Of a stretch of 64,000 bases of DNA, positions 1 through 64,000 are shown in pieces. The notes beneath the pieces were generated by a model. It saw only the letters and a list, made by a program, of their open reading frames with translations. It searched no databases and was not told where the DNA came from. Position 1 is the first letter of the stretch. Every line of letters starts with the position of its first letter. This DNA is from Phytoactinopolyspora halotolerans (GTDB lineage: Bacteria; Actinomycetota; Actinomycetes; Jiangellales; Jiangellaceae). A program made the translations under genes and the position numbers. The DNA is taken from the NCBI RefSeq assembly GCF_010550675.1, contig NZ_JAAGOA010000001.1, positions 62,001 through 126,000 on the forward strand, in the 5' to 3' direction.

Positions 1-160
1 CGTGCAGAAGTCGGGATCATCGCTCACGATTCGTCACCACCGAGCATCGCGAGACAATCGGCACAGTCCACGGCGTCATAGCCAACGTTCATCGCCTACT
101 CACCACCACGAGTCGACCGGAGATGTACGGTATGGATCACCACGAAAACGGAGGAGATGC

Positions 161-640
161 ATGGTGGGAACGCACACCTACGAGCTCGTCGTCGAGTGGA
201 CGGGTAACCAGGGAACGGGCACGTCGAGTTACCGCGCGTACGGCCGGCAGCATGAGATACGCGCCGAGGGCAACGACACCAGCATCGCCGGTTCCGCCGA
301 CCCGTCGTTCCGCGGCGACCCGGAGCGATGGAATCCGGAGGAGCTGCTGGTCGCGTCGTTGTCGCAGTGCCACATGCTGTGGTACCTCCACCTTGCCTCC
401 GTCGCGGGCGTCGTCGTCACCGAGTATGTGGACACGCCCATCGGCACCATGGAGCTGGAACGCGACGGCGCCGGTCAGTTCGCCGACGTCACGCTCCGAC
501 CCGTCGTCACGGTCGCCGACGCGTCCATGGTCGACAAGGCGCAGGCCGTGCATGAGGACGCCAACGCCAAGTGCTTTATCGCCCGGTCGGTCAACTTCCC
601 CGTCCACCACGCCCCGGAGATCCGCGTCGCGCCTGGCTGA
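161..640 (+). CDS. OsmC/Ohr-family protein
   Basis: A 159-residue protein of the OsmC/Ohr family, cytosolic thiol proteins that reduce organic hydroperoxides or act in related redox chemistry. The two family cysteines are visible at C70 (in SLSQCHMLWYLH) and C138 (in NAKCFIARS), and the length fits the family. The ATG at 161 was chosen because a GGAGGAG ribosome site lies just before it (150-156); the frame stays open upstream but without OsmC sequence. It converges on the Fic gene, leaving 32 bases between them. The fold assignment is solid; the substrate cannot be read from sequence. Confidence 0.85.
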   Translation: MVGTHTYELVVEWTGNQGTGTSSYRAYGRQHEIRAEGNDTSIAGSADPSFRGDPERWNPEELLVASLSQCHMLWYLHLASVAGVVVTEYVDTPIGTMELERDGAGQFADVTLRPVVTVADASMVDKAQAVHEDANAKCFIARSVNFPVHHAPEIRVAPG

Positions 641-672
641 CACCGACACCGCCTGCGGCTTTCCACGCCGCA

Positions 673-2181
673 CTAATTCTCGGTGCGTGGCAACGACGAC
701 GGCAGTGTCAGACGGATGCCTTGCTCCGACGCGATCTGCGGGTCGGTGAAGGCATGCGTCCTTTCCAACATCTCGTGCGCCGTGCCGACCGTCGAGAAGT
801 CGATCTGGTACGTGTACCGCTGAGCGAAGTCAAGCACGCTGATCAGGGCTTGCGGATAGCCGCCATCCGACATCGCGCCCAAAGCTGCCAGATACTCGTA
901 CCGGAACACGGTGGGTACGATGATCCGACATTCCCCCGCGGCGACCAGTTCGTTGTTCATCATCACGCGCGCCAGCCGGCCGTTTCCGTCATCGAAGGGA
1001 TGGACGATCCCGATGAGATATACGGCGTAGAGCGCCCGAGCGAACGGGTCATCCAGCCGTCCGACGATCTCCCGCCCGGCCGCCAAGGTCCCTGTCACCA
1101 GCGCAGGCTCGACGAACACGGTCGCCCCAGCCTGATTGCGCCGATCTTTCCACTCACCCGGCCGAACATCCGGTCGGCCGCCCATGATCCGGGCGTGACG
1201 TTCCCTCAGCGCGTCAAGATACTCGTCCACCGACCTGAGTTCGCGTGTCATCTCGGCATCGTCGACCACCAGCTCATATGTGCCCCGCATGTCATGAGCG
1301 TCAGCCGGCCGCGACGGAAGATCCTGGCCCTGCAGAGCGATCATGGCGGCCTCGTCGACCGTGAACTCCGTGCCTTCGATGAAGTTCGAGAAGTACGCCT
1401 CGTAGAAGGGCAGAAAGCGCTGGCGGGCCACGTGCTCTCCGGTGACCGGTCGAGGTCGCGGCGGGCGAGAGGTCAGATGGTCGGCCAGCATCTCCAGTTG
1501 GCTGACGCGGACGACGTCGTAGCCGCGACCGGCCTGCGCAGCGCTCAACGCCGGCGATTCCGTAGTCACGGTCGCTCCCCCGTCGGCCGCCGCGATGAGC
1601 TTCCGGACCTCGCCGACGCGGTGAACGCGACCGATCGCGTCGGCAGCTTCCTTTGCCTGCTCGACGATTCTCTCGATCTGCTCGGGACGGCGAGCCGACA
1701 CCAGCCGTGCGATCCAATCATGGAGCTCACGTGTGGACAGCGTCCGTGGGGGTCGTGCTCCTCGGCTCCGCGACGGGCCGAGATTGTCCACCAATGCGCG
1801 GCCCTCCGACGACAGCCACAGTCCGTCGCCGAGCGGCACGTCCGAGGACAACGGCCCAGGACCGCGTCGCGGCACCACCGTGAGGCCGGGCAGCCCGAGC
1901 GGACGCACACGCTCGTGATCGACGAACAACCAACCGTCGCCCGGACCCGCAGCCAGTGCCGATCGGTCCACTATCACCGCCCCAGGCATCACACGAGCGA
2001 CGATGGCCCGCCATTCTCGAGCGACGACGCGCTCCGGCGCTGAACGCACATCGTCGGTGTAAACGCCCTGCGCAAGCCGCCTCAACTTGCCGTTGCCAAC
2101 CTGGCGGGACAGCACCGCTGGAGGTCGGTCGCCTGAGAATACAAGCGCCACTGTTCGCCTCCACGTACCCATGGTCCGCAA
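673..2181 (-). CDS. Fic-domain protein with AbiEi-like N-terminus
   Basis: Fic proteins usually transfer AMP from ATP to target hydroxyls. The core motif HPFDDGNGR is complete at residues 394-402 (numbered from the TTG at 2181), so the enzyme should be active. A Ser265-x3-Glu269-Gly270 motif upstream of it matches the inhibitory-helix signature of self-restrained Fic proteins. Residues about 20-60 (VLSRQVGNGKLRRLAQGVYT) resemble the winged-helix start of AbiEi-type antitoxins, so this looks like a regulator-Fic fusion of about 500 residues. Start is uncertain: TTG 2181 or ATG 2172 in this frame. An ATG at 2203 in another frame gives a better AbiEi N-terminus, suggesting a one-base frameshift near 2155-2165. 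Confidence 0.8.
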   Translation of the reverse strand: MRTMGTWRRTVALVFSGDRPPAVLSRQVGNGKLRRLAQGVYTDDVRSAPERVVAREWRAIVARVMPGAVIVDRSALAAGPGDGWLFVDHERVRPLGLPGLTVVPRRGPGPLSSDVPLGDGLWLSSEGRALVDNLGPSRSRGARPPRTLSTRELHDWIARLVSARRPEQIERIVEQAKEAADAIGRVHRVGEVRKLIAAADGGATVTTESPALSAAQAGRGYDVVRVSQLEMLADHLTSRPPRPRPVTGEHVARQRFLPFYEAYFSNFIEGTEFTVDEAAMIALQGQDLPSRPADAHDMRGTYELVVDDAEMTRELRSVDEYLDALRERHARIMGGRPDVRPGEWKDRRNQAGATVFVEPALVTGTLAAGREIVGRLDDPFARALYAVYLIGIVHPFDDGNGRLARVMMNNELVAAGECRIIVPTVFRYEYLAALGAMSDGGYPQALISVLDFAQRYTYQIDFSTVGTAHEMLERTHAFTDPQIASEQGIRLTLPSSLPRTEN

Positions 2182-2212
2182 GTATCCGTCGAATAGTGCT
2201 CATCTAACGATA

Positions 2213-2243
2213 TTTTACGTCAGATAAGTCAACTTTTCGTCAG
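2213..2243. promoter_or_regulatory. Direct repeats upstream of the Fic gene
   Basis: Two copies of CGTCAG, each preceded by a run of T (TTTTACGTCAG at 2213-2223 and TTTTCGTCAG at 2234-2243), lie exactly 20 bp apart, two helical turns, in an AT-rich patch just upstream of the Fic gene. On the minus strand this region also holds a TTGACT hexamer. It is a plausible promoter/operator for autoregulation by the AbiEi-like N-terminal domain; that role is inference. Confidence 0.4.
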
Positions 2244-2338
2244 TTAGACCGGCCCCCGAGACTGTATACGATCGTCTCCCGGGCGACCGTGCACGCCCCA
2301 GCCTAGGGTTGAGCGTGGCGCGCAGCCGCGGGAAGCGC

Positions 2339-2758
2339 TTAGGAACCGGTCGGCGGCCACTCGACGAGGTCATCGAGGATCGGCGGTTGGTAGTTGGGGC
2401 CCTTGAGTACCTTGCCGTCGGCTCGGCGGAGAACCCGGCCGTCCGCGTCAAGCTTGCTCATGTTGGACCGATGGACCTCGACGAAGACGGCCGGTAGGTC
2501 GATCCCCAGCGCATCTGCGGCACCGTAGGTCACATAGAGGACGTCGGCCAGTTCCTTCGCTACTGCCTTGTATGCAGTGCGCGGGTCGTCGCCGATGTGC
2601 AGGGCCTTTGCGAGGTTGGTGAGGGCTTCGGCAGCTTCGTGCGCTTCTTCGACCAGTAGCGTCCGACGGTGTTCCGCCAGTTCAGGGCGTTCGGCCTTGG
2701 CTTCACCGTCGAACACCTCGCGGAACTCAGCAACTCGTCGCATCGGCTCATGATCCAT
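2339..2758 (-). CDS. MazG-like nucleotide pyrophosphohydrolase
   Basis: A 139-residue all-alpha NTP pyrophosphohydrolase of the MazG/PRA-PH type, expected to hydrolyse nucleoside or nucleotide-sugar triphosphates to monophosphate and pyrophosphate in the cytosol. The metal-binding acidic pairs are visible: E37/E38/E41 in VEEAHEAAEAL and E69/D72 in KELADVLYVTYG, in the order and spacing of the family. The C-terminal third (DADGRVLRRADGKVLKGPNY) is typical of the small phage-like and actinobacterial members. ATG 2758 is used; an internal Met at residue 6 is an alternative. It lies upstream of the Fic gene on the same strand, 157 bases away. Natural substrate unknown. Confidence 0.8.
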   Translation of the reverse strand: MDHEPMRRVAEFREVFDGEAKAERPELAEHRRTLLVEEAHEAAEALTNLAKALHIGDDPRTAYKAVAKELADVLYVTYGAADALGIDLPAVFVEVHRSNMSKLDADGRVLRRADGKVLKGPNYQPPILDDLVEWPPTGS

Positions 2759-2809
2759 GCCCTGACCCTAAGCGCCTCGCGCGTCATCCGCCGGTGACAT
2801 GATGACGGG

Positions 2810-3247
2810 ATGAGCGTGATTCGTTCCGCCCAAGGGTACGAGTTCGACGACGACGCGGCCCGGATCGATCGCGACGTCGTTTGGCGGTTCCTCTCCGAGG
2901 ACGCGTACTGGGGCCGCTGGCGCGACCGCGACATCGTCGAGCGGCAGATCGACGGCGCATGGCGCGTCGTCGGGGCGTACCACCAGGAAACCGGCAGCAT
3001 GGTGGGATTCGCACGCGCCCTGTCCGATGGCGTATCGCTGGCGTACCTGGCCGACGTCTTCGTCGAATCGGCGCACCGCGGCCGGGGAGCGGGCAAGGCT
3101 CTGGTCGCCGCCATGATCGAAGACGGACCGGGGGTCAACTTCCGCTGGATGCTGCACACCGTGGACGGACACAGCCTCTACGCGAAGTTCGGCTTCGCCC
3201 CACCCGACCATGACAGGTACCTGGAACGCCCCGAGCGGCTCGGCTAG
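2810..3247 (+). CDS. GNAT-family N-acetyltransferase
   Basis: A 145-residue single-domain GNAT acyltransferase. The acetyl-CoA pyrophosphate loop is visible as RGRGAG at residues 90-95, preceded by the beta-strand LADVFVESAH, and the C-terminal LYAKFGFAPP matches the last family motif. It probably acetylates a small molecule or peptide amine in the cytosol; the acceptor cannot be told. It diverges from the MazG-like gene with 51 bases between the starts. The ATG at 2810 gives the usual length for this subfamily. Confidence 0.85.
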   Translation: MSVIRSAQGYEFDDDAARIDRDVVWRFLSEDAYWGRWRDRDIVERQIDGAWRVVGAYHQETGSMVGFARALSDGVSLAYLADVFVESAHRGRGAGKALVAAMIEDGPGVNFRWMLHTVDGHSLYAKFGFAPPDHDRYLERPERLG

Positions 3248-3457
3248 CACCGCCCGCAGCACACTGACCTCCTCCGCAGGGCGTGCGGGCCTCGACATGC
3301 AGGACGCAGCGCTGGAGAAATTCGATTGCCGCACCGGCGGCGGCAGGGTTGAATGACGACGACGGGCCACGACCGACGTGGTCGTAGACACGGGACGGTG
3401 AGCTATGAGTGTGCGCTGCGCGACCAGACCACAGTCGTGCACACCTCAAGGAGCCCC

Positions 3458-3829
3458 GTGTCCAGAACCACCACCGGACCACGGCGTAGTCGCCGTGCCC
3501 CGTCCTTCCGCTGTCTGAACTGCAAGCTCGACGTCTCCACGGACGCGCCGGGCACAGCCCACCGCAACCATTGCCCCACCTGCTTGTGGAGTCGGCACGT
3601 CGACGACAAACCTGGCGACCGCAGCGCCGAGTGCGGTGCCCGGATGGAGCCGATCGCCATCACCACCCGCTACGACGGCGAGTGGTCGGTGATCCACCGA
3701 TGTACCCGGTGCCAGGAGCTGCACACCAACCGGATCGCCGGTGACGACAACGCTCTCGTGCTGTTCACGTTGGCGATCAAGCCGCTGGCGAGACCACCGT
3801 TCCCGCTCGATCACCTGGCCCGCCTGTGA
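3458..3829 (+). CDS. RNHCP-domain zinc-ribbon protein
   Basis: A 123-residue protein with four CxxC-type pairs or single cysteines: FRCLNC, HRNHCPTC, AECG and HRCTRC. The RNHCP sequence itself defines a small family seen mainly in actinobacteria and firmicutes, presumed to bind zinc; no activity is established. The GTG at 3458 was chosen because AAGGAG lies at 3448-3453 and the conserved part begins soon after; the frame is open further upstream to an ATG at 3353 with unlikely sequence. A strong hairpin follows the stop codon directly. Confidence 0.75.
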   Translation: MSRTTTGPRRSRRAPSFRCLNCKLDVSTDAPGTAHRNHCPTCLWSRHVDDKPGDRSAECGARMEPIAITTRYDGEWSVIHRCTRCQELHTNRIAGDDNALVLFTLAIKPLARPPFPLDHLARL

Positions 3830-3887
3830 TCGACGCGGTGCGTGCCCGGTCGGGTGAATGACATCCGCCGGGCACGCACCGCACAGG
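3823..3887 (+). terminator. Hairpin terminator after RNHCP gene
   Basis: A perfect 15-bp inverted repeat (GCGGTGCGTGCCCGG at 3835-3849 with its complement at 3868-3882), with outer CCTGT/ACAGG arms extending it to 3823-3887. It overlaps the stop codon and separates the gene from the cobN riboswitch. No U-tract follows, as is usual in high-GC actinomycetes. Confidence 0.7.
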
Positions 3888-3982
3888 ACTCAACTCGATG
3901 GCCGCTGGCGCGACGGCGTGATGCGGGCGGCGCCGGTGGCTCCTCGGGCCGATAGGATCGGGGACGACCATCCGACGTCACG

Positions 3983-4150
3983 TCAGGAACACCGGTGCGG
4001 GCGTAACCACGTCCAAGGCCGGGGCCGTCCCGCGACTGTGACCGGGGAGCCGGTCCTTAGGTGAGCCACTGGGCCTCGTTGGCCTGGGAAGGCTGAGGGC
4101 CGGCGTCGATCCGGGAGCCAGGAGACTGACTGGCGTCGTCCACCGATCCG
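3983..4150 (+). promoter_or_regulatory. Cobalamin riboswitch 1 (cobN)
   Basis: Adenosylcobalamin-type aptamer in the leader of cobN. Visible pieces are a CGGTGCGGGCGTAACC segment in place of the more usual GGTGCGAATCC, the CCCGCGACTGTGACCGG core strand, GAGCCACTGG, CTGGGAAGGC, and the B12 box GAGCCAGGAGACTGACTGGC at 4115-4134. It ends about 30 bases before the ATG, with the GAGAGAGGA ribosome site at 4167-4175 in between, so control is probably of translation start, with cobN reduced when B12 is plentiful. Its sequence is clearly different from the other two copies in the window. Confidence 0.9.
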
Positions 4151-4179
4151 GGTGCGGGAGACACCTGAGAGAGGACGCC

Positions 4180-7100
4180 ATGAGCCAGCCACGCCTGCTG
4201 CTGCTGTCCACCGCCGACACCGACCTGCTCACCGCCATCCGCGCTGACGAGCGATGGACGGTGGCCAATCCGGCACGAACCTCGGCCGATGAGCTTCCTG
4301 CCCTTCTCGAAGACGTCGACATCGCGGTGGTGCGGCTGCTGGGCGGCCGGGAGGCGTGGCCCGACGGGCTGGACGCGATGCGCGCGTCCGGGGTGCCGAC
4401 CGTCGTCGTCAGCGGCGAGTCCAGCCCCGACGCACGACTGCACGAGCTGTCCACCGTACCCAGCGGCATCGCCACCCAGACGCACCGCTACCTGGTCGCC
4501 GCCGGACCCGCCAACCTCGCACAGCTCGCGGCGTTCCTCTGCGACACCCTGCTCCTGACCGGCGACGCGTTCGAGCCCCCCGCCGAACAGCCCCTCTTCG
4601 GCATCCACGTCCCGGCCGGGACAGCCGACGCCGAGCCCCTGACCGGTGACAAGAATCGCGGCGACGGCGGGCCCGTCGTCGGGATCGTGTTCTACCGCTC
4701 ACACGAACTCTCCGGGAACACCGCGTTCATCGACGTCCTCTGCGAGCAGATCGCCGACGCCGGCGGCAGGCCACTGCCGATCTTCACCGACACGCTGCGC
4801 GGCACCAACCGCGACGAGTACGCCGAGCTGCGGGAGCTTCTCGGGCGCGCCGACGTGCTCATCACCACCGTGCTGGCCAGCGGCGGCCTCGTCGCCGGAA
4901 ACGCCGCCGCCGGCGAGAACGACGACGTGTGGAGCACCGCGCTCTTCGACGACCTCGGCATCACGGTCCTGCAAGGCCTGACGTTGACCAGCGCGCGCGA
5001 TGCCTGGGAAGCCAGCGACGGTGCGATGAACCCGATGGACGCGGCGACGCAGATCGCCCTGCCCGAGTTCGACGGCCGGATCATCGGTGTGCCGTTCTCG
5101 TTCAAGGAGACCGGAGCCGACGGCGTCCCGCGCTACGTCGCCGACGCGGAGCGGGCACGGCGCCTCGCCGGGATCGCGGTCAAGAAGGCCCGGCTCGGCC
5201 GGATCCCGAACGCGGAGAAGCGGATCGCGCTGGTGCTGTCCAACTATCCGACCAAGCACGCCCGGGTGGGCAACGCCGTCGGACTGGACACTCCGGCCAG
5301 CGCCGTCGAGCTGCTGCGCACGCTGCGTGACGCCGGGTACGACATCGGCGATCTCGACCTCGACGCACTCGGGCGTGGCGCGGCCGACGACGGCTCGGAC
5401 CTCCCGCCCGGTGACGCCCTGGTGCACCGCCTCATCGCCGCCGGCGGACACGACGTCGAGTGGCTCACCGAGGAGCAGCTGGCCGACGCCGCCGCCAGCA
5501 TCCCGGCGTCGACCTACGCCGAGTGGTTCTCCACACTGCCGGCATCGCTGCGCAACGGCATCGTCGAGGCCTGGGGTGACCCGCCCGGCGAACTCTACGT
5601 CGACACGACCGGCGACGAGCCGGCGATCGCCGTCGCCGGGCTGGTCTTCGGCAACGTGGTGCTGATGATCCAGCCGCCACGCGGCTTCGGGGAGAACCCG
5701 GTGGCCATCTACCACGATCCGAACCTCGCGCCGTCGCACCACTACGTCGCCGCGTACCGGTGGCTGCAGGAACCGCCCGCCCGCGGCGGATTCGGCGCCG
5801 ATGCCGTGGTCCACCTGGGCAAACACGGCACGCTGGAGTGGCTGCCGGGCAAAGGGCTCGGCCTGTCCGACGATTCCGCGCCGGACGCGGTGCTGGGGGA
5901 TCTGCCGCTGATCTACCCGTTCATCGTGAACGACCCCGGCGAAGGCACTCAGGCGAAGCGGCGCGCCCACGCCGTCCTGATCGACCACATGATCCCGCCG
6001 ATGGCGCGCGCCGACACCTACGGTGATCTGGCCAAGCTGGAGCAACTCCTCGACGAGTACGCGACCGTTGCAGAGCTGGACCCGGCCAAGGCGCCGACGG
6101 TTCGGACGCAGATCTGGGAGCTGGTCACACAGGCGCAGCTCCACCATGACCTGCACACCGAACAGATGCCCGGCGAGGACGAATTCGACGACTTCGTCCT
6201 GCACATCGACGGCTACCTGTGCGAGATCAAGGACGTCCAGATCCGCGACGGGCTGCACGTTCTGGGCCGTGCGCCGGAAGGCGACGAACTGGTCAACGAC
6301 GTGCTGGCAGTGCTGCGGGCGCGCCAGGTGTTCGGGGGTGAGACGGCGCATCGCGGGCTGCGCGGCGCGATCGCCGCCTGGGCCGACCTCGACGAGCAGG
6401 CACTGCTGGCCGAGCCGGGTGCCGCCGTCGCGGACACCCCGGCGCTGCGGACGCTCCTGGAGATCACCGACCTCCCGCGCACTGGCGCATCCAACGCACC
6501 CGACACACCCGAGGCGCCGGACGGACCGGACGCACCGGATGCACCAGACGCTCACGTCGCAGGACGGGACGACGGCGGCGTGGCGTCGCCGCCGGTAGCG
6601 ATCAGGCTGACCGCGTCGGACGTCGTCGATCTGCTGGAGGTCGTCGCCCGCGGTCTGGTGGAGGAGCACGCCCGACGCGAATGGCGACCGGAGGAGGCGA
6701 AGAGCGTCGTCGCCGACATCCTGCGCGATGACGTCGCCGAGGTCGCGGACGTGTTGCGGTTCGGCGCCGAGCAGCTGGTCCCCCGGCTGGCGCGGACCAC
6801 GGACGAGATCAGCAACTCCGTTCGCGCGCTGGACGGCCGCTACATCGCCCCTGGCCCGTCCGGCTCGCCCACCCGCGGACTGGTCAACGTACTGCCGACC
6901 GGCCGCAACATGTACGCCGTCGACCCGAAAGCGATCCCGTCGCGCAACGCCTGGGACGTCGGGGTCGCGCTCGGCGACTCACTGCTGCGCCGGCACAAGG
7001 CCGAGACCGGCGCGTTCCCGACGTCCGTCGGACTCACGGTGTGGGGCACGGCGGCGATGCGCACCCAGGGCGACGACATCGCCGAAGTGCTCTGGCTGCT

Positions 7101-8094
7101 GGGTGTCCGACCGGTATGGGACGACGCGTCCCGCCGGGTCACCGGTTTCGAGGTGGTTCCGGCCGACGAGCTGTTGCTCGACGGGGAGCCCCGGCCGCGC
7201 GTCGACGTGACAGTCCGCATCTCCGGGTTCTTCCGCGAGGCGTTCCCGCACGTCATCGGCGTGATCGACGACGCCGTCCGGACCGTCGCCGAGCTCGCCG
7301 ACGACGGCGCCGTCAACCACCTGCGCGCGCACGTCGTCGAGGACCTGGCGGCCGGCTCGGACGCGCGGCACGCCACCGCACGCATCTTCGGGTCCAGGCC
7401 GGGTGCGTACGGGGCCGGGATGCTGCCCCTGGTGGACGCGCGGAACTGGCGCACCGACGCCGACCTCGCCGAGGTCTACGCGGTGTGGGGCGGTTATGCC
7501 TACGGTCGGGGTCTGGACGGCGTCGAGGCACGGGCGGACATGGAGAAGGCGTTCTCCCGGATCCAGGTGGCGGTGAAGAACCAGGACACGCGCGAGCACG
7601 ACATCCTCGACTCGGACGACTATTACCAGTATCACGGCGGCATGGTGGCGATGGTCCGCCAGCTCACCGGCAACGCGCCGGCGGCGTATATCGGCGACTC
7701 CGCCGTGACCGAGCACGTCAAGACCCGGTCGCTCTCGGAGGAGACGGCACGGGTCTTCCGGGCGCGCGTCGTCAACCCGAAGTGGATCGCCGCGATGCAG
7801 CGGCACGGGTACAAGGGCGCATTCGAGATGGCCGCCACCGTCGACTACATCTTCGGCTACGACGCGACGGCCGGCGTCGTCGAGGACTGGATGTACGAGA
7901 AGCTCACCGACGAGTACGTCCGGAACCCGGAGGTCGCCGAGTTCTTCCGCCGCTCGAACCCGTGGGCCCGCAAGGGCATGGCGGAGCGCCTGCTCGAAGC
8001 CGCCCAGCGCGGCCTGTGGGCCGAGCCGTCCGCGGAGGCGATGGAGGCGCTCCAGCAGGCCGTCCTGGAGACGGAAGGCGACCTCGAGGGCTAG
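4180..8094 (+). CDS. cobN: Cobaltochelatase subunit CobN
   Basis: A 1304-residue large subunit of the ATP-dependent aerobic cobaltochelatase, which inserts Co2+ into hydrogenobyrinic acid a,c-diamide in the cytosol. Family hallmarks include VHLGKHGTLEWLPGK near residue 545 and the C-terminal NPWARKGMAERLLEA. An acidic Pro/Asp/Ala-rich low-complexity stretch (about residues 766-800, repeats of DAPDAP type) sits between the two halves and is probably a flexible linker. The chelatase needs an AAA+ and a VWA partner; CobS/CobT are not seen here, but the fused ChlI-ChlD protein at 27.4 kb can supply both. The gene has its own cobalamin riboswitch. Confidence 0.95.
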   Translation: MSQPRLLLLSTADTDLLTAIRADERWTVANPARTSADELPALLEDVDIAVVRLLGGREAWPDGLDAMRASGVPTVVVSGESSPDARLHELSTVPSGIATQTHRYLVAAGPANLAQLAAFLCDTLLLTGDAFEPPAEQPLFGIHVPAGTADAEPLTGDKNRGDGGPVVGIVFYRSHELSGNTAFIDVLCEQIADAGGRPLPIFTDTLRGTNRDEYAELRELLGRADVLITTVLASGGLVAGNAAAGENDDVWSTALFDDLGITVLQGLTLTSARDAWEASDGAMNPMDAATQIALPEFDGRIIGVPFSFKETGADGVPRYVADAERARRLAGIAVKKARLGRIPNAEKRIALVLSNYPTKHARVGNAVGLDTPASAVELLRTLRDAGYDIGDLDLDALGRGAADDGSDLPPGDALVHRLIAAGGHDVEWLTEEQLADAAASIPASTYAEWFSTLPASLRNGIVEAWGDPPGELYVDTTGDEPAIAVAGLVFGNVVLMIQPPRGFGENPVAIYHDPNLAPSHHYVAAYRWLQEPPARGGFGADAVVHLGKHGTLEWLPGKGLGLSDDSAPDAVLGDLPLIYPFIVNDPGEGTQAKRRAHAVLIDHMIPPMARADTYGDLAKLEQLLDEYATVAELDPAKAPTVRTQIWELVTQAQLHHDLHTEQMPGEDEFDDFVLHIDGYLCEIKDVQIRDGLHVLGRAPEGDELVNDVLAVLRARQVFGGETAHRGLRGAIAAWADLDEQALLAEPGAAVADTPALRTLLEITDLPRTGASNAPDTPEAPDGPDAPDAPDAHVAGRDDGGVASPPVAIRLTASDVVDLLEVVARGLVEEHARREWRPEEAKSVVADILRDDVAEVADVLRFGAEQLVPRLARTTDEISNSVRALDGRYIAPGPSGSPTRGLVNVLPTGRNMYAVDPKAIPSRNAWDVGVALGDSLLRRHKAETGAFPTSVGLTVWGTAAMRTQGDDIAEVLWLLGVRPVWDDASRRVTGFEVVPADELLLDGEPRPRVDVTVRISGFFREAFPHVIGVIDDAVRTVAELADDGAVNHLRAHVVEDLAAGSDARHATARIFGSRPGAYGAGMLPLVDARNWRTDADLAEVYAVWGGYAYGRGLDGVEARADMEKAFSRIQVAVKNQDTREHDILDSDDYYQYHGGMVAMVRQLTGNAPAAYIGDSAVTEHVKTRSLSEETARVFRARVVNPKWIAAMQRHGYKGAFEMAATVDYIFGYDATAGVVEDWMYEKLTDEYVRNPEVAEFFRRSNPWARKGMAERLLEAAQRGLWAEPSAEAMEALQQAVLETEGDLEG

Positions 8095-8119
8095 AACACA
8101 CTGCGACGTGACAGCGGCG

Positions 8120-9094
8120 TCACCTCAGGGTGGAAGGATCCGTGTTCGCACCGGACAGCACCACGGCGACACGTTCGCCGTCCGCCGGCCGGTACGCACC
8201 GGACAGCAGCGCCGCGAGGGCGGTGGCGGGACCATGCTCGACGACCAGACGGTACTGGTGCCACGCGAAGTTCCGGGCCTGCTCGATGTCGGCGTCATCG
8301 ACGAGCACCGACGCCACGTCGGCGCGCGTACTCACGGCATAGGCGATCTCACCGAGCCGGGTGGCGCCGAGTGAGTCAGCCGCGACGCCGGCCACGTCGA
8401 CGTCGACCGGGCCTCCTGCCGCCAGTGCAGAATGCAGCGTCGGTGCCAGAGACGGCTCCGCCCCGACGACGTGGGCGCGGCCTTCGACCGCCGTCGCCAC
8501 GCCGGCCATCAGACCACCGCCGCCCACAGCCACGATGATCGTGTCCACCTCGGAGCCGGTCTGCTCCAGCAGCTCGAGTCCGAGCGTTCCTTGCCCGGCA
8601 CAGATCTCCGGCTGATCGTAGGCGTGGCAGAACAGTGCGCCGGTCTCGGACACCCGCGCCTGGGCCGCCTCGTAGGCGTCGGCGTACTTGGTGCCGACCT
8701 GGACGACGTCGGCGCCGAGGTCACGCAGCTTCTTCACCTTCACCGGCGGCGCGGTCTCCGGCACGAACACCTCAGCCGGAAGTCCATGCGCCGCTGCCGC
8801 GAACGCGACCGCCAGGCCGGCGTTACCGCCGGACGCCGCCACGACGCCGCTCACCGGTGGTCCCGCTTCACCGGAAGCGGCCGGTGCCGACGATTCGAGC
8901 GCGGCGCGGATCCGGTTGAACGCGCCGCGTGCCTTGAACGAGCCCGTGTGCTGAAGCTGCTCGAGCTTGAACCACAACCGCGAGATCGGCGGGAACGGCT
9001 CCGGGTCTGCCTCCAGCACCGGCGTGCGGCGGACACGGCCATCGATGCGGGTGCGGGCGGCGCGAACATCAGCCAGGTCGATCACACCTGCCAT
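8120..9094 (-). CDS. PLP-dependent serine/threonine dehydratase-like protein
   Basis: A 324-residue fold-type II PLP enzyme like threonine dehydratase or serine dehydratase/racemase, which deaminates hydroxy-amino acids. The lysine that binds PLP is in TGSFKARGAFN, the phosphate-binding loop is VGGGGL, and SGGNAGLA and the C-terminal LSGAN are also present. There is no C-terminal ACT regulatory domain, so it is the short catabolic type. It sits antisense between cobN and the riboswitch before cobG and has no evident link to cobalamin. The substrate is not certain. Confidence 0.85.
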   Translation of the reverse strand: MAGVIDLADVRAARTRIDGRVRRTPVLEADPEPFPPISRLWFKLEQLQHTGSFKARGAFNRIRAALESSAPAASGEAGPPVSGVVAASGGNAGLAVAFAAAAHGLPAEVFVPETAPPVKVKKLRDLGADVVQVGTKYADAYEAAQARVSETGALFCHAYDQPEICAGQGTLGLELLEQTGSEVDTIIVAVGGGGLMAGVATAVEGRAHVVGAEPSLAPTLHSALAAGGPVDVDVAGVAADSLGATRLGEIAYAVSTRADVASVLVDDADIEQARNFAWHQYRLVVEHGPATALAALLSGAYRPADGERVAVVLSGANTDPSTLR

Positions 9095-9210
9095 CCTGCC
9101 GCACCGTCATCGGCAACACTCGGCACGGGTGCACGCGCCGACGACATTCCCGGACGGGGCCGACGGGCCGGGTGTCCGACGGCTCAGTGTCCGGATCCGG
9201 ACCCGGATCT

Positions 9211-9720
9211 TCAGTATCCGGAGTCCTGGTCGTCCTGCTCGACTTCGCCCTGCACGGCTTCTCCATCGGCGTCGATGACGTACCAGACGTCGTTGACACC
9301 CTGCCCCTCGATGTCGCCCGCATCGGCGTCCTCGGCGTAGTAGTACAGCGGCCAGTCACCGTACGTCGCCTGGACCGTCCCGTCGTCTCGTTCGATGGTG
9401 CCCAGCAGTTCCTCGTTCACGCCTTCGCCGGCCTCGACGTCGCCCTCCAGCGGAGGCCAGATGTCCAGGCATTCGTCGATACAGGTGCTCTCACCGGGAG
9501 AGTCCGGGGTGAACAGGTACAGCGTCCGGCCCTCGCCGTCGACCAGGATCTCACCGAGCGAGGTGTCCGACAGCTCGACGCGGCCGGCGTCGCCGCCGGT
9601 GGCGACGTCACCATCCCCGCTGCCGTCGCCGTCGCCGTTGTCGTCGGTGCCGCACGCACCCAGAACCGCCAACGCGGCGGCACTGCAGAGGGCGGCGGCG
9701 GTTCGCGTTCGGCGATGCAT
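9211..9720 (-). CDS. Secreted-repeat (Lipoprotein_15-like) lipoprotein
   Basis: A 169-residue lipoprotein with a short signal peptide and lipobox LGAC (lipidated Cys23), an Asp/Gly-rich spacer, then two copies of the secreted-repeat motif: GRTLYLFTPDSPGESTC...WPPL and DWPLYYYAEDADAGDIEGQG..WYVID. Proteins of this family are surface-anchored and of unknown function. The ATG at 9720 is preceded by GGGAGGT eight bases upstream. It is transcribed away from the riboswitch before cobG, leaving a 180-base divergent region (9721-9900) in which I see no further gene. Confidence 0.85.
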   Translation of the reverse strand: MHRRTRTAAALCSAAALAVLGACGTDDNGDGDGSGDGDVATGGDAGRVELSDTSLGEILVDGEGRTLYLFTPDSPGESTCIDECLDIWPPLEGDVEAGEGVNEELLGTIERDDGTVQATYGDWPLYYYAEDADAGDIEGQGVNDVWYVIDADGEAVQGEVEQDDQDSGY

Positions 9721-9900
9721 ATGGACCTCCCACAGGCGCCAGGGACGCGCATGCACCGCGCGTCCGCGATGATCCGGATACTTGTAGTACGTGCCTGCTG
9801 CCAGCAGAGATTGCTTTGATCCCGAGCCTCGCCGCCGATCGGGCCCGGTGCCGTCGGAGACGCCCGCCCGACGGTCGGCCGCAAGGCTCGGTCCGAGCGC

Positions 9901-10119
9901 CCGGTACAGTGGTGCCTGCCGTGGTGCACGGGAAGCCGGTGTGAAACCGGAGCGGCCCTCGCCACTGTGATCGGGAAGTCCCCGGCCGTTCCCCTGCAAG
10001 GGGAGTCACTGGGCAGCGCACGCGCCGCCTGGGAAGGCAGGCCGGACGACGTACCCGTCAGCCAGGAGACCGGCCACGGCACTGCAAGCTGCGATTCCAC
10101 GAGGTGATGGAAGGCGGTC
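9901..10119 (+). promoter_or_regulatory. Cobalamin riboswitch 2 (cobG operon), 219-bp repeat copy 1
   Basis: Adenosylcobalamin aptamer in the leader of cobG-cobH-cobIJ. Visible segments are GGAAGCCGGTGTGAAACCGG, GCCACTGTGATCGGGAAGTC, GAGTCACTGGGCAGC, CTGGGAAGGC and the B12 box TCAGCCAGGAGACCGGCC near 10058-10075. The stretch 9901-10119, aptamer plus expression platform plus ribosome site (GGAAGG), is base-for-base identical to 22050-22268; the bases on either side differ. It is expected to lower expression of the operon when cobalamin is abundant. Confidence 0.95.
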
Positions 10120-10121
10120 CG

Positions 10122-11414
10122 ATGTCCGGGACTGTGCGCGATCGTGCCGACGCGTGTCCAGGCACCCTCGCCACCCATCAGGCGAACGACGGCCCGCTCG
10201 CCCGGATCCGCATCCCAGGCGGCCGGCTCACCGCACACCAGGTTCAGGTACTCGCCGCGTGTGCCCAGGAGTTGGGCGACGGACGCATCCATTTGACCTC
10301 GCGTGCCAACCTGCAGCTACGCGCCGTCACCGATCCGGCGGCGCTGGCCAGCCGGCTGGGCGACGCCGGTCTGCTGCCGTCGGCGACGCACGAGCGTGTA
10401 CGCAACATCCTGGCGTCGCCCCTGACCGGCATCGCGGGCGGCACACTCGACGTCGCACCGCTGGTCATCGAGCTCGACCACGCCATTCGCGCCGAACCCG
10501 AGCTCGCCACCCTCTCCGGGCGCTTCCAGTTCGGCATCGACGACGGCCGCGGCGACCTGCCGGTCGACGGCATCGATGTCGGCTGGCGCGCGGACACCGA
10601 CGACGCCCGCACGACCGTCATCGACGACGACGCCACCGCGGGCACGCTGCTGCTGGCTGGCGAGGTCACCGACGTGCGCGTTCCCGCGGCCCGCGTGGCC
10701 GACGTGCTGGTGCGCGCCGCGCTCGCTTTCCTCCGGCTCCGCGCCCTGGACGGCAGCGGCGCATGGCACCTGCGTGAGCTTGACCACGCCGCCGAGCGTG
10801 TCGCCGCCGCGATCATCGACGACGGCGCGCCGGTCGAACGCGGCACCCCGGACCGTGCCCGGCTCGGCGCCGGTGGAGCGACGCCGGCCGGTGTGATCCG
10901 TCATGATCACGATCGTGCGTGCGCCGTCGTCGCGGGCGCGCTGTTCGGCACCCTCAATGCGGAGCAGCTACACGTCCTCGCCGGAACGGCGCCCGCGGGC
11001 ATCGTCATCACACCGTGGCGATCCGTCGTCGTTCCGTCGATTCCGCCCGCTCGCATCGACGACGTCACTCGGAACCTTCGTGCCTCCGGCCTCCGGCTCG
11101 ACGATGCCGATCCATCCACCGGAGTGACGGCGTGTGTCGGCAGCCCGGGGTGCGCCTCTTCGCACGCGGACGTGCGCCACGACACCCGCGCCGCCTTGCC
11201 CCGCCTGCCGGCCGGCGTCGCCGTGCACGTCGCCGGCTGTGCTCGGCGCTGCGGACAACCCAGACTGCACCACATCGACGTCGTCGCCACCGGCGACGGC
11301 TACACGGTGGACGGCACGCCGACGACGGCAGACGCACTGGCGACGACGATCGGCGCCGCGTACCACAAGCACCACGGGCCACACGCCCAGCAGGGAGACC
11401 ACGATGTCGGCTGA
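10122..11414 (+). CDS. cobG: Precorrin-3B synthase CobG
   Basis: A 430-residue sulfite/nitrite-reductase-like monooxygenase that converts precorrin-3A to precorrin-3B with O2, the defining step of the aerobic corrin route. Four cysteines for the [4Fe-4S] centre are visible: C338 and C344 (CVGSPGC), C373 and C377 (CARRC). ATG 10122 was chosen over an in-frame ATG at 10104 because it sits just after the GGAAGG site inside the riboswitch repeat. It is first in an operon with cobH (11-bp overlap) and cobIJ (4-bp overlap). Sequence is somewhat divergent in the middle, as usual for actinomycete CobG. Confidence 0.9.
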
Positions 11415-12045
11415 CCCGAGCACGGTCGATTACATCCGGGACGGTGCGGAGATCTACCGCCGCTCCTTCGCGACCATCCGCGCCGAGGCCGACCTCGCGC
11501 ATCTGCCCGCCGATGTCGCGACAACGGTCGTGCGGATGATCCACGCCTGCGGCATGGTCGATCTCGTCGACGACGTCGCCTACACCGATGACGTCGTGGC
11601 CGCCGGCCGGACGGCCCTCCGCGGCGGGGCACCGATCCTCACCGACGCGCAGATGATCGCCAGCGGGGTGACGCGCAGCCGGCTACCGGCCGACAACGAG
11701 GTCATCTGCACGCTCAATGAGCCGAGCGTGCCCGGCCTGGCCGCCGAGACCGGCAACACGCGCAGCGCCGCGGCCGTGGAGCTGTGGCGGGATCGGCTGC
11801 CGGGCTCCGTGGTGGCGATCGGCAACGCACCCACGGCGCTGTTCCGGTTGCTCGAGCTCGTGGACGAAGGGGTCGGCGCGCCGGCGGCCATCGTCGGAGT
11901 CCCGGTCGGTTTCATCGGTGCCGCCGAGTCCAAGGAGGAGCTGGCCGCGCGAGCACCCGCACCGTACCTGACCGTGCACGGCCGCCGCGGCGGCAGCGCC
12001 ATCGCCTCCGCCGCCCTGAACGCGATCGCCCAGGAGAAGGAATGA
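11404..12045 (+). CDS. cobH: Precorrin-8X methylmutase CobH
   Basis: A 213-residue enzyme that moves the C11 methyl of precorrin-8X to C12, giving hydrogenobyrinic acid. The catalytic histidine is His47 in MIHACGM, in the position expected from the Pseudomonas CobH family. Conserved [10 protein letters not shown] and [15 protein letters not shown] segments follow. It overlaps cobG by 11 bases and cobIJ by 4 (ATGA), so translation is probably coupled through the operon under riboswitch 2. Confidence 0.95.
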
Positions 12046-13688
12046 CGGACGCACACGCGGGCACGGGCCGGCTGTGGGGCATCGGCCTCGGACCAGGCGA
12101 TCCGGATCTGGTGACGGTGAAGGCCGCCCGGCTGATCGGTGAGGCGGATGTCATCGCCTACCACAGCGCCCGGCACGGCCGCAGCATCGCCCGCTCGATC
12201 GCCGAACCCTACCTGCGGGACGGGCAGGTCGAGGAGGCGCTGGTCTACCCGGTCACCACTGAGGGCACCCAGCATCCGGGCGGCTACGACGGAGCCATCG
12301 CGGAGTTCTACGAACACGCCGCCAAGCGTCTGGCCGAGCATCTCGATGCGGGCCGCGACGTGGCGCTGCTGTGCGCCGGCGATCCGTTCTTCTACGGCTC
12401 CTACATGCACATGCACGAACGGCTCTGCGGGCGTTATGAGGCGACCGCCGTGCCGGGTATCACCTCGATGACCGCCGCGGCGGCCGAGCTGGGCAGGCCG
12501 CTTGTCCAGCACGAGGAGGCGCTGACGGTGCTTCCCGGCACGCTGCCCGGGCCGCAACTGGCGATGCGGCTGGCGGAGACGGACGCCGCCGCCATCCTCA
12601 AGCTGGGCAGGACGTTCCACTCGGTGCGTGACGCCCTGGCCGAGGCGGGACGCCTGGACGAGGCGTACTACGTCGAGCGGGCCACCTGGGGCGGTCAGCG
12701 GGTGGAGCGGCTGGCCGACGTCGACCCCGAATCGGTGCCGTACTTCTCGCTCGCCGTGGTGCCGAGTCCGGCCTACACGTCGCGCACCGCCACGACCGCC
12801 GACACGTCGCCGGACGGGCACGACACCGCCGACGCGGCCGACGCGGCCGACGGCGGAACGCACACGACCAACAACACAGGTGGCGCGCTCGACAGCACCG
12901 TTTCTCGCGACGATGCAACAACCCGGGCGGCGGCCGCACCCGCGCACGGAGAGGTCGTCGTGATCGGACTCGGGCCGGCCGGCCCGGAATGGCTCACTCC
13001 GGAGGCCGAGCGCGAAGTCGCCGCGGCCGAGCACATCGTCGGCTACGGTCCGTACGTTTCGCGTGTTCCGGTCCGATCCGGCCAGCAGCGGCACAGTTCG
13101 GGCAACCGGGTGGAGGCCGACCGGGCGTTGCAGGCTCTCGAACTGGCGCAGGCCGGCGCCCGCGTGGCGGTCGTCTCGTCCGGGGACCCCGGCGTCTTCG
13201 CGATGGCGTCGGCGGTGCTCGAGCAGGCCGACGATCCGCGCTGGAACGGCGTCTCCGTCCGCGTCGTCCCCGGGCTCACCGCCGCGCAGGCGGCGGCGTC
13301 GCGCGTCGGCGCCCCACTCGGCCATGACTATTGCGTGATGTCGCTGTCCGACCGGCTCAAGCCGTGGGAGATCATCGAACGACGCCTCGACGCCGCGGCG
13401 GCCGCAGACTTGGTGTTGGCGCTGTACAACCCGGCGTCCCGTAGCCGCCGCGAGCAGCTGCAACGCGCTCGGGACACGCTGCTGCGGCATCGCGCACCTC
13501 ACACCCCCGTCGTCATCGCCCGCGACGTCGGCGGATCAGAGGAATCGGTCCTGGTCAGCACGCTCGGTGAGTTCGACGCGGACACGGTCGACATGCGTTG
13601 CCTGCTGATTGTCGGCTCGTCCCAGACTCGTGTCTCGGAACGCTCCGACGGCGTGCGCACGGTCTGGACACCGCGCACGTACGGCTGA
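12042..13688 (+). CDS. cobIJ: Fused precorrin-2 C20- / precorrin-3B C17-methyltransferase CobI-CobJ
   Basis: A 548-residue two-domain SAM methyltransferase. Residues 1-246 are CobI ([18 protein letters not shown] near the start, [12 protein letters not shown] inside), which methylates C20 of precorrin-2. Residues 304-548 are CobJ ([32 protein letters not shown]), which methylates C17 with ring contraction. They are joined by a Thr/Asp/Ala-rich low-complexity linker, about residues 247-303. The CobI-CobJ fusion is common in actinobacteria. The ATG at 12042 overlaps the cobH stop. It is the last cobalamin gene on this strand before the unrelated qcrB. Confidence 0.95.
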
Positions 13689-13694
13689 GCTGTT

Positions 13695-13751
13695 CCGGTC
13701 GGACTCCGACCGGCTCACGGACCGGCGTGCTCATGTGCGCGTCGGCGCACA
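13695..13751 (+). terminator. Two small hairpins after cobIJ
   Basis: CCGGTCG/CGACCGG (13695-13713, 5-base loop) and TGTGCGC/GCGCACA (13734-13751, 4-base loop) follow the cobIJ stop codon. Together they may end the cobG operon before qcrB. Stems are only 7 bp, so this is tentative. Confidence 0.4.
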
Positions 13752-13835
13752 CACCCGGCGATGTCACATTCTCGCGCCCTGCGACGTCTTGTTCATGACG
13801 GGACGTCGCGCACTACGGGAGCGCTGAACACGCCG

Positions 13836-15485
13836 ATGAGCACCACGACACAGGACCCAGCCGGCACCAGTGCGAACCCGGCCATGAGACAGGCCGGGAA
13901 ACTGGTCAACTTCATCGACGAGCGGATCACCGCGAGCAACTGGCTGAAGCGCAACCTGCGCAAAGTCTTCCCGGACCACTGGTCCTTCCTGCTCGGCGAG
14001 ATCGCCATGTGGAGTCTGCTTCTGATCCTGTTGTCCGGGGTCTTCCTCACGTTCTGGTTCAAACCATCCATGGCGCACGTCACCTATGAGGGTGCCTATG
14101 TGCCGCTGCGCGGCATGGTCATCTCCGAGGCCTACGCGTCCACGCTCGAACTGTCCTACGAGGTCCGCGGCGGCCTGCTGATGCGGCAGGTGCACCACTG
14201 GAGCACGCTGATCTTCATCGCCGCCATGTCGGTTCACATGCTGCGGCACTTCTTCACCGGTTCGTTCCGCAAACCGCGCGAACTCAACTGGCTGGTGGGG
14301 CTGTCATTGCTGGTTCTGGGGATCACCAACGGCTTCTTCGGCTACTCCCTGCCGGACGATCTGTTGTCCGGAACGGGTCTGCGGATCATCGAGGGCGGGA
14401 TCCTGGCGATCCCGATTGTGGGGACGTACCTGTCCTCGTTCATCTTCGGAGGCGAGTTCCCGGGCGAGGACATCATCTCCCGGTTCTACGCCTTCCACAT
14501 CCTCCTCATTCCCGGTCTGATCCTGGCGCTGTTCGTCCTGCACTTGATGCTGCTCTGGTATCAGAAGCACACCCACTGGGCCGGGCCGGGACGGACCGAG
14601 AAGAACGTCGTGGGCTACCCGTTCTTCCCGGTGTACACGGCCAAGGCCGGCGGGTTCATGTTCATCGTGTGGGGCTTCGTCTTCCTGATGGCCGCCACCA
14701 TTCAGGTCAACCCGGTGTGGCTCTGGGGCCCCTACGACCCGGCGTCGGTGAGCGCCGGCACCCAGCCGGACTGGTACGTCGGATTCCTCGACGGCGCGCT
14801 GCGTGTGATGCCGGCCTGGAAGATCGACGTCTTCGGCTCGGAGCTGGTGCTCAGCGTCCTGATTCCGGCCGTCGTGCTCCCGGGGCTCATCGTCACCGCG
14901 CTGGCCGCCTATCCGTGGATCGAACAGAAGCTCACCGGGGACACCCGGGAACACCACATCCTCGACCGGCCCCGCAACGTCCCCGTCCGCACCGGCCTCG
15001 GAGTCGGCTTCATCGTCTTCTACGTCCTGCTCTGGATCGCCGGCGGCAACGACTTCTTCGCCACCGTGCTGCACATCCCGGTCAACTGGGTGTCCCGGTT
15101 CCTGCAGGTCAGCATCATCCTCGGGCCACCGCTCGCGTTCTGGATCACCAAACGCATCTGTCTCGGCCTGCAGCGCCGCGACCGCGAGAAGGTCCTGCAC
15201 GGACGGGAATCGGGCATGGTCATCGTCAGCCCCGACGGTGAGTTCACCGAACGCCACCTCCCGCTCAGCCACGCACGCGCCTACGCGCTGACCGCGCACG
15301 AGCGCCAGGTCCCGCTCGAGCCGGGACCGCCCACCGACACGAACGGCATCCCCAACCCGCGCCATCGAGCCGAACGCCGCCGCGCCCGCATCTCGCGGTT
15401 CTATTTCGGGGATGTGGTCCAGAAACCCACCCGGGAGGAACTCCGTGCGGCGCACGACGGCGAACAGCGCGAACTCGAACACTGA
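13836..15485 (+). CDS. qcrB: Cytochrome bc1 cytochrome b subunit QcrB (orphan)
   Basis: A 549-residue membrane protein of the actinobacterial QcrB type, the quinol-oxidising, di-heme cytochrome b of the bc complex. Histidine pairs for the two hemes are visible in the second and fourth membrane helices (RQVHHWSTL..VHMLRHFF and YAFHILLIPG..LHLMLLW). The PDWY loop at the quinol site and the long charged cytoplasmic tail after residue about 440 also fit. QcrA and QcrC, normally encoded directly upstream, are absent: the neighbours are cobIJ and bluB. It may be a second copy; whether it works without its partners is unknown. Confidence 0.9.
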   Translation: MSTTTQDPAGTSANPAMRQAGKLVNFIDERITASNWLKRNLRKVFPDHWSFLLGEIAMWSLLLILLSGVFLTFWFKPSMAHVTYEGAYVPLRGMVISEAYASTLELSYEVRGGLLMRQVHHWSTLIFIAAMSVHMLRHFFTGSFRKPRELNWLVGLSLLVLGITNGFFGYSLPDDLLSGTGLRIIEGGILAIPIVGTYLSSFIFGGEFPGEDIISRFYAFHILLIPGLILALFVLHLMLLWYQKHTHWAGPGRTEKNVVGYPFFPVYTAKAGGFMFIVWGFVFLMAATIQVNPVWLWGPYDPASVSAGTQPDWYVGFLDGALRVMPAWKIDVFGSELVLSVLIPAVVLPGLIVTALAAYPWIEQKLTGDTREHHILDRPRNVPVRTGLGVGFIVFYVLLWIAGGNDFFATVLHIPVNWVSRFLQVSIILGPPLAFWITKRICLGLQRRDREKVLHGRESGMVIVSPDGEFTERHLPLSHARAYALTAHERQVPLEPGPPTDTNGIPNPRHRAERRRARISRFYFGDVVQKPTREELRAAHDGEQRELEH

Positions 15486-15647
15486 GCGCCCTCATCGTGC
15501 CGGCGAGCACGCGTGACAGGGATCACCGACCGTCGTCGGACGCGCTGATCGAGTGTCCACCGCTGGGGATACCGGTCATCGTCGTCGCGCGGGTTCGCCC
15601 ACAGCAGCGGTGTAGGGCACGGCGAAGTACGTCGCGCGACACACAGC

Positions 15648-16313
15648 TCACCAGTGTTCGTGGCGTACCGCATCCGCGAGCGGTCGCCGGCGGCGCCAGC
15701 CGTGTCGTTCCAGATCCGGCGTCGTCGCCAACTCGCTGACCGACCCGAGACATAGCCACGCCACCGGGCGGATGCCCTCGGGCAACCCGAGCAGAGAAGC
15801 CAGGAACTCCTCCCGATAGAAGCTGACCCAGCCGACGCCCAGACCCTCGGCCGTCGCAGCCAGCCACAGGTTCTGGATCGCCAAGCACACCGAATACAGG
15901 CCGGCGTCGGCGATCGCATGCCTGCCCAGCACCGCCGGTGAACCTCGGGAGGGATCGTAGGTGACGACCACACCGAGGCTCGATTCGAGAATGCCCTCGA
16001 TCTTGATCTTGCTGAACAGCTTGGCCTGGTCACCGGTCAGGGTATCCGCGAAGACCTTCCGCTCCCCGGACACGTGCTCCTGGAACCGCTCCCGAGTCTC
16101 ACGGTCCCGCACCAGCACGAAATCCCACGGCTGACTCAGCCCGACGCTGGGGGCCGAGTGCGCCGCCCCGAGCACCCGCTCCAGCATGTCCGCACCGATC
16201 GGCTCGCCGGTGAACTCACCGCGGACGTCTCGGCGCCGCTGCAGCACCCGGTAGAACGCCTCGAGTTCAGGCGCCAGCCCCGTGCCGTTCGCCCCGAGAT
16301 CTGTACCCGTCAT
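15648..16313 (-). CDS. bluB: 5,6-dimethylbenzimidazole synthase BluB
   Basis: A 221-residue flavin-destructase of the nitroreductase fold, which breaks down reduced FMN with O2 to make 5,6-dimethylbenzimidazole, the lower ligand of B12. Family segments SAPSVGLSQPWDF and ADAGLYSVCLAIQNLWLAATAEGLGVGWVSFY distinguish it from ordinary nitroreductases. Its presence implies an oxygen-dependent lifestyle and a cell that makes true cobalamin. It is convergent with qcrB and lies downstream of cobK on the same strand, 114 bases away. No riboswitch precedes it. Confidence 0.9.
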   Translation of the reverse strand: MTGTDLGANGTGLAPELEAFYRVLQRRRDVRGEFTGEPIGADMLERVLGAAHSAPSVGLSQPWDFVLVRDRETRERFQEHVSGERKVFADTLTGDQAKLFSKIKIEGILESSLGVVVTYDPSRGSPAVLGRHAIADAGLYSVCLAIQNLWLAATAEGLGVGWVSFYREEFLASLLGLPEGIRPVAWLCLGSVSELATTPDLERHGWRRRRPLADAVRHEHW

Positions 16314-16402
16314 CCCTCATCACCCTTGTTTCCTTATCCGGATCTATTGGCATGGCACGCCTGGTGCCTCCATAAACGGAACATTCCGCGCCTCATGGCA
16401 GG

Positions 16403-16439
16403 CGCTCAACGTGCCATGGGCCGACGCTCAACGTGCCAT
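16403..16439. repeat. 15-bp direct repeat at the cobK 3' end
   Basis: CGCTCAACGTGCCAT occurs at 16403-16417 and 16425-16439, a 22-bp period. The second copy spans the cobK stop codon (16428). Probably slippage; no role evident. Confidence 0.6.
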
Positions 16440-17201
16440 CCCGTCGTCGTGGCGCAGCACCGACTGCACCCACGCCAGCGCGTCGGCGACGGTGCCGACC
16501 GTGGTCACCACCGGACGTCGCGGCCGCCGGACCACGACGACCGGACAGCCGAGCTCGCGTGCCGCGGTGAGCTTGGCCTCGGTGTATCTGCCGCCGCTGT
16601 CCTTAGTCACCAGCACGTCGATCCCGCGCGTACGCATCAGCGTCCGCTCTGTGTCGACCGTGTACGGGCCGCGATCCAGCAGCACCTCCGCGTTCGGTGG
16701 CAGCGGCGGATCCGGCCGGTCGACACACCGGATGAGAAACCAGACGTCCGTGACGGGAGCGAATGCCGGCAACCCCTGCCGTCCGGTGGTGAGGAACACC
16801 CGTTCTCCCAACGCGGGGAGCATGCCGGCGGCGTCCTCCAGCGAGTCCACCCACCGCCAGTCGTCCCCCCGCCCGGCCCGCCATCCGGGCCGTTCCAGCC
16901 GGAGCAGCGGCACCCCGGTGGCGGCGGACGCGCTCGCGGCCGAGGCACCGATGCGTTCAGCGAACGGATGTGTCGCGTCGACCACCGCGGCGACGCCTTC
17001 CCGGCCCAGCCATGCCGCCAGGCCCTCTGGACCGCCGAATCCACCGATCCGGACCTCCCCGGTCGGCAGCCGCGGCTCCGTGACGCGGCCGGCCAGCGAC
17101 GAGACCGCCCGGACGCCGCAACGTTCCAGCTCCGCCGCCAACGCACGGGCTTCGGAGGTTCCGCCCAGCACCAGCACGGTTTCGCTTGGCCGCTCGGTCA
17201 T
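16428..17201 (-). CDS. cobK: Precorrin-6A reductase CobK
   Basis: A 257-residue NADPH-dependent reductase that converts precorrin-6A to precorrin-6B (or the cobalt form, CbiJ). The N-terminal nucleotide-binding stretch VLVLGGTSEARALA, VVDATHPFAE, and the C-terminal LVTKDSGGRYTEAKLTAAREL are characteristic. ATG 17201 was chosen as the only start giving a normal CobK N-terminus; sequence upstream in frame is low-complexity Arg-rich shadow. It diverges from cbiD with 41 bases between starts, so the two probably share a promoter region. Confidence 0.9.
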   Translation of the reverse strand: MTERPSETVLVLGGTSEARALAAELERCGVRAVSSLAGRVTEPRLPTGEVRIGGFGGPEGLAAWLGREGVAAVVDATHPFAERIGASAASASAATGVPLLRLERPGWRAGRGDDWRWVDSLEDAAGMLPALGERVFLTTGRQGLPAFAPVTDVWFLIRCVDRPDPPLPPNAEVLLDRGPYTVDTERTLMRTRGIDVLVTKDSGGRYTEAKLTAARELGCPVVVVRRPRRPVVTTVGTVADALAWVQSVLRHDDGMAR

Positions 17202-17242
17202 GGCGTACCGTTCGGGTACGTGGGAACAGCAGGGACGACAGT

Positions 17243-18325
17243 GTGACCACCGAGCGAACCACCGAAGGGCTGCGCTACGGCTGGACGACGGGCGCCTGCG
17301 CGACGGCCGCGGCCACCGCCGCCTACACCGCACTGCTGACCGGCGAGTTCCCCGACCCGGTGGAAGTCCGGCTGCCGAAGGGCCGGCGGCCGTATTTCTC
17401 CCTCGCCACCGAGCGGCTCGACGACGGCGTGGCCAGCGCCGGCGTGGTCAAGGACGCCGGCGACGACCCGGACGTCACCCACGGCGCGCTCATCGTCGCC
17501 ACGGTCCGTGCCGGCCGGCCCGGCAGCGGCGTCGCCTTCCGCGCGGGCGACGGCGTCGGCACGGTCACCCGCCCGGGCCTGCCCCTGGACGTCGGCGAAC
17601 CGGCGATCAACCCGGTCCCGCGGCAACTGATCCGGGAGGCCATCGGACGGGTCGCCGGCGAACACGGCGGCAGCGGCGACGTCGTCGTGGAGATCTCGAT
17701 TCCGCACGGCGAGGAGATGGCCCGTCAGACCTGGAACCCGCGGCTCGGGATCGTCGGCGGGCTCTCCGTCCTCGGCACCACCGGCGTCGTCGTACCGTAC
17801 TCGTGTTCGGCGTGGATCGACAGCATCCGGCGCGGCGTGGACGTCGCCCGCGCGATGGGCCATGTGCACGTCGCGGCCGCGACCGGCAGCACGTCGGAGC
17901 GCGTCGTCCAGGAGATGTACCAGCTCCCGGACAGTGCCTTGCTGGACATGGGGGATTTCGCCGGCGCCGTGTTGAAGTACCTGCGGCGGCATCCGATCCC
18001 GCGGCTGACCGTCGCCGGCGGCTTCGCCAAGCTGTCCAAGCTGGCCGCCGGTTTCCTGGACCTGCACTCCAAGCGGTCCCAGGTGGACTTCGCGCTGCTC
18101 GCCGAGATGGTGACGGCGGCCGGCAGCCCGGATCTCGCCAGCTCGATCGGCCACGCCAACACGGCGATCCACGCGCTGGAGCTCGCCCAGACCGCCGGGA
18201 TCGACCTCGGCACGCTGGTGGCACGGCGCGCACGAGACACGGCTTCGGAGGTGCTGGGCGATGCGCCCGTAACGGTCGACGTCGTCGTGGTGGACCGCGC
18301 CGGGACCGTCGTCGGCCGCGCCTGA
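17243..18325 (+). CDS. cbiD: Cobalt-precorrin-5B C1-methyltransferase CbiD
   Basis: A 360-residue CbiD. It begins with the family signature RYGWTTGACATAAATAAY and has IPHGEEMARQTWNPRLGIVGGLSVLGTTG and VAGGFAKLSKLAAGFLDLHS. In the anaerobic pathway it methylates C1 and helps remove the two-carbon fragment; the oxygen-dependent pathway uses the unrelated CobF instead. Here it sits among aerobic genes (cobG, cobN), so it most likely takes the CobF step on a cobalt-free substrate; that is inference. The GTG at 17243 was chosen from the family start; the ribosome site is weak. It converges on cobM across a palindromic element. Confidence 0.93.
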   Translation: MTTERTTEGLRYGWTTGACATAAATAAYTALLTGEFPDPVEVRLPKGRRPYFSLATERLDDGVASAGVVKDAGDDPDVTHGALIVATVRAGRPGSGVAFRAGDGVGTVTRPGLPLDVGEPAINPVPRQLIREAIGRVAGEHGGSGDVVVEISIPHGEEMARQTWNPRLGIVGGLSVLGTTGVVVPYSCSAWIDSIRRGVDVARAMGHVHVAAATGSTSERVVQEMYQLPDSALLDMGDFAGAVLKYLRRHPIPRLTVAGGFAKLSKLAAGFLDLHSKRSQVDFALLAEMVTAAGSPDLASSIGHANTAIHALELAQTAGIDLGTLVARRARDTASEVLGDAPVTVDVVVVDRAGTVVGRA

Positions 18326-18337
18326 ACACCGCCCTAC

Positions 18338-18394
18338 CCCATGATCATGAACACTTACCGTGCTATGTGAACGGTAAGTGTTCATGATCATGGG
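18338..18394. repeat. Palindromic intergenic element, copy A
   Basis: A perfect 24-bp inverted repeat (arms 18338-18361 and 18371-18394, core ATGATCATGAACACTTACCG) with a 9-base loop GCTATGTGA, between the convergent ends of cbiD and cobM. It can serve as a two-way terminator. The same element recurs at 29576-29630 in the opposite orientation, loop included, with two base changes. Confidence 0.85.
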
Positions 18395-18405
18395 CGGGCG
18401 AGGGG

Positions 18406-19167
18406 TCACAGTGGGGTCGGCTGCTTGGACCGGTCGCGTCCCGCGGAGTAGAGGAAGCTGTCCGGGAAACCCTCCGCCGCCAGCACCGGGCCGACGAAGA
18501 TCGTCGCCGCGCGCGTGATGCCCGCGTCCCGGACCATCCCGACCAGGTCGCCCACGGTCCCACGGACCACCTGCTCACCGGGCTGAGAAGCCAGCGCGAC
18601 CACGGCCGCCGGGCAGTCCGCCCCGTAATACGGCAGCAGCTCCTCGACGACCTGTTCGATCCGGTTGACCGCGAGGTGCAACGCCAGCGTGGTGCCGGTC
18701 GCCGCGAAGGCGGCCAGCTTCTCCCCCTCCGGCATCGACGTGGATCGCGCCTGCGCCCGGGTGAGAACCACACTCTGGCCGACGGTCGGCACGGTCAGCT
18801 CGCGCTTCAGCACCGCCGCCGCAGCCGCGAACGCCGGCACGCCCGGCACCACCTCGTACGGGACACCGGCGGCGTCCAGCCGGCGCATCTGCTCCGCGAC
18901 CGCGCTGTACACGGAGGGGTCGCCGGAGGTGAGACGAGCCACGTCCGCGCCCCGCCGGTGCGCGGCGACCTGCTCATCGATGATCTGATCCAGAGTGAGA
19001 TCGGCGGTGTCCACCAGCCGGGCACCGTCCGGGCAGTGGTCGAGCAACTCGGTGGGGGTAAGGCTCCCCGGGTACAGGCACACCTGGCAACGGGCGAGCA
19101 GGTCGCGTCCGCGCACGGTGATCAGGTCGGCGGCGCCGGGGCCGGCACCGATGAAGTAGACGGTCAC
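18406..19167 (-). CDS. cobM: Precorrin-4 C11-methyltransferase CobM
   Basis: A 253-residue SAM-dependent methyltransferase of the corrin/siroheme fold, acting on C11 of precorrin-4. MTVYFIGAGPGAADLITVRG is the classic N-terminus, with LTSGDPSVYSA and VVPGVPAFAAAAA for SAM binding, and LALHLAVNRI. The start is GTG 19167, preceded by AAGGAGAG. It lies 30 bases downstream of cobL on the same strand and is probably cotranscribed with it. Confidence 0.95.
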   Translation of the reverse strand: MTVYFIGAGPGAADLITVRGRDLLARCQVCLYPGSLTPTELLDHCPDGARLVDTADLTLDQIIDEQVAAHRRGADVARLTSGDPSVYSAVAEQMRRLDAAGVPYEVVPGVPAFAAAAAVLKRELTVPTVGQSVVLTRAQARSTSMPEGEKLAAFAATGTTLALHLAVNRIEQVVEELLPYYGADCPAAVVALASQPGEQVVRGTVGDLVGMVRDAGITRAATIFVGPVLAAEGFPDSFLYSAGRDRSKQPTPL

Positions 19168-19197
19168 GAATTCTCTCCTTGTCCGGCCATCAAGCCA

Positions 19198-20493
19198 TCA
19201 GGCCACATCGCGGGGCGCGGCGGCGGATCCGTGCGGTGCGACGCCGTCGTCGCGCGCCCGGCAGTAGCTCCATTGGGTCACGGTCCGCGCCGGTGTCCAC
19301 CCGGTGAACCCACCCAGCGGCGCCGCCCGTTCGATCGAGTGCCGGGTCAGCTCCCCGCCGTGTGTGGCGTAGGCACCGGTCAGGGCGGACTCGGCCTGCA
19401 CCGTCACACCGTGTGCGACGAGCCGCCCGCCGGGCGCGAGCGCGGCGACACACCCGTCCAGGACACCGGGTTTGCTGACGGCACCGCCCAGGAACACCGC
19501 ATCCGGCGGTCCGGGTAGGTCACCCAGCATCCCGGGCGCCGAACCGACCACCACGCGCAGGTCCGGGACGCCGAGCCGCTCCGCGTTGCGACGGATGCGC
19601 TCCGCACGCTCCGGATCGGCCTCGAGCGCCACGGCACGGTTGGCGGGATGCACGCGCATCCATTCAATGGCGACGCTGCCCGATCCTGCGCCGACGTCCC
19701 ACAGCAGCCGGCCGGGCAGCGGCACCAGCCTGGCCAGACAAGCGGCACGAAGATCACGCTTGGTGAGCTGGCCGTCGTGCTCGAATGCGTCATCTTCAAG
19801 GCCGGGGACCGTCGCCAGCGGGGACACGTCGGACTCGATCCGACACTCCACAGCGACGACGTTCAGCGCCGCGCCCGGTGGCTCCGCCCAGCCGGCGGCA
19901 ACCCCGGCCACGGTGCGTTCACCGTCTCCGCCGAGATTCTCCAGGACGGTGACCGCGCTGCGACCGTACCCGCGCTCGACCAGCAGGGCGCAGAGTTCGG
20001 CGGGCGTGGCGGCGTCCGCGCTGAGGACGAGGATCCGCTGCCCGGGTGCCAAGACTCGGCTCACCCGGTGCACGTTCCGTCCGACGACGCTCACCACATC
20101 GGTCTGTTCGGCCGCCCATCCCATCCGGGCACGGGCGAGCGCCACCGACGACACCGCGGGCAGGATACGCACCGCGTCCCGGCCGAACACCTCCAGCAAC
20201 GTCGTCCCAACCCCGCTGACCAGTGGGTCTCCGCTCGCCAGGACGACGACGCACCGCCCTCGATGCGCCGTGAACAGCTCCCGCAGGCCATCGCGGAACG
20301 GCTTCGGCCAGGAGACCTTTCTCACATCGTCGGTGGGCACCATGGCAAGGTGACGTTCGCCACCCACCAGCACGTCCGCCCCTTCGATGGCGGCGCGGGC
20401 CGACTCGGTCAGACCAGCCCAGCCATCTGCGCCGATGCCGACGACGGTGATCCGTCCGGGAGGCGCTGGTTCGGATACGGCTGGCTGGCTCAC
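19198..20493 (-). CDS. cobL: Precorrin-6Y C5,15-methyltransferase (decarboxylating) CobL
   Basis: A 431-residue bifunctional enzyme. The N-terminal CbiE-like domain (TVVGIGADGWAGL, LASGDPLVSGVG) methylates C5. The C-terminal CbiT-like Rossmann domain (WDVGAGSGSVAIEWMR, PDAVFLGG) methylates C15 and decarboxylates the C12 side chain. The GTG start at 20493 gives a short leader before the first strand; the ribosome site is poor. It diverges from cobB with 66 bases between starts, so a shared promoter region is likely, and cobM follows downstream. Confidence 0.93.
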   Translation of the reverse strand: MSQPAVSEPAPPGRITVVGIGADGWAGLTESARAAIEGADVLVGGERHLAMVPTDDVRKVSWPKPFRDGLRELFTAHRGRCVVVLASGDPLVSGVGTTLLEVFGRDAVRILPAVSSVALARARMGWAAEQTDVVSVVGRNVHRVSRVLAPGQRILVLSADAATPAELCALLVERGYGRSAVTVLENLGGDGERTVAGVAAGWAEPPGAALNVVAVECRIESDVSPLATVPGLEDDAFEHDGQLTKRDLRAACLARLVPLPGRLLWDVGAGSGSVAIEWMRVHPANRAVALEADPERAERIRRNAERLGVPDLRVVVGSAPGMLGDLPGPPDAVFLGGAVSKPGVLDGCVAALAPGGRLVAHGVTVQAESALTGAYATHGGELTRHSIERAAPLGGFTGWTPARTVTQWSYCRARDDGVAPHGSAAAPRDVA

Positions 20494-20559
20494 GGTCCCA
20501 CACCGTAGCCGAAGTCGCGTACCGTCCTGCACAACGTGGTTCGCAGGAAGGAGGGGTCG

Positions 20560-22119
20560 ATGGCGCACGCGCTCCCCCGACTGGTGATCGCTGCGCCGGC
20601 ATCCGGCCAGGGCAAGACCACGGTCGCATCCGGGCTGATGGCCGCGCTGCGAGACCGCGGCCTGGAGGTCTCCGGTCACAAGGTCGGGCCGGACTACATC
20701 GATCCGAGCTACCACGCACTGGCCACCAGCCGCCCTCCCCGGAACCTCGATCCGCACCTGCAGGGCGAGGAGCGCATCGTTCCGCTGCTGCTGCACGGGG
20801 CGGGCGCCGCTCCTGGCCGCCGGTCCGCGGACGTCGCCGTCATCGAAGGCGTCATGGGCCTGTTCGACGGGGCGCTGGGCACCGACGGCTTCGCGTCCAC
20901 CGCCCACGTGGCCAGGCTCACCCGCACGCCGGTCGTGCTGGTCGTCGACGCGAGTGCCGCCAGCCGCAGCGTCGCCGCGGTAGTCCACGGATTCGCCACC
21001 TTCGACCCGGACGTCACGCTGGCCGGTGTCATCCTGAACAAGGTCGGCACCGAACGGCACGCGGCGGAGATCACCGCCGCGCTGCGGACCACCGGCGTTC
21101 CGGTGCTGGGGGTCCTGCGCCGGTCGCCGGGCATCGAGACACCAAGCCGGCACCTCGGTCTGATCCCGGCCGGCGAACGCGGTCGGCAAGCGGCGGAGAT
21201 GCTCGGCCGGCTCCGGGCATGGATCACCGAAGGTGTGGATCTGGACGCCGTCATCCGGGCCGCCCGCACCGCTCCGGCACTACACGCGGAGCCGTGGGAT
21301 CCGGCTCGGGCTCTCGCCTCACCGGATCCGGTTGCTCTCTCCTCACCGGATCCGGTTCCTCTCGTCCGGAAAGATCTGGAGGCCGTCCGTGACGTCGACG
21401 GACCAGCCGGTGCGGCAACCGTCGTACCGCACAGGGCGGGGCGGGCGGTGGTCGCGATGGCGGCCGGGCAGGCGTTCACCTTCCGGTACACCGAGAACGT
21501 CGAACTGCTCCAGGCCGCAGGTGCGGACGTCGTGGACATCGACCCGCTGACCGAGGCCGCGCTTCCCGACGGGTGTTCGGGGCTGTACTTCGGCGGCGGC
21601 TTCCCGGAAGTGCACGCCGAGCCGCTGGCCTCGAACGACCCGCTGCGCCGCGCCGTCGCCGCCAGTGCCGGGCGGCTGCCGATCGTCGCCGAGTGCGCCG
21701 GCCTGACCTACCTCTGCCGCGAACTCGACGGACAGCCCATGACCGGCGTGCTACAGGCGTCCGCCCGGATGACGGAGCGGCGCACGCTGGGCTACCGCAC
21801 GGCGGCGGCCGCAGGCGACAACGTCCTCGCCCCGTCCGGTGCGGCCGTCACCGGGCACGAGTTCCATCGCACCCAGGTGACGCCACGCCACGGGCGTCCG
21901 GCCGCGTGGGCGTGGGGCGGCGACCACGAGGGCTTCGCCGGTCCGCTCCTGCACGCCTCGTACCTGCACACACATTGGGCGGGCCACCCGCAGCTGGCCC
22001 GCCGGTTCGCCGCGGCCGCCACCCGCACTCTGCGGGACACCGGCTCGCACCGGTACAGTGGTGCCTGCCGTGGTGCACGGGAAGCCGGTGTGAAACCGGA
22101 GCGGCCCTCGCCACTGTGA
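20560..22119 (+). CDS. cobB: Cobyrinic/hydrogenobyrinic acid a,c-diamide synthase CobB
   Basis: A 519-residue glutamine amidotransferase that amidates the a and c side chains using ATP and glutamine. The P-loop APASGQGKTTVAS opens the N-terminal ATP domain, and AECAGLTYL carries the nucleophilic cysteine of the C-terminal glutaminase domain. Between them are two tandem eight-residue repeats (SPDPVAL/SPDPVPL). ATG 20560 follows AGGAAGGAGG. Oddly, the last 22 codons (22051-22116) and the stop lie inside cobalamin riboswitch 3, so the C-terminal RYSGACRGAREAGVKPERPSPL-type tail is encoded by aptamer sequence and is unlikely to be ancestral. Confidence 0.93.
   Translation: MAHALPRLVIAAPASGQGKTTVASGLMAALRDRGLEVSGHKVGPDYIDPSYHALATSRPPRNLDPHLQGEERIVPLLLHGAGAAPGRRSADVAVIEGVMGLFDGALGTDGFASTAHVARLTRTPVVLVVDASAASRSVAAVVHGFATFDPDVTLAGVILNKVGTERHAAEITAALRTTGVPVLGVLRRSPGIETPSRHLGLIPAGERGRQAAEMLGRLRAWITEGVDLDAVIRAARTAPALHAEPWDPARALASPDPVALSSPDPVPLVRKDLEAVRDVDGPAGAATVVPHRAGRAVVAMAAGQAFTFRYTENVELLQAAGADVVDIDPLTEAALPDGCSGLYFGGGFPEVHAEPLASNDPLRRAVAASAGRLPIVAECAGLTYLCRELDGQPMTGVLQASARMTERRTLGYRTAAAAGDNVLAPSGAAVTGHEFHRTQVTPRHGRPAAWAWGGDHEGFAGPLLHASYLHTHWAGHPQLARRFAAAATRTLRDTGSHRYSGACRGAREAGVKPERPSPL
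21317..21364 (+). repeat. 24-bp tandem duplication within cobB
   Basis: Two copies of a 24-bp unit beginning CCTCACCGGATCCGGTT, differing at few bases, in frame in the linker between the ATPase and glutaminase domains. It adds eight residues and does not break the gene. Confidence 0.7.
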
Positions 22120-22268
22120 TCGGGAAGTCCCCGGCCGTTCCCCTGCAAGGGGAGTCACTGGGCAGCGCACGCGCCGCCTGGGAAGGCAGGCCGGACGACG
22201 TACCCGTCAGCCAGGAGACCGGCCACGGCACTGCAAGCTGCGATTCCACGAGGTGATGGAAGGCGGTC
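22050..22268 (+). promoter_or_regulatory. Cobalamin riboswitch 3 (transporter operon), 219-bp repeat copy 2
   Basis: Identical at all 219 bases to 9901-10119, including aptamer, B12 box and the GGAAGG ribosome site, and followed within five bases by the ATG of the first BtuF-like gene. The 5' 70 bases overlap the cobB coding sequence. It should shut down corrinoid uptake when cobalamin is ample; but ribosomes finishing cobB will run through the first part of the aptamer, so folding here is exposed to translation in a way copy 2 is not. Confidence 0.95.
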
Positions 22269-22272
22269 TTCA

Positions 22273-23412
22273 ATGACCACACCTGCGCATACCCAGGCGC
22301 GTCCGCAACGTTCCGCTCGATCCGGCCACAGCGCCGACTCCCCCTCATCGCCGAGGTCCATGCGGCGCGGTGCTGCCCTCGCCGGTACCGTGGCGCTGGC
22401 CACGCTTGCCGCCTGCGGGAACGCCGCGACCGACGACGAGGCGACGACCGCCGCAGACGCAACGCCCACCGGAGCGGCGACGGCGAGCGGCGACTCCAGC
22501 CCGGCCGGGACGTCGGACGCCACGTCAACCGCGTCCGGGCCGGTGATCATCGACAACTGCGGCCTGCAGGTCACCGTCGACGCGCCTCCACAACGCGCGG
22601 TGACCATGAACCAGTCCGCCACCGAGGTGATGCTCGCGCTCGGGCTCGAGGACCGGATGGCCGGCACCGCCTACCTCGACGATGCGGTCCTGCCACAGTT
22701 CGCCGACGCCTACGCGACCGTCCCGGTGCTGAGCGAGGCGTATCCATCGCAGGAGGCGCTACTCGACGCAGAGCCGGACGCGGTCTACGGCGCCTACCCG
22801 AGCGCGTTCCAACCTGACGCCGCCGGCGATCGGGCTGAACTGCACGAGCTGGGCGTCTCCACCTACCTGTCGCCCGCCGCCTGCCCGGACAAGGCGCCGG
22901 ACGAACCGCTGGAGATCGAGACGGTCTGGCAAGAGATCCAGGACATCGGTGCGATCTTCGGTGCCACCGACCAAGCGGCCGCGCTGGTCGAGCAGCAGCG
23001 TTCCGACCTCGCGGAGGCGGTCGCCGCGGCGGACGACATGTCCTCCACCACGGTCATGTGGTGGGACGGCGGGACGGACGCGCCCAGTGTGGGAGCGTGC
23101 TGCGGCGCACCCGGGATGATCATGAACGCCGCCGGTCTGCAGAACGTCTTCGCCGACATCGAGGGCAACTGGGCCGACGTCAGCTGGGAGCAGGTCGCCG
23201 AGCGCGACCCCGACGTGATCGTCCTGGTCGACGCGGAGTGGAGCACCGCGGAGGAGAAACGGGACACCATCGAGTCCACGCCCGGCGCCCGTGAGCTTCC
23301 GGCCGTCGCCGACGGCCGGTTCGTCGAGGTGCCCTTCTCCGCGACCACACCGGGCGTGCGCAACGTCCGTGCTGTGGCAGACCTGATCACCGGGGTGGAG
23401 GGTCTGCAGTGA
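22273..23412 (+). CDS. BtuF-like ABC substrate-binding lipoprotein 1
   Basis: A 379-residue periplasmic-binding-protein-like lipoprotein of the class III (BtuF/FecB) fold. The signal peptide ends in LATLAACG with lipidated Cys48; a Thr/Ala/Asp-rich spacer follows, then the binding domain from IDNCGLQVTVDAPPQRAVT. It is the first gene after riboswitch 3 and overlaps a paralogue by 4 bases, followed by permease and ATPase genes, so it most likely captures cobalamin or another corrinoid. Both paralogues carry VGACCGAPGMI, an adjacent cysteine pair not usual in BtuF. An internal Met30 could be an alternative start, but the ribosome site favours 22273. Confidence 0.88.
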   Translation: MTTPAHTQARPQRSARSGHSADSPSSPRSMRRGAALAGTVALATLAACGNAATDDEATTAADATPTGAATASGDSSPAGTSDATSTASGPVIIDNCGLQVTVDAPPQRAVTMNQSATEVMLALGLEDRMAGTAYLDDAVLPQFADAYATVPVLSEAYPSQEALLDAEPDAVYGAYPSAFQPDAAGDRAELHELGVSTYLSPAACPDKAPDEPLEIETVWQEIQDIGAIFGATDQAAALVEQQRSDLAEAVAAADDMSSTTVMWWDGGTDAPSVGACCGAPGMIMNAAGLQNVFADIEGNWADVSWEQVAERDPDVIVLVDAEWSTAEEKRDTIESTPGARELPAVADGRFVEVPFSATTPGVRNVRAVADLITGVEGLQ

Positions 23413-24488
23413 GTGACCGACCCCACACGTCAGGCCACCGCGCGACCTTCCCCGGACTCACCGCGTTGGGGCTGATCACGGCGCTGTCCGTGGCCGGATG
23501 CGGTTCCGCGGGCGACGACGCCGGCTCCCGCACGAAGGACGCGTCCGCAGACGGCGGCGGGCAGCCGGCCTCAGATCCGGTCGGCGCCGACGAATGGCCG
23601 CTGACCATCGACAACTGCGGCATCGAGGTCACCCTCCACGAACCGCCGCAGCGCGTCGTGACCCTGAACAAGCCGGCGACGGAGATTCTGCTGGCGCTGG
23701 GTCTGCGCGACCGGGTGGCGGCAGTGGCCGGTGCGCCGGACGACACGGTCGCCGCCGAGGTGGCTGACGATTTCGCCGCCGTCGACGTCCTGGTGGAGAA
23801 GGACTACCCGAGCTTCGAAGCGTTGGTCGACACCGAGCCCGACTTCGTCTACGCCGCCTACCCCAGCGCGTTCCGCGATGACGGCGTCGGCAGCCGGGAG
23901 ACCTTCGCCGATCTGGGTGTCCCGACCTACCTATCCGAAGGTCGCTGTGAGAACCGGGATGAGCACGAGCCGATCTCCGTCGAGGACATCTGGTCCGAGA
24001 TCACCGAGATCGGCCGCATCTTCGGCGTCGGCGACGAGGCCGACCGACTCGTGGCCGACCAGCGCGAGCAGCTCGACCAGACGCTGGCGTCGCTGGACGG
24101 GCTGCCGGCCCGGACCGTCTACTGGTGGGACATGCGCACCGACACGCCGTTCGTCGGCGCCTGCTGCGGTGCACCCGGCATGATCATCGACGCGCTCGGC
24201 TTCCAGAACATCTTCGACGACCTTCCCGGCCATTGGGCGGACGCGAACTGGGAGCAGGTGGTCGAGCGGGATCCGGACATGATCGTGATCGCTGACTTCG
24301 GCGACGGCGACGCCGCCGAGAAGCTCGAGTTCATCACCTCTGACCCGACGCTCAGCCAACTCCGCGCGGTGCGGAACGACGCCCTGGTGACGCTGCCGTT
24401 CGCGATGACGACGCCCGGAATCCAGACCGTCGACGCCATCGAGACCCTGGCCCAAGCCGCCGCCGAGGCAGGTGAGGAGGGTGAGTAA
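23409..24488 (+). CDS. BtuF-like ABC substrate-binding lipoprotein 2
   Basis: A 359-residue paralogue of the gene before it, with lipobox SVAGCG (Cys31), the same IDNCGIEVTLHEPPQRVVTLN entry to the binding domain, YPSFEALVDTEPDFVYAAYPSAF-like segments shared with its neighbour, and the same VGACCGAPGMI motif. The GTG start overlaps the upstream stop by 4 bases. The pair clearly arose by tandem duplication long ago. They may bind different corrinoids or cobinamide versus cobalamin; this is inference from context. Confidence 0.88.
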   Translation: MSDRPHTSGHRATFPGLTALGLITALSVAGCGSAGDDAGSRTKDASADGGGQPASDPVGADEWPLTIDNCGIEVTLHEPPQRVVTLNKPATEILLALGLRDRVAAVAGAPDDTVAAEVADDFAAVDVLVEKDYPSFEALVDTEPDFVYAAYPSAFRDDGVGSRETFADLGVPTYLSEGRCENRDEHEPISVEDIWSEITEIGRIFGVGDEADRLVADQREQLDQTLASLDGLPARTVYWWDMRTDTPFVGACCGAPGMIIDALGFQNIFDDLPGHWADANWEQVVERDPDMIVIADFGDGDAAEKLEFITSDPTLSQLRAVRNDALVTLPFAMTTPGIQTVDAIETLAQAAAEAGEEGE

Positions 24489-25674
24489 CGCAGCCGCCGA
24501 GACCACGGGCGGCCATGCCGCATCCGGCTCCGTCCTACGGGGCTCCGGCGTACAGGGCTCCGGCGTACAGGGCTCCGGCGGGCCGACACGCCCGAGCCCT
24601 CCACGCAGCGGCGGCCGTCCGTCGTTGCGCGCCCTCTCCAGCGGCGGGATCGTCCTCGGTTCGGCCGTGCTTCTGCTCGCGTCGGTGTTGGTGGCCGTGG
24701 TGCTCGGCCAGGCGGACATCACTGTGCGCGAGGTCTGGACCGTGCTGACCGACCGGCTCAACCTGTCCTTCCTTCAGATCGACGCGGTCGGGCTGGGCGC
24801 GCAGCAGCCGAGCGACATCCGGGCCGACGTGATCTGGGAGATGCGGCTGCCCCGGGCGGTGAACGCCGTCGTTGTCGGCGCGGGCCTCGCCGTCGTCGGC
24901 GCCATCATGCAGACGCTGACCCGCAACCCGATGGCCGACCCCTACCTGCTGGGCATCTCCTCCGGCGCGTCGACCGGCGCAGTGCTGGTGATCGTGGCCG
25001 GATTCGGGTCCGGCCTGGTCGGAGTCTCCGCCGGTGCCTTCGCCGGGGCGCTGCTCGCGTTCGTGTTGGTGCTCGTCTTCGGCCAGCGTTCCGGCACCCT
25101 GACACCGGTACGGATGATCCTGGCCGGGATCGCCATCGGGCAACTGTGCGGCGCGCTGACCACGTTCGTGATCCTGTGGGTGGCGGATCCGCACGCCACC
25201 CAGGACGTGCAGTTCTGGCTGTCCGGTTCGCTGGCGGCGTCGCGGTGGTCATCGTTGCGGATCGCTGCTGTCGTCCTCGTACTGGCCCTCTTGCTGTGCC
25301 TGTGGCACGCCCGCGCGCTGAACGCGTTCGCCTTCGGCGACGACGCGGCGGCGTCGCTCGGCATCGACGTCAATCGGGTGCGCTGGGTGCTGCTGGTCGC
25401 GTGCGCGCTGCTCACCGGGGTGCTGGTGGCGGTCAGCGGTGCGATCGGGTTCGTCGGGCTGTTGCTGCCGCATGCCGTCCGATTCCTGGTCGGGCCGGAT
25501 CACCGGCTGGTGCTCCCGTTGTCGTGTGTGCTCGGCGGCGCGTTCCTGCTCTGGGTGGACACGGTCGCGCGGACCGCCTTCGACCCCCGCGAACTCCCGG
25601 TCGGGGTGGTCACCGCGATCCTCGGCGTGCCGGCGTTCATCTGGATCCTGAAGAAGCGGCAGGTGCGCGCATGA
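24481..25674 (+). CDS. btuC: BtuC/FecCD-type ABC permease
   Basis: A 397-residue membrane subunit of a class II importer, with about ten hydrophobic segments from residue 57 on, and family signatures RLPRAVNAVVVGAGLAVVGAIMQTLTRNPMADPYLLGISSGA and GAIGFVGLLLPHAVRFLVGPDHR. The N-terminal 50 residues are Gly/Ser-rich and encoded partly by a 15-bp tandem repeat. GTG 24481 is used, but GTG 24472 in the same frame is equally possible because GAGGAGG lies directly before 24481. It overlaps the second btuF-like gene by 8 bases. In this context it probably carries corrinoid. Confidence 0.9.
   Translation: MSNAAAETTGGHAASGSVLRGSGVQGSGVQGSGGPTRPSPPRSGGRPSLRALSSGGIVLGSAVLLLASVLVAVVLGQADITVREVWTVLTDRLNLSFLQIDAVGLGAQQPSDIRADVIWEMRLPRAVNAVVVGAGLAVVGAIMQTLTRNPMADPYLLGISSGASTGAVLVIVAGFGSGLVGVSAGAFAGALLAFVLVLVFGQRSGTLTPVRMILAGIAIGQLCGALTTFVILWVADPHATQDVQFWLSGSLAASRWSSLRIAAVVLVLALLLCLWHARALNAFAFGDDAAASLGIDVNRVRWVLLVACALLTGVLVAVSGAIGFVGLLLPHAVRFLVGPDHRLVLPLSCVLGGAFLLWVDTVARTAFDPRELPVGVVTAILGVPAFIWILKKRQVRA
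24541..24580 (+). repeat. 15-bp tandem repeat in btuC 5' end
   Basis: GGCTCCGGCGTACAG repeated twice and followed by a partial third copy; in frame, encoding Gly-Ser-Gly-Val-Gln units in the cytoplasmic N-terminal tail of the permease. Confidence 0.8.
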
Positions 25675-26480
25675 CGATCACCTCCGCCCAGGCGCCCACC
25701 GGCCTCAACGTGCATGAGATCAGCTGGTCGGCGAAGGGCACACTCATCGTCGACGGCATCGACCTGCGGGCGCCGTTCGGCAAGATCACCGGCCTGCTCG
25801 GCCCGAACGGATCCGGCAAGACGACGCTCCTGCGCGCCGTCGCCCGGCTGTCCACCCCGGACCGGGGCGTCGTCCATCTCGACGGCACCGATCTCGCCGG
25901 CCTCCGCCGACGCGAGCTGGCCCGTCGGCTCGCGGTGGTGGAACAGCACGCGGGCACGGATCTGGACGTGACCGTGCTCGACGTCGTCCTGCTGGGCCGC
26001 ACCCCGTACCGGTCGGCGTTGCAGAGCGACTCGGAGCATGACCGGGCGCTGGCGCTGGATGCCCTGCGTCAGGTGCGCATGGCCGACTTCGCCGACCGGA
26101 AGTGGGGGACGCTCTCCGGCGGCGAGCAACAACGCGTCCAGCTCGCTCGGGCGATCACGCAGCAACCGTCGCTGCTGGTCCTGGACGAGCCGACGAACCA
26201 TCTCGACATCGCGCACGCTCTCTCGCTGCTCTCTCTGGTGCAGCGGGCGAACCTGACGACCCTGGCCGCCCTGCACGACCTGAACCTGGCGGCGATGTAC
26301 TGCGACCACCTGGTGGTGCTGCGTGACGGACGGGTCGAAGCGAGCGGTACCGCCGCCGAGGTACTCACCCCGGAGCTGCTCCGGGATGTCTACGACGTGC
26401 ACGCCGACGTGGGGACGCACCCGGTGACCGGGCGGCCGTTGCTGACCTTCCACCCGCCGGCCGGGGGTGATCTCGGATGA
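25671..26480 (+). CDS. btuD: BtuD-type ABC importer ATPase
   Basis: A 269-residue ATP-binding subunit. Walker A is GPNGSGKTT (residues 44-52), the signature is LSGGEQQRVQLAR, Walker B is LLVLDEP, and ALHDLNLAAMYCD carries the switch histidine. The order and size match FecE/BtuD ATPases that energise class II importers. ATGA overlap with btuC and again with the next gene shows tight coupling within the transporter operon. Confidence 0.93.
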   Translation: MTITSAQAPTGLNVHEISWSAKGTLIVDGIDLRAPFGKITGLLGPNGSGKTTLLRAVARLSTPDRGVVHLDGTDLAGLRRRELARRLAVVEQHAGTDLDVTVLDVVLLGRTPYRSALQSDSEHDRALALDALRQVRMADFADRKWGTLSGGEQQRVQLARAITQQPSLLVLDEPTNHLDIAHALSLLSLVQRANLTTLAALHDLNLAAMYCDHLVVLRDGRVEASGTAAEVLTPELLRDVYDVHADVGTHPVTGRPLLTFHPPAGGDLG

Positions 26481-27430
26481 GCCGGGAGATCGTGCTGGTC
26501 GGGCGAGCACTCGGGGCGCCGTCTGCCGAGCGGGCCCTCGGAGACCTGGCGAGCAGGCTGGCGGAACGCCTGAACGCACAGCTACACCTAGACGTACGGA
26601 TAGACACCGCCATGCTCGATCACGGCGAGCGCTCGCTGCACGACGCCCTCGATGGCTGCCTCGACTCAGGCGCTGACCACGTGCTGGTGGTGCCGGTGCA
26701 GATCCCTCGCGACCGTTATCTGGAGACGTGGACCGCGAAGGCCATCGCCCATTGGCGCGAGCGGGGGGCGGCACGGGTGGCCGGCGCCCGCGGCGCCGTC
26801 CCCGACGTCCGGATCGCTGCTCCCGTCAGCCAGACGGCCGAGCTGGTGCAGGCGTTGTGCGCGGTGGTGGACGGCCCGAGCCGGGCGGTCACTGAGTCTC
26901 CGGAGTCGTTCCGCAGTCCGAGCTGGTCCGATCTCGGCGAGCACCGCCATCATGTGCTCGTCTGCCGCGGTCCGCGCTGCTCGTCGCACGGCAGTCCGGC
27001 GGTGGCCGACGCGCTCGGCGCCTGCCTGCGGGACGGTCCGGTGGGATACGACGACGTCCTGGTGACGAACACCGGCTGCCTGGTGCCGTGCAATCTCGGG
27101 CCGATCGTCGTCGTTCAGCCCGACGACGTCTGGTACACGTCCGTCGACGCCGACGCCGTCCGGCGCATCGTCGACGACCACCTGGCCGGCGGCCGCGTCG
27201 TCGAAGATCTGTGTACGCCTCGAAGCCGCCGTTCCGCACCGCACGAGACACCTGTCGAGGAGCACCACGCTTCCGTGGAGCCACCGGGGCAGCGGCACCA
27301 AGCCTCCATGCGGCCGCCCGAACAACACCAAGCCTCCACGGTGCCAACAGGGCAGCGGCACCAAGCCTCCACGGTGCCGCCCGAACAACACCATGCTTCC
27401 ATGATGTCGACCCCCCAGGAGAACGCATGA
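26477..27430 (+). CDS. CbiX-like / [2Fe-2S] ferredoxin fusion with His-rich repeat tail
   Basis: A 317-residue three-part protein. Residues 1-135 resemble one half of a CbiX-type chelatase, but the usual GHGS/T histidine loop is replaced by VGRALGAPS, so the chelatase site looks lost. Residues about 155-240 are a thioredoxin-fold [2Fe-2S] ferredoxin with cysteines in VCRGPRC and TGCLVPC. The last 50 residues are a histidine-rich repeat (HQAS..P..Q units, seven His), possibly for cobalt or nickel. ATGA overlaps on both sides place it between BtuD and ChlID. It could store or hand on cobalt, or feed electrons to CobG; neither is shown. Confidence 0.75.
   Translation: MSREIVLVGRALGAPSAERALGDLASRLAERLNAQLHLDVRIDTAMLDHGERSLHDALDGCLDSGADHVLVVPVQIPRDRYLETWTAKAIAHWRERGAARVAGARGAVPDVRIAAPVSQTAELVQALCAVVDGPSRAVTESPESFRSPSWSDLGEHRHHVLVCRGPRCSSHGSPAVADALGACLRDGPVGYDDVLVTNTGCLVPCNLGPIVVVQPDDVWYTSVDADAVRRIVDDHLAGGRVVEDLCTPRSRRSAPHETPVEEHHASVEPPGQRHQASMRPPEQHQASTVPTGQRHQASTVPPEQHHASMMSTPQENA
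27263..27403 (+). repeat. 63-bp coding repeat, His-rich
   Basis: Alternating 33- and 30-base units (27263-27295, 27296-27325, 27326-27358, 27359-27388, then a partial one), each starting CACCA(A/C/T)GC(C/T)TCC. The higher-order period is 63 bases and the frame is kept throughout, so the repeat is selected or at least tolerated at the protein level. Confidence 0.85.
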
Positions 27431-29649
27431 GCTCCCGGTTTCCGTTCACGGCCGTCGTCGGCATGGAGGACCTGCGCCTGGCGCTGATCCTCTCCGCGGT
27501 CTCACCCTCCACCGGCGGAGTGCTGGTTCGAGGTGAGAAAGGCACCGCCAAGTCGACCATGGTGCGCGCGCTCGCGGGTCTGCTGCCGCCGGTTGACGTC
27601 GTAGCCGGCTGCCGGTTCTCGTGCGCTCCGAAGAACCCGGATCCGGACTGCCCGGACGGGCCGCACACAGACGCCGACGACGCGCTCAGCCGTCCGGCCC
27701 GGCTCGTCGAGCTGCCCGTCGGGGCGTCGGAGGACCGGGTGCTCGGCTCCATCCACCTGGAACGGGCGTTGTCGGACGGCGTGACCGCCTACGAGCCCGG
27801 GCTGCTGGCCGCCGCCCACCGCGGCATCCTGTACGTGGACGAGGTGAACCTCCTCCACGACCATCTGGTGGATGCGTTGCTGGACGCGGCGGCCATGGGC
27901 ACGGTGACGGTCGAGCGGGAGCATGTCTCCGTCTCGCACGCGTCGCGGTTCGTCATGGTCGGCACCATGAACCCCGAGGAAGGCGAGCTGCGGCCACAGC
28001 TGCTCGACCGGTTCGGACTCACCGTGGAGGTGACCGCGAGCCGGGATCCGGCGGTCCGGGCCGACGTCGTCCGCTCCCGGCTCGCCTACGAGGCGGACCC
28101 CGCCGGTTTCGCCGCACAGTACGCCGACAGCGAGCGTCGGCTGTCCGCCGAGATCGCGGCGGCGCGGAACCGGCTCGGCGACGTAGTCCTCACCGACGCG
28201 GCACTCCAGCAGATCACCGAGGTCTGCGCCGCGTTCGAGGTCGACGGGATGCGCGCGGACCTGATCACTGCGCAGACGGCGATCGCACACGCGGCCTGGT
28301 CCGGGCGGACGATGGTCGAGACCGAGGACGTCCGCGCCGCGGCCCGGCTGGCGCTTCCGCACCGCCGGCGGCGGAACCCGTTCGACGCTCCCGGGGTCGA
28401 CGAGGAGGAGCTGGAACAGGTGCTGCGGGACACCGCCCCCGACGACGGTCCCGGGCCGGACGGTCCGGAGCCCGGTGGTCGAGAGCCGGACGATCCCGGG
28501 CCGGACGGTCGAGGGCCAGAGGATCCCCGACCCGACGATCCCGGACCCAACGATCCGGGCCCGGGTGGCGGACCGGACGCGGGCCCGGGTGGGCCGCCCG
28601 ACGGGGAGCCCGGTTCCGGGCCGGGCGACGACGCCGCGGCGACCCGCGCGGCTGCCACCACCTCCTCCGGTGCCGGCAGCGAGGAGGACACGTCCCCGAC
28701 CGGCGGACGAGCGGGCAACGGCGACATCCAGGGCGCCGGCTCCCCGTACCAGGCACGGTTGCTCACCGTCGCCGGGCAGGGCGCGGGCGCCCAGGGGCGT
28801 CGGTCCAAAGCGATCACCGGCAACGGCCGGACGATCGGAGCGCGACATCCGCAGGTGGGCGAGTCCGGAAGCCCGCATCTGGTAGCCACGTTGCTGGCCG
28901 CCGCACCTCACCAGCGGCACCGCCAGGATACAGACCACGCTCCCTCGCGCCTGGCAGACCACGACGCGCCGGCGATCACGGACGATCCGCCGCCGTGCAG
29001 GCGCCGCCCGAGGGTCCGGCTGCGCCACGAGGACCTGCGGCTCGCGGTCCGTGAAGGGCGCGAAGGCAACCTGGTGCTGTTCTGCGTCGACGCATCCGGC
29101 TCCATGGGGGCACGGCAGCGGATGCGCGAGGTGAAGGCGGGGATCCTGTCCCTGCTCCTCGATGCCTACCAGCGCCGGGACAAGGTCGGTCTGGTCACCT
29201 TCCGCGCAGGCGATGCCGAGCTGGCCCTACCGCCCACGTCCAGCGTGGAGACGGCCGCCGCCCGGCTGGAATCGCTGCCGACCGGTGGACGTACCCCGCT
29301 GGCGGAAGGGCTGGCTGAGACGGCGCGCGTCGTTGCTGTGGAGGCGGTGCGGGATCCGCGTCGGCGGCCGCTGGTGGTGGTCGTCACCGACGGGCGGGCT
29401 ACTGCCGGCGCTGATGCCGTGGCGCGTTCGCGCACCGCAGCGGCGTCGCTCGCCCGCGAGTTGTATCGGAGGCGGGGAACGGCCGTCGTGGTGGACTGCG
29501 AGACCGGGTTCGTCCGGCTGGGACTGGCCGAATCGCTCGCTGCCCACCTCAACGCCCAGCACCTACCCGACCTTTCCATGATCATGAACACTAACCGTTC
29601 ACATAGCACGGGAAGTGTTCATGATCATCGGGTGAAGGGAGCAGCGTAA
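27427..29649 (+). CDS. Fused ChlI/ChlD-type chelatase AAA+ and VWA protein
   Basis: A 740-residue protein. Residues 1-330 are a ChlI/BchI-like AAA+ ATPase (Walker A GEKGTAKST at 36-44, Walker B ILYVDEVN, a cysteine-rich SCAPKNPDPDC insert). Residues about 338-402 are a Pro/Asp/Gly-rich linker. Residues about 545-725 are a VWA domain with MIDAS DASGSMG starting at Asp555. It supplies both activities that CobS and CobT give CobN, so it is the likely ATPase partner for cobalt insertion; true magnesium chelation is unlikely as no ChlH-type context is present. The final 24 residues are encoded by palindromic element copy B and are probably not ancestral. Confidence 0.9.
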   Translation: MSSRFPFTAVVGMEDLRLALILSAVSPSTGGVLVRGEKGTAKSTMVRALAGLLPPVDVVAGCRFSCAPKNPDPDCPDGPHTDADDALSRPARLVELPVGASEDRVLGSIHLERALSDGVTAYEPGLLAAAHRGILYVDEVNLLHDHLVDALLDAAAMGTVTVEREHVSVSHASRFVMVGTMNPEEGELRPQLLDRFGLTVEVTASRDPAVRADVVRSRLAYEADPAGFAAQYADSERRLSAEIAAARNRLGDVVLTDAALQQITEVCAAFEVDGMRADLITAQTAIAHAAWSGRTMVETEDVRAAARLALPHRRRRNPFDAPGVDEEELEQVLRDTAPDDGPGPDGPEPGGREPDDPGPDGRGPEDPRPDDPGPNDPGPGGGPDAGPGGPPDGEPGSGPGDDAAATRAAATTSSGAGSEEDTSPTGGRAGNGDIQGAGSPYQARLLTVAGQGAGAQGRRSKAITGNGRTIGARHPQVGESGSPHLVATLLAAAPHQRHRQDTDHAPSRLADHDAPAITDDPPPCRRRPRVRLRHEDLRLAVREGREGNLVLFCVDASGSMGARQRMREVKAGILSLLLDAYQRRDKVGLVTFRAGDAELALPPTSSVETAAARLESLPTGGRTPLAEGLAETARVVAVEAVRDPRRRPLVVVVTDGRATAGADAVARSRTAAASLARELYRRRGTAVVVDCETGFVRLGLAESLAAHLNAQHLPDLSMIMNTNRSHSTGSVHDHRVKGAA
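29576..29630. repeat. Palindromic intergenic element, copy B
   Basis: Inverted repeat with arms at 29578-29598 and 29608-29628 (19 of 21 pairs) and loop TCACATAGC, the reverse complement of the copy A loop. The element is thus copy A turned round, with two changes. It lies inside the 3' end of the ChlID gene, upstream of the stop codon and just before cobO. Confidence 0.85.
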
Positions 29650-29651
29650 CC

Positions 29652-30266
29652 ATGCCGCAGGGACAGCCGGCCGTCGTGCCGCATGACGGCCTCACCACTC
29701 GCCAGCGCCGCAACCGCCCGCTGGTGATCGTGCACACGGGCGAAATGAAGGGGAAGTCGACGGCCGCGTTCGGCACGGCGCTGCGCGGCTGGAACCAGGG
29801 CTGGGACATCGGTGTGTTCCAGTTCGTCAAGTCGGCGAAGTGGCGCGTCGGCGAGGAGACGGCGTTCCGCGCGCTCGGCAGGCTGCACGCCGAGACCGGT
29901 GAGGGCGGGCCGGTCGAGTGGCACAAGATGGGCGAGGGTTGGTCCTGGTCCCGGAAGAAGGGCACCGAGCAGGACCACGCGGCGGCCGCTGCCGAGGGAT
30001 GGCGGGAGATCGCCTCCCGGCTCGCCGCCGAACGGCACACGCTCTACGTGCTGGACGAATTCACCTACCCCCTCCACTGGGGCTGGGTGGACGTGGACGA
30101 AGTGGTGGAGACGTTGCGCACCCGGCCCGGCCACCAACACGTGATCATCACCGGCCGCAACGCTCCTCCCACCCTGGTCGAGGCCGCGGACCTGGTACTG
30201 GAGACCACCAAGGTGAAGCACCCCATGGACACCGGCCAGAAGGGCCAACGCGGGATCGAGTGGTGA
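29652..30266 (+). CDS. cobO: Cob(I)yrinic acid a,c-diamide adenosyltransferase CobO
   Basis: A 204-residue CobA/CobO-type corrinoid adenosyltransferase, transferring the 5'-deoxyadenosyl group of ATP to Co(I). The variant P-loop TGEMKGKSTAAFG spans residues 29-40, followed by the WNQGWDIGVFQFVKSAKW segment and the LYVLDEFTYPLHWGWVD Walker-B-like region. It starts 2 bases after the ChlID stop and overlaps the next gene by 4 bases (GTGA), so it belongs to the same long operon. Confidence 0.95.
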   Translation: MPQGQPAVVPHDGLTTRQRRNRPLVIVHTGEMKGKSTAAFGTALRGWNQGWDIGVFQFVKSAKWRVGEETAFRALGRLHAETGEGGPVEWHKMGEGWSWSRKKGTEQDHAAAAAEGWREIASRLAAERHTLYVLDEFTYPLHWGWVDVDEVVETLRTRPGHQHVIITGRNAPPTLVEAADLVLETTKVKHPMDTGQKGQRGIEW

Positions 30267-31354
30267 CCACGGTGATGACTCGTGCATGCACTGACGGTTC
30301 CGACACCTTCGACCTCAACCACCACGGCGACGCCGACGCCGCGCCGGGACTGATCGACCTCGCGGTCAACGTCCGGGCCGGGATGCCGCCGCAGTGGTTG
30401 CGCCGACGGCTGTCCGCCGCACTCGACGATGTGGCCGCTTACCCGGACGCCCGGGCGGCCACCGAGGCGATCTCCGCCCGACATGGCCGATCTCTCGACG
30501 AGGTGCTGCCGACCGCCGGCGGTGCTGAGGCGTTCACCTTGATCGCACGTGGACTGCGGCCAGGTGTCGAGGTGCGGCGGCCCGTCGTCGTGCATCCGCA
30601 GTTCACCGAACCAGAGGTCGCGCTGACCGCGGCCGGGCACGCCGTCAGCCGTACCGTCCTCAGCTCCGACGACGGATTCACGTTCGACGCCACATCCGTG
30701 CCGGACGACGCCGACCTGGTGGTCATCGGGAACCCGACCAACCCCACGTCCGTGTTGCACCCCGCGGCCACCATCGAGCCGCTCGCGCGACCGGGCCGGG
30801 TACTCGTCGTCGACGAGGCGTTCATGGACGCGGTACCGGGCGAGACCGAGTCGCTGGCCGGGCGGTGCGACGTCCCGGGGCTGGTGGTGCTGCGGAGTCT
30901 GACCAAGACCTGGGGGCTGGCCGGGATCCGCGCTGGTTATCTTCTGGGGCCGGCAGAACTCGTCGAGCGGTTCCGCTCCGTGCAGCCGCCCTGGTCGGTG
31001 TCGAGTCTGGCCGTCGAGGCCATGCGCGCATGCATGGAACGCGCGGCGCTCGACCAGGCCGAGCGGCTCGCCGTCGTCGACGAGCCGGTCCGGCGCTGGG
31101 TCGCCGAGCGTCTCCGGCAACTCGGCGGCGCGGTCGTGCCTCATGCTCGCGCGCCATTCCTCCTGGTCAGGTTCCCCCGTGGAGACGAACTCAGACGGAG
31201 CCTCCGCGACGCGGGCTGGGCCGTGCGACGAGGTGATACCTTCCCCGGCCTCGGGCCGGACTGGATGCGCATCGCGGTCCGCGACGAACCCACCATGAGC
31301 CGATTCCTCGACCAGCTCTCCCGTCATTTCACACCCTTACGGCCAGCGAGTTGA
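30263..31354 (+). CDS. cobC: CobC-like PLP aminotransferase / threonine-phosphate decarboxylase
   Basis: A 363-residue fold-type I PLP enzyme related to histidinol-phosphate aminotransferase and to CobC/CobD, which make the (R)-1-aminopropan-2-ol arm by decarboxylating threonine phosphate. The PLP lysine is K215 in RSLTKTWGLAGIRAGY; VIGNPTNPTSV and VVDEAFMDAVPGE are also conserved. GTG 30263 overlaps the cobO stop. Position after cobO supports the cobalamin role, though sequence alone does not separate decarboxylase from aminotransferase. Its last 26 bases overlap the end of the convergent AbiEii-like gene. Confidence 0.82.
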   Translation: MTTVMTRACTDGSDTFDLNHHGDADAAPGLIDLAVNVRAGMPPQWLRRRLSAALDDVAAYPDARAATEAISARHGRSLDEVLPTAGGAEAFTLIARGLRPGVEVRRPVVVHPQFTEPEVALTAAGHAVSRTVLSSDDGFTFDATSVPDDADLVVIGNPTNPTSVLHPAATIEPLARPGRVLVVDEAFMDAVPGETESLAGRCDVPGLVVLRSLTKTWGLAGIRAGYLLGPAELVERFRSVQPPWSVSSLAVEAMRACMERAALDQAERLAVVDEPVRRWVAERLRQLGGAVVPHARAPFLLVRFPRGDELRRSLRDAGWAVRRGDTFPGLGPDWMRIAVRDEPTMSRFLDQLSRHFTPLRPAS

Positions 31355-32273
31355 CTGAGGCGTCGATACGTTCAATCCAGTGGTTGAGCTCTTCCACAGC
31401 CTCACCCAATCCCATGGTCATCCCCACCTGTTCGGCATGGATCGGAAAGCTGGCTTCCCACGGGGCGTGTGCGACAACAGTCGGTGGCCATGCGCGGATC
31501 GGGATGTTGCCGAGGCGTGTGGCGTCATCCGCGCGGGTTTTGAAGATGTGCAAGCAAGCGGCATGTAGGACAGAGAGGTCAGCCTCTGGAGGGTAGAAGG
31601 CGTCGCGAATGAGGATCAGGTCGACAACGTCGCGTGCACGCTCGTTCAGGTGAAACGGCGGGTCGTGTGGATCGGTGCAGGCGTGGAGCTTCTGTGCGAC
31701 CTGGTAGTCAAGGACGATTCCGGTGAATGCACTCGGCGAGGGCAGACCGAAATGGTGGAGTTCAGGGGCGGGAAGACACTCCACTTCTTGACCCGCGCGC
31801 CCCTCGTCTGGGGCGACTTCCACATCAACGCTGCGCCATACTGCGCCACGAAGCAGAAGCTTCACGCTGAAACGGCGAGGTTTGACAACGCGTTTGGCGT
31901 TGTCGATGACGTCAACGGCTGTCCGCTCGAGCTGGATCGTTCCCCACGGCTCCTGAAATACCTCATCTAGCCGACTGAGAAACTCATCGAAGTCGCCTCG
32001 GAACAGGGTATCGATGTCCTTGGTCGATCGTGCCCTGAGGCCGAGCTTGTGCTCCATGTATGCGCCGCCCTTAAGCAGGAAGCATGCGTTGCCATCTTCG
32101 TGGTGTGCGCGCTGAAGCGCCGCAATGACGATTGAAGAAGCAACGATCCAGCCGAGGCGGCGCGAAGCCATATCCGTGGCCTTCTGTGCCTGTTGAATCC
32201 AGGTGTCAAGCGCCCGCTTGGTACTCGGCGTCTTGCCGCGGTCGGGCAGTGTCGCGAAGAGCCGGTCAGTCAT
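31329..32273 (-). CDS. AbiEii-type nucleotidyltransferase toxin
   Basis: A 314-residue protein of the AbiEii/AbiGii nucleotidyltransferase family, the toxin half of type IV-like AbiE toxin-antitoxin and phage-defence pairs. The active site is visible as LLKGGAYMEHKLGLRARSTKDID: Lys68-Gly-Gly, Arg82, Asp86 and Asp88. It follows the AbiEi-like gene with a 4-base overlap. The DNA here is visibly poorer in GC than its neighbours, and the gene ends inside the 3' end of the cobC-like gene on the other strand, both hinting at acquisition. Targets (probably tRNA ends) are inferred from the family. Confidence 0.85.
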   Translation of the reverse strand: MTDRLFATLPDRGKTPSTKRALDTWIQQAQKATDMASRRLGWIVASSIVIAALQRAHHEDGNACFLLKGGAYMEHKLGLRARSTKDIDTLFRGDFDEFLSRLDEVFQEPWGTIQLERTAVDVIDNAKRVVKPRRFSVKLLLRGAVWRSVDVEVAPDEGRAGQEVECLPAPELHHFGLPSPSAFTGIVLDYQVAQKLHACTDPHDPPFHLNERARDVVDLILIRDAFYPPEADLSVLHAACLHIFKTRADDATRLGNIPIRAWPPTVVAHAPWEASFPIHAEQVGMTMGLGEAVEELNHWIERIDASVNSLAVRV

Positions 32274-32821
32274 GTGGCTGCCTCCAGTTGGTGGAGGAAG
32301 CGGTCGCGCGCTTCCGTGTCGATCAGACCCCGATCATGAGCCTTGTGCACAGCCTGACGAGCAAGATGGGAAGGTGTCACGTGAATTGTTTGCTCAATTG
32401 CGGTTGACGGCGTGACTGCTGGTATGCCCTCGAACCATCCGATCTGGTCAGCATCGAGATCTGCTGAGTGGATAACGTAGAGCTCGCCACCGCGCCTTCG
32501 GAGACGGTGACCGCGCGGAATGGTCATATGGATCTTCGCAGGGTTCACGTCGCCGAGTTCGTAAAGGTCGAGAATTGTCTCGTGGCTGAGGACTCCATGC
32601 CCGCCTGCCCACAGCGTTGCGAGCATGTAGGGATCGAGTTGTGTGACTGGGTACCTCGGAAAGCGGTAGACGCCGTGCCCGACTTTCTCCAACTGGCCAC
32701 GGTGTGCCAGCTTCCCCAGTTCGACGACGTTGATGTCGAGCGCGCGGGCATCACGGCTGGTGACGTAGCCATATTGATCGAGAGCAACATCCCATAGCTG
32801 CGCCTGGATCTTGCCAGCCAT
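32270..32821 (-). CDS. AbiEi-type antitoxin/transcriptional regulator
   Basis: A 183-residue AbiEi-like antitoxin. The N-terminal winged helix (VALDQYGYVTSRDARALDINVVELGKL) is followed by LEKVGHGVYRFPRYP and the DUF-type C-terminal half with GIPAVTPSTAIEQTI. Antitoxins of this family repress their own promoter and neutralise the nucleotidyltransferase. ATG 32821 was chosen because GGAGG lies 8 bases upstream; a GTG at 32830 is an alternative. A perfect palindrome sits just before it. Confidence 0.85.
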   Translation of the reverse strand: MAGKIQAQLWDVALDQYGYVTSRDARALDINVVELGKLAHRGQLEKVGHGVYRFPRYPVTQLDPYMLATLWAGGHGVLSHETILDLYELGDVNPAKIHMTIPRGHRLRRRGGELYVIHSADLDADQIGWFEGIPAVTPSTAIEQTIHVTPSHLARQAVHKAHDRGLIDTEARDRFLHQLEAAT

Positions 32822-32834
32822 CCCATCCACCTCC

Positions 32835-32868
32835 GCCAAAAGTTTACCACTACTGGTAAACTTTTGGC
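32835..32868. promoter_or_regulatory. Palindromic operator of the AbiE operon
   Basis: GCCAAAAGTTTACCA (32835-32849), loop CTAC, then its perfect complement to 32868. It lies 14 bases upstream of the antitoxin start and includes TAAACT, a possible -10 box. AbiEi proteins are known to bind inverted repeats at their own promoters, so this is the likely autoregulatory operator. Confidence 0.7.
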
Positions 32869-33011
32869 ACCGCGGTCGGGCTGGCCGAGGCGCTCCCGCA
32901 CCTGGAGTACTCCGAGATGCCCGCACGCGGGCACTGTACGGCGGCCGCCACTCCTGTTACGATCCCATTCATCGGGTCACCGTCCCATTGATCGACACAG
33001 GAGTCGATGCA

Positions 33012-34361
33012 ATGCACGCCAACGGAAAACCACCCTCCAGACGCACCTTCCTCCGGCTCGGCGCCGCTCTCGCGGCCGGGGCAGCCGCCCCGCTCTCCGC
33101 CTGCGCCGGCCCCGACCTCTCGGCCGCCGATCCTCCGTCTGCCTCCGACAGCTACGACGGCCCACCGCTGACGCTACGGTTCTGGAACGGACTCACCGGG
33201 GCGGACGGCGCCATGATGCGCGAACTGCTCAGGGAGTTCAGCGAGCAGCGCCCGAACATTACCGTCCAGATGTTCGCCATGCCGTGGGACGCGTTCTACC
33301 GGAAGTTCCCCGCCGCCGTCGCCAGTGGGCTGGCCCCGGATATCGGGCTCATGCAGAACTTCCACGTCGCGACGAACGCGGCGCGCGGCGTCATCATCCC
33401 GCTCGACGAGGTCGCCGACCGCCTCGGTCTGACCGAGGCCGGCTTCGCCGAGACGGTCTGGCGCTCGGGCATCTTCAATGGCCGCCGCTTCTCGATTCCG
33501 CTCGATGTCTGGCCAGACAGCCTCTTCTACAACCGGCGTGTTCTCGCCCACGCCGGACTCGACCCCGACGACCCACCCCGCGACCGCGTCAGCTACGAAG
33601 AAGCGCTCGAGGCCCTCGCCGAGAACGGCGTCGCCGGCCACTGGCTCCCGGCCGTTGACCCGCAAGGGGTCGGCCGCGGCTTCGACAGTCTCCAATGGCA
33701 GATGGGCGGAGATCTCTACGACGCCGACGGCGGCCGGGCGCTCTTCAACGGCCCGGAGGCAGTGGAGGCCCTCACCTGGCAGCGCGAACGCATCGTCACC
33801 GGGCAGAGCCCTCGCAACGTGAACGGCGGTGACGCCAACGTCGCCTTCAAGAACGACCTCAACGCGTTCATGTGGGGTGGCCCGGGAGCGCTGATCAACG
33901 ACTTCTCCGCCGTCGAGGATCTCGACTGGGGCGTCGTCCCGCTGCCCACGATCGGCGCCGCGCCGGCGTCGTTCGCCGGTTCTCACCAGTTCGTCATCAT
34001 GCGACAACACGAGTTCGACGCCGCCCGCCTCTCGGCGACCTACACGTTCCTGTCGTGGATCAGCGCGAACTCCGTCAAATGGGCGGACGCCGGCCCCGTA
34101 CCCGCTCGCCAGGACGCCGTGGACAGCCCCGAATTCTCCGAGCTTCCCGCACAGTCCTCCGTCGCACAGGCGCTCTCCGACGTCCGGTTCTATCCGCTCA
34201 TCCCCGGAATCTTCGAGGTGCAGTCGACCATCCTCTACCCCGCGATCAGCGACGTTCTCCTGCTCAACGCCGATCCACAACAGGCCCTGGACGACGCCGC
34301 CCGGCAGGCGGAATCCCTCCTCGCGGAGAACAAGCAGAAGTACGCGGAGGTGATGACATGA
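33012..34361 (+). CDS. Sugar ABC transporter substrate-binding lipoprotein
   Basis: A 449-residue family 1 extracellular solute-binding protein. The N-terminus combines a twin-arginine motif (SRRTFLRLG) with a lipobox (LSAC, Cys31), so it is probably Tat-exported and lipid-anchored. The mature part begins LTLRFWNGLTGADGAMMRELLREF, typical of carbohydrate binders. ATG 33012 has AGGAG nine bases upstream. It overlaps the first permease by 4 bases. Genes downstream (kduI, kduD) suggest a uronic acid or oligouronide as ligand; no ATPase gene is in the operon, so a shared MsiK-like ATPase is likely. Confidence 0.88.
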   Translation: MHANGKPPSRRTFLRLGAALAAGAAAPLSACAGPDLSAADPPSASDSYDGPPLTLRFWNGLTGADGAMMRELLREFSEQRPNITVQMFAMPWDAFYRKFPAAVASGLAPDIGLMQNFHVATNAARGVIIPLDEVADRLGLTEAGFAETVWRSGIFNGRRFSIPLDVWPDSLFYNRRVLAHAGLDPDDPPRDRVSYEEALEALAENGVAGHWLPAVDPQGVGRGFDSLQWQMGGDLYDADGGRALFNGPEAVEALTWQRERIVTGQSPRNVNGGDANVAFKNDLNAFMWGGPGALINDFSAVEDLDWGVVPLPTIGAAPASFAGSHQFVIMRQHEFDAARLSATYTFLSWISANSVKWADAGPVPARQDAVDSPEFSELPAQSSVAQALSDVRFYPLIPGIFEVQSTILYPAISDVLLLNADPQQALDDAARQAESLLAENKQKYAEVMT

Positions 34362-35326
34362 CCGCCACCCGCCACGGCTCAGTCGACGCACGACACCCCG
34401 CCGCCGTCCCTGCCGGGATGCACACCCGCACGGTCAGGGGTCGCGCCGGCAAGCCACTGACTCCGTACCTGTTTCTCGCGCCGTTCATGGCGGTCTTCGG
34501 TGTCTTCGTGCTTGTCCCAGCCGTCTACGGCATCTGGATCAGCCTGCACAACTGGGACTTCTTCCTTCCCGAGCGGCCATGGGTCGGGCTCGGCAACTAC
34601 ACCGAACTGTTCGACCCGACCAGTTTCGTCGCGAGTGAGTTCTGGCAGTCCATGCGGGCGACGGGCCTGTTCGTGCTCTTCTCCGTCCCCTTCCTCGTGA
34701 CCATCCCACTGGGACTCGCGCTCTTGTTGAACCGCACCTTCCGCGGGCGCACCTTCTTCCGCGCCGTCTACTTCGCCCCGTACGTCCTCGGCGTCAGTGT
34801 CATCGGCCTGCTCTGGCAGTACCTGCTCAACGCGAACGTCGGGCTCGTCAACCACTACCTCTCCCGACTCGGTGTCGACGAGGTCATCCCGTGGCTGACG
34901 GCGACGCCGTGGGTCTGGGTCTCACTCGTCGGGGTGACCGTGTGGTGGACGCTGGGCTTCAACACCGTCATCTACCTCGCCGGCCTGCAGGGCATCGACA
35001 CCACGCTCTACGAAGCCGCACGGGTGGACGGAGCGGGCCGCCGACACGAGTTCTGGCACGTGACGCTGCCCAGCCTGCGGCCGGTGCTGTTGTTCGTGCT
35101 CACCATCACGATCCTCGCCTCGGCCAACATGTTCGGCCAGGCGTACATGCTGACGAATGGTGCGCCCAACAACGAAACGCGCACGGCCATCATGGTCATC
35201 GCGGAGACCGGACTCGAACAGTTCCGGATGGGCCGGGCGGCGGCGATGAGCTATGTGCTCGCCCTGCTGCTCATCGGCATCAGCACGCTGAACTTCTTCC
35301 TCTTCCGCCGGCAGGAGAAGAACTGA
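34358..35326 (+). CDS. Sugar ABC permease, UgpA/MalF type
   Basis: A 322-residue membrane subunit with six predicted helices and the EAA loop EAARVDGAGRRHEFWHVTLP that contacts the ATPase. The N-terminal 35 residues are cytoplasmic and basic. It is encoded between the binding protein (4-base overlap) and the second permease (1 base apart). The substrate is inferred from the operon. Confidence 0.9.
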   Translation: MTATRHGSVDARHPAAVPAGMHTRTVRGRAGKPLTPYLFLAPFMAVFGVFVLVPAVYGIWISLHNWDFFLPERPWVGLGNYTELFDPTSFVASEFWQSMRATGLFVLFSVPFLVTIPLGLALLLNRTFRGRTFFRAVYFAPYVLGVSVIGLLWQYLLNANVGLVNHYLSRLGVDEVIPWLTATPWVWVSLVGVTVWWTLGFNTVIYLAGLQGIDTTLYEAARVDGAGRRHEFWHVTLPSLRPVLLFVLTITILASANMFGQAYMLTNGAPNNETRTAIMVIAETGLEQFRMGRAAAMSYVLALLLIGISTLNFFLFRRQEKN

Positions 35327-35327
35327 C

Positions 35328-36230
35328 ATGACGACGACTACACCCCGGCACGCGCACACCGCCCCGACCGACAGCGCCACGAGCAGGCCGCGGCACCGCC
35401 GCAATGGCGTCCGATGGCGCCGCGGCCCGTTCTACGTCGTGCTGTTCGCACTGTCCGTGATCTTCTTCGCGCCGATCTTGTGGATGATCTCCACCTCGTT
35501 CAAGACCCGGGGCGATGCCACGGCACTCCCGCCGGAATGGATCCCACCCACATTCTCGACCGAGGGTTACACCACCCTCTTCAGAGATGCTCAGGCGCCG
35601 GTCCTGCGCTGGCTCCTGAACAGCGTCCTTGTCGGTATCGCGACCACGGCGCTCGTGCTGCTGACCGCATCGCTTGCCGCCTACGCCCTGGCGCGCATGG
35701 ACTTCCGCGGCAAGAACGTGGCGTTCGGACTGATCGTGAGCACGCTCTTCGTGCCCGGTTTCGTGTTCCTCATGCCGAACTACCTCATCGTGGACGCCGT
35801 CGGCTGGCTCGACACGATGTGGGCGCTCGTCGTGCCGAGCGCGGCGTCGGCGTTCGGGGTGTTCTTCTTGCGCCAGTTCTTCCTCTCCCTCCCGCCGGAG
35901 CTCGAGGAGGCGGCCGTGGTCGACGGCGCCAATCGCTGGCAGACGTTCTGGCGCATCGTCGTCCCGCTCTCCAAGCCGCCCCTGGCGACGCTGGCGGTGC
36001 TGTCCTTCCTCACCAGCTGGAACGACTTCCTGTGGCCGCTGTATGTGCTGTTCAACCCGGAGAACCTGACCCTGCCGGCCGGGCTGGCGACGCTCCAGGG
36101 CTCCTACGCGACCGACTATCCGGCGATCATGGCCGGGGCCGTACTCGCGAGCGTGCCGGTGCTGCTCGTCTACGCATTCTGTCAGCGGTACATCATCGCC
36201 GGCGTATCGCGCTCGGGGCTCAAGGGATGA
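35328..36230 (+). CDS. Sugar ABC permease, UgpE/MalG type
   Basis: A 300-residue partner permease with six hydrophobic segments and the EAA motif EEAAVVDGANRWQTFWRIVVPL. The SWNDFLWPLYV stretch near the C-terminus is typical of the MalG branch. It follows the first permease directly and completes the membrane channel of the importer. Confidence 0.9.
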   Translation: MTTTTPRHAHTAPTDSATSRPRHRRNGVRWRRGPFYVVLFALSVIFFAPILWMISTSFKTRGDATALPPEWIPPTFSTEGYTTLFRDAQAPVLRWLLNSVLVGIATTALVLLTASLAAYALARMDFRGKNVAFGLIVSTLFVPGFVFLMPNYLIVDAVGWLDTMWALVVPSAASAFGVFFLRQFFLSLPPELEEAAVVDGANRWQTFWRIVVPLSKPPLATLAVLSFLTSWNDFLWPLYVLFNPENLTLPAGLATLQGSYATDYPAIMAGAVLASVPVLLVYAFCQRYIIAGVSRSGLKG

Positions 36231-36280
36231 CGCTGGTCACGGCCGCTGCGCGGGCGGGAGCTTCTGGGAGGATGGCGGGC

Positions 36281-37057
36281 ATGAGCCCGCGCAACACATC
36301 CAGCCCTGAAACCACGTCCGGAACCCTGGCCCGTGGCCTCACGATCCTCGAGTTCGTCGCCGAGCACGGACGAGTCAGCGTGGGCGAGATCGCCGCGGAG
36401 CTCGGCATCTCGCGCAGCGCCGCCTACCGGCTCGTCTCGCAGCTTCGGGACCGGGGGTTCCTCTCCGAGCAACAGGACGGCGGCGGGATCCGGCTGGGCG
36501 GCAACGCCATCCGGCTCGGTCTTCGCGCGCTCGGCAACATCGACCTCTACGATCTCGCCGCCAGGCGGCTGCGCGATCTCGTCGCCGAGGTGGCGGAAAC
36601 CGCGTTCCTCGCCATTATCGAGGGCGACGACGTCGTGTACGTCCTCCAGGAGGTGGGCCCCAGCGTCGTCACGATGACGGCCAGGCCCGGCAGCCACCGC
36701 CCGCTGCACTGCACCGCACTCGGCAAGGCGTACCTGGCCGCGCTCCCGGACAGCGAGCGCGACGCCGTCATCGACCGGCTCGAGCTGCGCCCGGTGACGC
36801 CGTCGACGATCACCGACCCGGAGAGGCTGCGCGCCGAGCTCGATGCGACCCGCCAACGCGGCTTCGCCATCGACGACCGCGAGCTGGAGCCCGAGGTCAG
36901 GTGCGTCGCCGCAGCGGTTCTCGACCACAGCGGCGCACCGGCCGCAGCCATCAGCGTGGGAGGCCCCACCGATCGCATTCTCGCCAAACACGACGCCATC
37001 GTGACCGCAGTCCTGTCCACGGTCCGCGCCCTGTCCCGAGACCTCGGCGCGCCCTGA
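36281..37057 (+). CDS. IclR-family transcriptional regulator
   Basis: A 258-residue regulator with an N-terminal winged helix (GRVSVGEIAAELGISRSAAYRLVSQL) and a C-terminal IclR effector domain (RPLHCTALGKAYLAAL, RGFAIDDRELEPEVRCVAAAVLD). ATG 36281 was chosen as GGGAGG lies 9 bases upstream; in-frame ATGs at 36272 and 36227 (overlapping the permease stop) are alternatives. IclR proteins such as KdgR control uronate degradation in other bacteria, which fits the neighbouring kduI/kduD; the effector is inferred to be a keto-deoxy sugar acid. Confidence 0.88.
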   Translation: MSPRNTSSPETTSGTLARGLTILEFVAEHGRVSVGEIAAELGISRSAAYRLVSQLRDRGFLSEQQDGGGIRLGGNAIRLGLRALGNIDLYDLAARRLRDLVAEVAETAFLAIIEGDDVVYVLQEVGPSVVTMTARPGSHRPLHCTALGKAYLAALPDSERDAVIDRLELRPVTPSTITDPERLRAELDATRQRGFAIDDRELEPEVRCVAAAVLDHSGAPAAAISVGGPTDRILAKHDAIVTAVLSTVRALSRDLGAP

Positions 37058-37074
37058 TACCGCACTGGAGACCC

Positions 37075-38184
37075 ATGCTTGCCGACCACCGCATCGCCAC
37101 GATCGAGACCGCCCGGATCACGACGCGCTACCCACGCACGGTGGGCCGCAACGCTCGGCTCCCCAGCCACGGCTCGGGGTTCGACTCCACCGTCGCCGTT
37201 GTCCGCACCGACGCCGGCGCCAGCGGGTGGGGCGTCATCCGGGGCTCCGTCGACGACTGCGGCGCCGTCATCGGCATGCCTGTGAGCGATCTGTTCGACC
37301 CGGCCGCCGGCGTCGTGCACCTACCTGCTCTCCCCCTCGACTTCGCCCTGCATGACCTCGCCGGAACCATCCTCGGTACGCCGGTGCACACACTGCTCGG
37401 TGACGCCGGAGACGGCCCCGTCACCTGCTACTCGGGAGCGATCTACTTCGACGACCTCGATCCGGACGATGCTCCGCGCGGTATCGACGCGGTGCTCGCG
37501 AACTGCGCCTCCGATTGGGCCGCCGGCTTCCGCGCGTTCAAGCTGAAGATCGGGCGGGGCAACCGGTGGATGGATCCGGAGGCAGGCTTCGCCCGCGACG
37601 TGGAGGTGACCCGCGCGGTCCGGGAGGCGTATCCCGGCGCGCGCCTCCTGGTGGATGCGAACAACGGCTTCAGCCCCGCTGACACCGTGCGTTATCTGCG
37701 TGCCGTGGAGGACTGCGACCTGTTCTGGGTGGAAGAGCCGTTCCACGAGGAGACGGCCGGTCTCACCCTGCTTCGCGACTACCTGGCGTCGTCAGGCAGC
37801 CGCACCCTCGTGGCGGACGGCGAGTATCGGCCCGACGAGGCGCAGCTGATCGAGCTCGCCGAGGCGGGGCTGATCGACGTCCTGCTCATGGATGTCATCG
37901 ACTACGGGCTGACCGCGTGGCGAAGAATCATGCCGACGCTCCAGGAGCTCGGCGTCGCCGCGTCGCCACACGCCTGGGGCATGCCGTTGAAGACGCTCTA
38001 CGCCGCCACCATGGCGGTGGGCCTCGGCGGAGTCATCACCGTGGAGGGAGTGCCGGGGACGACCGAAGGGGTGGACACCGACGCCTACCGTCTCTCGGAG
38101 GGTGCGATCGACGTACCCGACCTGCCGGGATTCGGGCTGGCCCTGACCGCGCCCGTCAGCTCAGCCCCGGCACCGACGCACTGA
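37075..38184 (+). CDS. Enolase-superfamily (MLE/MR-like) enzyme
   Basis: A 369-residue member of the mandelate racemase/muconate-lactonising branch of the enolase superfamily. Visible are the KxK catalytic motif (FKLKIGRG), metal ligands in LLVDANNGF, WVEEPF and VADGEY, and a C-terminal SPHAWGMPLKTLY barrel end. Such enzymes remove a proton next to a carboxylate, as in acid-sugar dehydration or epimerisation. Between the IclR gene and kduI it probably acts on a uronate or aldonate; its exact substrate is unknown and the active-site set does not match a named dehydratase that I can assign. Confidence 0.8.
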   Translation: MLADHRIATIETARITTRYPRTVGRNARLPSHGSGFDSTVAVVRTDAGASGWGVIRGSVDDCGAVIGMPVSDLFDPAAGVVHLPALPLDFALHDLAGTILGTPVHTLLGDAGDGPVTCYSGAIYFDDLDPDDAPRGIDAVLANCASDWAAGFRAFKLKIGRGNRWMDPEAGFARDVEVTRAVREAYPGARLLVDANNGFSPADTVRYLRAVEDCDLFWVEEPFHEETAGLTLLRDYLASSGSRTLVADGEYRPDEAQLIELAEAGLIDVLLMDVIDYGLTAWRRIMPTLQELGVAASPHAWGMPLKTLYAATMAVGLGGVITVEGVPGTTEGVDTDAYRLSEGAIDVPDLPGFGLALTAPVSSAPAPTH

Positions 38185-38199
38185 GGAGAGAGACACTCG

Positions 38200-39021
38200 A
38201 TGGACATCCGCCACTCCACCCACCCCGACGACGCCTCCCTTCTCGACGCGGAGGCGCTGCGCGCACGCTTCCTGGTCGACGACCTCTTCGTGCCCGGCGC
38301 GATCCGCCTCGTCCTGACGCACGACGACCGGATCGTCGTCGGGGGCGCCGTACCCGACGACGCGCCGCTCACCCTGACCGCTCCGGACGAGTTGCGTACG
38401 CAGACGTTCTGCGCTCGGCGGGAGCTCGCCGTGGTGAACCTGAGCGCCGAAGCCGGCACCGTCACCGCCGACGGCGTTCGGTACAAGCTCGGCCATCACG
38501 ACGTGCTCTACGTGGGCGTGGGGACCGAGTCCGTGGAGTTGGCCGGAGACGCCGCTCGCTTCTATCTGGTGTCGGCGCCGGCCAGCACCCGATATCCCAC
38601 GGCGCTCGCGCCGGCCGCAGAGGCCGAGACCCTGCACCTGGGCGAGGCGGGGTCGGCGAACCTACGGTCGTTGCGACGGTACGTGCATGCCGGCGGGGTG
38701 GCGTCGGACCGCCTCGTGCTCGGCATCACCACGCTTGAGGGCGGCAGCGTGTGGAACACGATGCCGCCGCACACCCACGATCGGCGCACGGAGGTCTATC
38801 TCTACACCGGTCTCGGTGACGCGGACCGGGTGATGCATCTGTGCGGACGTCCCGATGAGCTGCGCACCCTGATCGTCGCCGATGGGCAGGCGGTGATCAG
38901 CCCACCCTGGTCTGTGCACTCGGGTGCGGGAACAAGCGCCTACTCATTCGTCTGGGCGATGGCCGGCGAGAATCAGGCCTTCGACGACATGGACGCCGTC
39001 GGCATCGCGGAGCTTCGATGA
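38200..39021 (+). CDS. kduI: 5-dehydro-4-deoxy-D-glucuronate isomerase KduI
   Basis: A 273-residue cupin-type isomerase that interconverts 5-keto-4-deoxyuronate and 2,5-diketo-3-deoxygluconate in pectin and oligouronide breakdown. The zinc-site segment MPPHTHDRRTEVYLY and the later SPPWSVHSGAGT with its histidine are clear, and length is normal. AGGAGAG precedes the ATG. It overlaps kduD by 4 bases, giving the standard pair of successive steps. Confidence 0.93.
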   Translation: MDIRHSTHPDDASLLDAEALRARFLVDDLFVPGAIRLVLTHDDRIVVGGAVPDDAPLTLTAPDELRTQTFCARRELAVVNLSAEAGTVTADGVRYKLGHHDVLYVGVGTESVELAGDAARFYLVSAPASTRYPTALAPAAEAETLHLGEAGSANLRSLRRYVHAGGVASDRLVLGITTLEGGSVWNTMPPHTHDRRTEVYLYTGLGDADRVMHLCGRPDELRTLIVADGQAVISPPWSVHSGAGTSAYSFVWAMAGENQAFDDMDAVGIAELR

Positions 39022-39773
39022 CCGCTGCGTTCCGTCTCGACGGCCGGACCGCCGTCGTCACCGGAGCCCGCTCGGGGATCGGGCGAGCGATCGCGCGCGG
39101 CTACGCCGAGGCGGGCGCCCACGTCATCGCCTGGGGACGCACGGAGGGGGTCACGGAGGTCGCGGCGGAGATCGTCGACGGCGGCGGCTCTGCCGAGTCC
39201 GTCGTCGCGGATCTGACGGACCTCGATAACGCGGCTGCCGTCGCCGGTGAACTCGCTTCGACCCGCACCGTCGATGTGCTGGTGAACAATGCCGGCGTCA
39301 TCGCCCGCGGCCCGGCCGAGAACGTGCCCCTGTCGGAGTGGCGGCGTGTGCTCACCGTCAATCTCGACGCGGCGTGGGTGCTCAGCCGCGCGTTCGGGAC
39401 CCACATGTTGCGCCGCGAGACCGGCCGCATCATCACGGTCGCTTCCATGTTGTCGTTCCAGGGCGGCCGCAACGTGCCGGCCTACACGGCGAGCAAACAC
39501 GCCGTCGTCGGGCTGACTCGGGCGCTGGCGAACGAGTGGTCGGGTCGAGGAGTGAACGTCAACGCTCTCGCGCCGGGATACGTCGTGACCGCCAACACCA
39601 CCGGGATCAGGGACGACCACACGCGGCTGGCGGAGATCAGCACGCGCATTCCCGCCGGACGCTGGGCCACGCCGGAGGACATGGTCGGTCCCGCGGTCTT
39701 CCTCGCGAGCGAGGCGGCCGGTTACGTCAACGGCCACGTACTGTCGGTCGACGGCGGCTGGCTCGCCTCCTGA
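39018..39773 (+). CDS. kduD: 2-dehydro-3-deoxy-D-gluconate 5-dehydrogenase KduD
   Basis: A 251-residue short-chain dehydrogenase with the NAD loop TGARSGIG (residues 15-22), NNAG, and catalytic Tyr156/Lys160 in YTASK. After KduI, it reduces 2,5-diketo-3-deoxygluconate to 2-keto-3-deoxygluconate. KDG kinase and aldolase, the next steps, are not in the window, nor is any lyase or unsaturated glycosidase. Confidence 0.9.
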   Translation: MTAAFRLDGRTAVVTGARSGIGRAIARGYAEAGAHVIAWGRTEGVTEVAAEIVDGGGSAESVVADLTDLDNAAAVAGELASTRTVDVLVNNAGVIARGPAENVPLSEWRRVLTVNLDAAWVLSRAFGTHMLRRETGRIITVASMLSFQGGRNVPAYTASKHAVVGLTRALANEWSGRGVNVNALAPGYVVTANTTGIRDDHTRLAEISTRIPAGRWATPEDMVGPAVFLASEAAGYVNGHVLSVDGGWLAS

Positions 39774-39806
39774 GCTCCAGGCTCGGTACAGGCGTCCCGG
39801 GACGTC

Positions 39807-40754
39807 TCAGACCCCACGCCGGTGCATGCTTTCGGCGATCGACTCGAGCTTGTCCGGGTTGAGGATGCCGTAGATGCCGCTGACGTGCGCACCGTCGTCG
39901 CTGACGTCCACGACGCCGATCGCGTACATCCGGTCGCCGGTATACATGGCGAGCGCGGGCTCGCCGTTGACCAGCACGGACCGCACCGTGAGTCCCTCCA
40001 GCTCCCGGTGGATCTTGTCCGAGGTCAGCAGGCGCGCCACCTTGTCCCGCCCGGTGACGACCTGCCGCGCGGCCTTGGTCTTGCCCCCGGCATCGGTCCA
40101 CATCGCCACATCCGGTGCGAGTACGTCCAGCAACGCGTTCAGGTCTCCGCCGGCCGCGGCGGCGATGAACCGTTCCGTCACCGCCTTGCGTGCCTCCGGA
40201 TCGACGGCCGTCCGCGGACGCCGGGCCTCGACGTGCTCGCGGGCGCGGTGCGCCAGCTGCCGCACCGCCGCCGGCGAACGGTCCAGAATCTTCGCGATCT
40301 CGTTGTGGCCGTACCCGAACGCCTCATGCAGCACGAAGACGGCTCGCTCCAGCGGTGTCAGCGTCTCCAGGACCACCATCAGCGCCAGCGAGACGGACTC
40401 CGCTCGCAGCGCTCCTTCGGCGGCGTCCGTATCGGTGACGAGCGGCTCGGGCAGCCACGGCCCGACATACGTCTCCCGGTTGCGCTGCACCCGGCGCAGC
40501 CGCGACATCGCCTGGTTGACGGCGATGCGCACCAGGTACGCACGCACGTTGCCCACGGTCGACCGATCCGCCGCTGCCCAGGACAGCCAGGTCTCCTGCA
40601 GCACGTCCTCGGTGTCCGCGACGGTGCCGAGGATGTTATAGGCGATCGAGAACAGCAGCTCCCGGTGCTGGGCGAAGACGGCCGTCGCCGCATCGAACGA
40701 CGCGCCCGGCGAGTCGTCCGTCGGGTACCCGGCATCCGCGGCCTCGTGGTCCAT
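39807..40754 (-). CDS. ECF41-type RNA polymerase sigma factor
   Basis: A 315-residue sigma factor with sigma2 (FAQHRELLFSIAYNILGTVADTEDVLQETWLSW) and sigma4 (LTPLERAVFVLHEAFGYGHNEIAKIL) regions followed by a SnoaL-like C-terminal domain. The C-terminal NPDKL motif (residues 299-303) is the hallmark of ECF41 factors, whose fused domain controls activity in place of an anti-sigma factor. ATG 40754 was chosen because GGAGGAG lies 6 bases before it; ATG 40769 and GTG 40781 are possible. An exact ECF41-type promoter lies upstream, so it is probably self-regulated. Confidence 0.9.
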   Translation of the reverse strand: MDHEAADAGYPTDDSPGASFDAATAVFAQHRELLFSIAYNILGTVADTEDVLQETWLSWAAADRSTVGNVRAYLVRIAVNQAMSRLRRVQRNRETYVGPWLPEPLVTDTDAAEGALRAESVSLALMVVLETLTPLERAVFVLHEAFGYGHNEIAKILDRSPAAVRQLAHRAREHVEARRPRTAVDPEARKAVTERFIAAAAGGDLNALLDVLAPDVAMWTDAGGKTKAARQVVTGRDKVARLLTSDKIHRELEGLTVRSVLVNGEPALAMYTGDRMYAIGVVDVSDDGAHVSGIYGILNPDKLESIAESMHRRGV

Positions 40755-40816
40755 CGTCTTCTCCTCCATTGTCCGGTCCACTCCTCATCGGAACGCGCCG
40801 ATGCTTCGTGAACAAG

Positions 40817-40843
40817 GACGCCGCGGCCGCGAGATGTGTGACA
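40817..40843 (-). promoter_or_regulatory. ECF41-type promoter of the sigma gene
   Basis: Reading on the minus strand: TGTCACA (40843-40837), a 16-base spacer, then CGTC (40820-40817). This matches the -35/-10 pair I recall for ECF41 sigma factors exactly and points at the sigma gene, about 60 bases upstream of its ATG. Confidence 0.7.
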
Positions 40844-40866
40844 TCTGCCGCACGACGACGTCCGAG

Positions 40867-40892
40867 TGTCACACTCTGGCATCCGAGACGGC
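40867..40892 (+). promoter_or_regulatory. Possible ECF41-type promoter of the MMPL gene
   Basis: TGTCACA at 40867-40873 on the plus strand, then 15 bases and CGGC. The -35 is exact, the -10 off by one base and spacing short by one. With its mirror copy 30 bp away, it suggests divergent control of sigma and transporter genes. Confidence 0.45.
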
Positions 40893-40902
40893 TCTTGGGT
40901 GC

Positions 40903-43167
40903 ATGACGACTACAGCCACCCCTCACCGAACCAGCGGGGTCGCCAGGCTCGCCGGCCTCGCCCTCCGGCACAGACGCGCGGTCCTGATCACCGCGGCGCT
41001 CCTCGCGCTGGTCGCGGGCTCATCGGGCGCGACCCTGTTCAGCAAGCTCTCCGCCGGCGGCTGGACCGATCCGAATGCGGAGTCAGGCGAGGTCAGCGAC
41101 ATCCTCGAGGAGACCTTCGGACAGGATCAGCCTAACCTCGTCCTGCTCGTGAGTGCGCCTCGCGGGGTGGACGATCCGGGTGCCGTCGACGCCGGTGCCG
41201 AGCTGACCGAGCGCCTGGCCGCGGAGCCCGGCGTCTCCGACGTGGTCTCGTATTGGGCCACGGGGCAGGAGTCGCTGCGCAACGACGACGGCGACAAGGC
41301 CCTGATCCTCGCCGGAATCGAAGGCGACCCCAATGAGGTCGACGCGACGCTGACCGAGCTCATCCCCAGCTACGGCGGCGAGCAGGACGGACTGACCGTG
41401 ACGATCGGCGGCTACGCCATGTTCGAACACGAGCTGACCGAGCAGAGCGAACGGGACGTGATCAAGGCGGAGCTGATCGTCTTTCCGGTGACGCTGATCG
41501 CGCTGGTGCTGATCTTCGGCAGCATCGTCGCCGCCATGTTGCCGCTTGCCGTGGCCATGGTCACCGTGCTTGTCGGCATGGGCGTCATGTGGGTCCTGGC
41601 GGAGGTAACCGATCTGGCCGTGCTCGCGGTGAACGTGGTCACGCTCCTCGGGCTCGGTCTGGCGATCGATTACAGCCTGCTGATGGTCAACCGGTATCGG
41701 GAGGAACTGCGACGCGGCCGGCCGGTGGCGGCGGCGATCGAGACCACCATGCGAACCGCCGGACGCACCGTGATCTTCTCCGCGGTCACGGTCGCCATCG
41801 CGCTCTCGGCGCTGGTCTGGTTCCCGCTGGATGCGCTGCGTTCGGTCAGCTACGCCGGCATGGCCACCGCCCTGCTGGCGGGCGCGGCAGCACTCACCGT
41901 GCTACCGGCGACGTTCGCCCTGCTCGGCCGTCGGCTCGAGCGGACCGGACGACGGCGGCGGAGGCCGGCCGGGGTGGTGGAACAGGACACGGCGGAGTCC
42001 GGCATGTGGCACCGGATCGCGACGCTGGTGATGCGCCGGCCGATCCCGATCGCGACGCTCGTGGCCGCGTTCTTGCTCGTCCTCGGCGCGCCGTTCCTCA
42101 ACCTCAACCTGGGTGAGGTGGACGAGCGGACGATGCCCGAGACCGCCCAGTCGCGGCAGGTCTCGGAGACGATCCGCGCCGAGTTCGGCTCCGGGGAGCA
42201 GAACGCGCTTCAGGTCGTCGTCACCGAAGACGCCGAGGTTACCGACGAGGAGATCGCCGGTTACGCGACTCAGGTCTCGCAGCTGGACCACGTCGCCCGG
42301 GTCGACACCGTCACCGGCAGTTACGCGGGGGGTGAGCAGATTGCCCCGGCCGGGCCGGCGCACCAGCGTTTCGCCGCCGACGGCGCCCGGTATCTGCACG
42401 TGGTGCCGCTGGCCGGCGATTCCCAGGCCGCTCAGGACCTGGTGGAGACCGTCCGTGCGACGCCGGCGCCGTCCGACGTCCTGGTCGGCGGCCTGCCCGC
42501 GGTGACCGTCGACGGCAACGACGCGCTGACCAGCTGGCTGCCGTATAGTATGGCGGCGCTCGCGATCTGCATGGTGGTGCTGCTGTTCCTGCTGACCGGC
42601 AGCGTGGTCCTTCCGTTCCTGGCGTTGTTGCTCAGCGGACTGAGTCTGACCGCGACGTTCGGCGCCTTGGTGTGGATCTTCCAGGAGGGCAACCTGACCG
42701 GGCTGCTGGGCGGGTTCACGGTCACGGGGAGTCTGGCCGGGACGGTGCCCGTGATGCTGTTCGCCGTCGCGTTCGGGCTGGCGATGGACTACCAGGTCTT
42801 CATGCTCTCCCGGATTCGAGAGGAGTATGAACGGACCGGTGACGGCACGGCGGCCGTCGCGGAGGGCCTGGAGCGGATCGGGCGGATCGTCACCGCGGCC
42901 GCAGTGCTGATCTCGATCGTCTTCCTGGCGTTCCTGTTCTCCGAGATCACGCTGATGAAGGCGTTCGGCATCGGGTTGCCGCTCGCGGTCCTGCTGGACG
43001 CCACGCTGATCCGGGGCGCGATGCTGCCGGCGATGATGAAGATCTGCGGCCGGTCCACGTGGTGGGCACCCGCACCGCTGCGCCGCCTGCACGCCCGGTT
43101 CGGACTGCGGGAGACCGACGACGCGCCGTCGTCCACCGAGTCTGAGAGCGTCGCCGCGGCGCGCTGA
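40903..43167 (+). CDS. MMPL-family RND transporter
   Basis: A 754-residue inner-membrane transporter of the MmpL/RND class with two repeats, each one helix, a large extracytoplasmic loop, then a five-to-six helix sterol-sensing-like bundle. The Asp/Tyr pair for proton relay is in GLGLAIDYSLLMVNRYREEL and AFGLAMDYQVFMLSRIREEY. Such proteins export lipids, drugs or siderophores. ATG 40903 has no ribosome site; a leaderless transcript from the ECF41-like promoter is possible. It is divergent from the sigma gene, so it may be part of an envelope-stress response. Confidence 0.9.
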   Translation: MTTTATPHRTSGVARLAGLALRHRRAVLITAALLALVAGSSGATLFSKLSAGGWTDPNAESGEVSDILEETFGQDQPNLVLLVSAPRGVDDPGAVDAGAELTERLAAEPGVSDVVSYWATGQESLRNDDGDKALILAGIEGDPNEVDATLTELIPSYGGEQDGLTVTIGGYAMFEHELTEQSERDVIKAELIVFPVTLIALVLIFGSIVAAMLPLAVAMVTVLVGMGVMWVLAEVTDLAVLAVNVVTLLGLGLAIDYSLLMVNRYREELRRGRPVAAAIETTMRTAGRTVIFSAVTVAIALSALVWFPLDALRSVSYAGMATALLAGAAALTVLPATFALLGRRLERTGRRRRRPAGVVEQDTAESGMWHRIATLVMRRPIPIATLVAAFLLVLGAPFLNLNLGEVDERTMPETAQSRQVSETIRAEFGSGEQNALQVVVTEDAEVTDEEIAGYATQVSQLDHVARVDTVTGSYAGGEQIAPAGPAHQRFAADGARYLHVVPLAGDSQAAQDLVETVRATPAPSDVLVGGLPAVTVDGNDALTSWLPYSMAALAICMVVLLFLLTGSVVLPFLALLLSGLSLTATFGALVWIFQEGNLTGLLGGFTVTGSLAGTVPVMLFAVAFGLAMDYQVFMLSRIREEYERTGDGTAAVAEGLERIGRIVTAAAVLISIVFLAFLFSEITLMKAFGIGLPLAVLLDATLIRGAMLPAMMKICGRSTWWAPAPLRRLHARFGLRETDDAPSSTESESVAAAR

Positions 43168-43216
43168 TCATCGGACGCCGACGCGCACGGTACTCGTCGG
43201 GATGGAGCCGGCCACG

Positions 43217-43606
43217 TCAGTCGGCAAGGAACTCGGCGAGTACCGTCCGGTGGGTGTCACGAGCCTTGGTGTGCAGCTCCCGGCCCCGCGCGGTCGGCTT
43301 GATGAAGATCGCCCGGCGGTCATCCATGCACATGGATCGCTCCACGAAACCGTCGCGTTCCAGCCGGGCGACCGCGCGGGAGAGCGCACTCTGGCTCAGG
43401 TACATGCCGCCGGCGAGATCATGCATGCGGAGTTTCTCCTGGCCGGACTCGACGAGCCGATCGAGCACCTCGAACTCGCTACGGCCGATGCCGTGCTGTG
43501 CCTGCAGGTCCCGATCCAGCGCACACGCGATCTCGTTGTAGCTGGTGAGCAGCTCGCGCCAGCGGGACACGAGTTGGCGCTCCTGTGTCTGGACCACGAA
43601 CCGCAT
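43217..43606 (-). CDS. MarR-family transcriptional regulator
   Basis: A 129-residue MarR/SlyA regulator with the winged helix in LRMHDLAGGMYLSQSALSRAVARLERDGFVERSMCMDDRRAIFIKPTARG. ATG 43606 (MRFVVQTQ) was chosen: an earlier in-frame ATG at 43654 would place the start inside the palindromic operator and give an unlikely Cys/His-rich leader. It diverges from the MFS exporter, the classic arrangement in which the regulator represses both itself and an efflux pump until a ligand binds. Confidence 0.88.
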   Translation of the reverse strand: MRFVVQTQERQLVSRWRELLTSYNEIACALDRDLQAQHGIGRSEFEVLDRLVESGQEKLRMHDLAGGMYLSQSALSRAVARLERDGFVERSMCMDDRRAIFIKPTARGRELHTKARDTHRTVLAEFLAD

Positions 43607-43642
43607 GGTAACACCGAGCGAAGAACAATGCGAGCACATTTT

Positions 43643-43669
43643 ATGCTTGTGCATTCAATGCACATGCAT
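43643..43669. promoter_or_regulatory. Palindromic MarR operator
   Basis: GTGCATT-C-AATGCAC (43649-43663) is a perfect 7-1-7 palindrome; including outer arms it runs 43643-43669 with one mismatched pair. It lies in the 78-base divergent region between the MarR and MFS genes, where a MarR dimer site is expected. Confidence 0.75.
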
Positions 43670-43684
43670 GTAGTGTCTCCGAGC

Positions 43685-45184
43685 GTGACTTCTACCGCAC
43701 TACCACCCGCGTCCGGCGCAGCACCGGACGCGCAGCGTTGGACCCCGCGGCTCTGGGGGATCCTCGCCGTTCTCTGCCTCGTCCTCTTCCTGGACGGCCT
43801 CGACGTCTCGATGGTCGGCGTCGCACTGCCGTCCATCGGCGCCGAACTGGAGCTGTCGACCTCGACCCTGCAATGGATCGTCAGCGGCTACGTCCTCGGG
43901 TTCGGCGGGCTGTTGCTGCTCGGCGGCCGCACCGCCGACCTGCTCGGCCGGCGCAAGGTCTTCCTGATCGCCCTCGCCGTCTTCGCCATCGCCTCCCTGC
44001 TCGGTGGGCTGGTCAGCAACGGCCCGCTGCTGATCATCACCCGTCTGATCAAGGGGATCAGCGCCGCGTTCACAGCTCCGACCGGGCTGTCGATCATCAC
44101 CACCACGTTCGCCGAAGGGGCCGCCCGCAACAAGGCGCTCTCCATCTACACGGTCTTCGGCGCCAGCGGCTTCTCGTCCGGTCTGATCGTCGGCGGCCTG
44201 ATGACCGGCATCGGCTGGCGCTGGACCTTCCTCGCACCGGTCCCGATCGCCGTCGCCGCACTCATCGCCGGCATTGCGTTGATCCCCCGTGATCGCCCGG
44301 CGGCCACCGGCGGCTACGACATCGCGGGGGCCGTCACCCTGACCGGAGGCATGCTCCTACTCGTCTACACCGTCGTCTCCGCACCGGAGCTGGGATGGAC
44401 CCATCCGGGCACACTGGCCTCGTTCGCGCTCGCCGCCGCATTGCTGACCACCTTCGTCGTCGTCGAGCAGCGCGTCGCGAATCCGCTGGTGCGGCTGGGC
44501 ATCCTCCGCATCGGTCACATCGTGCGGGCGAGTATCGCCATCATCGCGCTGTTCGGCTCATACCTGAGCTTCCAGTTCATGCTGACCCTGTACCTGCAGG
44601 ACGTGCTCGGCTGGTCGGCCTTGGGTATGGCGATGGCGCTGCTCCCGGCCGGCATGCTGGTGGTGCTCACGGCGCCCAGCGCGGACCGGATGATCGCCCG
44701 CCTGGGCACTCCTCGGCTGATCATCGTCGCGCTCGCGGCGCTGAGCCTGGGTTACCTCCTGTTCCTGTTCCGGATCGAACCGGACCCGAACTACGTCGCC
44801 GTGATCCTGCCCAGCGTGCTGTTGCTCGGCACCGGCTTCGCCCTCGGTTTCCCCTCGATCAACGTGCAGGCCACGGCAGGGGTCGCGGACCACGAGCAGG
44901 GGCTTGCCGCAGGCTTGGTGCAGACCTCGATGCAGGTGGGCGCCGCGCTGGTGCTGGCGGTCACCACCGCGCTGGTGACCAACGGAAGCGAGGGCGCCGG
45001 CGAACACACGGCACAAGAGGCGCTCGATCAGTTCCGGCCGGGACTGATCCTGGTGACGCTCATCGCTCTCGCCGGCCTGGCGGTCACCCTCGTGCCGCTG
45101 CTTCGTCGCCGCCGACGCGTCACCGACGACGACCCGCCGGCACCGGACGCCGGCGACCTGATGATCGAGGCGCTGCGCAACTGA
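43685..45184 (+). CDS. MFS drug exporter, DHA2 (EmrB/QacA) type
   Basis: A 499-residue, 14-helix proton antiporter. The first helix carries LFLDGLDVSMVGVALPSIGAEL (motif D1) and the next loop GGRTADLLGRRKVFL (motif A); motif C-like GASGFSSGLIVGGLMTG follows. It probably expels a drug or toxic metabolite. GTG 43685 was chosen from the family start; no ribosome site is clear, and earlier in-frame ATGs fall within the MarR operator. A 17-bp hairpin follows the gene. Confidence 0.88.
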   Translation: MTSTALPPASGAAPDAQRWTPRLWGILAVLCLVLFLDGLDVSMVGVALPSIGAELELSTSTLQWIVSGYVLGFGGLLLLGGRTADLLGRRKVFLIALAVFAIASLLGGLVSNGPLLIITRLIKGISAAFTAPTGLSIITTTFAEGAARNKALSIYTVFGASGFSSGLIVGGLMTGIGWRWTFLAPVPIAVAALIAGIALIPRDRPAATGGYDIAGAVTLTGGMLLLVYTVVSAPELGWTHPGTLASFALAAALLTTFVVVEQRVANPLVRLGILRIGHIVRASIAIIALFGSYLSFQFMLTLYLQDVLGWSALGMAMALLPAGMLVVLTAPSADRMIARLGTPRLIIVALAALSLGYLLFLFRIEPDPNYVAVILPSVLLLGTGFALGFPSINVQATAGVADHEQGLAAGLVQTSMQVGAALVLAVTTALVTNGSEGAGEHTAQEALDQFRPGLILVTLIALAGLAVTLVPLLRRRRRVTDDDPPAPDAGDLMIEALRN

Positions 45185-45206
45185 CACCGGCGTCGGTCGG
45201 ATCAGT

Positions 45207-45262
45207 CCGGGCCGGCATGGCGTAGGGAGCGGGCACACCCTTCACACGCCATGCCGGCCCGG
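45207..45262 (+). terminator. Hairpin terminator after MFS gene
   Basis: A perfect 17-bp inverted repeat (CCGGGCCGGCATGGCGT at 45207-45223, complement at 45246-45262) with a 22-base loop, 22 bases after the stop. The rest of the 45185-45369 gap shows no gene. Confidence 0.75.
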
Positions 45263-45369
45263 TGCGAAACATCCGGTGGCCGGCATCGAGCCGGCATGAG
45301 TGGCTCGGTGGGACGCATGTCATCGTCGTGTCGGGGCGGAATCCGCTCGTCGGCGCTTAATCTCGAAGG

Positions 45370-46299
45370 ATGCACAGTTCCACCCCGCGCGCGGGCAGCG
45401 CCGTCCTCGGGCTCCTCATGTGCGCTGCCGGCGTCGTCGGGACCTGGTTGACGTGGCGGTACTTCGTCGGCACCAGCGTCGGCCAGCGCATCGACGACAC
45501 TGCCTTCCGCGGCTCGGAGATCGGGCACACCACACTGTGGCGGGTTGCCGAGCCGGTATTGGAGATCGTGTCGATCCCGTTCATCGTGGTGGTACTGGGC
45601 GCGGCCGCGGTCATCGCGCTGATCCGGCGGCGCTGGCTGCTGGCTCTGCAGGTGACGATCCTGGTCGGCGGCGCGAACATCACCACGCAGTTCCTCAAGT
45701 ACGTCGTTCTGGACCGGCCCGATCTGGCCGATACCGCCGGGGCGATCGACAACTCGCTCCCCAGTGGGCATACAACGGTGGCCGCCAGCGTCGCCGCCGC
45801 CCTGCTACTCGTGGTCCCCCGGCACACCCGCCCCACCGTGGCGGTGCTCGCCGCCGGTTACACCGCGGCGACCGGTGTCGCCACCATGGTCGGCGGGTGG
45901 CACCGCCCCTCGGACGTGGTCGCGGCGTTGACCGTCGTCATGGCCTGGGCCGGGCTCACCATGTTCGTCACCGCACTCGGCAGCCCGGAGACCGTCCGGC
46001 CGCCTGACTCCGCGATCGTGCCCACCACGGTCGTGGGAGGGCTGATGCTGGTCGCCGGCTTCATCTCGGGTCTGCTCTCGGCGTCTGCCCTGCAGAGCAC
46101 CAGCGACGCGTTGACCAGGACCGATACGGTAACCAATCGCAGTGACCTGCTCGAGGCGTACACCGGGAGCGCGCTCGGCGTCGTCGCCACCACGGCCGCC
46201 GTCTTCGCCACCATACTCATCACTCACCAGTTCGCATGTCGGCCCGCCGGCCCGCTGCCGGCGACCAGCAAAAGTAAAGATCGGGTGCAAACTTTGTGA
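45370..46299 (+). CDS. PAP2-family phosphatase
   Basis: A 309-residue membrane phosphatase of the PAP2 superfamily, acting on lipid phosphates such as undecaprenyl pyrophosphate or phosphatidic acid at the outer face. The three motifs are K110..RP117 (KYVVLDRP), PSGH (131-134), and GGWHRPSDV, where the usual leading SR is replaced by GG/W context but the His and Asp remain. About seven hydrophobic segments, the last two after the catalytic domain, are additional to the minimal family. Substrate unknown. Confidence 0.85.
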   Translation: MHSSTPRAGSAVLGLLMCAAGVVGTWLTWRYFVGTSVGQRIDDTAFRGSEIGHTTLWRVAEPVLEIVSIPFIVVVLGAAAVIALIRRRWLLALQVTILVGGANITTQFLKYVVLDRPDLADTAGAIDNSLPSGHTTVAASVAAALLLVVPRHTRPTVAVLAAGYTAATGVATMVGGWHRPSDVVAALTVVMAWAGLTMFVTALGSPETVRPPDSAIVPTTVVGGLMLVAGFISGLLSASALQSTSDALTRTDTVTNRSDLLEAYTGSALGVVATTAAVFATILITHQFACRPAGPLPATSKSKDRVQTL

Positions 46300-46342
46300 C
46301 GAGGGCTACACAACGTGCTCCACGTGCGCAAGACTGACCCGT

Positions 46343-46564
46343 ATGACCCCTAGCACCACCAACCGGCGAGTTCTGCCGTCCAGCCCCTTCCAACCCATCT
46401 CGCAGCAGCCGGTCGAGAAATTCTCTGTCGATGACCTTCTGACCCACGACCGCTTCGGCCTCGGCCGGGTCGTCGGGCTCGGCAAGGACAACAAGGTCTA
46501 CGTCGATTTCGGCGCCGGGACCCAGACGATCAGCCTTCCCAACCCGAAGGTCACTCGCCTGTAG
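46343..46564 (+). CDS. Small tudor/CarD-like domain protein
   Basis: A 73-residue protein. After a 28-residue basic, Pro/Ser-rich leader comes VDDLLTHDRFGLGRVVGLGKDNKVYVDFGAGTQTISLPNPKVTRL, which resembles the small SH3/tudor-like barrel at the C-terminus of UvrD/PcrA helicases and the RNA-polymerase-binding domain of CarD. It could bind RNA polymerase or DNA-repair proteins. ATG 46343 lies before any homology; no close operon partner. Confidence 0.65.
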   Translation: MTPSTTNRRVLPSSPFQPISQQPVEKFSVDDLLTHDRFGLGRVVGLGKDNKVYVDFGAGTQTISLPNPKVTRL

Positions 46565-46644
46565 CCAGCTCCGCGCGGCACGGGGCCGCACCCGCGTGAC
46601 ACCCTGAATGGCATCCCGCCGATCGTGTCCGGCATGCTCGCAGG

Positions 46645-47283
46645 ATGCCGACCAAGAGGATCGCGGTCGCCCCGGAACGGCTGGAACGATGGCTAGCCGG
46701 CTTCGCCGACCGGCACGGCGCGGTGGAGTACCGCGCCACGGCCGACTCCGTCATCGTCGACGCCGAGGACGGAGCGCAGGCGCGCTGCGACGTACCGTTT
46801 CCGCCGCTGGACGTCGACCCCGACGCCGCATACGGCGGGCTGTTGGCGCACGCGTGGCAGGATCGCCGCGTCGGCGTGCTGCTCGTGCGCAAAGGCGGGC
46901 ACGCGGCCGGCGTGTTCGTCGGGCGGGAGCTCGTCGCGTCCAAGGTCGGCTCGCGCCATGTTCAAGGGCGCAGCGCCGCCGGCGGACAGTCGCAGCAGCG
47001 CTTCGCCCGGCGTCGGGAGAAGCAGGCGCGCGAGGCGTACCAGGCGGCCGCCGATGTGGCCGTGCGGGTGCTGATGCCGCACGCCGCCACCCTGGATGCC
47101 GTCGTCACCGGCGGCGACCGCGGCGCCGCCACACGCGTGCTCGCCGACGCGCGGCTGTCGCCGCTGCACGGCCTCCTGGTGAGCCGGCATGTGGCGGTGC
47201 CCGACCCGAAGCTCAGCGTGCTCCGGGACACTCCGGATGTGTTCCGGGCGGTACCGATCACCATCGACGAGCCGGACACGTGA
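46645..47283 (+). CDS. acVLRF1-type peptidyl-tRNA hydrolase
   Basis: A 212-residue protein of the actinobacterial Vms1/eRF1-like release factor family, thought to free stalled nascent chains from tRNA on 50S subunits, in ribosome rescue. The catalytic loop with the glutamine (SAAGGQSQQRFARRREKQAREAY, Gln115) is intact. The flanking barrel sequence (VGVLLVRKGGHAAGVFVG) also matches. It stands alone, 104 bases before sodA. Confidence 0.82.
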   Translation: MPTKRIAVAPERLERWLAGFADRHGAVEYRATADSVIVDAEDGAQARCDVPFPPLDVDPDAAYGGLLAHAWQDRRVGVLLVRKGGHAAGVFVGRELVASKVGSRHVQGRSAAGGQSQQRFARRREKQAREAYQAAADVAVRVLMPHAATLDAVVTGGDRGAATRVLADARLSPLHGLLVSRHVAVPDPKLSVLRDTPDVFRAVPITIDEPDT

Positions 47284-47387
47284 CGTAGTCCATAATCACC
47301 GAACCTCTTGCGTGGCGAAGGAATAAGCAGGCGTAGGTTTGGCAATGAGCATGATGTAGGCACGCTCACCGATGAGAGGACACACGC

Positions 47388-48014
47388 ATGGCTACGTACT
47401 CCCTTCCCGACCTGCCGTACGACTACGGTGCGCTGGAGCCGCACATCGCCGGCCAGATCATGGAGCTGCACCACTCCAAGCACCACCAGACCTACGTCAA
47501 CGGCACCAACTCGGCCCTGGAGCAGCTGGAGGAGGCACGTGCGGCGAACAAGCTCGACACGGTCAACCAGCTGCAGAAGAACCTCGCGTTCAACCTCGCC
47601 GGGCACGTCAACCACACCGTCTTCTGGAACAACATGTCGCCGGAGGGCGGCGACAAGCCGGATGGTGAGCTCGGTGCCGCGATCGATGAGTTCTTCGGGT
47701 CCTTCGACGGCTTCCGCGCCCACTTCACCGCCGCGGCGCTGGGCATCCAGGGCTCGGGCTGGTCGATCCTGGCGTGGGAGAGCATCGGCCAGCGCCTGGT
47801 GATCGAGCAGCTCTACGACCACCAGGGCAACCTCGCCGTGGGCACGGTACCGCTGCTGATGCTGGACATGTGGGAGCACGCGTTCTACCTGCAGTACAAG
47901 AACGTCAAGCCGGACTACGTCGCGGCGTTCTGGAACATCGTCAACTGGGGAGACGTGGCCGAGCGGTTCGCGTCCGCCAAGTCCAAGACGAGCGGACTCA
48001 TCACTCCGCAGTAG
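47388..48014 (+). CDS. sodA: Fe/Mn superoxide dismutase
   Basis: A 208-residue cytosolic superoxide dismutase. Metal ligands are His28, His76, Asp160 and His164 ([15 protein letters not shown]), all in place. Sequence near the active site ([13 protein letters not shown]) does not let me decide between iron and manganese. GAGAGGA lies about 10 bases before the ATG. A long G/C hairpin follows. Confidence 0.95.
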
Positions 48015-48041
48015 TTCCCACACGCGCTTGGAGTCCTTTCC

Positions 48042-48082
48042 GGACCCGGGCCTGGCGGTACGGACCGCCGGGACCCGGGTCT
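48042..48082 (+). terminator. Hairpin terminator after sodA
   Basis: GGACCCGGG..GGCGGT (48042-48059) pairs with ACCGCC..CCCGGGTC (48064-48081), 17-18 pairs with one bulge, 27 bases after the sodA stop. Confidence 0.65.
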
Positions 48083-48204
48083 GTGTGGTTCTCGGCTCGT
48101 GCTTCGTTGTGGTCCCTGGCAACCGATCGGCAGGTGTGTCAATATGGGATCACGAAGTGGAAAGTTCGGGACACCGAACTCAACGGACGGACGAGTGGTG
48201 TGGC

Positions 48205-48315
48205 ATGTTCAGGCAACCGCCCCAGCGACACCAGACGGTCACCGTCATCGCGCTGGCGGCGCTGACGATCGGGTATCTCGCGGTCGTGGCCGGCTGGTTG
48301 ATCTCCCAGCTGTAG
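48205..48315 (+). CDS. Possible small single-helix membrane protein
   Basis: A 36-residue frame: ten polar residues then one hydrophobic helix (VTVIALAALTIGYLAVVAGWLI). It fits the 190-base gap between sodA and the next membrane gene. No ribosome site is clear, and longer GTG starts (e.g. 48157) exist in frame. Recognisable family none; it may be a real small protein or chance. Confidence 0.35.
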   Translation: MFRQPPQRHQTVTVIALAALTIGYLAVVAGWLISQL

Positions 48316-48372
48316 CGCGCGATTTTCGCCGCCCTGTTGGCGGCTGGGCCGGCCACACGGCACGCTGAGATC

Positions 48373-48987
48373 ATGACGACGCCACCACACGAGCCCTACA
48401 ACCCCTACCAGCGCCCGGACGCGCGCGCCCAGGGCGCGGAGCAAGGTCCGGCGGGCCGGATGCCCGCGAGCACGGGCTACGGTACGGCGGGAACCCCGTA
48501 TGGCCAGGTCGACTATGGTCCGCCGGGTGGGTATCACGGCCGTAGCACCGGGGCACCCACGGCACTGCTCGACATCATCGGTGCGATAGTCGGCGTGGGC
48601 GCCACCGTGCTCGCCCTCGGATTCATCACCGCCGGCGCCGACCGCATCCGGCTGTCGACCATGATGTACGGCGAGAACACCGACGGGACGGCGGTGGCGA
48701 TGACTCTCACCGGCGCTGTCGTACTGGCCGGGGCGCTCATCTGCGCCTACTGGGCACCGACGGCGGCGCTGGTTCCGGGTGCGTTGCTGGCGGTGGTCGG
48801 CCTGGCGGGCATGCTCTCCACCGGGTTCGCCCTGGACTTCTACGACATGCTGCCGCAGACCGACCACAGCCCGATGGTGATGACCTGGCTGCACGCGGGT
48901 GCGGCACTGTCGCTGGGAGCCGTCATGACCGCGGCAGGTGTCATGTCCTGGATAGGCCGCACCCGGCGGACGAATCCCTCGACATAG
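48373..48987 (+). CDS. Membrane protein with Pro/Gly/Tyr-rich N-terminus
   Basis: A 204-residue protein I do not recognise. The first 70 residues are low-complexity (PYNPYQRPD, GYGTAGTPYGQ), as in many actinobacterial cell-envelope proteins. Four hydrophobic helices follow (from LLDIIGAIVGVG; VLAGALICAYW; ALLAVVGLAGML; AGAALSLGAVMTAAGVM). ATG 48373 has no obvious alternative. A tight hairpin follows the gene. Confidence 0.65.
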   Translation: MTTPPHEPYNPYQRPDARAQGAEQGPAGRMPASTGYGTAGTPYGQVDYGPPGGYHGRSTGAPTALLDIIGAIVGVGATVLALGFITAGADRIRLSTMMYGENTDGTAVAMTLTGAVVLAGALICAYWAPTAALVPGALLAVVGLAGMLSTGFALDFYDMLPQTDHSPMVMTWLHAGAALSLGAVMTAAGVMSWIGRTRRTNPST

Positions 48988-48996
48988 CGGTACGTG

Positions 48997-49025
48997 GCTC
49001 GGGCAACGCGGTGCGTTGCCCGAGC
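48997..49025 (+). terminator. Hairpin terminator
   Basis: GCTCGGGCAACGC / GCGTTGCCCGAGC, a perfect 13-bp stem with 3-base loop, 9 bases after the stop of the upstream membrane gene. Confidence 0.8.
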
Positions 49026-49159
49026 TCATTCTGAACAATGGCTGAGAATATCCCCGGAAACGGTCGGCATCGGAATCCATCCGGCACCACTCGTCGTAGG
49101 ACATGTGAAGACACACAACCGACCGGTTGCGACCGTACCCACATCCACAGGAGTGATCG

Positions 49160-49873
49160 ATGCGTGCGTCGTCGAAGTTCAGGCGTAGGTTGATCATCGC
49201 CTTCGGCAGCCTCGTCGGCCTGACGGCGCTGGTGCTCGGCGGGACCTGGTTCTACATCAACGTGATCCAAGACGATGCACCGGAGGAGTTCGCCCTCGAC
49301 GCCTCCGACGACGAGCCGGCACCGCCGCCCGATGGACTGGTGCTGGACGGGACCTGGACGGTGGCCACGGGGTCGGAGGCCGGATACCGCGTGGATGAGG
49401 TCCTGAACGGCTTGGACAACACGGTCGTCGGCCGGACCGGCGACGTCACCGGAGAAGTCACCGTGGCCGACGGTACGGCCACCGCCGCGGAGATCGTCGT
49501 CGACATGACCACCGTGACCACGGACAGCGACAGCCGCGACGGGCAGTTCCGTGGCGCGATCATGAACACCGACGACTTCCCGACCTCGACGTTCACCTTG
49601 ACCGATGCGGTGCCGGTGGACGAGCTGGAGACCGCGGGCGGTCCGGTCGAGCTCACCGCCGGCGGGGAGCTGACGGTCCGCGACGTCACTCGCGAGGTCG
49701 CCGTCGACCTGCAGATGCAGCTCTCCGGCGAGACCGTCCAGGTGGTCGGATCGATCCCGATCACCTTCGCCGACTTCGAGATCGATGCGCCGAACCTCGG
49801 CTTCGTTCAGGTCGAGGACGAAGGACTGGTCGAGTTCTCGCTCACCCTGGCGCAAGGATCCGACGAGCAATGA
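49160..49873 (+). CDS. YceI-family protein with N-terminal membrane anchor
   Basis: A 237-residue protein with a basic start, one membrane helix (LIIAFGSLVGLTALVLGGTWFYI) and an acidic spacer. From residue about 60 it has the YceI lipocalin-like domain: DGTWTV...VGRTGDVTGEVTV, MTTVTTDSDSRDGQFRG, FPTSTFTLTD, and LTVRDVTREVAVDL. YceI proteins bind polyisoprenoids; this one would sit at the outer face of the membrane. ATG 49160 has CAGGAG 9-14 bases upstream. Confidence 0.88.
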   Translation: MRASSKFRRRLIIAFGSLVGLTALVLGGTWFYINVIQDDAPEEFALDASDDEPAPPPDGLVLDGTWTVATGSEAGYRVDEVLNGLDNTVVGRTGDVTGEVTVADGTATAAEIVVDMTTVTTDSDSRDGQFRGAIMNTDDFPTSTFTLTDAVPVDELETAGGPVELTAGGELTVRDVTREVAVDLQMQLSGETVQVVGSIPITFADFEIDAPNLGFVQVEDEGLVEFSLTLAQGSDEQ

Positions 49874-49901
49874 GCCGCCGAGTTCGTCAGCGCCGTCGGA
49901 T

Positions 49902-50825
49902 TCAGGCGAGCAGCGCCGCGATCACCAGGATGGAAGCGCCGGAGAGCATGGTCGTGACGAAGATCGCATCCCGGGCGAGCGCGATCCCGGTCTGATAGCG
50001 CACCGCGTAGACGAAGATGTTCTGGGCCGTCGGCAGAGCCGCCGTCACGGTCACGGCAAGCAGCCAGGCGTCGTCGAGATCCAGCACAAACCGGCCGATG
50101 AGGTACGCCGCCACCGGTTGGACGAGCAGCTTGAGCGACGCGATCAGCACGACGTCCCGCGCCGAGCCGCCCGCCCCGGGCAACGGGGCGCCGCGCAGCG
50201 ACGCACCATAAACGATCAGCGCGATCGGGACCGCCATGCCGGCCACCAGCTCTGCCGGGCGCTGCACCACGTTCGGCACCTCGACACCGGTGGACGCGAC
50301 GGCGACACCCAGCAGCGACGCCAGGGTGACCGGGTTGGCCACCGGACGCAGCAGCACCGAGCGCCAGGGCGGGCGTTGCCCGGCTCGCACCGTGTCCAAC
50401 ACGGCGAACGCGGCCGGGGCCATCACCACCAGCTGCAACAGCATGACCGGAGCGACGTACGAGCCGTCGCCCAGCACATAGACGGCGATCGGTATGCCGA
50501 GGTTGCCCGCGTTCACGTAACTGCTCGACAGGGTGCCGATCGTCACCGTGCCGACCGGGCGATGCCAGAGCCACCGGGCGATCACCGCGTAGCCGAGCGC
50601 GGCCACGAAGACCGCGCCGCCGATCGCGACCATCGCCGCGGAGAAGACGGTGCCCACGTCGGCGGCGGACAGCGTGACGAACAGCAGGGTCGGGATCCCG
50701 ACGGCGAAGACCACCCGGGAGAGGACGACCTGAGCCTCCCGGTCGACGATGCCGCCGCGACCGAGCGCGTAGCCGAGCGCGATGACCACGGCGATGACGC
50801 CGAATCCCTCGAAAACGCCCTGCAA
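49902..50825 (-). CDS. AEC-family transporter
   Basis: A 307-residue auxin-efflux-carrier-family permease with about ten helices in two inverted halves; SSSYVNAGNLGIPIAVYVLG is the conserved helix-break motif. Bacterial members export malate, malonate or other organic anions. The first codon is TTG 50825, the only start giving the full first helix; confidence in the exact start is low. It lies 78 bases downstream of the phosphoketolase gene on the same strand. Confidence 0.82.
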   Translation of the reverse strand: MQGVFEGFGVIAVVIALGYALGRGGIVDREAQVVLSRVVFAVGIPTLLFVTLSAADVGTVFSAAMVAIGGAVFVAALGYAVIARWLWHRPVGTVTIGTLSSSYVNAGNLGIPIAVYVLGDGSYVAPVMLLQLVVMAPAAFAVLDTVRAGQRPPWRSVLLRPVANPVTLASLLGVAVASTGVEVPNVVQRPAELVAGMAVPIALIVYGASLRGAPLPGAGGSARDVVLIASLKLLVQPVAAYLIGRFVLDLDDAWLLAVTVTAALPTAQNIFVYAVRYQTGIALARDAIFVTTMLSGASILVIAALLA

Positions 50826-50903
50826 CGCGCCCCGTTCCTCGTCCGCTGACCGTGTCCCGCCCCGGACTATGGTCCCACGACGGTCGGCGGGCGGGCCGCG
50901 CAG

Positions 50904-53312
50904 CTACCCGGTGCTGGTCGGCAGGCCCGGCCACACCCAATCGCGGACGGCCGGGATGTCCTCACCGTACTCACGCGTGTACTGGCGGGCGCGCAGCCGT
51001 GCGTCGACCATGTCCTGCCGCACCCCGGCGGCCCGCCGGCCGAGCCGCGGCACTCGGTCGATGGCGTCGATGACCAGGTGATACCGGTCGAGGTCGTTCA
51101 GCATCACCATGTCGAACGGCGTCGTCGTCGTTCCTTCCTCCTTGTACCCGCGCACGTGGATGTTCCCGTGGTTGGTACGCCGATACGTCAGCCGGTGGAT
51201 CAGCCACGGATAGCCGTGATAGGCGAAGATCACCGGGCGGTCGGTGGTGAACAACGCGTCGAACTCGGAATCGGGCAACCCGTGCGGGTGTTCCTTGGAG
51301 TCCTGCAGTCGCATCAGGTCGACGACGTTCACCACCCGGATCTTGAGGTCGGGGAAGTACTTCAACAGCAGTTCGACAGCGGCCAGCGTCTCCACGGTGG
51401 GTACGTCGCCGGCGCAACCCAGCACGACGTCCGGATCGACGTTGCCGCCGTCGGTGCTCGCCCACTCCCAGATGCCGATGCCGCGGGTGCAGTGCGCGAT
51501 CGCATCGTCGACGCTGAGCCATTGCGGCTGCTCCTGCTTGCCGGACACCACCACGTTGACGTAGTCGTGGCTGCGCAGGCAGTGATCGTAGGTGGACAGC
51601 AGCGTGTTCGCGTCCGGTGGCAGGTAGACCCGGATGATATCGGCCTTCTTGTTCACCACATGGTCGATGAAGCCTGGGTCCTGATGTGAGAAGCCGTTGT
51701 GATCCTGCCGCCACACGTGCGAGGAGAGCAGGTAGTTCAGCGACGGGATCGGCGCCCGCCACGGGATGTGCCGCGTGACCTTCAGCCACTTGGCGTGTTG
51801 GTTGAACATCGCGTCGACGATGTGGATGAACGCCTCGTAGCTGTTGAAGATGCCGTGCCGGCCGGTCAGCAGGTACCCCTCCAGCCAGCCTTGGCACTGG
51901 TGCTCGGAGAGCATCTCGATGACGCGCCCGTCCACCGACAGGTGCTCATCCGTCGGCAGCATCTCCGCGTTCCAGGCCTTGCCGCCGGCGTCGACGGTGG
52001 CCTTCAGCCGGTTGGAGATCGTCTCGTCCGGGCCGAAGATCCGGAAGTTGGCCGGGTTGGCCCGCACGACGTCTCCGAGCCAGCCACCCAGCACCCGGGT
52101 GGCTTCGGCGTTCACCCCACCGGGTTCGGGCACGTCCACCGCATAGTCACGGAAGTCCGGGAGTTTGAGATCGCGGCTGAGCACGCCCCCGTTGGCGTGC
52201 GGATTGGCGCTCATGCGCCGCGTTCCGGCCGGGTTGAGCCTGGCGATCTCCGCCCGAAGCGCGCCGGCGGAGTCGAACAGTTCCTCGGGCCGGTACGAGC
52301 GCATCCACGACTCGAGCAGGGCGGTGTACTCATCGTTACCGCGGACGCCGCCCATCGGGACCTGGTGCGACCGCCAGGTGTTCTCCACCGGCAGACCATC
52401 CACGGTCTGCGGGCCGGTCCAGCCCTTGGGTGTCTTGAACACGATCATCGGCCAGTTCGGGCGCGTGGTGGAGGTACCTTCGCGCGCCTCGCGCTGGAGC
52501 GTGGTGATCTCGTCCAGAATGTCGTCCAGGAGTGCGGCGAAGCGTCGATGCACGTCGTGTGGCTTCTCGTCGTCGAATCCCGCCTCGAACCAGTACGGCT
52601 TGTGCCCGTACCCGATCAGCAGGGACTCCAGCTCCTCTCGTGGAATCCGTGCCAGCAGGGCGGGGTTGGCGATCTTGTAGCCGTTCAGGTGAAGGATCGG
52701 CAGGACGGCCCCGTCGGTGGCCGGGTTGATGAACTTGTTGCTGTGCCAGGAGGTGGCCAACGGTCCGGTCTCGGCCTCGCCGTCCCCGATGACGGCGGCC
52801 ACCACGAGATCGGGATTGTCCAACGCGGCGCCGTACGCGTGTGAGAGGGCGTAGCCGAGCTCGCCGCCTTCGTGGATCGAACCCGGCGTCTCCGGGGCGA
52901 CGTGGCTGGGTACCCCGCCCGGGAACGAGAACTGCCGGAACAGCGCCCGCAGACCGTCCTCGTCCTCTCCGACGTGCGAGTACACCTCGCTGTACGTCCC
53001 CTCCAACCAGGATGCGGCGACCATGGCCGGTCCGCCGTGGCCGGGACCGCAGATGTAGATCATGTCCGCGTCCCGCTCGACGATCGTCCGGTTGAGGTGA
53101 GCGTAGATGAAGTTCAGTCCGGGACAGGTCCCCCAGTGGCCGAGCAGCCGCGGCTTGATGTGCTCGGCGCTGAGTGGTTCGCGCAGCAAGGGGTTGTCCA
53201 GCAGGTAGATCTGGCCTACCGAGAGGTAGTTCGCCGCCCGCCACCAGGCGTCGATGCGGTCGAGTGTCTCGTCGTCGATGTGGTTGTTCGTGCGTGTGGT
53301 CTTCCTCAGCAT
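50904..53312 (-). CDS. xfp: Xylulose-5-phosphate/fructose-6-phosphate phosphoketolase
   Basis: An 802-residue thiamine-diphosphate enzyme that cleaves xylulose 5-phosphate (and fructose 6-phosphate) with phosphate to acetyl phosphate plus an aldose phosphate. Conserved segments: [66 protein letters not shown] and the C-terminal [17 protein letters not shown]. Length is the family norm. ATG 53312 has GAGGAG nine bases upstream; the frame is open further up without homology. No acetate kinase gene is next to it. Confidence 0.96.
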
Positions 53313-53640
53313 CACGCAGGCTCCTCGCTCGGTCGCTGTCAGTCTCTCTGACGAGCATCGTTGCGGCGGTCCTCGTCCGCTACCCCCAATGGTCCCCCGC
53401 CACACAGTGCATGTGTCCGAGTTTCGGGACTTTCGTCCCTCGACCGCCGGCTCAGTCGTCTGCCCAGAGTCAACGGATCGGCACCGGCAGGTGACAGTCA
53501 AGCAACACGTCAAGCCCGGGCATAACGAACTGGGGATCGAGGTCACGCCCGTGGCCTCCTGGAACGTCGCGCAGCACGAGTGTCGGCGAGATGCCCGCTC
53601 GAATGGTGAAATCGGTGCCGCTGTGACAAGCTGTGCGCCC
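53313..53640. other. Divergent intergenic region xfp / LppM-like
   Basis: 328 bases between divergent starts. It must hold both promoters, but I see no convincing -10/-35 pair, operator or RNA motif, and the frames open here have no protein-like sequence. Confidence 0.5.
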
Positions 53641-54675
53641 ATGAAGACAACACGTGTGCTGCGTGCTCTCGGGGCGGCGGGACTGGCTGTGGCCCTCACC
53701 TCGTGTATGAAGATCGATCTTGACATGGAGATCAACGCCGACGACGGCGAGGACACCGTCTCGGGGACCATCGTCATGGCCTTCAGTCAGGACTTCCTCG
53801 ACATGGCCGGGATGATGGGCGAGGATCCCGACGAGATCTTCGAGGGTTTCGACGACTTCATGGCCGGCCCGGAGGGCGACGAGATCCCCGAATACGCCGA
53901 GGTCGAGGAGTACGACGACGGCGAGTACCGGGGGCAGCAGATCAGCTATGACCAAGCACCCCTGGACGACTTCAACAGCCCGGAGTTCAGCATCGTCCGG
54001 GAGGGTGAGGAGTTCGTCGTCAGCGGCAACATGGATATGACCGATGACACCGGCGAGCTCGAAGACGTCCCGCCGGGCATGATGGAGAACGTCGACTTCG
54101 ACATCCGGATCGCCATCACCTTCCCCGGTGAGGTGCTGGAGCACAACGGTGAGCTGGACGGCACGACCGTGACCTGGCGTCCCCAGATCGGCGACAACAC
54201 CCAGTTCGAGGCGCGAGCGAAGGACTCCGGAGGGGCCGGCGGCGGCTTCCCGACCTGGCTGTGGTTCGTCATCGGAGGTGTCGTCCTGGCCGGGCTGATA
54301 GGCCTGTTGTTCGCACTGTCCCGGAAGGGGAGCGGCGGCGAGCCCGCCACGGCTGCGGCGCCGGGTCAGTTCCCTCCGCCCGCAGGCGCCGACGCACCTC
54401 CGCCACCCGGTGGGTACCCGCAGGCGGCCCCGTATGGGGGACAGCCGGGGCAGCCGCCCGCCGGTCAGCCGCCGGCCGGTCAGCCGCCGGCTGCTCAGCC
54501 GGGTACGCCGCCCGCGAGCCAGCCGCCATCCGGTGAACAACCCGGATCCCAGCAACCCCCTGCGGCATCGCCCAGCACCCCACCGGCCGCGCCGCCGAGC
54601 CCACCGGCGGCGCCGCAGCCTACCGAGTCCGGCGAACCGCAGCAACCGCCAGAGTCGCCTGACGATCAGCGCTGA
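53641..54675 (+). CDS. LppM-like lipoprotein with Pro-rich cytoplasmic tail
   Basis: A 344-residue protein. The signal peptide ends LTSC (Cys22), followed by [27 protein letters not shown], the start of the LppM domain known from mycobacterial envelope lipoproteins. The extracellular part is strongly acidic. One membrane helix (about 205-227) and a Pro/Gln/Gly-rich tail of about 110 residues follow, with QPPAG repeats. Having both a lipobox and a C-terminal helix is usual for this family. Function is not known beyond an envelope role. Confidence 0.8.
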
Positions 54676-54721
54676 GTCATCGGCACGCCCACGGCGGGGC
54701 GCCGCCGCGCCGGACGACCCC

Positions 54722-54758
54722 ACGGCGGGTCCGCACCGAGGAGGTGCGGACCCGCCGT
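54722..54758 (+). terminator. Hairpin terminator after LppM-like gene
   Basis: ACGGCGGGTCCGCACC (54722-54737) and its perfect complement (54743-54758) with a 5-base loop, about 45 bases after the stop. Confidence 0.8.
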
Positions 54759-55010
54759 CGTCGTTCACGGGGCACCGTCACGGGCCGGCTCGCGCGCAGA
54801 GTGGTCTAAGCGGCTCCCACCCAAGGCCCGCGTTGTTCGGGCAAAGAGGCACACTATCCTGCGCTGCGCAGTAGATTTTCCCGCACATGACAGCAGTTCA
54901 ACGAAAATTCGACTGAAAGTAGCGACAATTGGTCTAATTTCTGTCATGCTGTTGCGACCTCGGAGGGGCAGATCCCTCGCGTCGAAGGTCAATCACCCGG
55001 GAGGCACATC
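54759..55010 (+). other. AT-richer leader of the M15 peptidase gene
   Basis: 252 bases without a gene. Bases 54870-54955 are unusually AT-rich for this window and include CTGAAA, 16 bases, TAATTT, a possible promoter. I looked for a c-di-AMP (ydaO) riboswitch, common before actinobacterial wall hydrolases, and could not recognise its core. Confidence 0.4.
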
Positions 55011-55766
55011 GTGACTCGTCAACCCGACTCCGACCACTCGATCAGCCGACGTCGCGCCATCTCGCAGGCGGCAGTGGCAGTGGGAGCCGTGACCGCGGGC
55101 TCCCTGCTCTACACACCCGCCGCGCATGCCTACAACTGGACTCGGACACTGCGCAACGGCGACAGCGGTGCCGATGTCCGCGAGCTCCAGATCCGCGTCG
55201 CCGGCTGGGCCGCGAGCAGTGCATCGCAGACCTACATCGCCATCGACGGACAGTTCGGACCGGCCACCGAAGGCGCGGTGCGGCGGTTCCAGTCCGCATA
55301 CGGCCTGACCGTCAACGGCGTCGTCGGCAGCGAGACGCAGGCCCAGCTGAACTGGCTCGAGTCGTCCGACGGCTCGACCCGCCACTTCGCGTTCAGCGAA
55401 TTCCACTCGAAGGACGGCAGCGGCTTCAGCGGTGGCAAGGTCGGCTCGTCCACGGTGAAGGAGAACGTACGACGCCTGATGTACAAGCTCGAGGCCGTGC
55501 GGCGCAAGGGCGGGAACAACGCCTGCATCATCAACTCGGGCTTCCGCAGCGTCAGTCACAACGCCAACGTCGGCGGCGCCTCGAACAGCCAGCACATGTA
55601 CGGCATCGCGGCCGACATCAGGATCTCCAACCGCTCGGTGTCGCAGGTCATCTCGTACAGCAAGACCAGCGGATTCAGCGGCATCATCCGATACTCGACA
55701 CATACCCACGTGGACAGCCGGGTCGAGTACGCATACGGGGCTCAGAGCTGGTACTGGTCGACCTGA
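55011..55766 (+). CDS. Tat-exported peptidoglycan-binding D-Ala-D-Ala carboxypeptidase (M15)
   Basis: A 251-residue secreted protein. A twin-arginine signal (SRRRAISQAAVAVGAVTAG, cleavage near AHA) precedes a PG_binding_1 domain (LRNGDSGADVRELQIRVAGW, DGQFGPATEGAVRRFQSAYGL). The C-terminal domain has the M15A zinc peptidase signature: SGFRS, NSQHMYGIAADI and HTHVDSR. It should trim cell-wall peptide stems outside the membrane. GTG 55011 has GGGAGG 6-11 bases upstream. Confidence 0.88.
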   Translation: MTRQPDSDHSISRRRAISQAAVAVGAVTAGSLLYTPAAHAYNWTRTLRNGDSGADVRELQIRVAGWAASSASQTYIAIDGQFGPATEGAVRRFQSAYGLTVNGVVGSETQAQLNWLESSDGSTRHFAFSEFHSKDGSGFSGGKVGSSTVKENVRRLMYKLEAVRRKGGNNACIINSGFRSVSHNANVGGASNSQHMYGIAADIRISNRSVSQVISYSKTSGFSGIIRYSTHTHVDSRVEYAYGAQSWYWST

Positions 55767-55776
55767 TCGATACGTT

Positions 55777-55810
55777 GCCGGGCGGGGCGGGAACGTCCGC
55801 GCCGCCCGGC
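55777..55810. terminator. Bidirectional hairpin
   Basis: GCCGGGCGG (55777-55785) and CCGCCCGGC (55802-55810), with a further four inner pairs, between the convergent peptidase and peroxiredoxin genes. Confidence 0.6.
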
Positions 55811-55862
55811 GGCCGCAGCCACCGGACCAAGCAGCGTCAGGTCGACGTCGTCGCCAGGGTCG

Positions 55863-56315
55863 TCAGGCGTTCTGTCCAAGGACCTCGAGGGCACGATCGG
55901 CGTGGATGTCCATGCTGAACTCGCTGCGGACCACGTCCACCACCCGCGCGTCCGTGCCGATCACGAACGTGTGGCGCTTCACCGGGATCGGTCCGAACCG
56001 CCGGCGCACGCCGAACTGTGCGGCAACCTTCCGATCGGGGTCGCTGAGCAGCGGGAACGGCACGTCGTTCCCCGCCGCGAACCGTTGCTGCTCGTCCACC
56101 GAATCGGCGCTGACGCCGACCGGCTGCGCGCCCACCGCAGCGAACTCCGCGTTCAGATCGCGGAAGCGGCAGACCTCCGCCGTACATCCCTTGGACATGG
56201 CAGCCGGATAGAAGAAGAGCACCACCGGCCCGGCCGCCAGCATCGTGCTCAACCGCCGGAGATTTCCGTCCTGATCCGGCAGCTCGAAGTCCTCCACCGC
56301 GTCACCACGCTCCAT
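55863..56315 (-). CDS. Peroxiredoxin, BCP/PrxQ type
   Basis: A 150-residue thiol peroxidase. The peroxidatic Cys44 and resolving Cys49 are in AMSKGCTAEVCRFRD, the five-residue spacing of the BCP/PrxQ class. ATG 56315 was chosen because the conserved ERGDAVEDFELPDQDG starts there; the frame is open further upstream. It reduces hydroperoxides in the cytosol, with thioredoxin as the likely donor. Divergent from gltD, 146 bases apart. Confidence 0.9.
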   Translation of the reverse strand: MERGDAVEDFELPDQDGNLRRLSTMLAAGPVVLFFYPAAMSKGCTAEVCRFRDLNAEFAAVGAQPVGVSADSVDEQQRFAAGNDVPFPLLSDPDRKVAAQFGVRRRFGPIPVKRHTFVIGTDARVVDVVRSEFSMDIHADRALEVLGQNA

Positions 56316-56461
56316 TTCTCTATCCTGCCCCAAACCGCCGATCCGGCAGGGCTGGCTCGATGTGAGAATTCCGTACTGTTCCGGTTGCCGATCCGCGACA
56401 TAGGGTGGCAACGTACATCGACCAGCGCCATCAGGGCCGCCGTCATGCAGGAGTCATTGCC

Positions 56462-57988
56462 ATGGCCGACCCCAGGGGCTTTCTCACCACGCCTCGGCAG
56501 GAGTGTTCGCGCCGTCCCGTCGCGGAGCGCGTCCAAGACTGGAACGAGGTCTACGACGGACAGAGCCTGCTTCCCATCATCAACGCCCAAGCTGGTCGAT
56601 GCATGGATTGCGGAGTGCCCTTCTGCCACAGCGGTTGCCCGCTGGGCAATCTGATCCCCGACTGGAACGACCTGGTCTATCGGGACGACTGGGAGGCGGC
56701 AAGCGAACGCCTGCACGCGACCAACAACTTCCCCGAGTTCACCGGGCGACTGTGCCCGGCGCCGTGCGAGCCGGCCTGTGTCCTTGCCATCGACCAGCCC
56801 GCCGTGACCATCAAGAACGTCGAGATGTCCATCGCCGACCAGGGGTGGGAGCGCGGCTACGTGGAGCCGGTGATACCGGAACGTATGTCGGGCAAGACCG
56901 TGGCGGTGATCGGTTCCGGCCCGGCCGGCCTGGCCTGTGCGCAGCAGCTCACCCGGATCGGCCACACCGTGACCGTGTTCGAGCGGGACGGCCGCGTCGG
57001 CGGCCTCATGCGGTACGGGATCCCGGAATTCAAGATGGAGAAGCACCACATCGATCGGCGTATCGAGCAGATGCGCAGCGAAGGCACCAGGTTTCGCACC
57101 GGTATCGACGTCGGGAGAAACATCGACGCGCGGCAACTCCGGCGCGGCTACGACGCCGTGGTGGTCGCCGTCGGGGCGACTGCGTGGCGCGAGCTGCCGG
57201 TACCGGGGCGAGAACTCGAGGGCATCCACCAAGCGATGGTCTATCTTCCACTGGCCAACCGCGCCTGTGAGGGGGAGTTCGGCGGCCATTCGCCGATCGA
57301 CGCCGCCGGCAGGAATGTGGTGATCGTCGGTGGCGGGGATACCGGGGCGGACTGCCTCGGCACCGCGGTCCGGCAGGGCGCGGCCTCCATCGTGCAGCTG
57401 GACATCAACCCGCTGCCGGGCGCCGACCGAGCCCCACATGAGCCTTGGCCGACCTATCCGAAGGTCTACCGGGTCTCCCCGGCGCACGAAGAAGCGCGCG
57501 AAATGGCTCGGCGCAGCGGCGGAGGCTGGCCCGATTCCGGCGTTCCGCTCCCCGGTCCGGACGGTGACGTGCGCGTCTTCTCGGCGTCGACGCTACGTTT
57601 CGACGGAGACGAGCGCGGCCACGTCACGGCGCTGCGCCTGGTGGGTGTGGAACCCGAGGCCCGCCGTCCGCAGCCCGGAACCGAACGAGTGGTCCCCGCC
57701 GATCTCGTCTTACTGGCGCTCGGCTTCTCCGGGCCCGAACCGGACAGCGGTTTGGTCGAGCAGCTGGGGATCGAGGTGGATGAGCGTGGTGCCTTCCGCC
57801 GTGATGAGGACTATCGCGCCGGGCGAGACGGGGTGTTCGTCACCGGCGACGCCGGACGTGGACAGTCGCTCATCGTGTGGGCGATCGCAGAGGGTCGCGC
57901 CGCCGCGGCGGCCGTCGACCGGTACCTGACCGGAACGACGAGTCTTCCGGCTCCGGTCGCACCGTCCGACCGCCCGCTCGCCATCTGA
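56462..57988 (+). CDS. gltD: Glutamate synthase small subunit-type oxidoreductase
   Basis: A 508-residue GltD-like FAD and NADPH protein with an N-terminal iron-sulfur domain (Cys47, Cys50, Cys55, Cys59 in CMDCGVPFCHSGCPLG; then CPAPCEPAC), an FAD loop VIGSGPAGLACAQQL and an NADPH loop VIVGGGDTGADCLG. In glutamate synthase it passes electrons to GltB. No gltB lies next to it, at odds with the common gltB-gltD pair, so it is either split from gltB or serves another acceptor. CAGGAG precedes ATG 56462. Confidence 0.9.
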   Translation: MADPRGFLTTPRQECSRRPVAERVQDWNEVYDGQSLLPIINAQAGRCMDCGVPFCHSGCPLGNLIPDWNDLVYRDDWEAASERLHATNNFPEFTGRLCPAPCEPACVLAIDQPAVTIKNVEMSIADQGWERGYVEPVIPERMSGKTVAVIGSGPAGLACAQQLTRIGHTVTVFERDGRVGGLMRYGIPEFKMEKHHIDRRIEQMRSEGTRFRTGIDVGRNIDARQLRRGYDAVVVAVGATAWRELPVPGRELEGIHQAMVYLPLANRACEGEFGGHSPIDAAGRNVVIVGGGDTGADCLGTAVRQGAASIVQLDINPLPGADRAPHEPWPTYPKVYRVSPAHEEAREMARRSGGGWPDSGVPLPGPDGDVRVFSASTLRFDGDERGHVTALRLVGVEPEARRPQPGTERVVPADLVLLALGFSGPEPDSGLVEQLGIEVDERGAFRRDEDYRAGRDGVFVTGDAGRGQSLIVWAIAEGRAAAAAVDRYLTGTTSLPAPVAPSDRPLAI

Positions 57989-58002
57989 CGTACCGCACTG
58001 CA

Positions 58003-58050
58003 TTGCGTCCTGCACCCCGGGTGCTCAGACGCACGCGGTGCAGGACGCAA
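58003..58050. terminator. Bidirectional hairpin terminator
   Basis: TTGCGTCCTGCACC (58003-58016) and its perfect complement (58037-58050), 14 bp with a 20-base loop, between the convergent gltD and DUF6131 genes. Confidence 0.75.
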
Positions 58051-58072
58051 CCTGGTGGACGCGCCGGCGGCG

Positions 58073-58228
58073 CTACCAATAGAACCGGCGTCCGCCGACC
58101 GGGCGGCCGACGGCACCGAGAACGAACAGCACGAGCCCGATGACGAGCACGATCGTACCGATCGTGACGAGCAGCCCGAGATCCACCAACCAGCCGATCA
58201 ATAACAGGATGACACCTAAGACGATCAT
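58073..58228 (-). CDS. DUF6131-like small membrane protein
   Basis: A 51-residue, two-helix protein (MIVLGVILLLIGWLV...TIVLVIGLVLFVLGAV) ending GRPVGGRRFYW, the conserved end of small actinobacterial membrane proteins grouped as DUF6131. ATG 58228 gives the usual family length; ATG 58249 or 58330 in the same frame would lengthen it. No function is known. Confidence 0.7.
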   Translation of the reverse strand: MIVLGVILLLIGWLVDLGLLVTIGTIVLVIGLVLFVLGAVGRPVGGRRFYW

Positions 58229-58390
58229 GAATGGCGCCCCCAATCGCATGTCGTCGGTGCGTAGCCGGGGGGCGACGTTGCCCCCCGACAACGTCATCGA
58301 TACCCACCGGAGCCAGAACCAATCAATCATGCGTGGCTGCCGCTACCCGGACGGCCACCATCCGACGGCCACCACCGGACGGCACGGCTC

Positions 58391-59377
58391 TTACCAGCGC
58401 TCGTGCACCAGCGGACGGATGCGTGCGTCGTAGATCCTCCGGATCGCCTCCGTGGTCTGCGCATCGAGCGGTGACAGCGCCGCGGCTGCCGCGTTCGCCC
58501 GAGCCTGGTCCGGCGTACGGGCACCCGGAATCACCACCGACACACCCGGCTGGTCGATGATCCACCGCAACGCCAGCTGGGCGGTGCCGGCGTGCTCGGG
58601 GGTCAGATCGGCCAGCTCGCGCGCGGCAGCGACGCCGTCGGAGAAGGGCACCCCGGCGAATGTCTCACCCACGTCGAACGCCTCACCCTGCCGGTTGAAG
58701 GTACGATGATCGTCCTCCGCGAAGACCGTGGCCTCGTCGTACTTGCCGGACAGCAGGCCGCTGGCCAGCGGAACACGGGCGATGATGCCCACCCCGGCCT
58801 CGGCCGCCGCCGGCAGTACCTCATCAAGCGGCTTCTGCCGGAAGCAGTTGAGGATGATCTGTATCGTCGCGACACCCGGACGGCGCAGCGCGGCCAGCGC
58901 CTCGTCACACGTCTCGACGCTGACGCCATAGGCGCGTATCCGCTTCTCCTGCACCATCGTGTCCAGCGCATCGAAGACCCGGTCTCGTGAGTACACCTCG
59001 GCAGGCGGGCAGTGCAGTTGAACCAGGTCGACAGTGTCGACGCCGAGATTCTCCCGGCTTCGGTCGTTCCACGCCCGGAACGCGTCCACGGTGTAGGCGT
59101 CGGCGGTGTGCGGGTCGGCACGCCGGCCCATCTTCGTCGCCACGGTCAGTCCGGCCTCGGGCCGGTCCCGGAGCAGTTCACCGACGAACCGCTCGCTCCG
59201 GCCGTCGCCGTAGACGTCCGCCGTGTCGATCAGCGTCACCCCGGCGTCGACGGCGGCGTTCAGGGTCGCCCTCGCGTCGTCGTCGCTGACGTCGCCCCAG
59301 CTGCCGCCGATCTGCCAGGCGCCGAACCCGACGACGCCCACGTCACGACCGGTACGTCCCAAAGTCCTCGTCTCCAT
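58391..59377 (-). CDS. Aldo/keto reductase
   Basis: A 328-residue NADPH-dependent TIM-barrel reductase. The catalytic Asp/Tyr segment is LIDTADVYGDGRSE, the lysine is in ATKMGRR, the His in VQLHCPP, and the NADP site in SVVIPGARTPDQARAN. ATG 59377 (METRTLGRTG) is the family start. It reduces a carbonyl compound that cannot be named. No clear operon. Confidence 0.9.
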   Translation of the reverse strand: METRTLGRTGRDVGVVGFGAWQIGGSWGDVSDDDARATLNAAVDAGVTLIDTADVYGDGRSERFVGELLRDRPEAGLTVATKMGRRADPHTADAYTVDAFRAWNDRSRENLGVDTVDLVQLHCPPAEVYSRDRVFDALDTMVQEKRIRAYGVSVETCDEALAALRRPGVATIQIILNCFRQKPLDEVLPAAAEAGVGIIARVPLASGLLSGKYDEATVFAEDDHRTFNRQGEAFDVGETFAGVPFSDGVAAARELADLTPEHAGTAQLALRWIIDQPGVSVVIPGARTPDQARANAAAAALSPLDAQTTEAIRRIYDARIRPLVHERW

Positions 59378-59476
59378 AGGCCCGACCCTAACGTCCCGCA
59401 CGCCAGGGCTCCCCGGGCCGCTCCGCGACCTCTGCGATGCCCGGCGTGCTCCGTGCGTCCCACATCCGTCGACGGC

Positions 59477-60433
59477 TCAACCGGCCGTGGATCGGACGAA
59501 GAGCACACCCATGGCGTGCAGGTAGCCGGTCAGCTCGGGCGGGCTGACGACGTCGAACTCCGCACCCAGTGCGCCCAGGACCAGCGCAGGCCACCAGAGG
59601 TCGTCGACGCTCATCGACAGGCGGCACGACGCGTCGTCGATCGCTTCCACCGTCCCCCATTGCCGGACGAAATCCGCCAGCTCGGCATCCTTGGCGTGCA
59701 CCACCACCTCGACCTGGTATCGCGTGGGGATCGATGCGAGGCTGTCGCGGACGAAAGCGGCCGCGTCCTCGGCGGGCAGGTCGCGCGGTGCGAACCGCAC
59801 CCCGGTGGGGAACGGGTCCATCAGCCGGTCGATCCGGAATGTGCGCCAGTCGTCCCGGCCGACATCCCACGCGACGAGGTACCAGCGACGGCCGAGTGAG
59901 ACCAGCTGGTGCGGCTCCACCAGGCGGGATGCCTCATCACCGGAACGGGTGGTGTACCGGAAACGCAGCCGCTCGCGGTCTCGGCAGGTCAACGCGATGA
60001 CGGCGAGAGCCTCCGCGTCGACCGTCGGCCCGCTGCCCCACACTGCCGGCGTGGTCGCGGATTGCAGTGCATCCACCCGCCGTCGCAGCTTCGGCGGCAT
60101 GACCTGAACGACCTTCGCCAGCGCCCGCACCGACGTCTCCTCGATGCCGCTGACGGCACCGCCCGCGGCCGTGGTCAGTCCGACGGCGATCGCCACCGCC
60201 TCGTCATCGTCCAGCAGTAGCGGCGGCAACGCCGCACCGGCCTGCAGCTGATACCCGCCGGCCACGCCGCGGCTTGCGTCGATCGGATAGCCGAGCTCAC
60301 GCAGCCGGTCGATGTCGCGCCGCAGCGTGCGTTCGCTGACCTCGAGCCGCTCGGCCAGCTCGCCTCCTGGCCAGTATCGATGCGTCTGCAGGAGGGAGAG
60401 TAGCCGCAGCATCCGGGAGCTCGTGTTCGCCAT
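59477..60433 (-). CDS. WYL-domain (YafY-type) transcriptional regulator
   Basis: A 318-residue regulator with an N-terminal HTH (HRYWPGGELAERLEVSERTLRRDIDRLRELGYPIDASRG), a WYL domain (LVSLGRRWYLVAWDVGRDDWRTFRIDRL) and a C-terminal WCX extension. WYL proteins answer to nucleic-acid or small-molecule ligands. It diverges from an ABC exporter, with a palindrome between, so it most likely represses or activates that exporter and itself. Confidence 0.9.
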   Translation of the reverse strand: MANTSSRMLRLLSLLQTHRYWPGGELAERLEVSERTLRRDIDRLRELGYPIDASRGVAGGYQLQAGAALPPLLLDDDEAVAIAVGLTTAAGGAVSGIEETSVRALAKVVQVMPPKLRRRVDALQSATTPAVWGSGPTVDAEALAVIALTCRDRERLRFRYTTRSGDEASRLVEPHQLVSLGRRWYLVAWDVGRDDWRTFRIDRLMDPFPTGVRFAPRDLPAEDAAAFVRDSLASIPTRYQVEVVVHAKDAELADFVRQWGTVEAIDDASCRLSMSVDDLWWPALVLGALGAEFDVVSPPELTGYLHAMGVLFVRSTAG

Positions 60434-60451
60434 GAATCCAGACTCGCTCAC

Positions 60452-60476
60452 ATTCAGGTCAGAAAGTGGCCTGAAT
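60452..60476. promoter_or_regulatory. Palindromic operator of the WYL regulator
   Basis: ATTCAGGTCA - 5 bases - TGGCCTGAAT, ten-base arms with one mismatch, 18 bases from the regulator ATG and just before the ABC gene. Its place in the short divergent region marks it as the probable binding site of the regulator. Confidence 0.7.
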
Positions 60477-60495
60477 GAACCATAGCGTGGTCTCC

Positions 60496-61560
60496 ATGGA
60501 CGCCACAATGATCCAAACCAAGGGACTGACCAGGCATTTCACGGTCAAGAAGGAAACCGTCGAGGCGGTTCGCGGCATCGACCTGCATGTGCGGCGTGGT
60601 GAGCTCGTGGCTCTGCTGGGCCCGAACGGTGCAGGCAAGTCGACGACGCTACGGATGCTGACCACGCTGCTGCCGCCGACCTCGGGCACGGCGGAGGTCG
60701 CCGGGCACGACGTCGTGCGCGAGCAGGCAGCGGTACGCCACCGGATCGGCTACATCGGCCAGGGCAACGGCGCCGGGCACACCCAGCGCGGGCGCGATGA
60801 GCTGGTCATCCAGGGCCGGTGCTACGGCATGGGCCGTAAGGCGGCCAGAGCACGAGCGGACGAGCTGATCAGTGCCCTCGGCCTCGAGACCGTGGCCGAC
60901 CGCACGGTGTCCACGCTCTCCGGCGGGCAGCGTCGTCGGCTGGACATCGCGATGGGTCTGATTCACGCCCCCGACCTGCTCTTCCTCGACGAGCCGTCGA
61001 CCGGGCTGGATCCACAGAACCGGGCCAATCTGCAGGAGCAGATCCTCAACCTGCACACCGAGTACGGAACCACGGTCGTGCTGACCACTCATTATCTCGA
61101 CGAAGCCGATTCGATGGCGGAACGTGTGATCGTCGTCGACCATGGTCGGGTCATCGCCGACGACTCGCCCACCCAGCTCAAGCGTGACCATGCCGGTGAC
61201 CGGATCACGTTGACGGCCGGCCACACGGACGACGCACGGCGGGTGGCCGACCGGGCCCGACGGTCAGCAGGAGCCGAGGTCACCCAGAGCGGCACGAGCG
61301 TGGAGATCCGCGTACTCGGCGCGCCACAGCTGCTGCCCGGGTTGTTGGTGGATCTCGCGAACGACGGGGTCACCGTCACCGGTGCCGAGGTCGCCCGGCC
61401 GACCATGGACGATGTCTTTCTCAACCTCACCGGCCGCAGCCTGCGCGAAGGCGGCGCCGAGCCGGCAGACGCCGGCGCTGACGGCGGTGCTGACGGCGGT
61501 GCCCGCGCCGCCGCCGACGCTGACGGACGGACCACACAGAACCAGGAGATCGCAGCATGA
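60496..61560 (+). CDS. DrrA-type ABC exporter ATPase
   Basis: A 354-residue ATPase of the daunorubicin-resistance (DrrA) class. Walker A GPNGAGKST, signature LSGGQRRRLDIAMGLI, Walker B LLFLDEPSTGLDPQNR, and the C-terminal DrrA tail (PTMDDVFLNLTGRSLRE) are all seen. The final 30 residues are Gly/Ala/Asp-rich repeats. ATG 60496 is chosen; ATG 60508 is possible, and 60475 falls in the operator. No ribosome site is clear. It overlaps the permease by 4 bases. Confidence 0.9.
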   Translation: MDATMIQTKGLTRHFTVKKETVEAVRGIDLHVRRGELVALLGPNGAGKSTTLRMLTTLLPPTSGTAEVAGHDVVREQAAVRHRIGYIGQGNGAGHTQRGRDELVIQGRCYGMGRKAARARADELISALGLETVADRTVSTLSGGQRRRLDIAMGLIHAPDLLFLDEPSTGLDPQNRANLQEQILNLHTEYGTTVVLTTHYLDEADSMAERVIVVDHGRVIADDSPTQLKRDHAGDRITLTAGHTDDARRVADRARRSAGAEVTQSGTSVEIRVLGAPQLLPGLLVDLANDGVTVTGAEVARPTMDDVFLNLTGRSLREGGAEPADAGADGGADGGARAAADADGRTTQNQEIAA

Positions 61561-62381
61561 GCACCACAGTCGCGGCACGCGAGACGAACACCGCGCTCAC
61601 CGGCACCGCAGGCCCGAATCGGCGACGCCCCTCCCTGTTGCACGACACCGGCACCGTCTTCGTGCGGGAACTCCTTCCGGTGTTGCGCAACCCGTTCTCG
61701 GTGGTCTTCACCATGGTGCAGCCGCTGGTCTTCCTCGGGTTGTTCGGGCCGTTGCTCTCCGACTTCCCGGGCACCGGCGAAGGTTCTGCGCTGCAATGGT
61801 TCGTGCCGGGGATCGTGGTCATGTCCTGCCTGTTCAGCGGGGCATTCACGGGCTCGAACCTGTTGTTCGAACTGCAGACGGGTTCACACGAGCGGATGCT
61901 GGTCACGCCGTTGCGCCGGTCGGCGCTGCTGATCGGTCGAGCGCTGAAGGAGATCGTGCCGATGGTCATGCAGACGGTGATCATCGTGGCCGTCTGCATG
62001 CCGTTCGGATTCGAGCTGCACCTGGCGGGCGCGGCGCTGGCCGTCCTGATTCTGGCCGTGATGGCCGTCGGCATCGGCGCGCTGTCGTACAGCCTGGCGC
62101 TGGCGTCGAAGGATCAGGACTGGCTGTTCTGGACGATCCAGCAGACTCTGTTGTTCCCGTTCCTGCTGCTCGCCGGGATCCTGCTGCCGCTGGACAACGG
62201 GCCGGGCTGGCTTCGGACGCTGGGCGACATCAACCCGCTGACGTATGTCGTGGACGCCTGCCGGCTGCTGTTCAACGGCGAGATCGCCGCGGCAGGCGTC
62301 CTCCAGGGCGCAGGCGCCGCGGCCTTCCTCGCGGCCCTCGGACTGCTGGTCGGCATCCGCAGCATGCGCCACTCCACCTGA
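61557..62381 (+). CDS. DrrB-type ABC-2 permease
   Basis: A 274-residue ABC-2 membrane protein with six helices and the family motif PLRRSALLIGRALKEIVPMVMQ, ending with GDINPLTYVVDACR. With its partner ATPase it forms a half-sized exporter of drugs or lipids. ATGA overlap with the ATPase gene. Confidence 0.92.
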   Translation: MSTTVAARETNTALTGTAGPNRRRPSLLHDTGTVFVRELLPVLRNPFSVVFTMVQPLVFLGLFGPLLSDFPGTGEGSALQWFVPGIVVMSCLFSGAFTGSNLLFELQTGSHERMLVTPLRRSALLIGRALKEIVPMVMQTVIIVAVCMPFGFELHLAGAALAVLILAVMAVGIGALSYSLALASKDQDWLFWTIQQTLLFPFLLLAGILLPLDNGPGWLRTLGDINPLTYVVDACRLLFNGEIAAAGVLQGAGAAAFLAALGLLVGIRSMRHST

Positions 62382-62393
62382 CACGCGCCCCGG

Positions 62394-62489
62394 CCTAAAT
62401 GATCATGTGAAGTGGGTTTTCTCGTGCCTCAACAGGTCTGCAGACATGGTAGAGCACGAGAAGACCTACCAAACATGATCATTTAGGCG
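62394..62489. repeat. Long imperfect palindrome (element C)
   Basis: Outer arms CCTAAATGATCATGT (62395-62409) and complement (62474-62488); inner arms TTCTCGTGC (62420-62428) and complement (62455-62463); TCTGCAGA at the centre. 96 bases in all, between the ABC permease and the beta-propeller gene. It shares the ATGATCATG core with elements A and B and probably ends transcription. Confidence 0.7.
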
Positions 62490-62537
62490 GGGTGTCGGGG
62501 GTGGCAACCGAAATCGGGGGGAAGGCGTCGAAGTGAT

Positions 62538-64000
62538 ATGCGGAAATACACCGGCATTCTTCTCGGATGTGGCGTCGCTGCCAGTGCGCTGGTCGCGGTC
62601 AACGTGCTGCCCGCCGACGAAGCAGCGGCGTCCGGCCTGGTCTCCTTCGGGGACTGCTCGGACGCGCTCGACCACCTGAAACGCGAGGCGGACGAGCGCA
62701 TCGGCCCCTGGGGGCTACACGACTCGTGGTACGGCGTCGATGTCCTCGAGGAGGAAGGTGCCGCAGAAGATCGGGCGGTCGCCGCGGACGGCGACGACAG
62801 CGCGGCCGGCTCCGACGACTCGGGTGGATCTTCGTATTCCACCACCAACGTTCAGGAGAAGGGTGTCGACGAGCCGGACATCGTGAAGACCGACGGTCGC
62901 CGGATAGTCACGACGGTCGGTTCCGAACTCCGGGTCATCGATACCAGCGGCGATCAGCCGCAGGAGATCGGCAGTCTGCAGCTCAGTGACGATTACGCGG
63001 ATGCCGAGTTGCTCCTGGCGGGCGATCGCGCCGTGGTCTTCGTCCGCGGCTGGATGCCCATGGCCGCCGACGCCGCGTACTCGGACATGGGTTGGGAACG
63101 ATCCACCACGACCGTCCACCTGGTGGATCTGTCGGATCCCGCCAGCCCTTCCATCGCCTCCACGCTGGAGATCGACGGCGACTACCTCGATGCACGGATG
63201 GTCGACGGCACGGTGCGCCTGGTCACCAGTTCCCAACCCGGGCTGGTCTTTCCGATGGACGAGAAGGACTGGAACCGCGACGAGGACGAGTTGATCGAAC
63301 GGAACCGGGACATCGTCGCCGACTCGACCATCGAGGACTGGCTGCCGTCCTACCGGCTGGACGCCGGCGGGGAGGAGTCCAGCGGACTGCTGGTGCAGTG
63401 CGGCGATCTGAACCGGCCGCCGGAGTTCGCCGGCTTCTCGGTGATCAGCGTGCTCACCCTCGGATTGGACGAGCTGACCGACGGCGACGCGGTGGCCGTG
63501 CTCAGCAGCGGCGAGACCGTTTACGCCAGCGCCGATCAGCTGTACGTGGCCACCGCGAACTGGGGTACGCCGGATGAGGTCGCGCCGATGGACGACGCTG
63601 CTGTCGACATCGCGCCGGGTTGGCCAATGGTGGAAAGCACGGGTATCCACTCGTTCGACATCGGCGGTGACGAACCGGCCCGCTACCGAGCCTCCGGTGA
63701 GGTAGACGGGGGCATCATCGGACCGTACGCGATGTCGGAGCACGAGGGCGTCCTGCGTGTGGCGACGACGACGCGCGTGGGCGACGACCGTCGTAGCGAG
63801 AGCCAGCTGATCACGCTGACCGAGCAGGGAGACGAGCTGGTACAGGCCGGAGAGGTGGGCGGCCTCGGCAAGGGCGAGGACATCTACGCTGTCCGGTACT
63901 TCGGCGACACCGCCTACGTGGTCACCTTCCGGCAGATCGACCCGCTGTATGTACTCGACCTTTCCGATCCGGCGAACCCGTCGGTGGAGGGCGAGCTGAA
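62538..64000 (+). CDS. Beta-propeller domain secreted protein (partial)
   Basis: At least 487 residues, open at the window end. The N-terminus MRKYTGILLGCGVAASALVAV is a signal or anchor. A linker leads to TTNVQEKGVDEPDIVKTDGRR, the hallmark of the Beta_propel (C-terminal domain-type) secreted family found in actinobacteria and archaea. Repeating blade-like strands (VDLSDPASPSIASTLEIDG; LDLSDPANPSVEGEL) follow. Extracytoplasmic; function unknown. ATG 62538 is the first start with a plausible signal. Confidence 0.8.
   Translation, partial: MRKYTGILLGCGVAASALVAVNVLPADEAAASGLVSFGDCSDALDHLKREADERIGPWGLHDSWYGVDVLEEEGAAEDRAVAADGDDSAAGSDDSGGSSYSTTNVQEKGVDEPDIVKTDGRRIVTTVGSELRVIDTSGDQPQEIGSLQLSDDYADAELLLAGDRAVVFVRGWMPMAADAAYSDMGWERSTTTVHLVDLSDPASPSIASTLEIDGDYLDARMVDGTVRLVTSSQPGLVFPMDEKDWNRDEDELIERNRDIVADSTIEDWLPSYRLDAGGEESSGLLVQCGDLNRPPEFAGFSVISVLTLGLDELTDGDAVAVLSSGETVYASADQLYVATANWGTPDEVAPMDDAAVDIAPGWPMVESTGIHSFDIGGDEPARYRASGEVDGGIIGPYAMSEHEGVLRVATTTRVGDDRRSESQLITLTEQGDELVQAGEVGGLGKGEDIYAVRYFGDTAYVVTFRQIDPLYVLDLSDPANPSVEGEL

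Follow-up and report, generated by a model that had tools for sequence, protein, structure and literature searches.

The end of the cobB reading frame lies inside a B12 riboswitch, and this overlap very probably arose as an evolutionary by-product where two neighbours abut: a cassette behind cobB that would have its own RNA start, and that would have become identical to a second cassette in the same genome by gene conversion. The basis consists of the overlap itself, the gene order, a private CobB tail, conserved motifs and identical cassette pairs, all observed at the level of sequence, and from these we infer promoter activity, the RNA start, the switching mechanism and gene conversion. Coordinates refer to the window, the 64-kb stretch of DNA that was analysed.

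The cobB frame and the cassette behind it

20560–22119, + strand: cobB, cobyrinic/hydrogenobyrinic acid a,c-diamide synthase (NCBIfam PRK01077; Pfam CbiA and GATase_3)
22051–22116, + strand: CobB tail, 22 codons (residues 498–519) in the 219-nt repeat, without counterpart in the relatives compared
22050–22268, + strand: cassette leading the btuF-like operon, with putative -10 promoter, riboswitch and Shine-Dalgarno sequence, an exact 219-nt repeat of 9901–10119
9901–10119, + strand: identical cassette upstream of cobG (exact repeat and RF00174 match)
22054–22241, + strand: cobalamin riboswitch aptamer (RF00174, 78.1 bits, cut-off 31.5)
22054–22059, + strand: putative -10 hexamer TACAGT, inside the cobB tail (TANNNT conservation)
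22066–22073, + strand: 5' strand of P1, TGCCGTGG (sequence and Rfam alignment); the RNA start is predicted about here
22106–22110, + strand: L5 CCTCG, proposed half of a kissing loop (16-mer with L5 in 12/12 family copies)
22244–22263, + strand: expression-platform hairpin TTCCA-CGAGGTGA-TGGAA plus GG (18-mer with L13 in 11/12 family copies; minimum-energy fold)
22273–23412, + strand: btuF-like, the first gene for a substrate-binding protein in the operon downstream (Pfam Peripla_BP_2)

The cobB product matches the CobB model PRK01077 at 478 bits (cut-off 254) over residues 6–473 of 519 and profile positions 2–420 of 420, a full-length match from which the frame can be taken as correct; a bifunctional CobBC model scores higher (646.7) yet falls under its own cut-off of 950. 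The first stop of this frame, the TGA at 22117–22119, is situated 66 nt inside the third of three RF00174 matches over the cut-off in the window (3917–4148, 9905–10092 and 22054–22241), exactly as the preliminary description had placed it. That description assigned the last 22 CobB residues to the 5' half of the aptamer, a count that holds for the 219-nt repeat; the Rfam match proper contains 21 residues and the stop codon, and 17 residues are at or beyond the start of P1. From the end of the conserved part of CobB up to the cassette, no stop codon occurs in any of the three frames, and across the btuF leader the three frames close at 22091, 22117 and 22254, so that an ending within the leader is expected once the proper stop is missing.

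The TACAGT hexamer stands 6 nt upstream of P1 and 8 nt upstream of its CCGTGG, and L5 is separated from the cobB stop codon by 6 nt. L13 (CGAGG, 22249–22253) is complementary to L5, and in the minimum-energy fold the 3' arm of the platform hairpin contains the GGAA of a Shine-Dalgarno-like GGAAGG. This complementarity, together with a predicted hairpin over the Shine-Dalgarno sequence, agrees with a kissing-loop riboswitch of the translational OFF type. The gene behind the other copy is identified as cobG by TIGR02435 (247.8 bits, cut-off 234.8). Downstream of cobB, 22273–24488 holds two substrate-binding protein genes in tandem, whose best NCBIfam match is an F420-0 transporter family under its cut-off; the assignment of B12 as substrate therefore rests mainly on the riboswitch.

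In the window species, as in six relatives, a cassette of putative promoter, B12 riboswitch and Shine-Dalgarno sequence occupies the site downstream of cobB. The short stretch before it offers the cobB frame no in-frame stop, such that the frame crosses the putative -10 and then 54 nt of aptamer (22066–22119) and closes at the TGA within the core CACTGTGA. The proper cobB stop may have been lost by deletion, substitution or conversion. Cassette RNA would begin near 22066, and most btuF mRNA would therefore lack the cobB start and hence cobB ribosomes, with B12 presumably sensed independently of cobB translation through L5–L13 kissing and occlusion of the Shine-Dalgarno sequence. With cobB and the cassette directly adjoining, some transcripts may run on from cobB into the cassette.

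Elsewhere in the window, palindromic repeats with ATGATCAT cores occur at 18336–18394 and 29576–29633, and also at 62389–62492, with a similar stretch in locus L012; they may represent a terminator or some dispersed element. At 27256–27381, two 63-nt tandem repeats, 79% alike, lie inside an ORF that ends at 27430.

CobB ends in relatives and a putative promoter

The family set comprised 22 genomes, ten of which gave a CobB match: the window genome (G000) and its relatives G001, G010, G011, G015 and G017–G021. Inspection of the cobB 3' end in nine of these (G011 left out) revealed the order cobB, B12 riboswitch, substrate-binding protein (btuF) gene at seven loci (G000, G001 and G017–G021), and no B12 riboswitch behind cobB at the other two, in G010 and G015. 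By coordinates, the distance from the CobB stop to the RF00174 match is 31 nt in G001, 55 nt in G017, 79 nt in G019 and 155 nt in G020, while in G018, where an assembly gap leaves only the 3' part of the riboswitch visible, CobB stops about 75 nt short of where the cassette becomes visible. The CobB stop of G021, a TAG, opens both the RF00174 match and the hexamer TAGAGT within CGGTAGAGT, and shares its reading frame with the TAC in the CGGTACAGT of the window. The G021 stop codon (locus L056) thus doubles as the first half of the riboswitch's putative -10 hexamer. The window genome is alone in sending a reading frame into the aptamer RNA, since none of the six relatives compared does so.

An alignment of relatives' CobB C-termini, which the preliminary description had suggested, recovered no common tail among six sequences (G018 left out), and an AlphaFold model bearing on the tail, built from 6 sequences, was poor (mean pLDDT 44.6). 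As far as could be compared, the tail is private to the window species and bears no sign of selection. A wider survey of the best 80 of 477 CobB relatives, run with a family-specific riboswitch profile that may miss riboswitches elsewhere, placed a riboswitch directly behind cobB at five loci, all from this family (L065, partial because of a gap, L066, L067, L068 and L071).

The start of the aptamer match is marked by a conserved hexamer. TANNNT is present there in 12/12 family copies (10 distinct sequences from six genomes, G018 excluded), 7–10 nt upstream of the CCGTGG of P1; for the G020 cobG copy, where the script gave an earlier overlapping hexamer, the spacing of 8 nt was read separately. 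Outside the family we surveyed 100 actinomycete B12-riboswitch loci, which derive from 51 genomes and so are not independent; they are the highest-listed matches covering model positions 1–189, the short G129, G157 and G046 and those past the hundredth having been left out. Within the 12 nt scanned at the start of the aptamer, 61/100 of these loci have TANNNT and the remaining 39 lack it, against 0–4 of 100 for each of ten control windows placed upstream. A same-strand coding-like ORF, called by a codon-position GC rule and not by annotation, ends either inside the match or at most 500 nt ahead of it at 53/100 loci, and the hexamer is found at 39 of these 53 and at 22 of the other 47.

A -35 element matching at least 4 of 6 positions accompanies 14 of the 61 hexamer loci, compared with 1 of 61 in a control 60 nt further upstream. 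For the window copies a scan for a -35 yielded no convincing candidate (best match 2 of 6), and the bases upstream of copies 2 (9905–10092) and 3 (22054–22241) differ. According to PMC4365011, RNA of Streptomyces coelicolor metE starts 382 nt upstream, with the riboswitch predicted at 382–155, and PMC4603805 places RNA starts of Burkholderia cenocepacia cobalamin riboswitches 8–14 nt before the annotated RNA. The conserved hexamer, taken with these mapped starts, makes a dedicated RNA start near 22066 likely, with its putative promoter inside the cobB tail.

These observations bear directly on the proposal of the preliminary description that B12 sensing may depend on cobB translation, which is weakened by a -10-like box shared by every family copy and most outside loci and is left only for read-through RNA. 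They point to a dedicated promoter inside the cobB tail. The description had itself named a promoter between cobB and the aptamer, carrying all transport mRNA, as counting against its idea of feedback between synthesis and uptake, and such a link is unlikely. In its most specific form, this alternative holds that a ribosome terminating at TGA 22117–22119 masks L5 and blocks the kissing loop on read-through btuF mRNA. Were this the case, CobB synthesis would keep the uptake transporter on, with B12 failing to shut off the read-through mRNA, and the leader would be a translation-gated riboswitch reading a gene for an enzyme in the B12 pathway. The geometry is permissive, as a ribosome's footprint is large enough that one halted at the cobB stop, 6 nt past L5, would cover that loop; L5/L13 complementarity is conserved, and cobB adjoins the cassette without a gap. 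In Mycobacterium tuberculosis, moreover, translation of uORFs in B12-riboswitch leaders alters output, as described in PMC11260477. However, masking of L5 requires read-through RNA from cobB, the -10-like box would yield RNA without the cobB start, and no relative compared has a frame reaching the aptamer RNA, leaving this alternative very improbable.

Identical cassettes and the origin of the overlap

The riboswitches of the cobG and btuF leaders match exactly across 219 nt in G000 and 225 nt in G017 (L058), and between these two genomes the cassettes are only 83.8% identical. In both, the identical stretch begins just upstream of TANNNT and reaches as far as the Shine-Dalgarno region, short of the start codon. 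Assembly gaps fall inside both copies in G018 (L061), where the 87 nt that can be read 3' of the gaps appear the same in both when compared by eye. The pattern expected of gene conversion, with copies identical within a genome and diverged between genomes at both sites, is thus present in G000 and G017; it is absent from the other four cobG/btuF pairs measured (78.8–85.5% identity, longest exact stretches 24–35 nt) and so does not extend to each relative. Gene conversion between two older riboswitches is most likely what made the 219 nt match the cobG leader, and the recurrence suggests repeated conversion of riboswitch cassettes within this family. As to direction, the G000 copies are closer to the btuF copy of G001 (91.6%) than to its cobG copy (83.3%), a relation that lends no support to cobG as the donor; a cassette tree, mostly unresolved with 1/8 inner branches starred, is too weak to decide. 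Among 28 genomes outside the family with two or more fetched copies, a single one (G098) has a pair more than 90% alike, so that high pair identity is not general. Among the titles and abstract openings listed by literature searches, none dealt with paired B12 riboswitches becoming identical within a genome.

Overlap of the kind seen at cobB is uncommon. Of the 53 outside loci with a same-strand ORF, only two have that ORF ending inside the riboswitch match: a P-type ATPase-like frame (a label from reading the sequence) enters it by 15 nt in G084, and an EamA gene (Pfam) by 79 nt in G098. Among the titles and abstract openings listed by literature searches, there was no matching case of a riboswitch overlapping an upstream gene. 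The G098 cassettes (L279, 5879–6121 and 16937–17179) are 11 kb apart with 2 mismatches in 243 aligned nt, and their shared stretch includes TTGCAG-18-TAGGGT, whose first element matches 3 of 6 for a -35. When the G098 EamA protein was compared with five genus homologues (45–59% identical to the query, one of them a paralogue in G098), the query match reached residue 372 of 411 for four homologues and residue 385 for the fifth. GESRA is the C-terminus of four of these proteins, and the cassette is absent from all five loci. On this indirect evidence the G098 cassette may have replaced the native end of the EamA gene, a case that fits the by-product view of the cobB overlap. G098 resembles the cobB locus in that an upstream frame enters an aptamer match and the cassette has a near-identical twin and a -10-like box; it differs in gene, genome and family, and in that its tail may stem from a copied-in cassette.

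The G098 example lends some plausibility to a fresh insertion, in which a 219-bp copy of the cobG riboswitch landed behind cobB and took its stop, as the preliminary description had supposed. The left edge of the exact repeat is also the entry point of the CobB tail, and G098 seemingly has a duplicated cassette in place of a gene end. We set this origin aside as highly improbable, because in six relatives the corresponding site is also occupied by a riboswitch (visible in G018 for its 3' part only) and G017 and G018 have their own species-specific matching pairs, which makes a new insertion unnecessary. Of the earlier suggestion that the tail is a by-product of such an insertion, the by-product part stands, given that no other frame compared enters the aptamer RNA; the insertion part is not supported, with a riboswitch at 7/9 loci and identical copies that look like gene conversion. 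An assembly or sequencing artefact, in which one copy of the repeat was written over the other or the cobB stop is masked by an indel, is likewise highly improbable: the draft assembly has 65 contigs, identical repeats in such assemblies can be spurious and the G018 gaps fall inside both copies, but a small indel would not hide a stop where no frame contains one, and an identical pair recurs in G017 with matching visible parts in G018.

Relation to known systems

If the overlap is a by-product of packing, it illustrates how a compact genome can harbour a regulatory RNA and a putative promoter within the coding part of an adjacent gene for no apparent reason, and it counsels caution against assigning a function to every overlap. 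The paired cassettes, which in this family seem to have been homogenised within single genomes on more than one occasion, bear on how matched switches are kept within a regulon. Further papers, PMC12810186 and PMC12713380, reportedly concern M. tuberculosis riboswitches that have small upstream ORFs, and cobamides.

The window copy is like other translational OFF members of the cobalamin riboswitch family RF00174 in its aptamer score, L5/L13 complementarity, predicted Shine-Dalgarno hairpin and place before corrinoid genes; it differs in that its putative promoter and 5' half form the 3' end of an upstream gene. PMC11260477 describes a kissing loop and translational OFF switching for the M. 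tuberculosis B12 riboswitch, and the metE uORF there is likewise a reading frame over a B12 riboswitch in an actinobacterium. In that species, however, the short uORFs of metE and ppe2 start within the leader, whereas here a frame of 519 codons enters from outside, its start at 20560 lying about 1.5 kb upstream. The ppe2 leader uses an AUGA stop-start, while the cobB stop ends at 22119, 153 nt before the next ATG at 22273.
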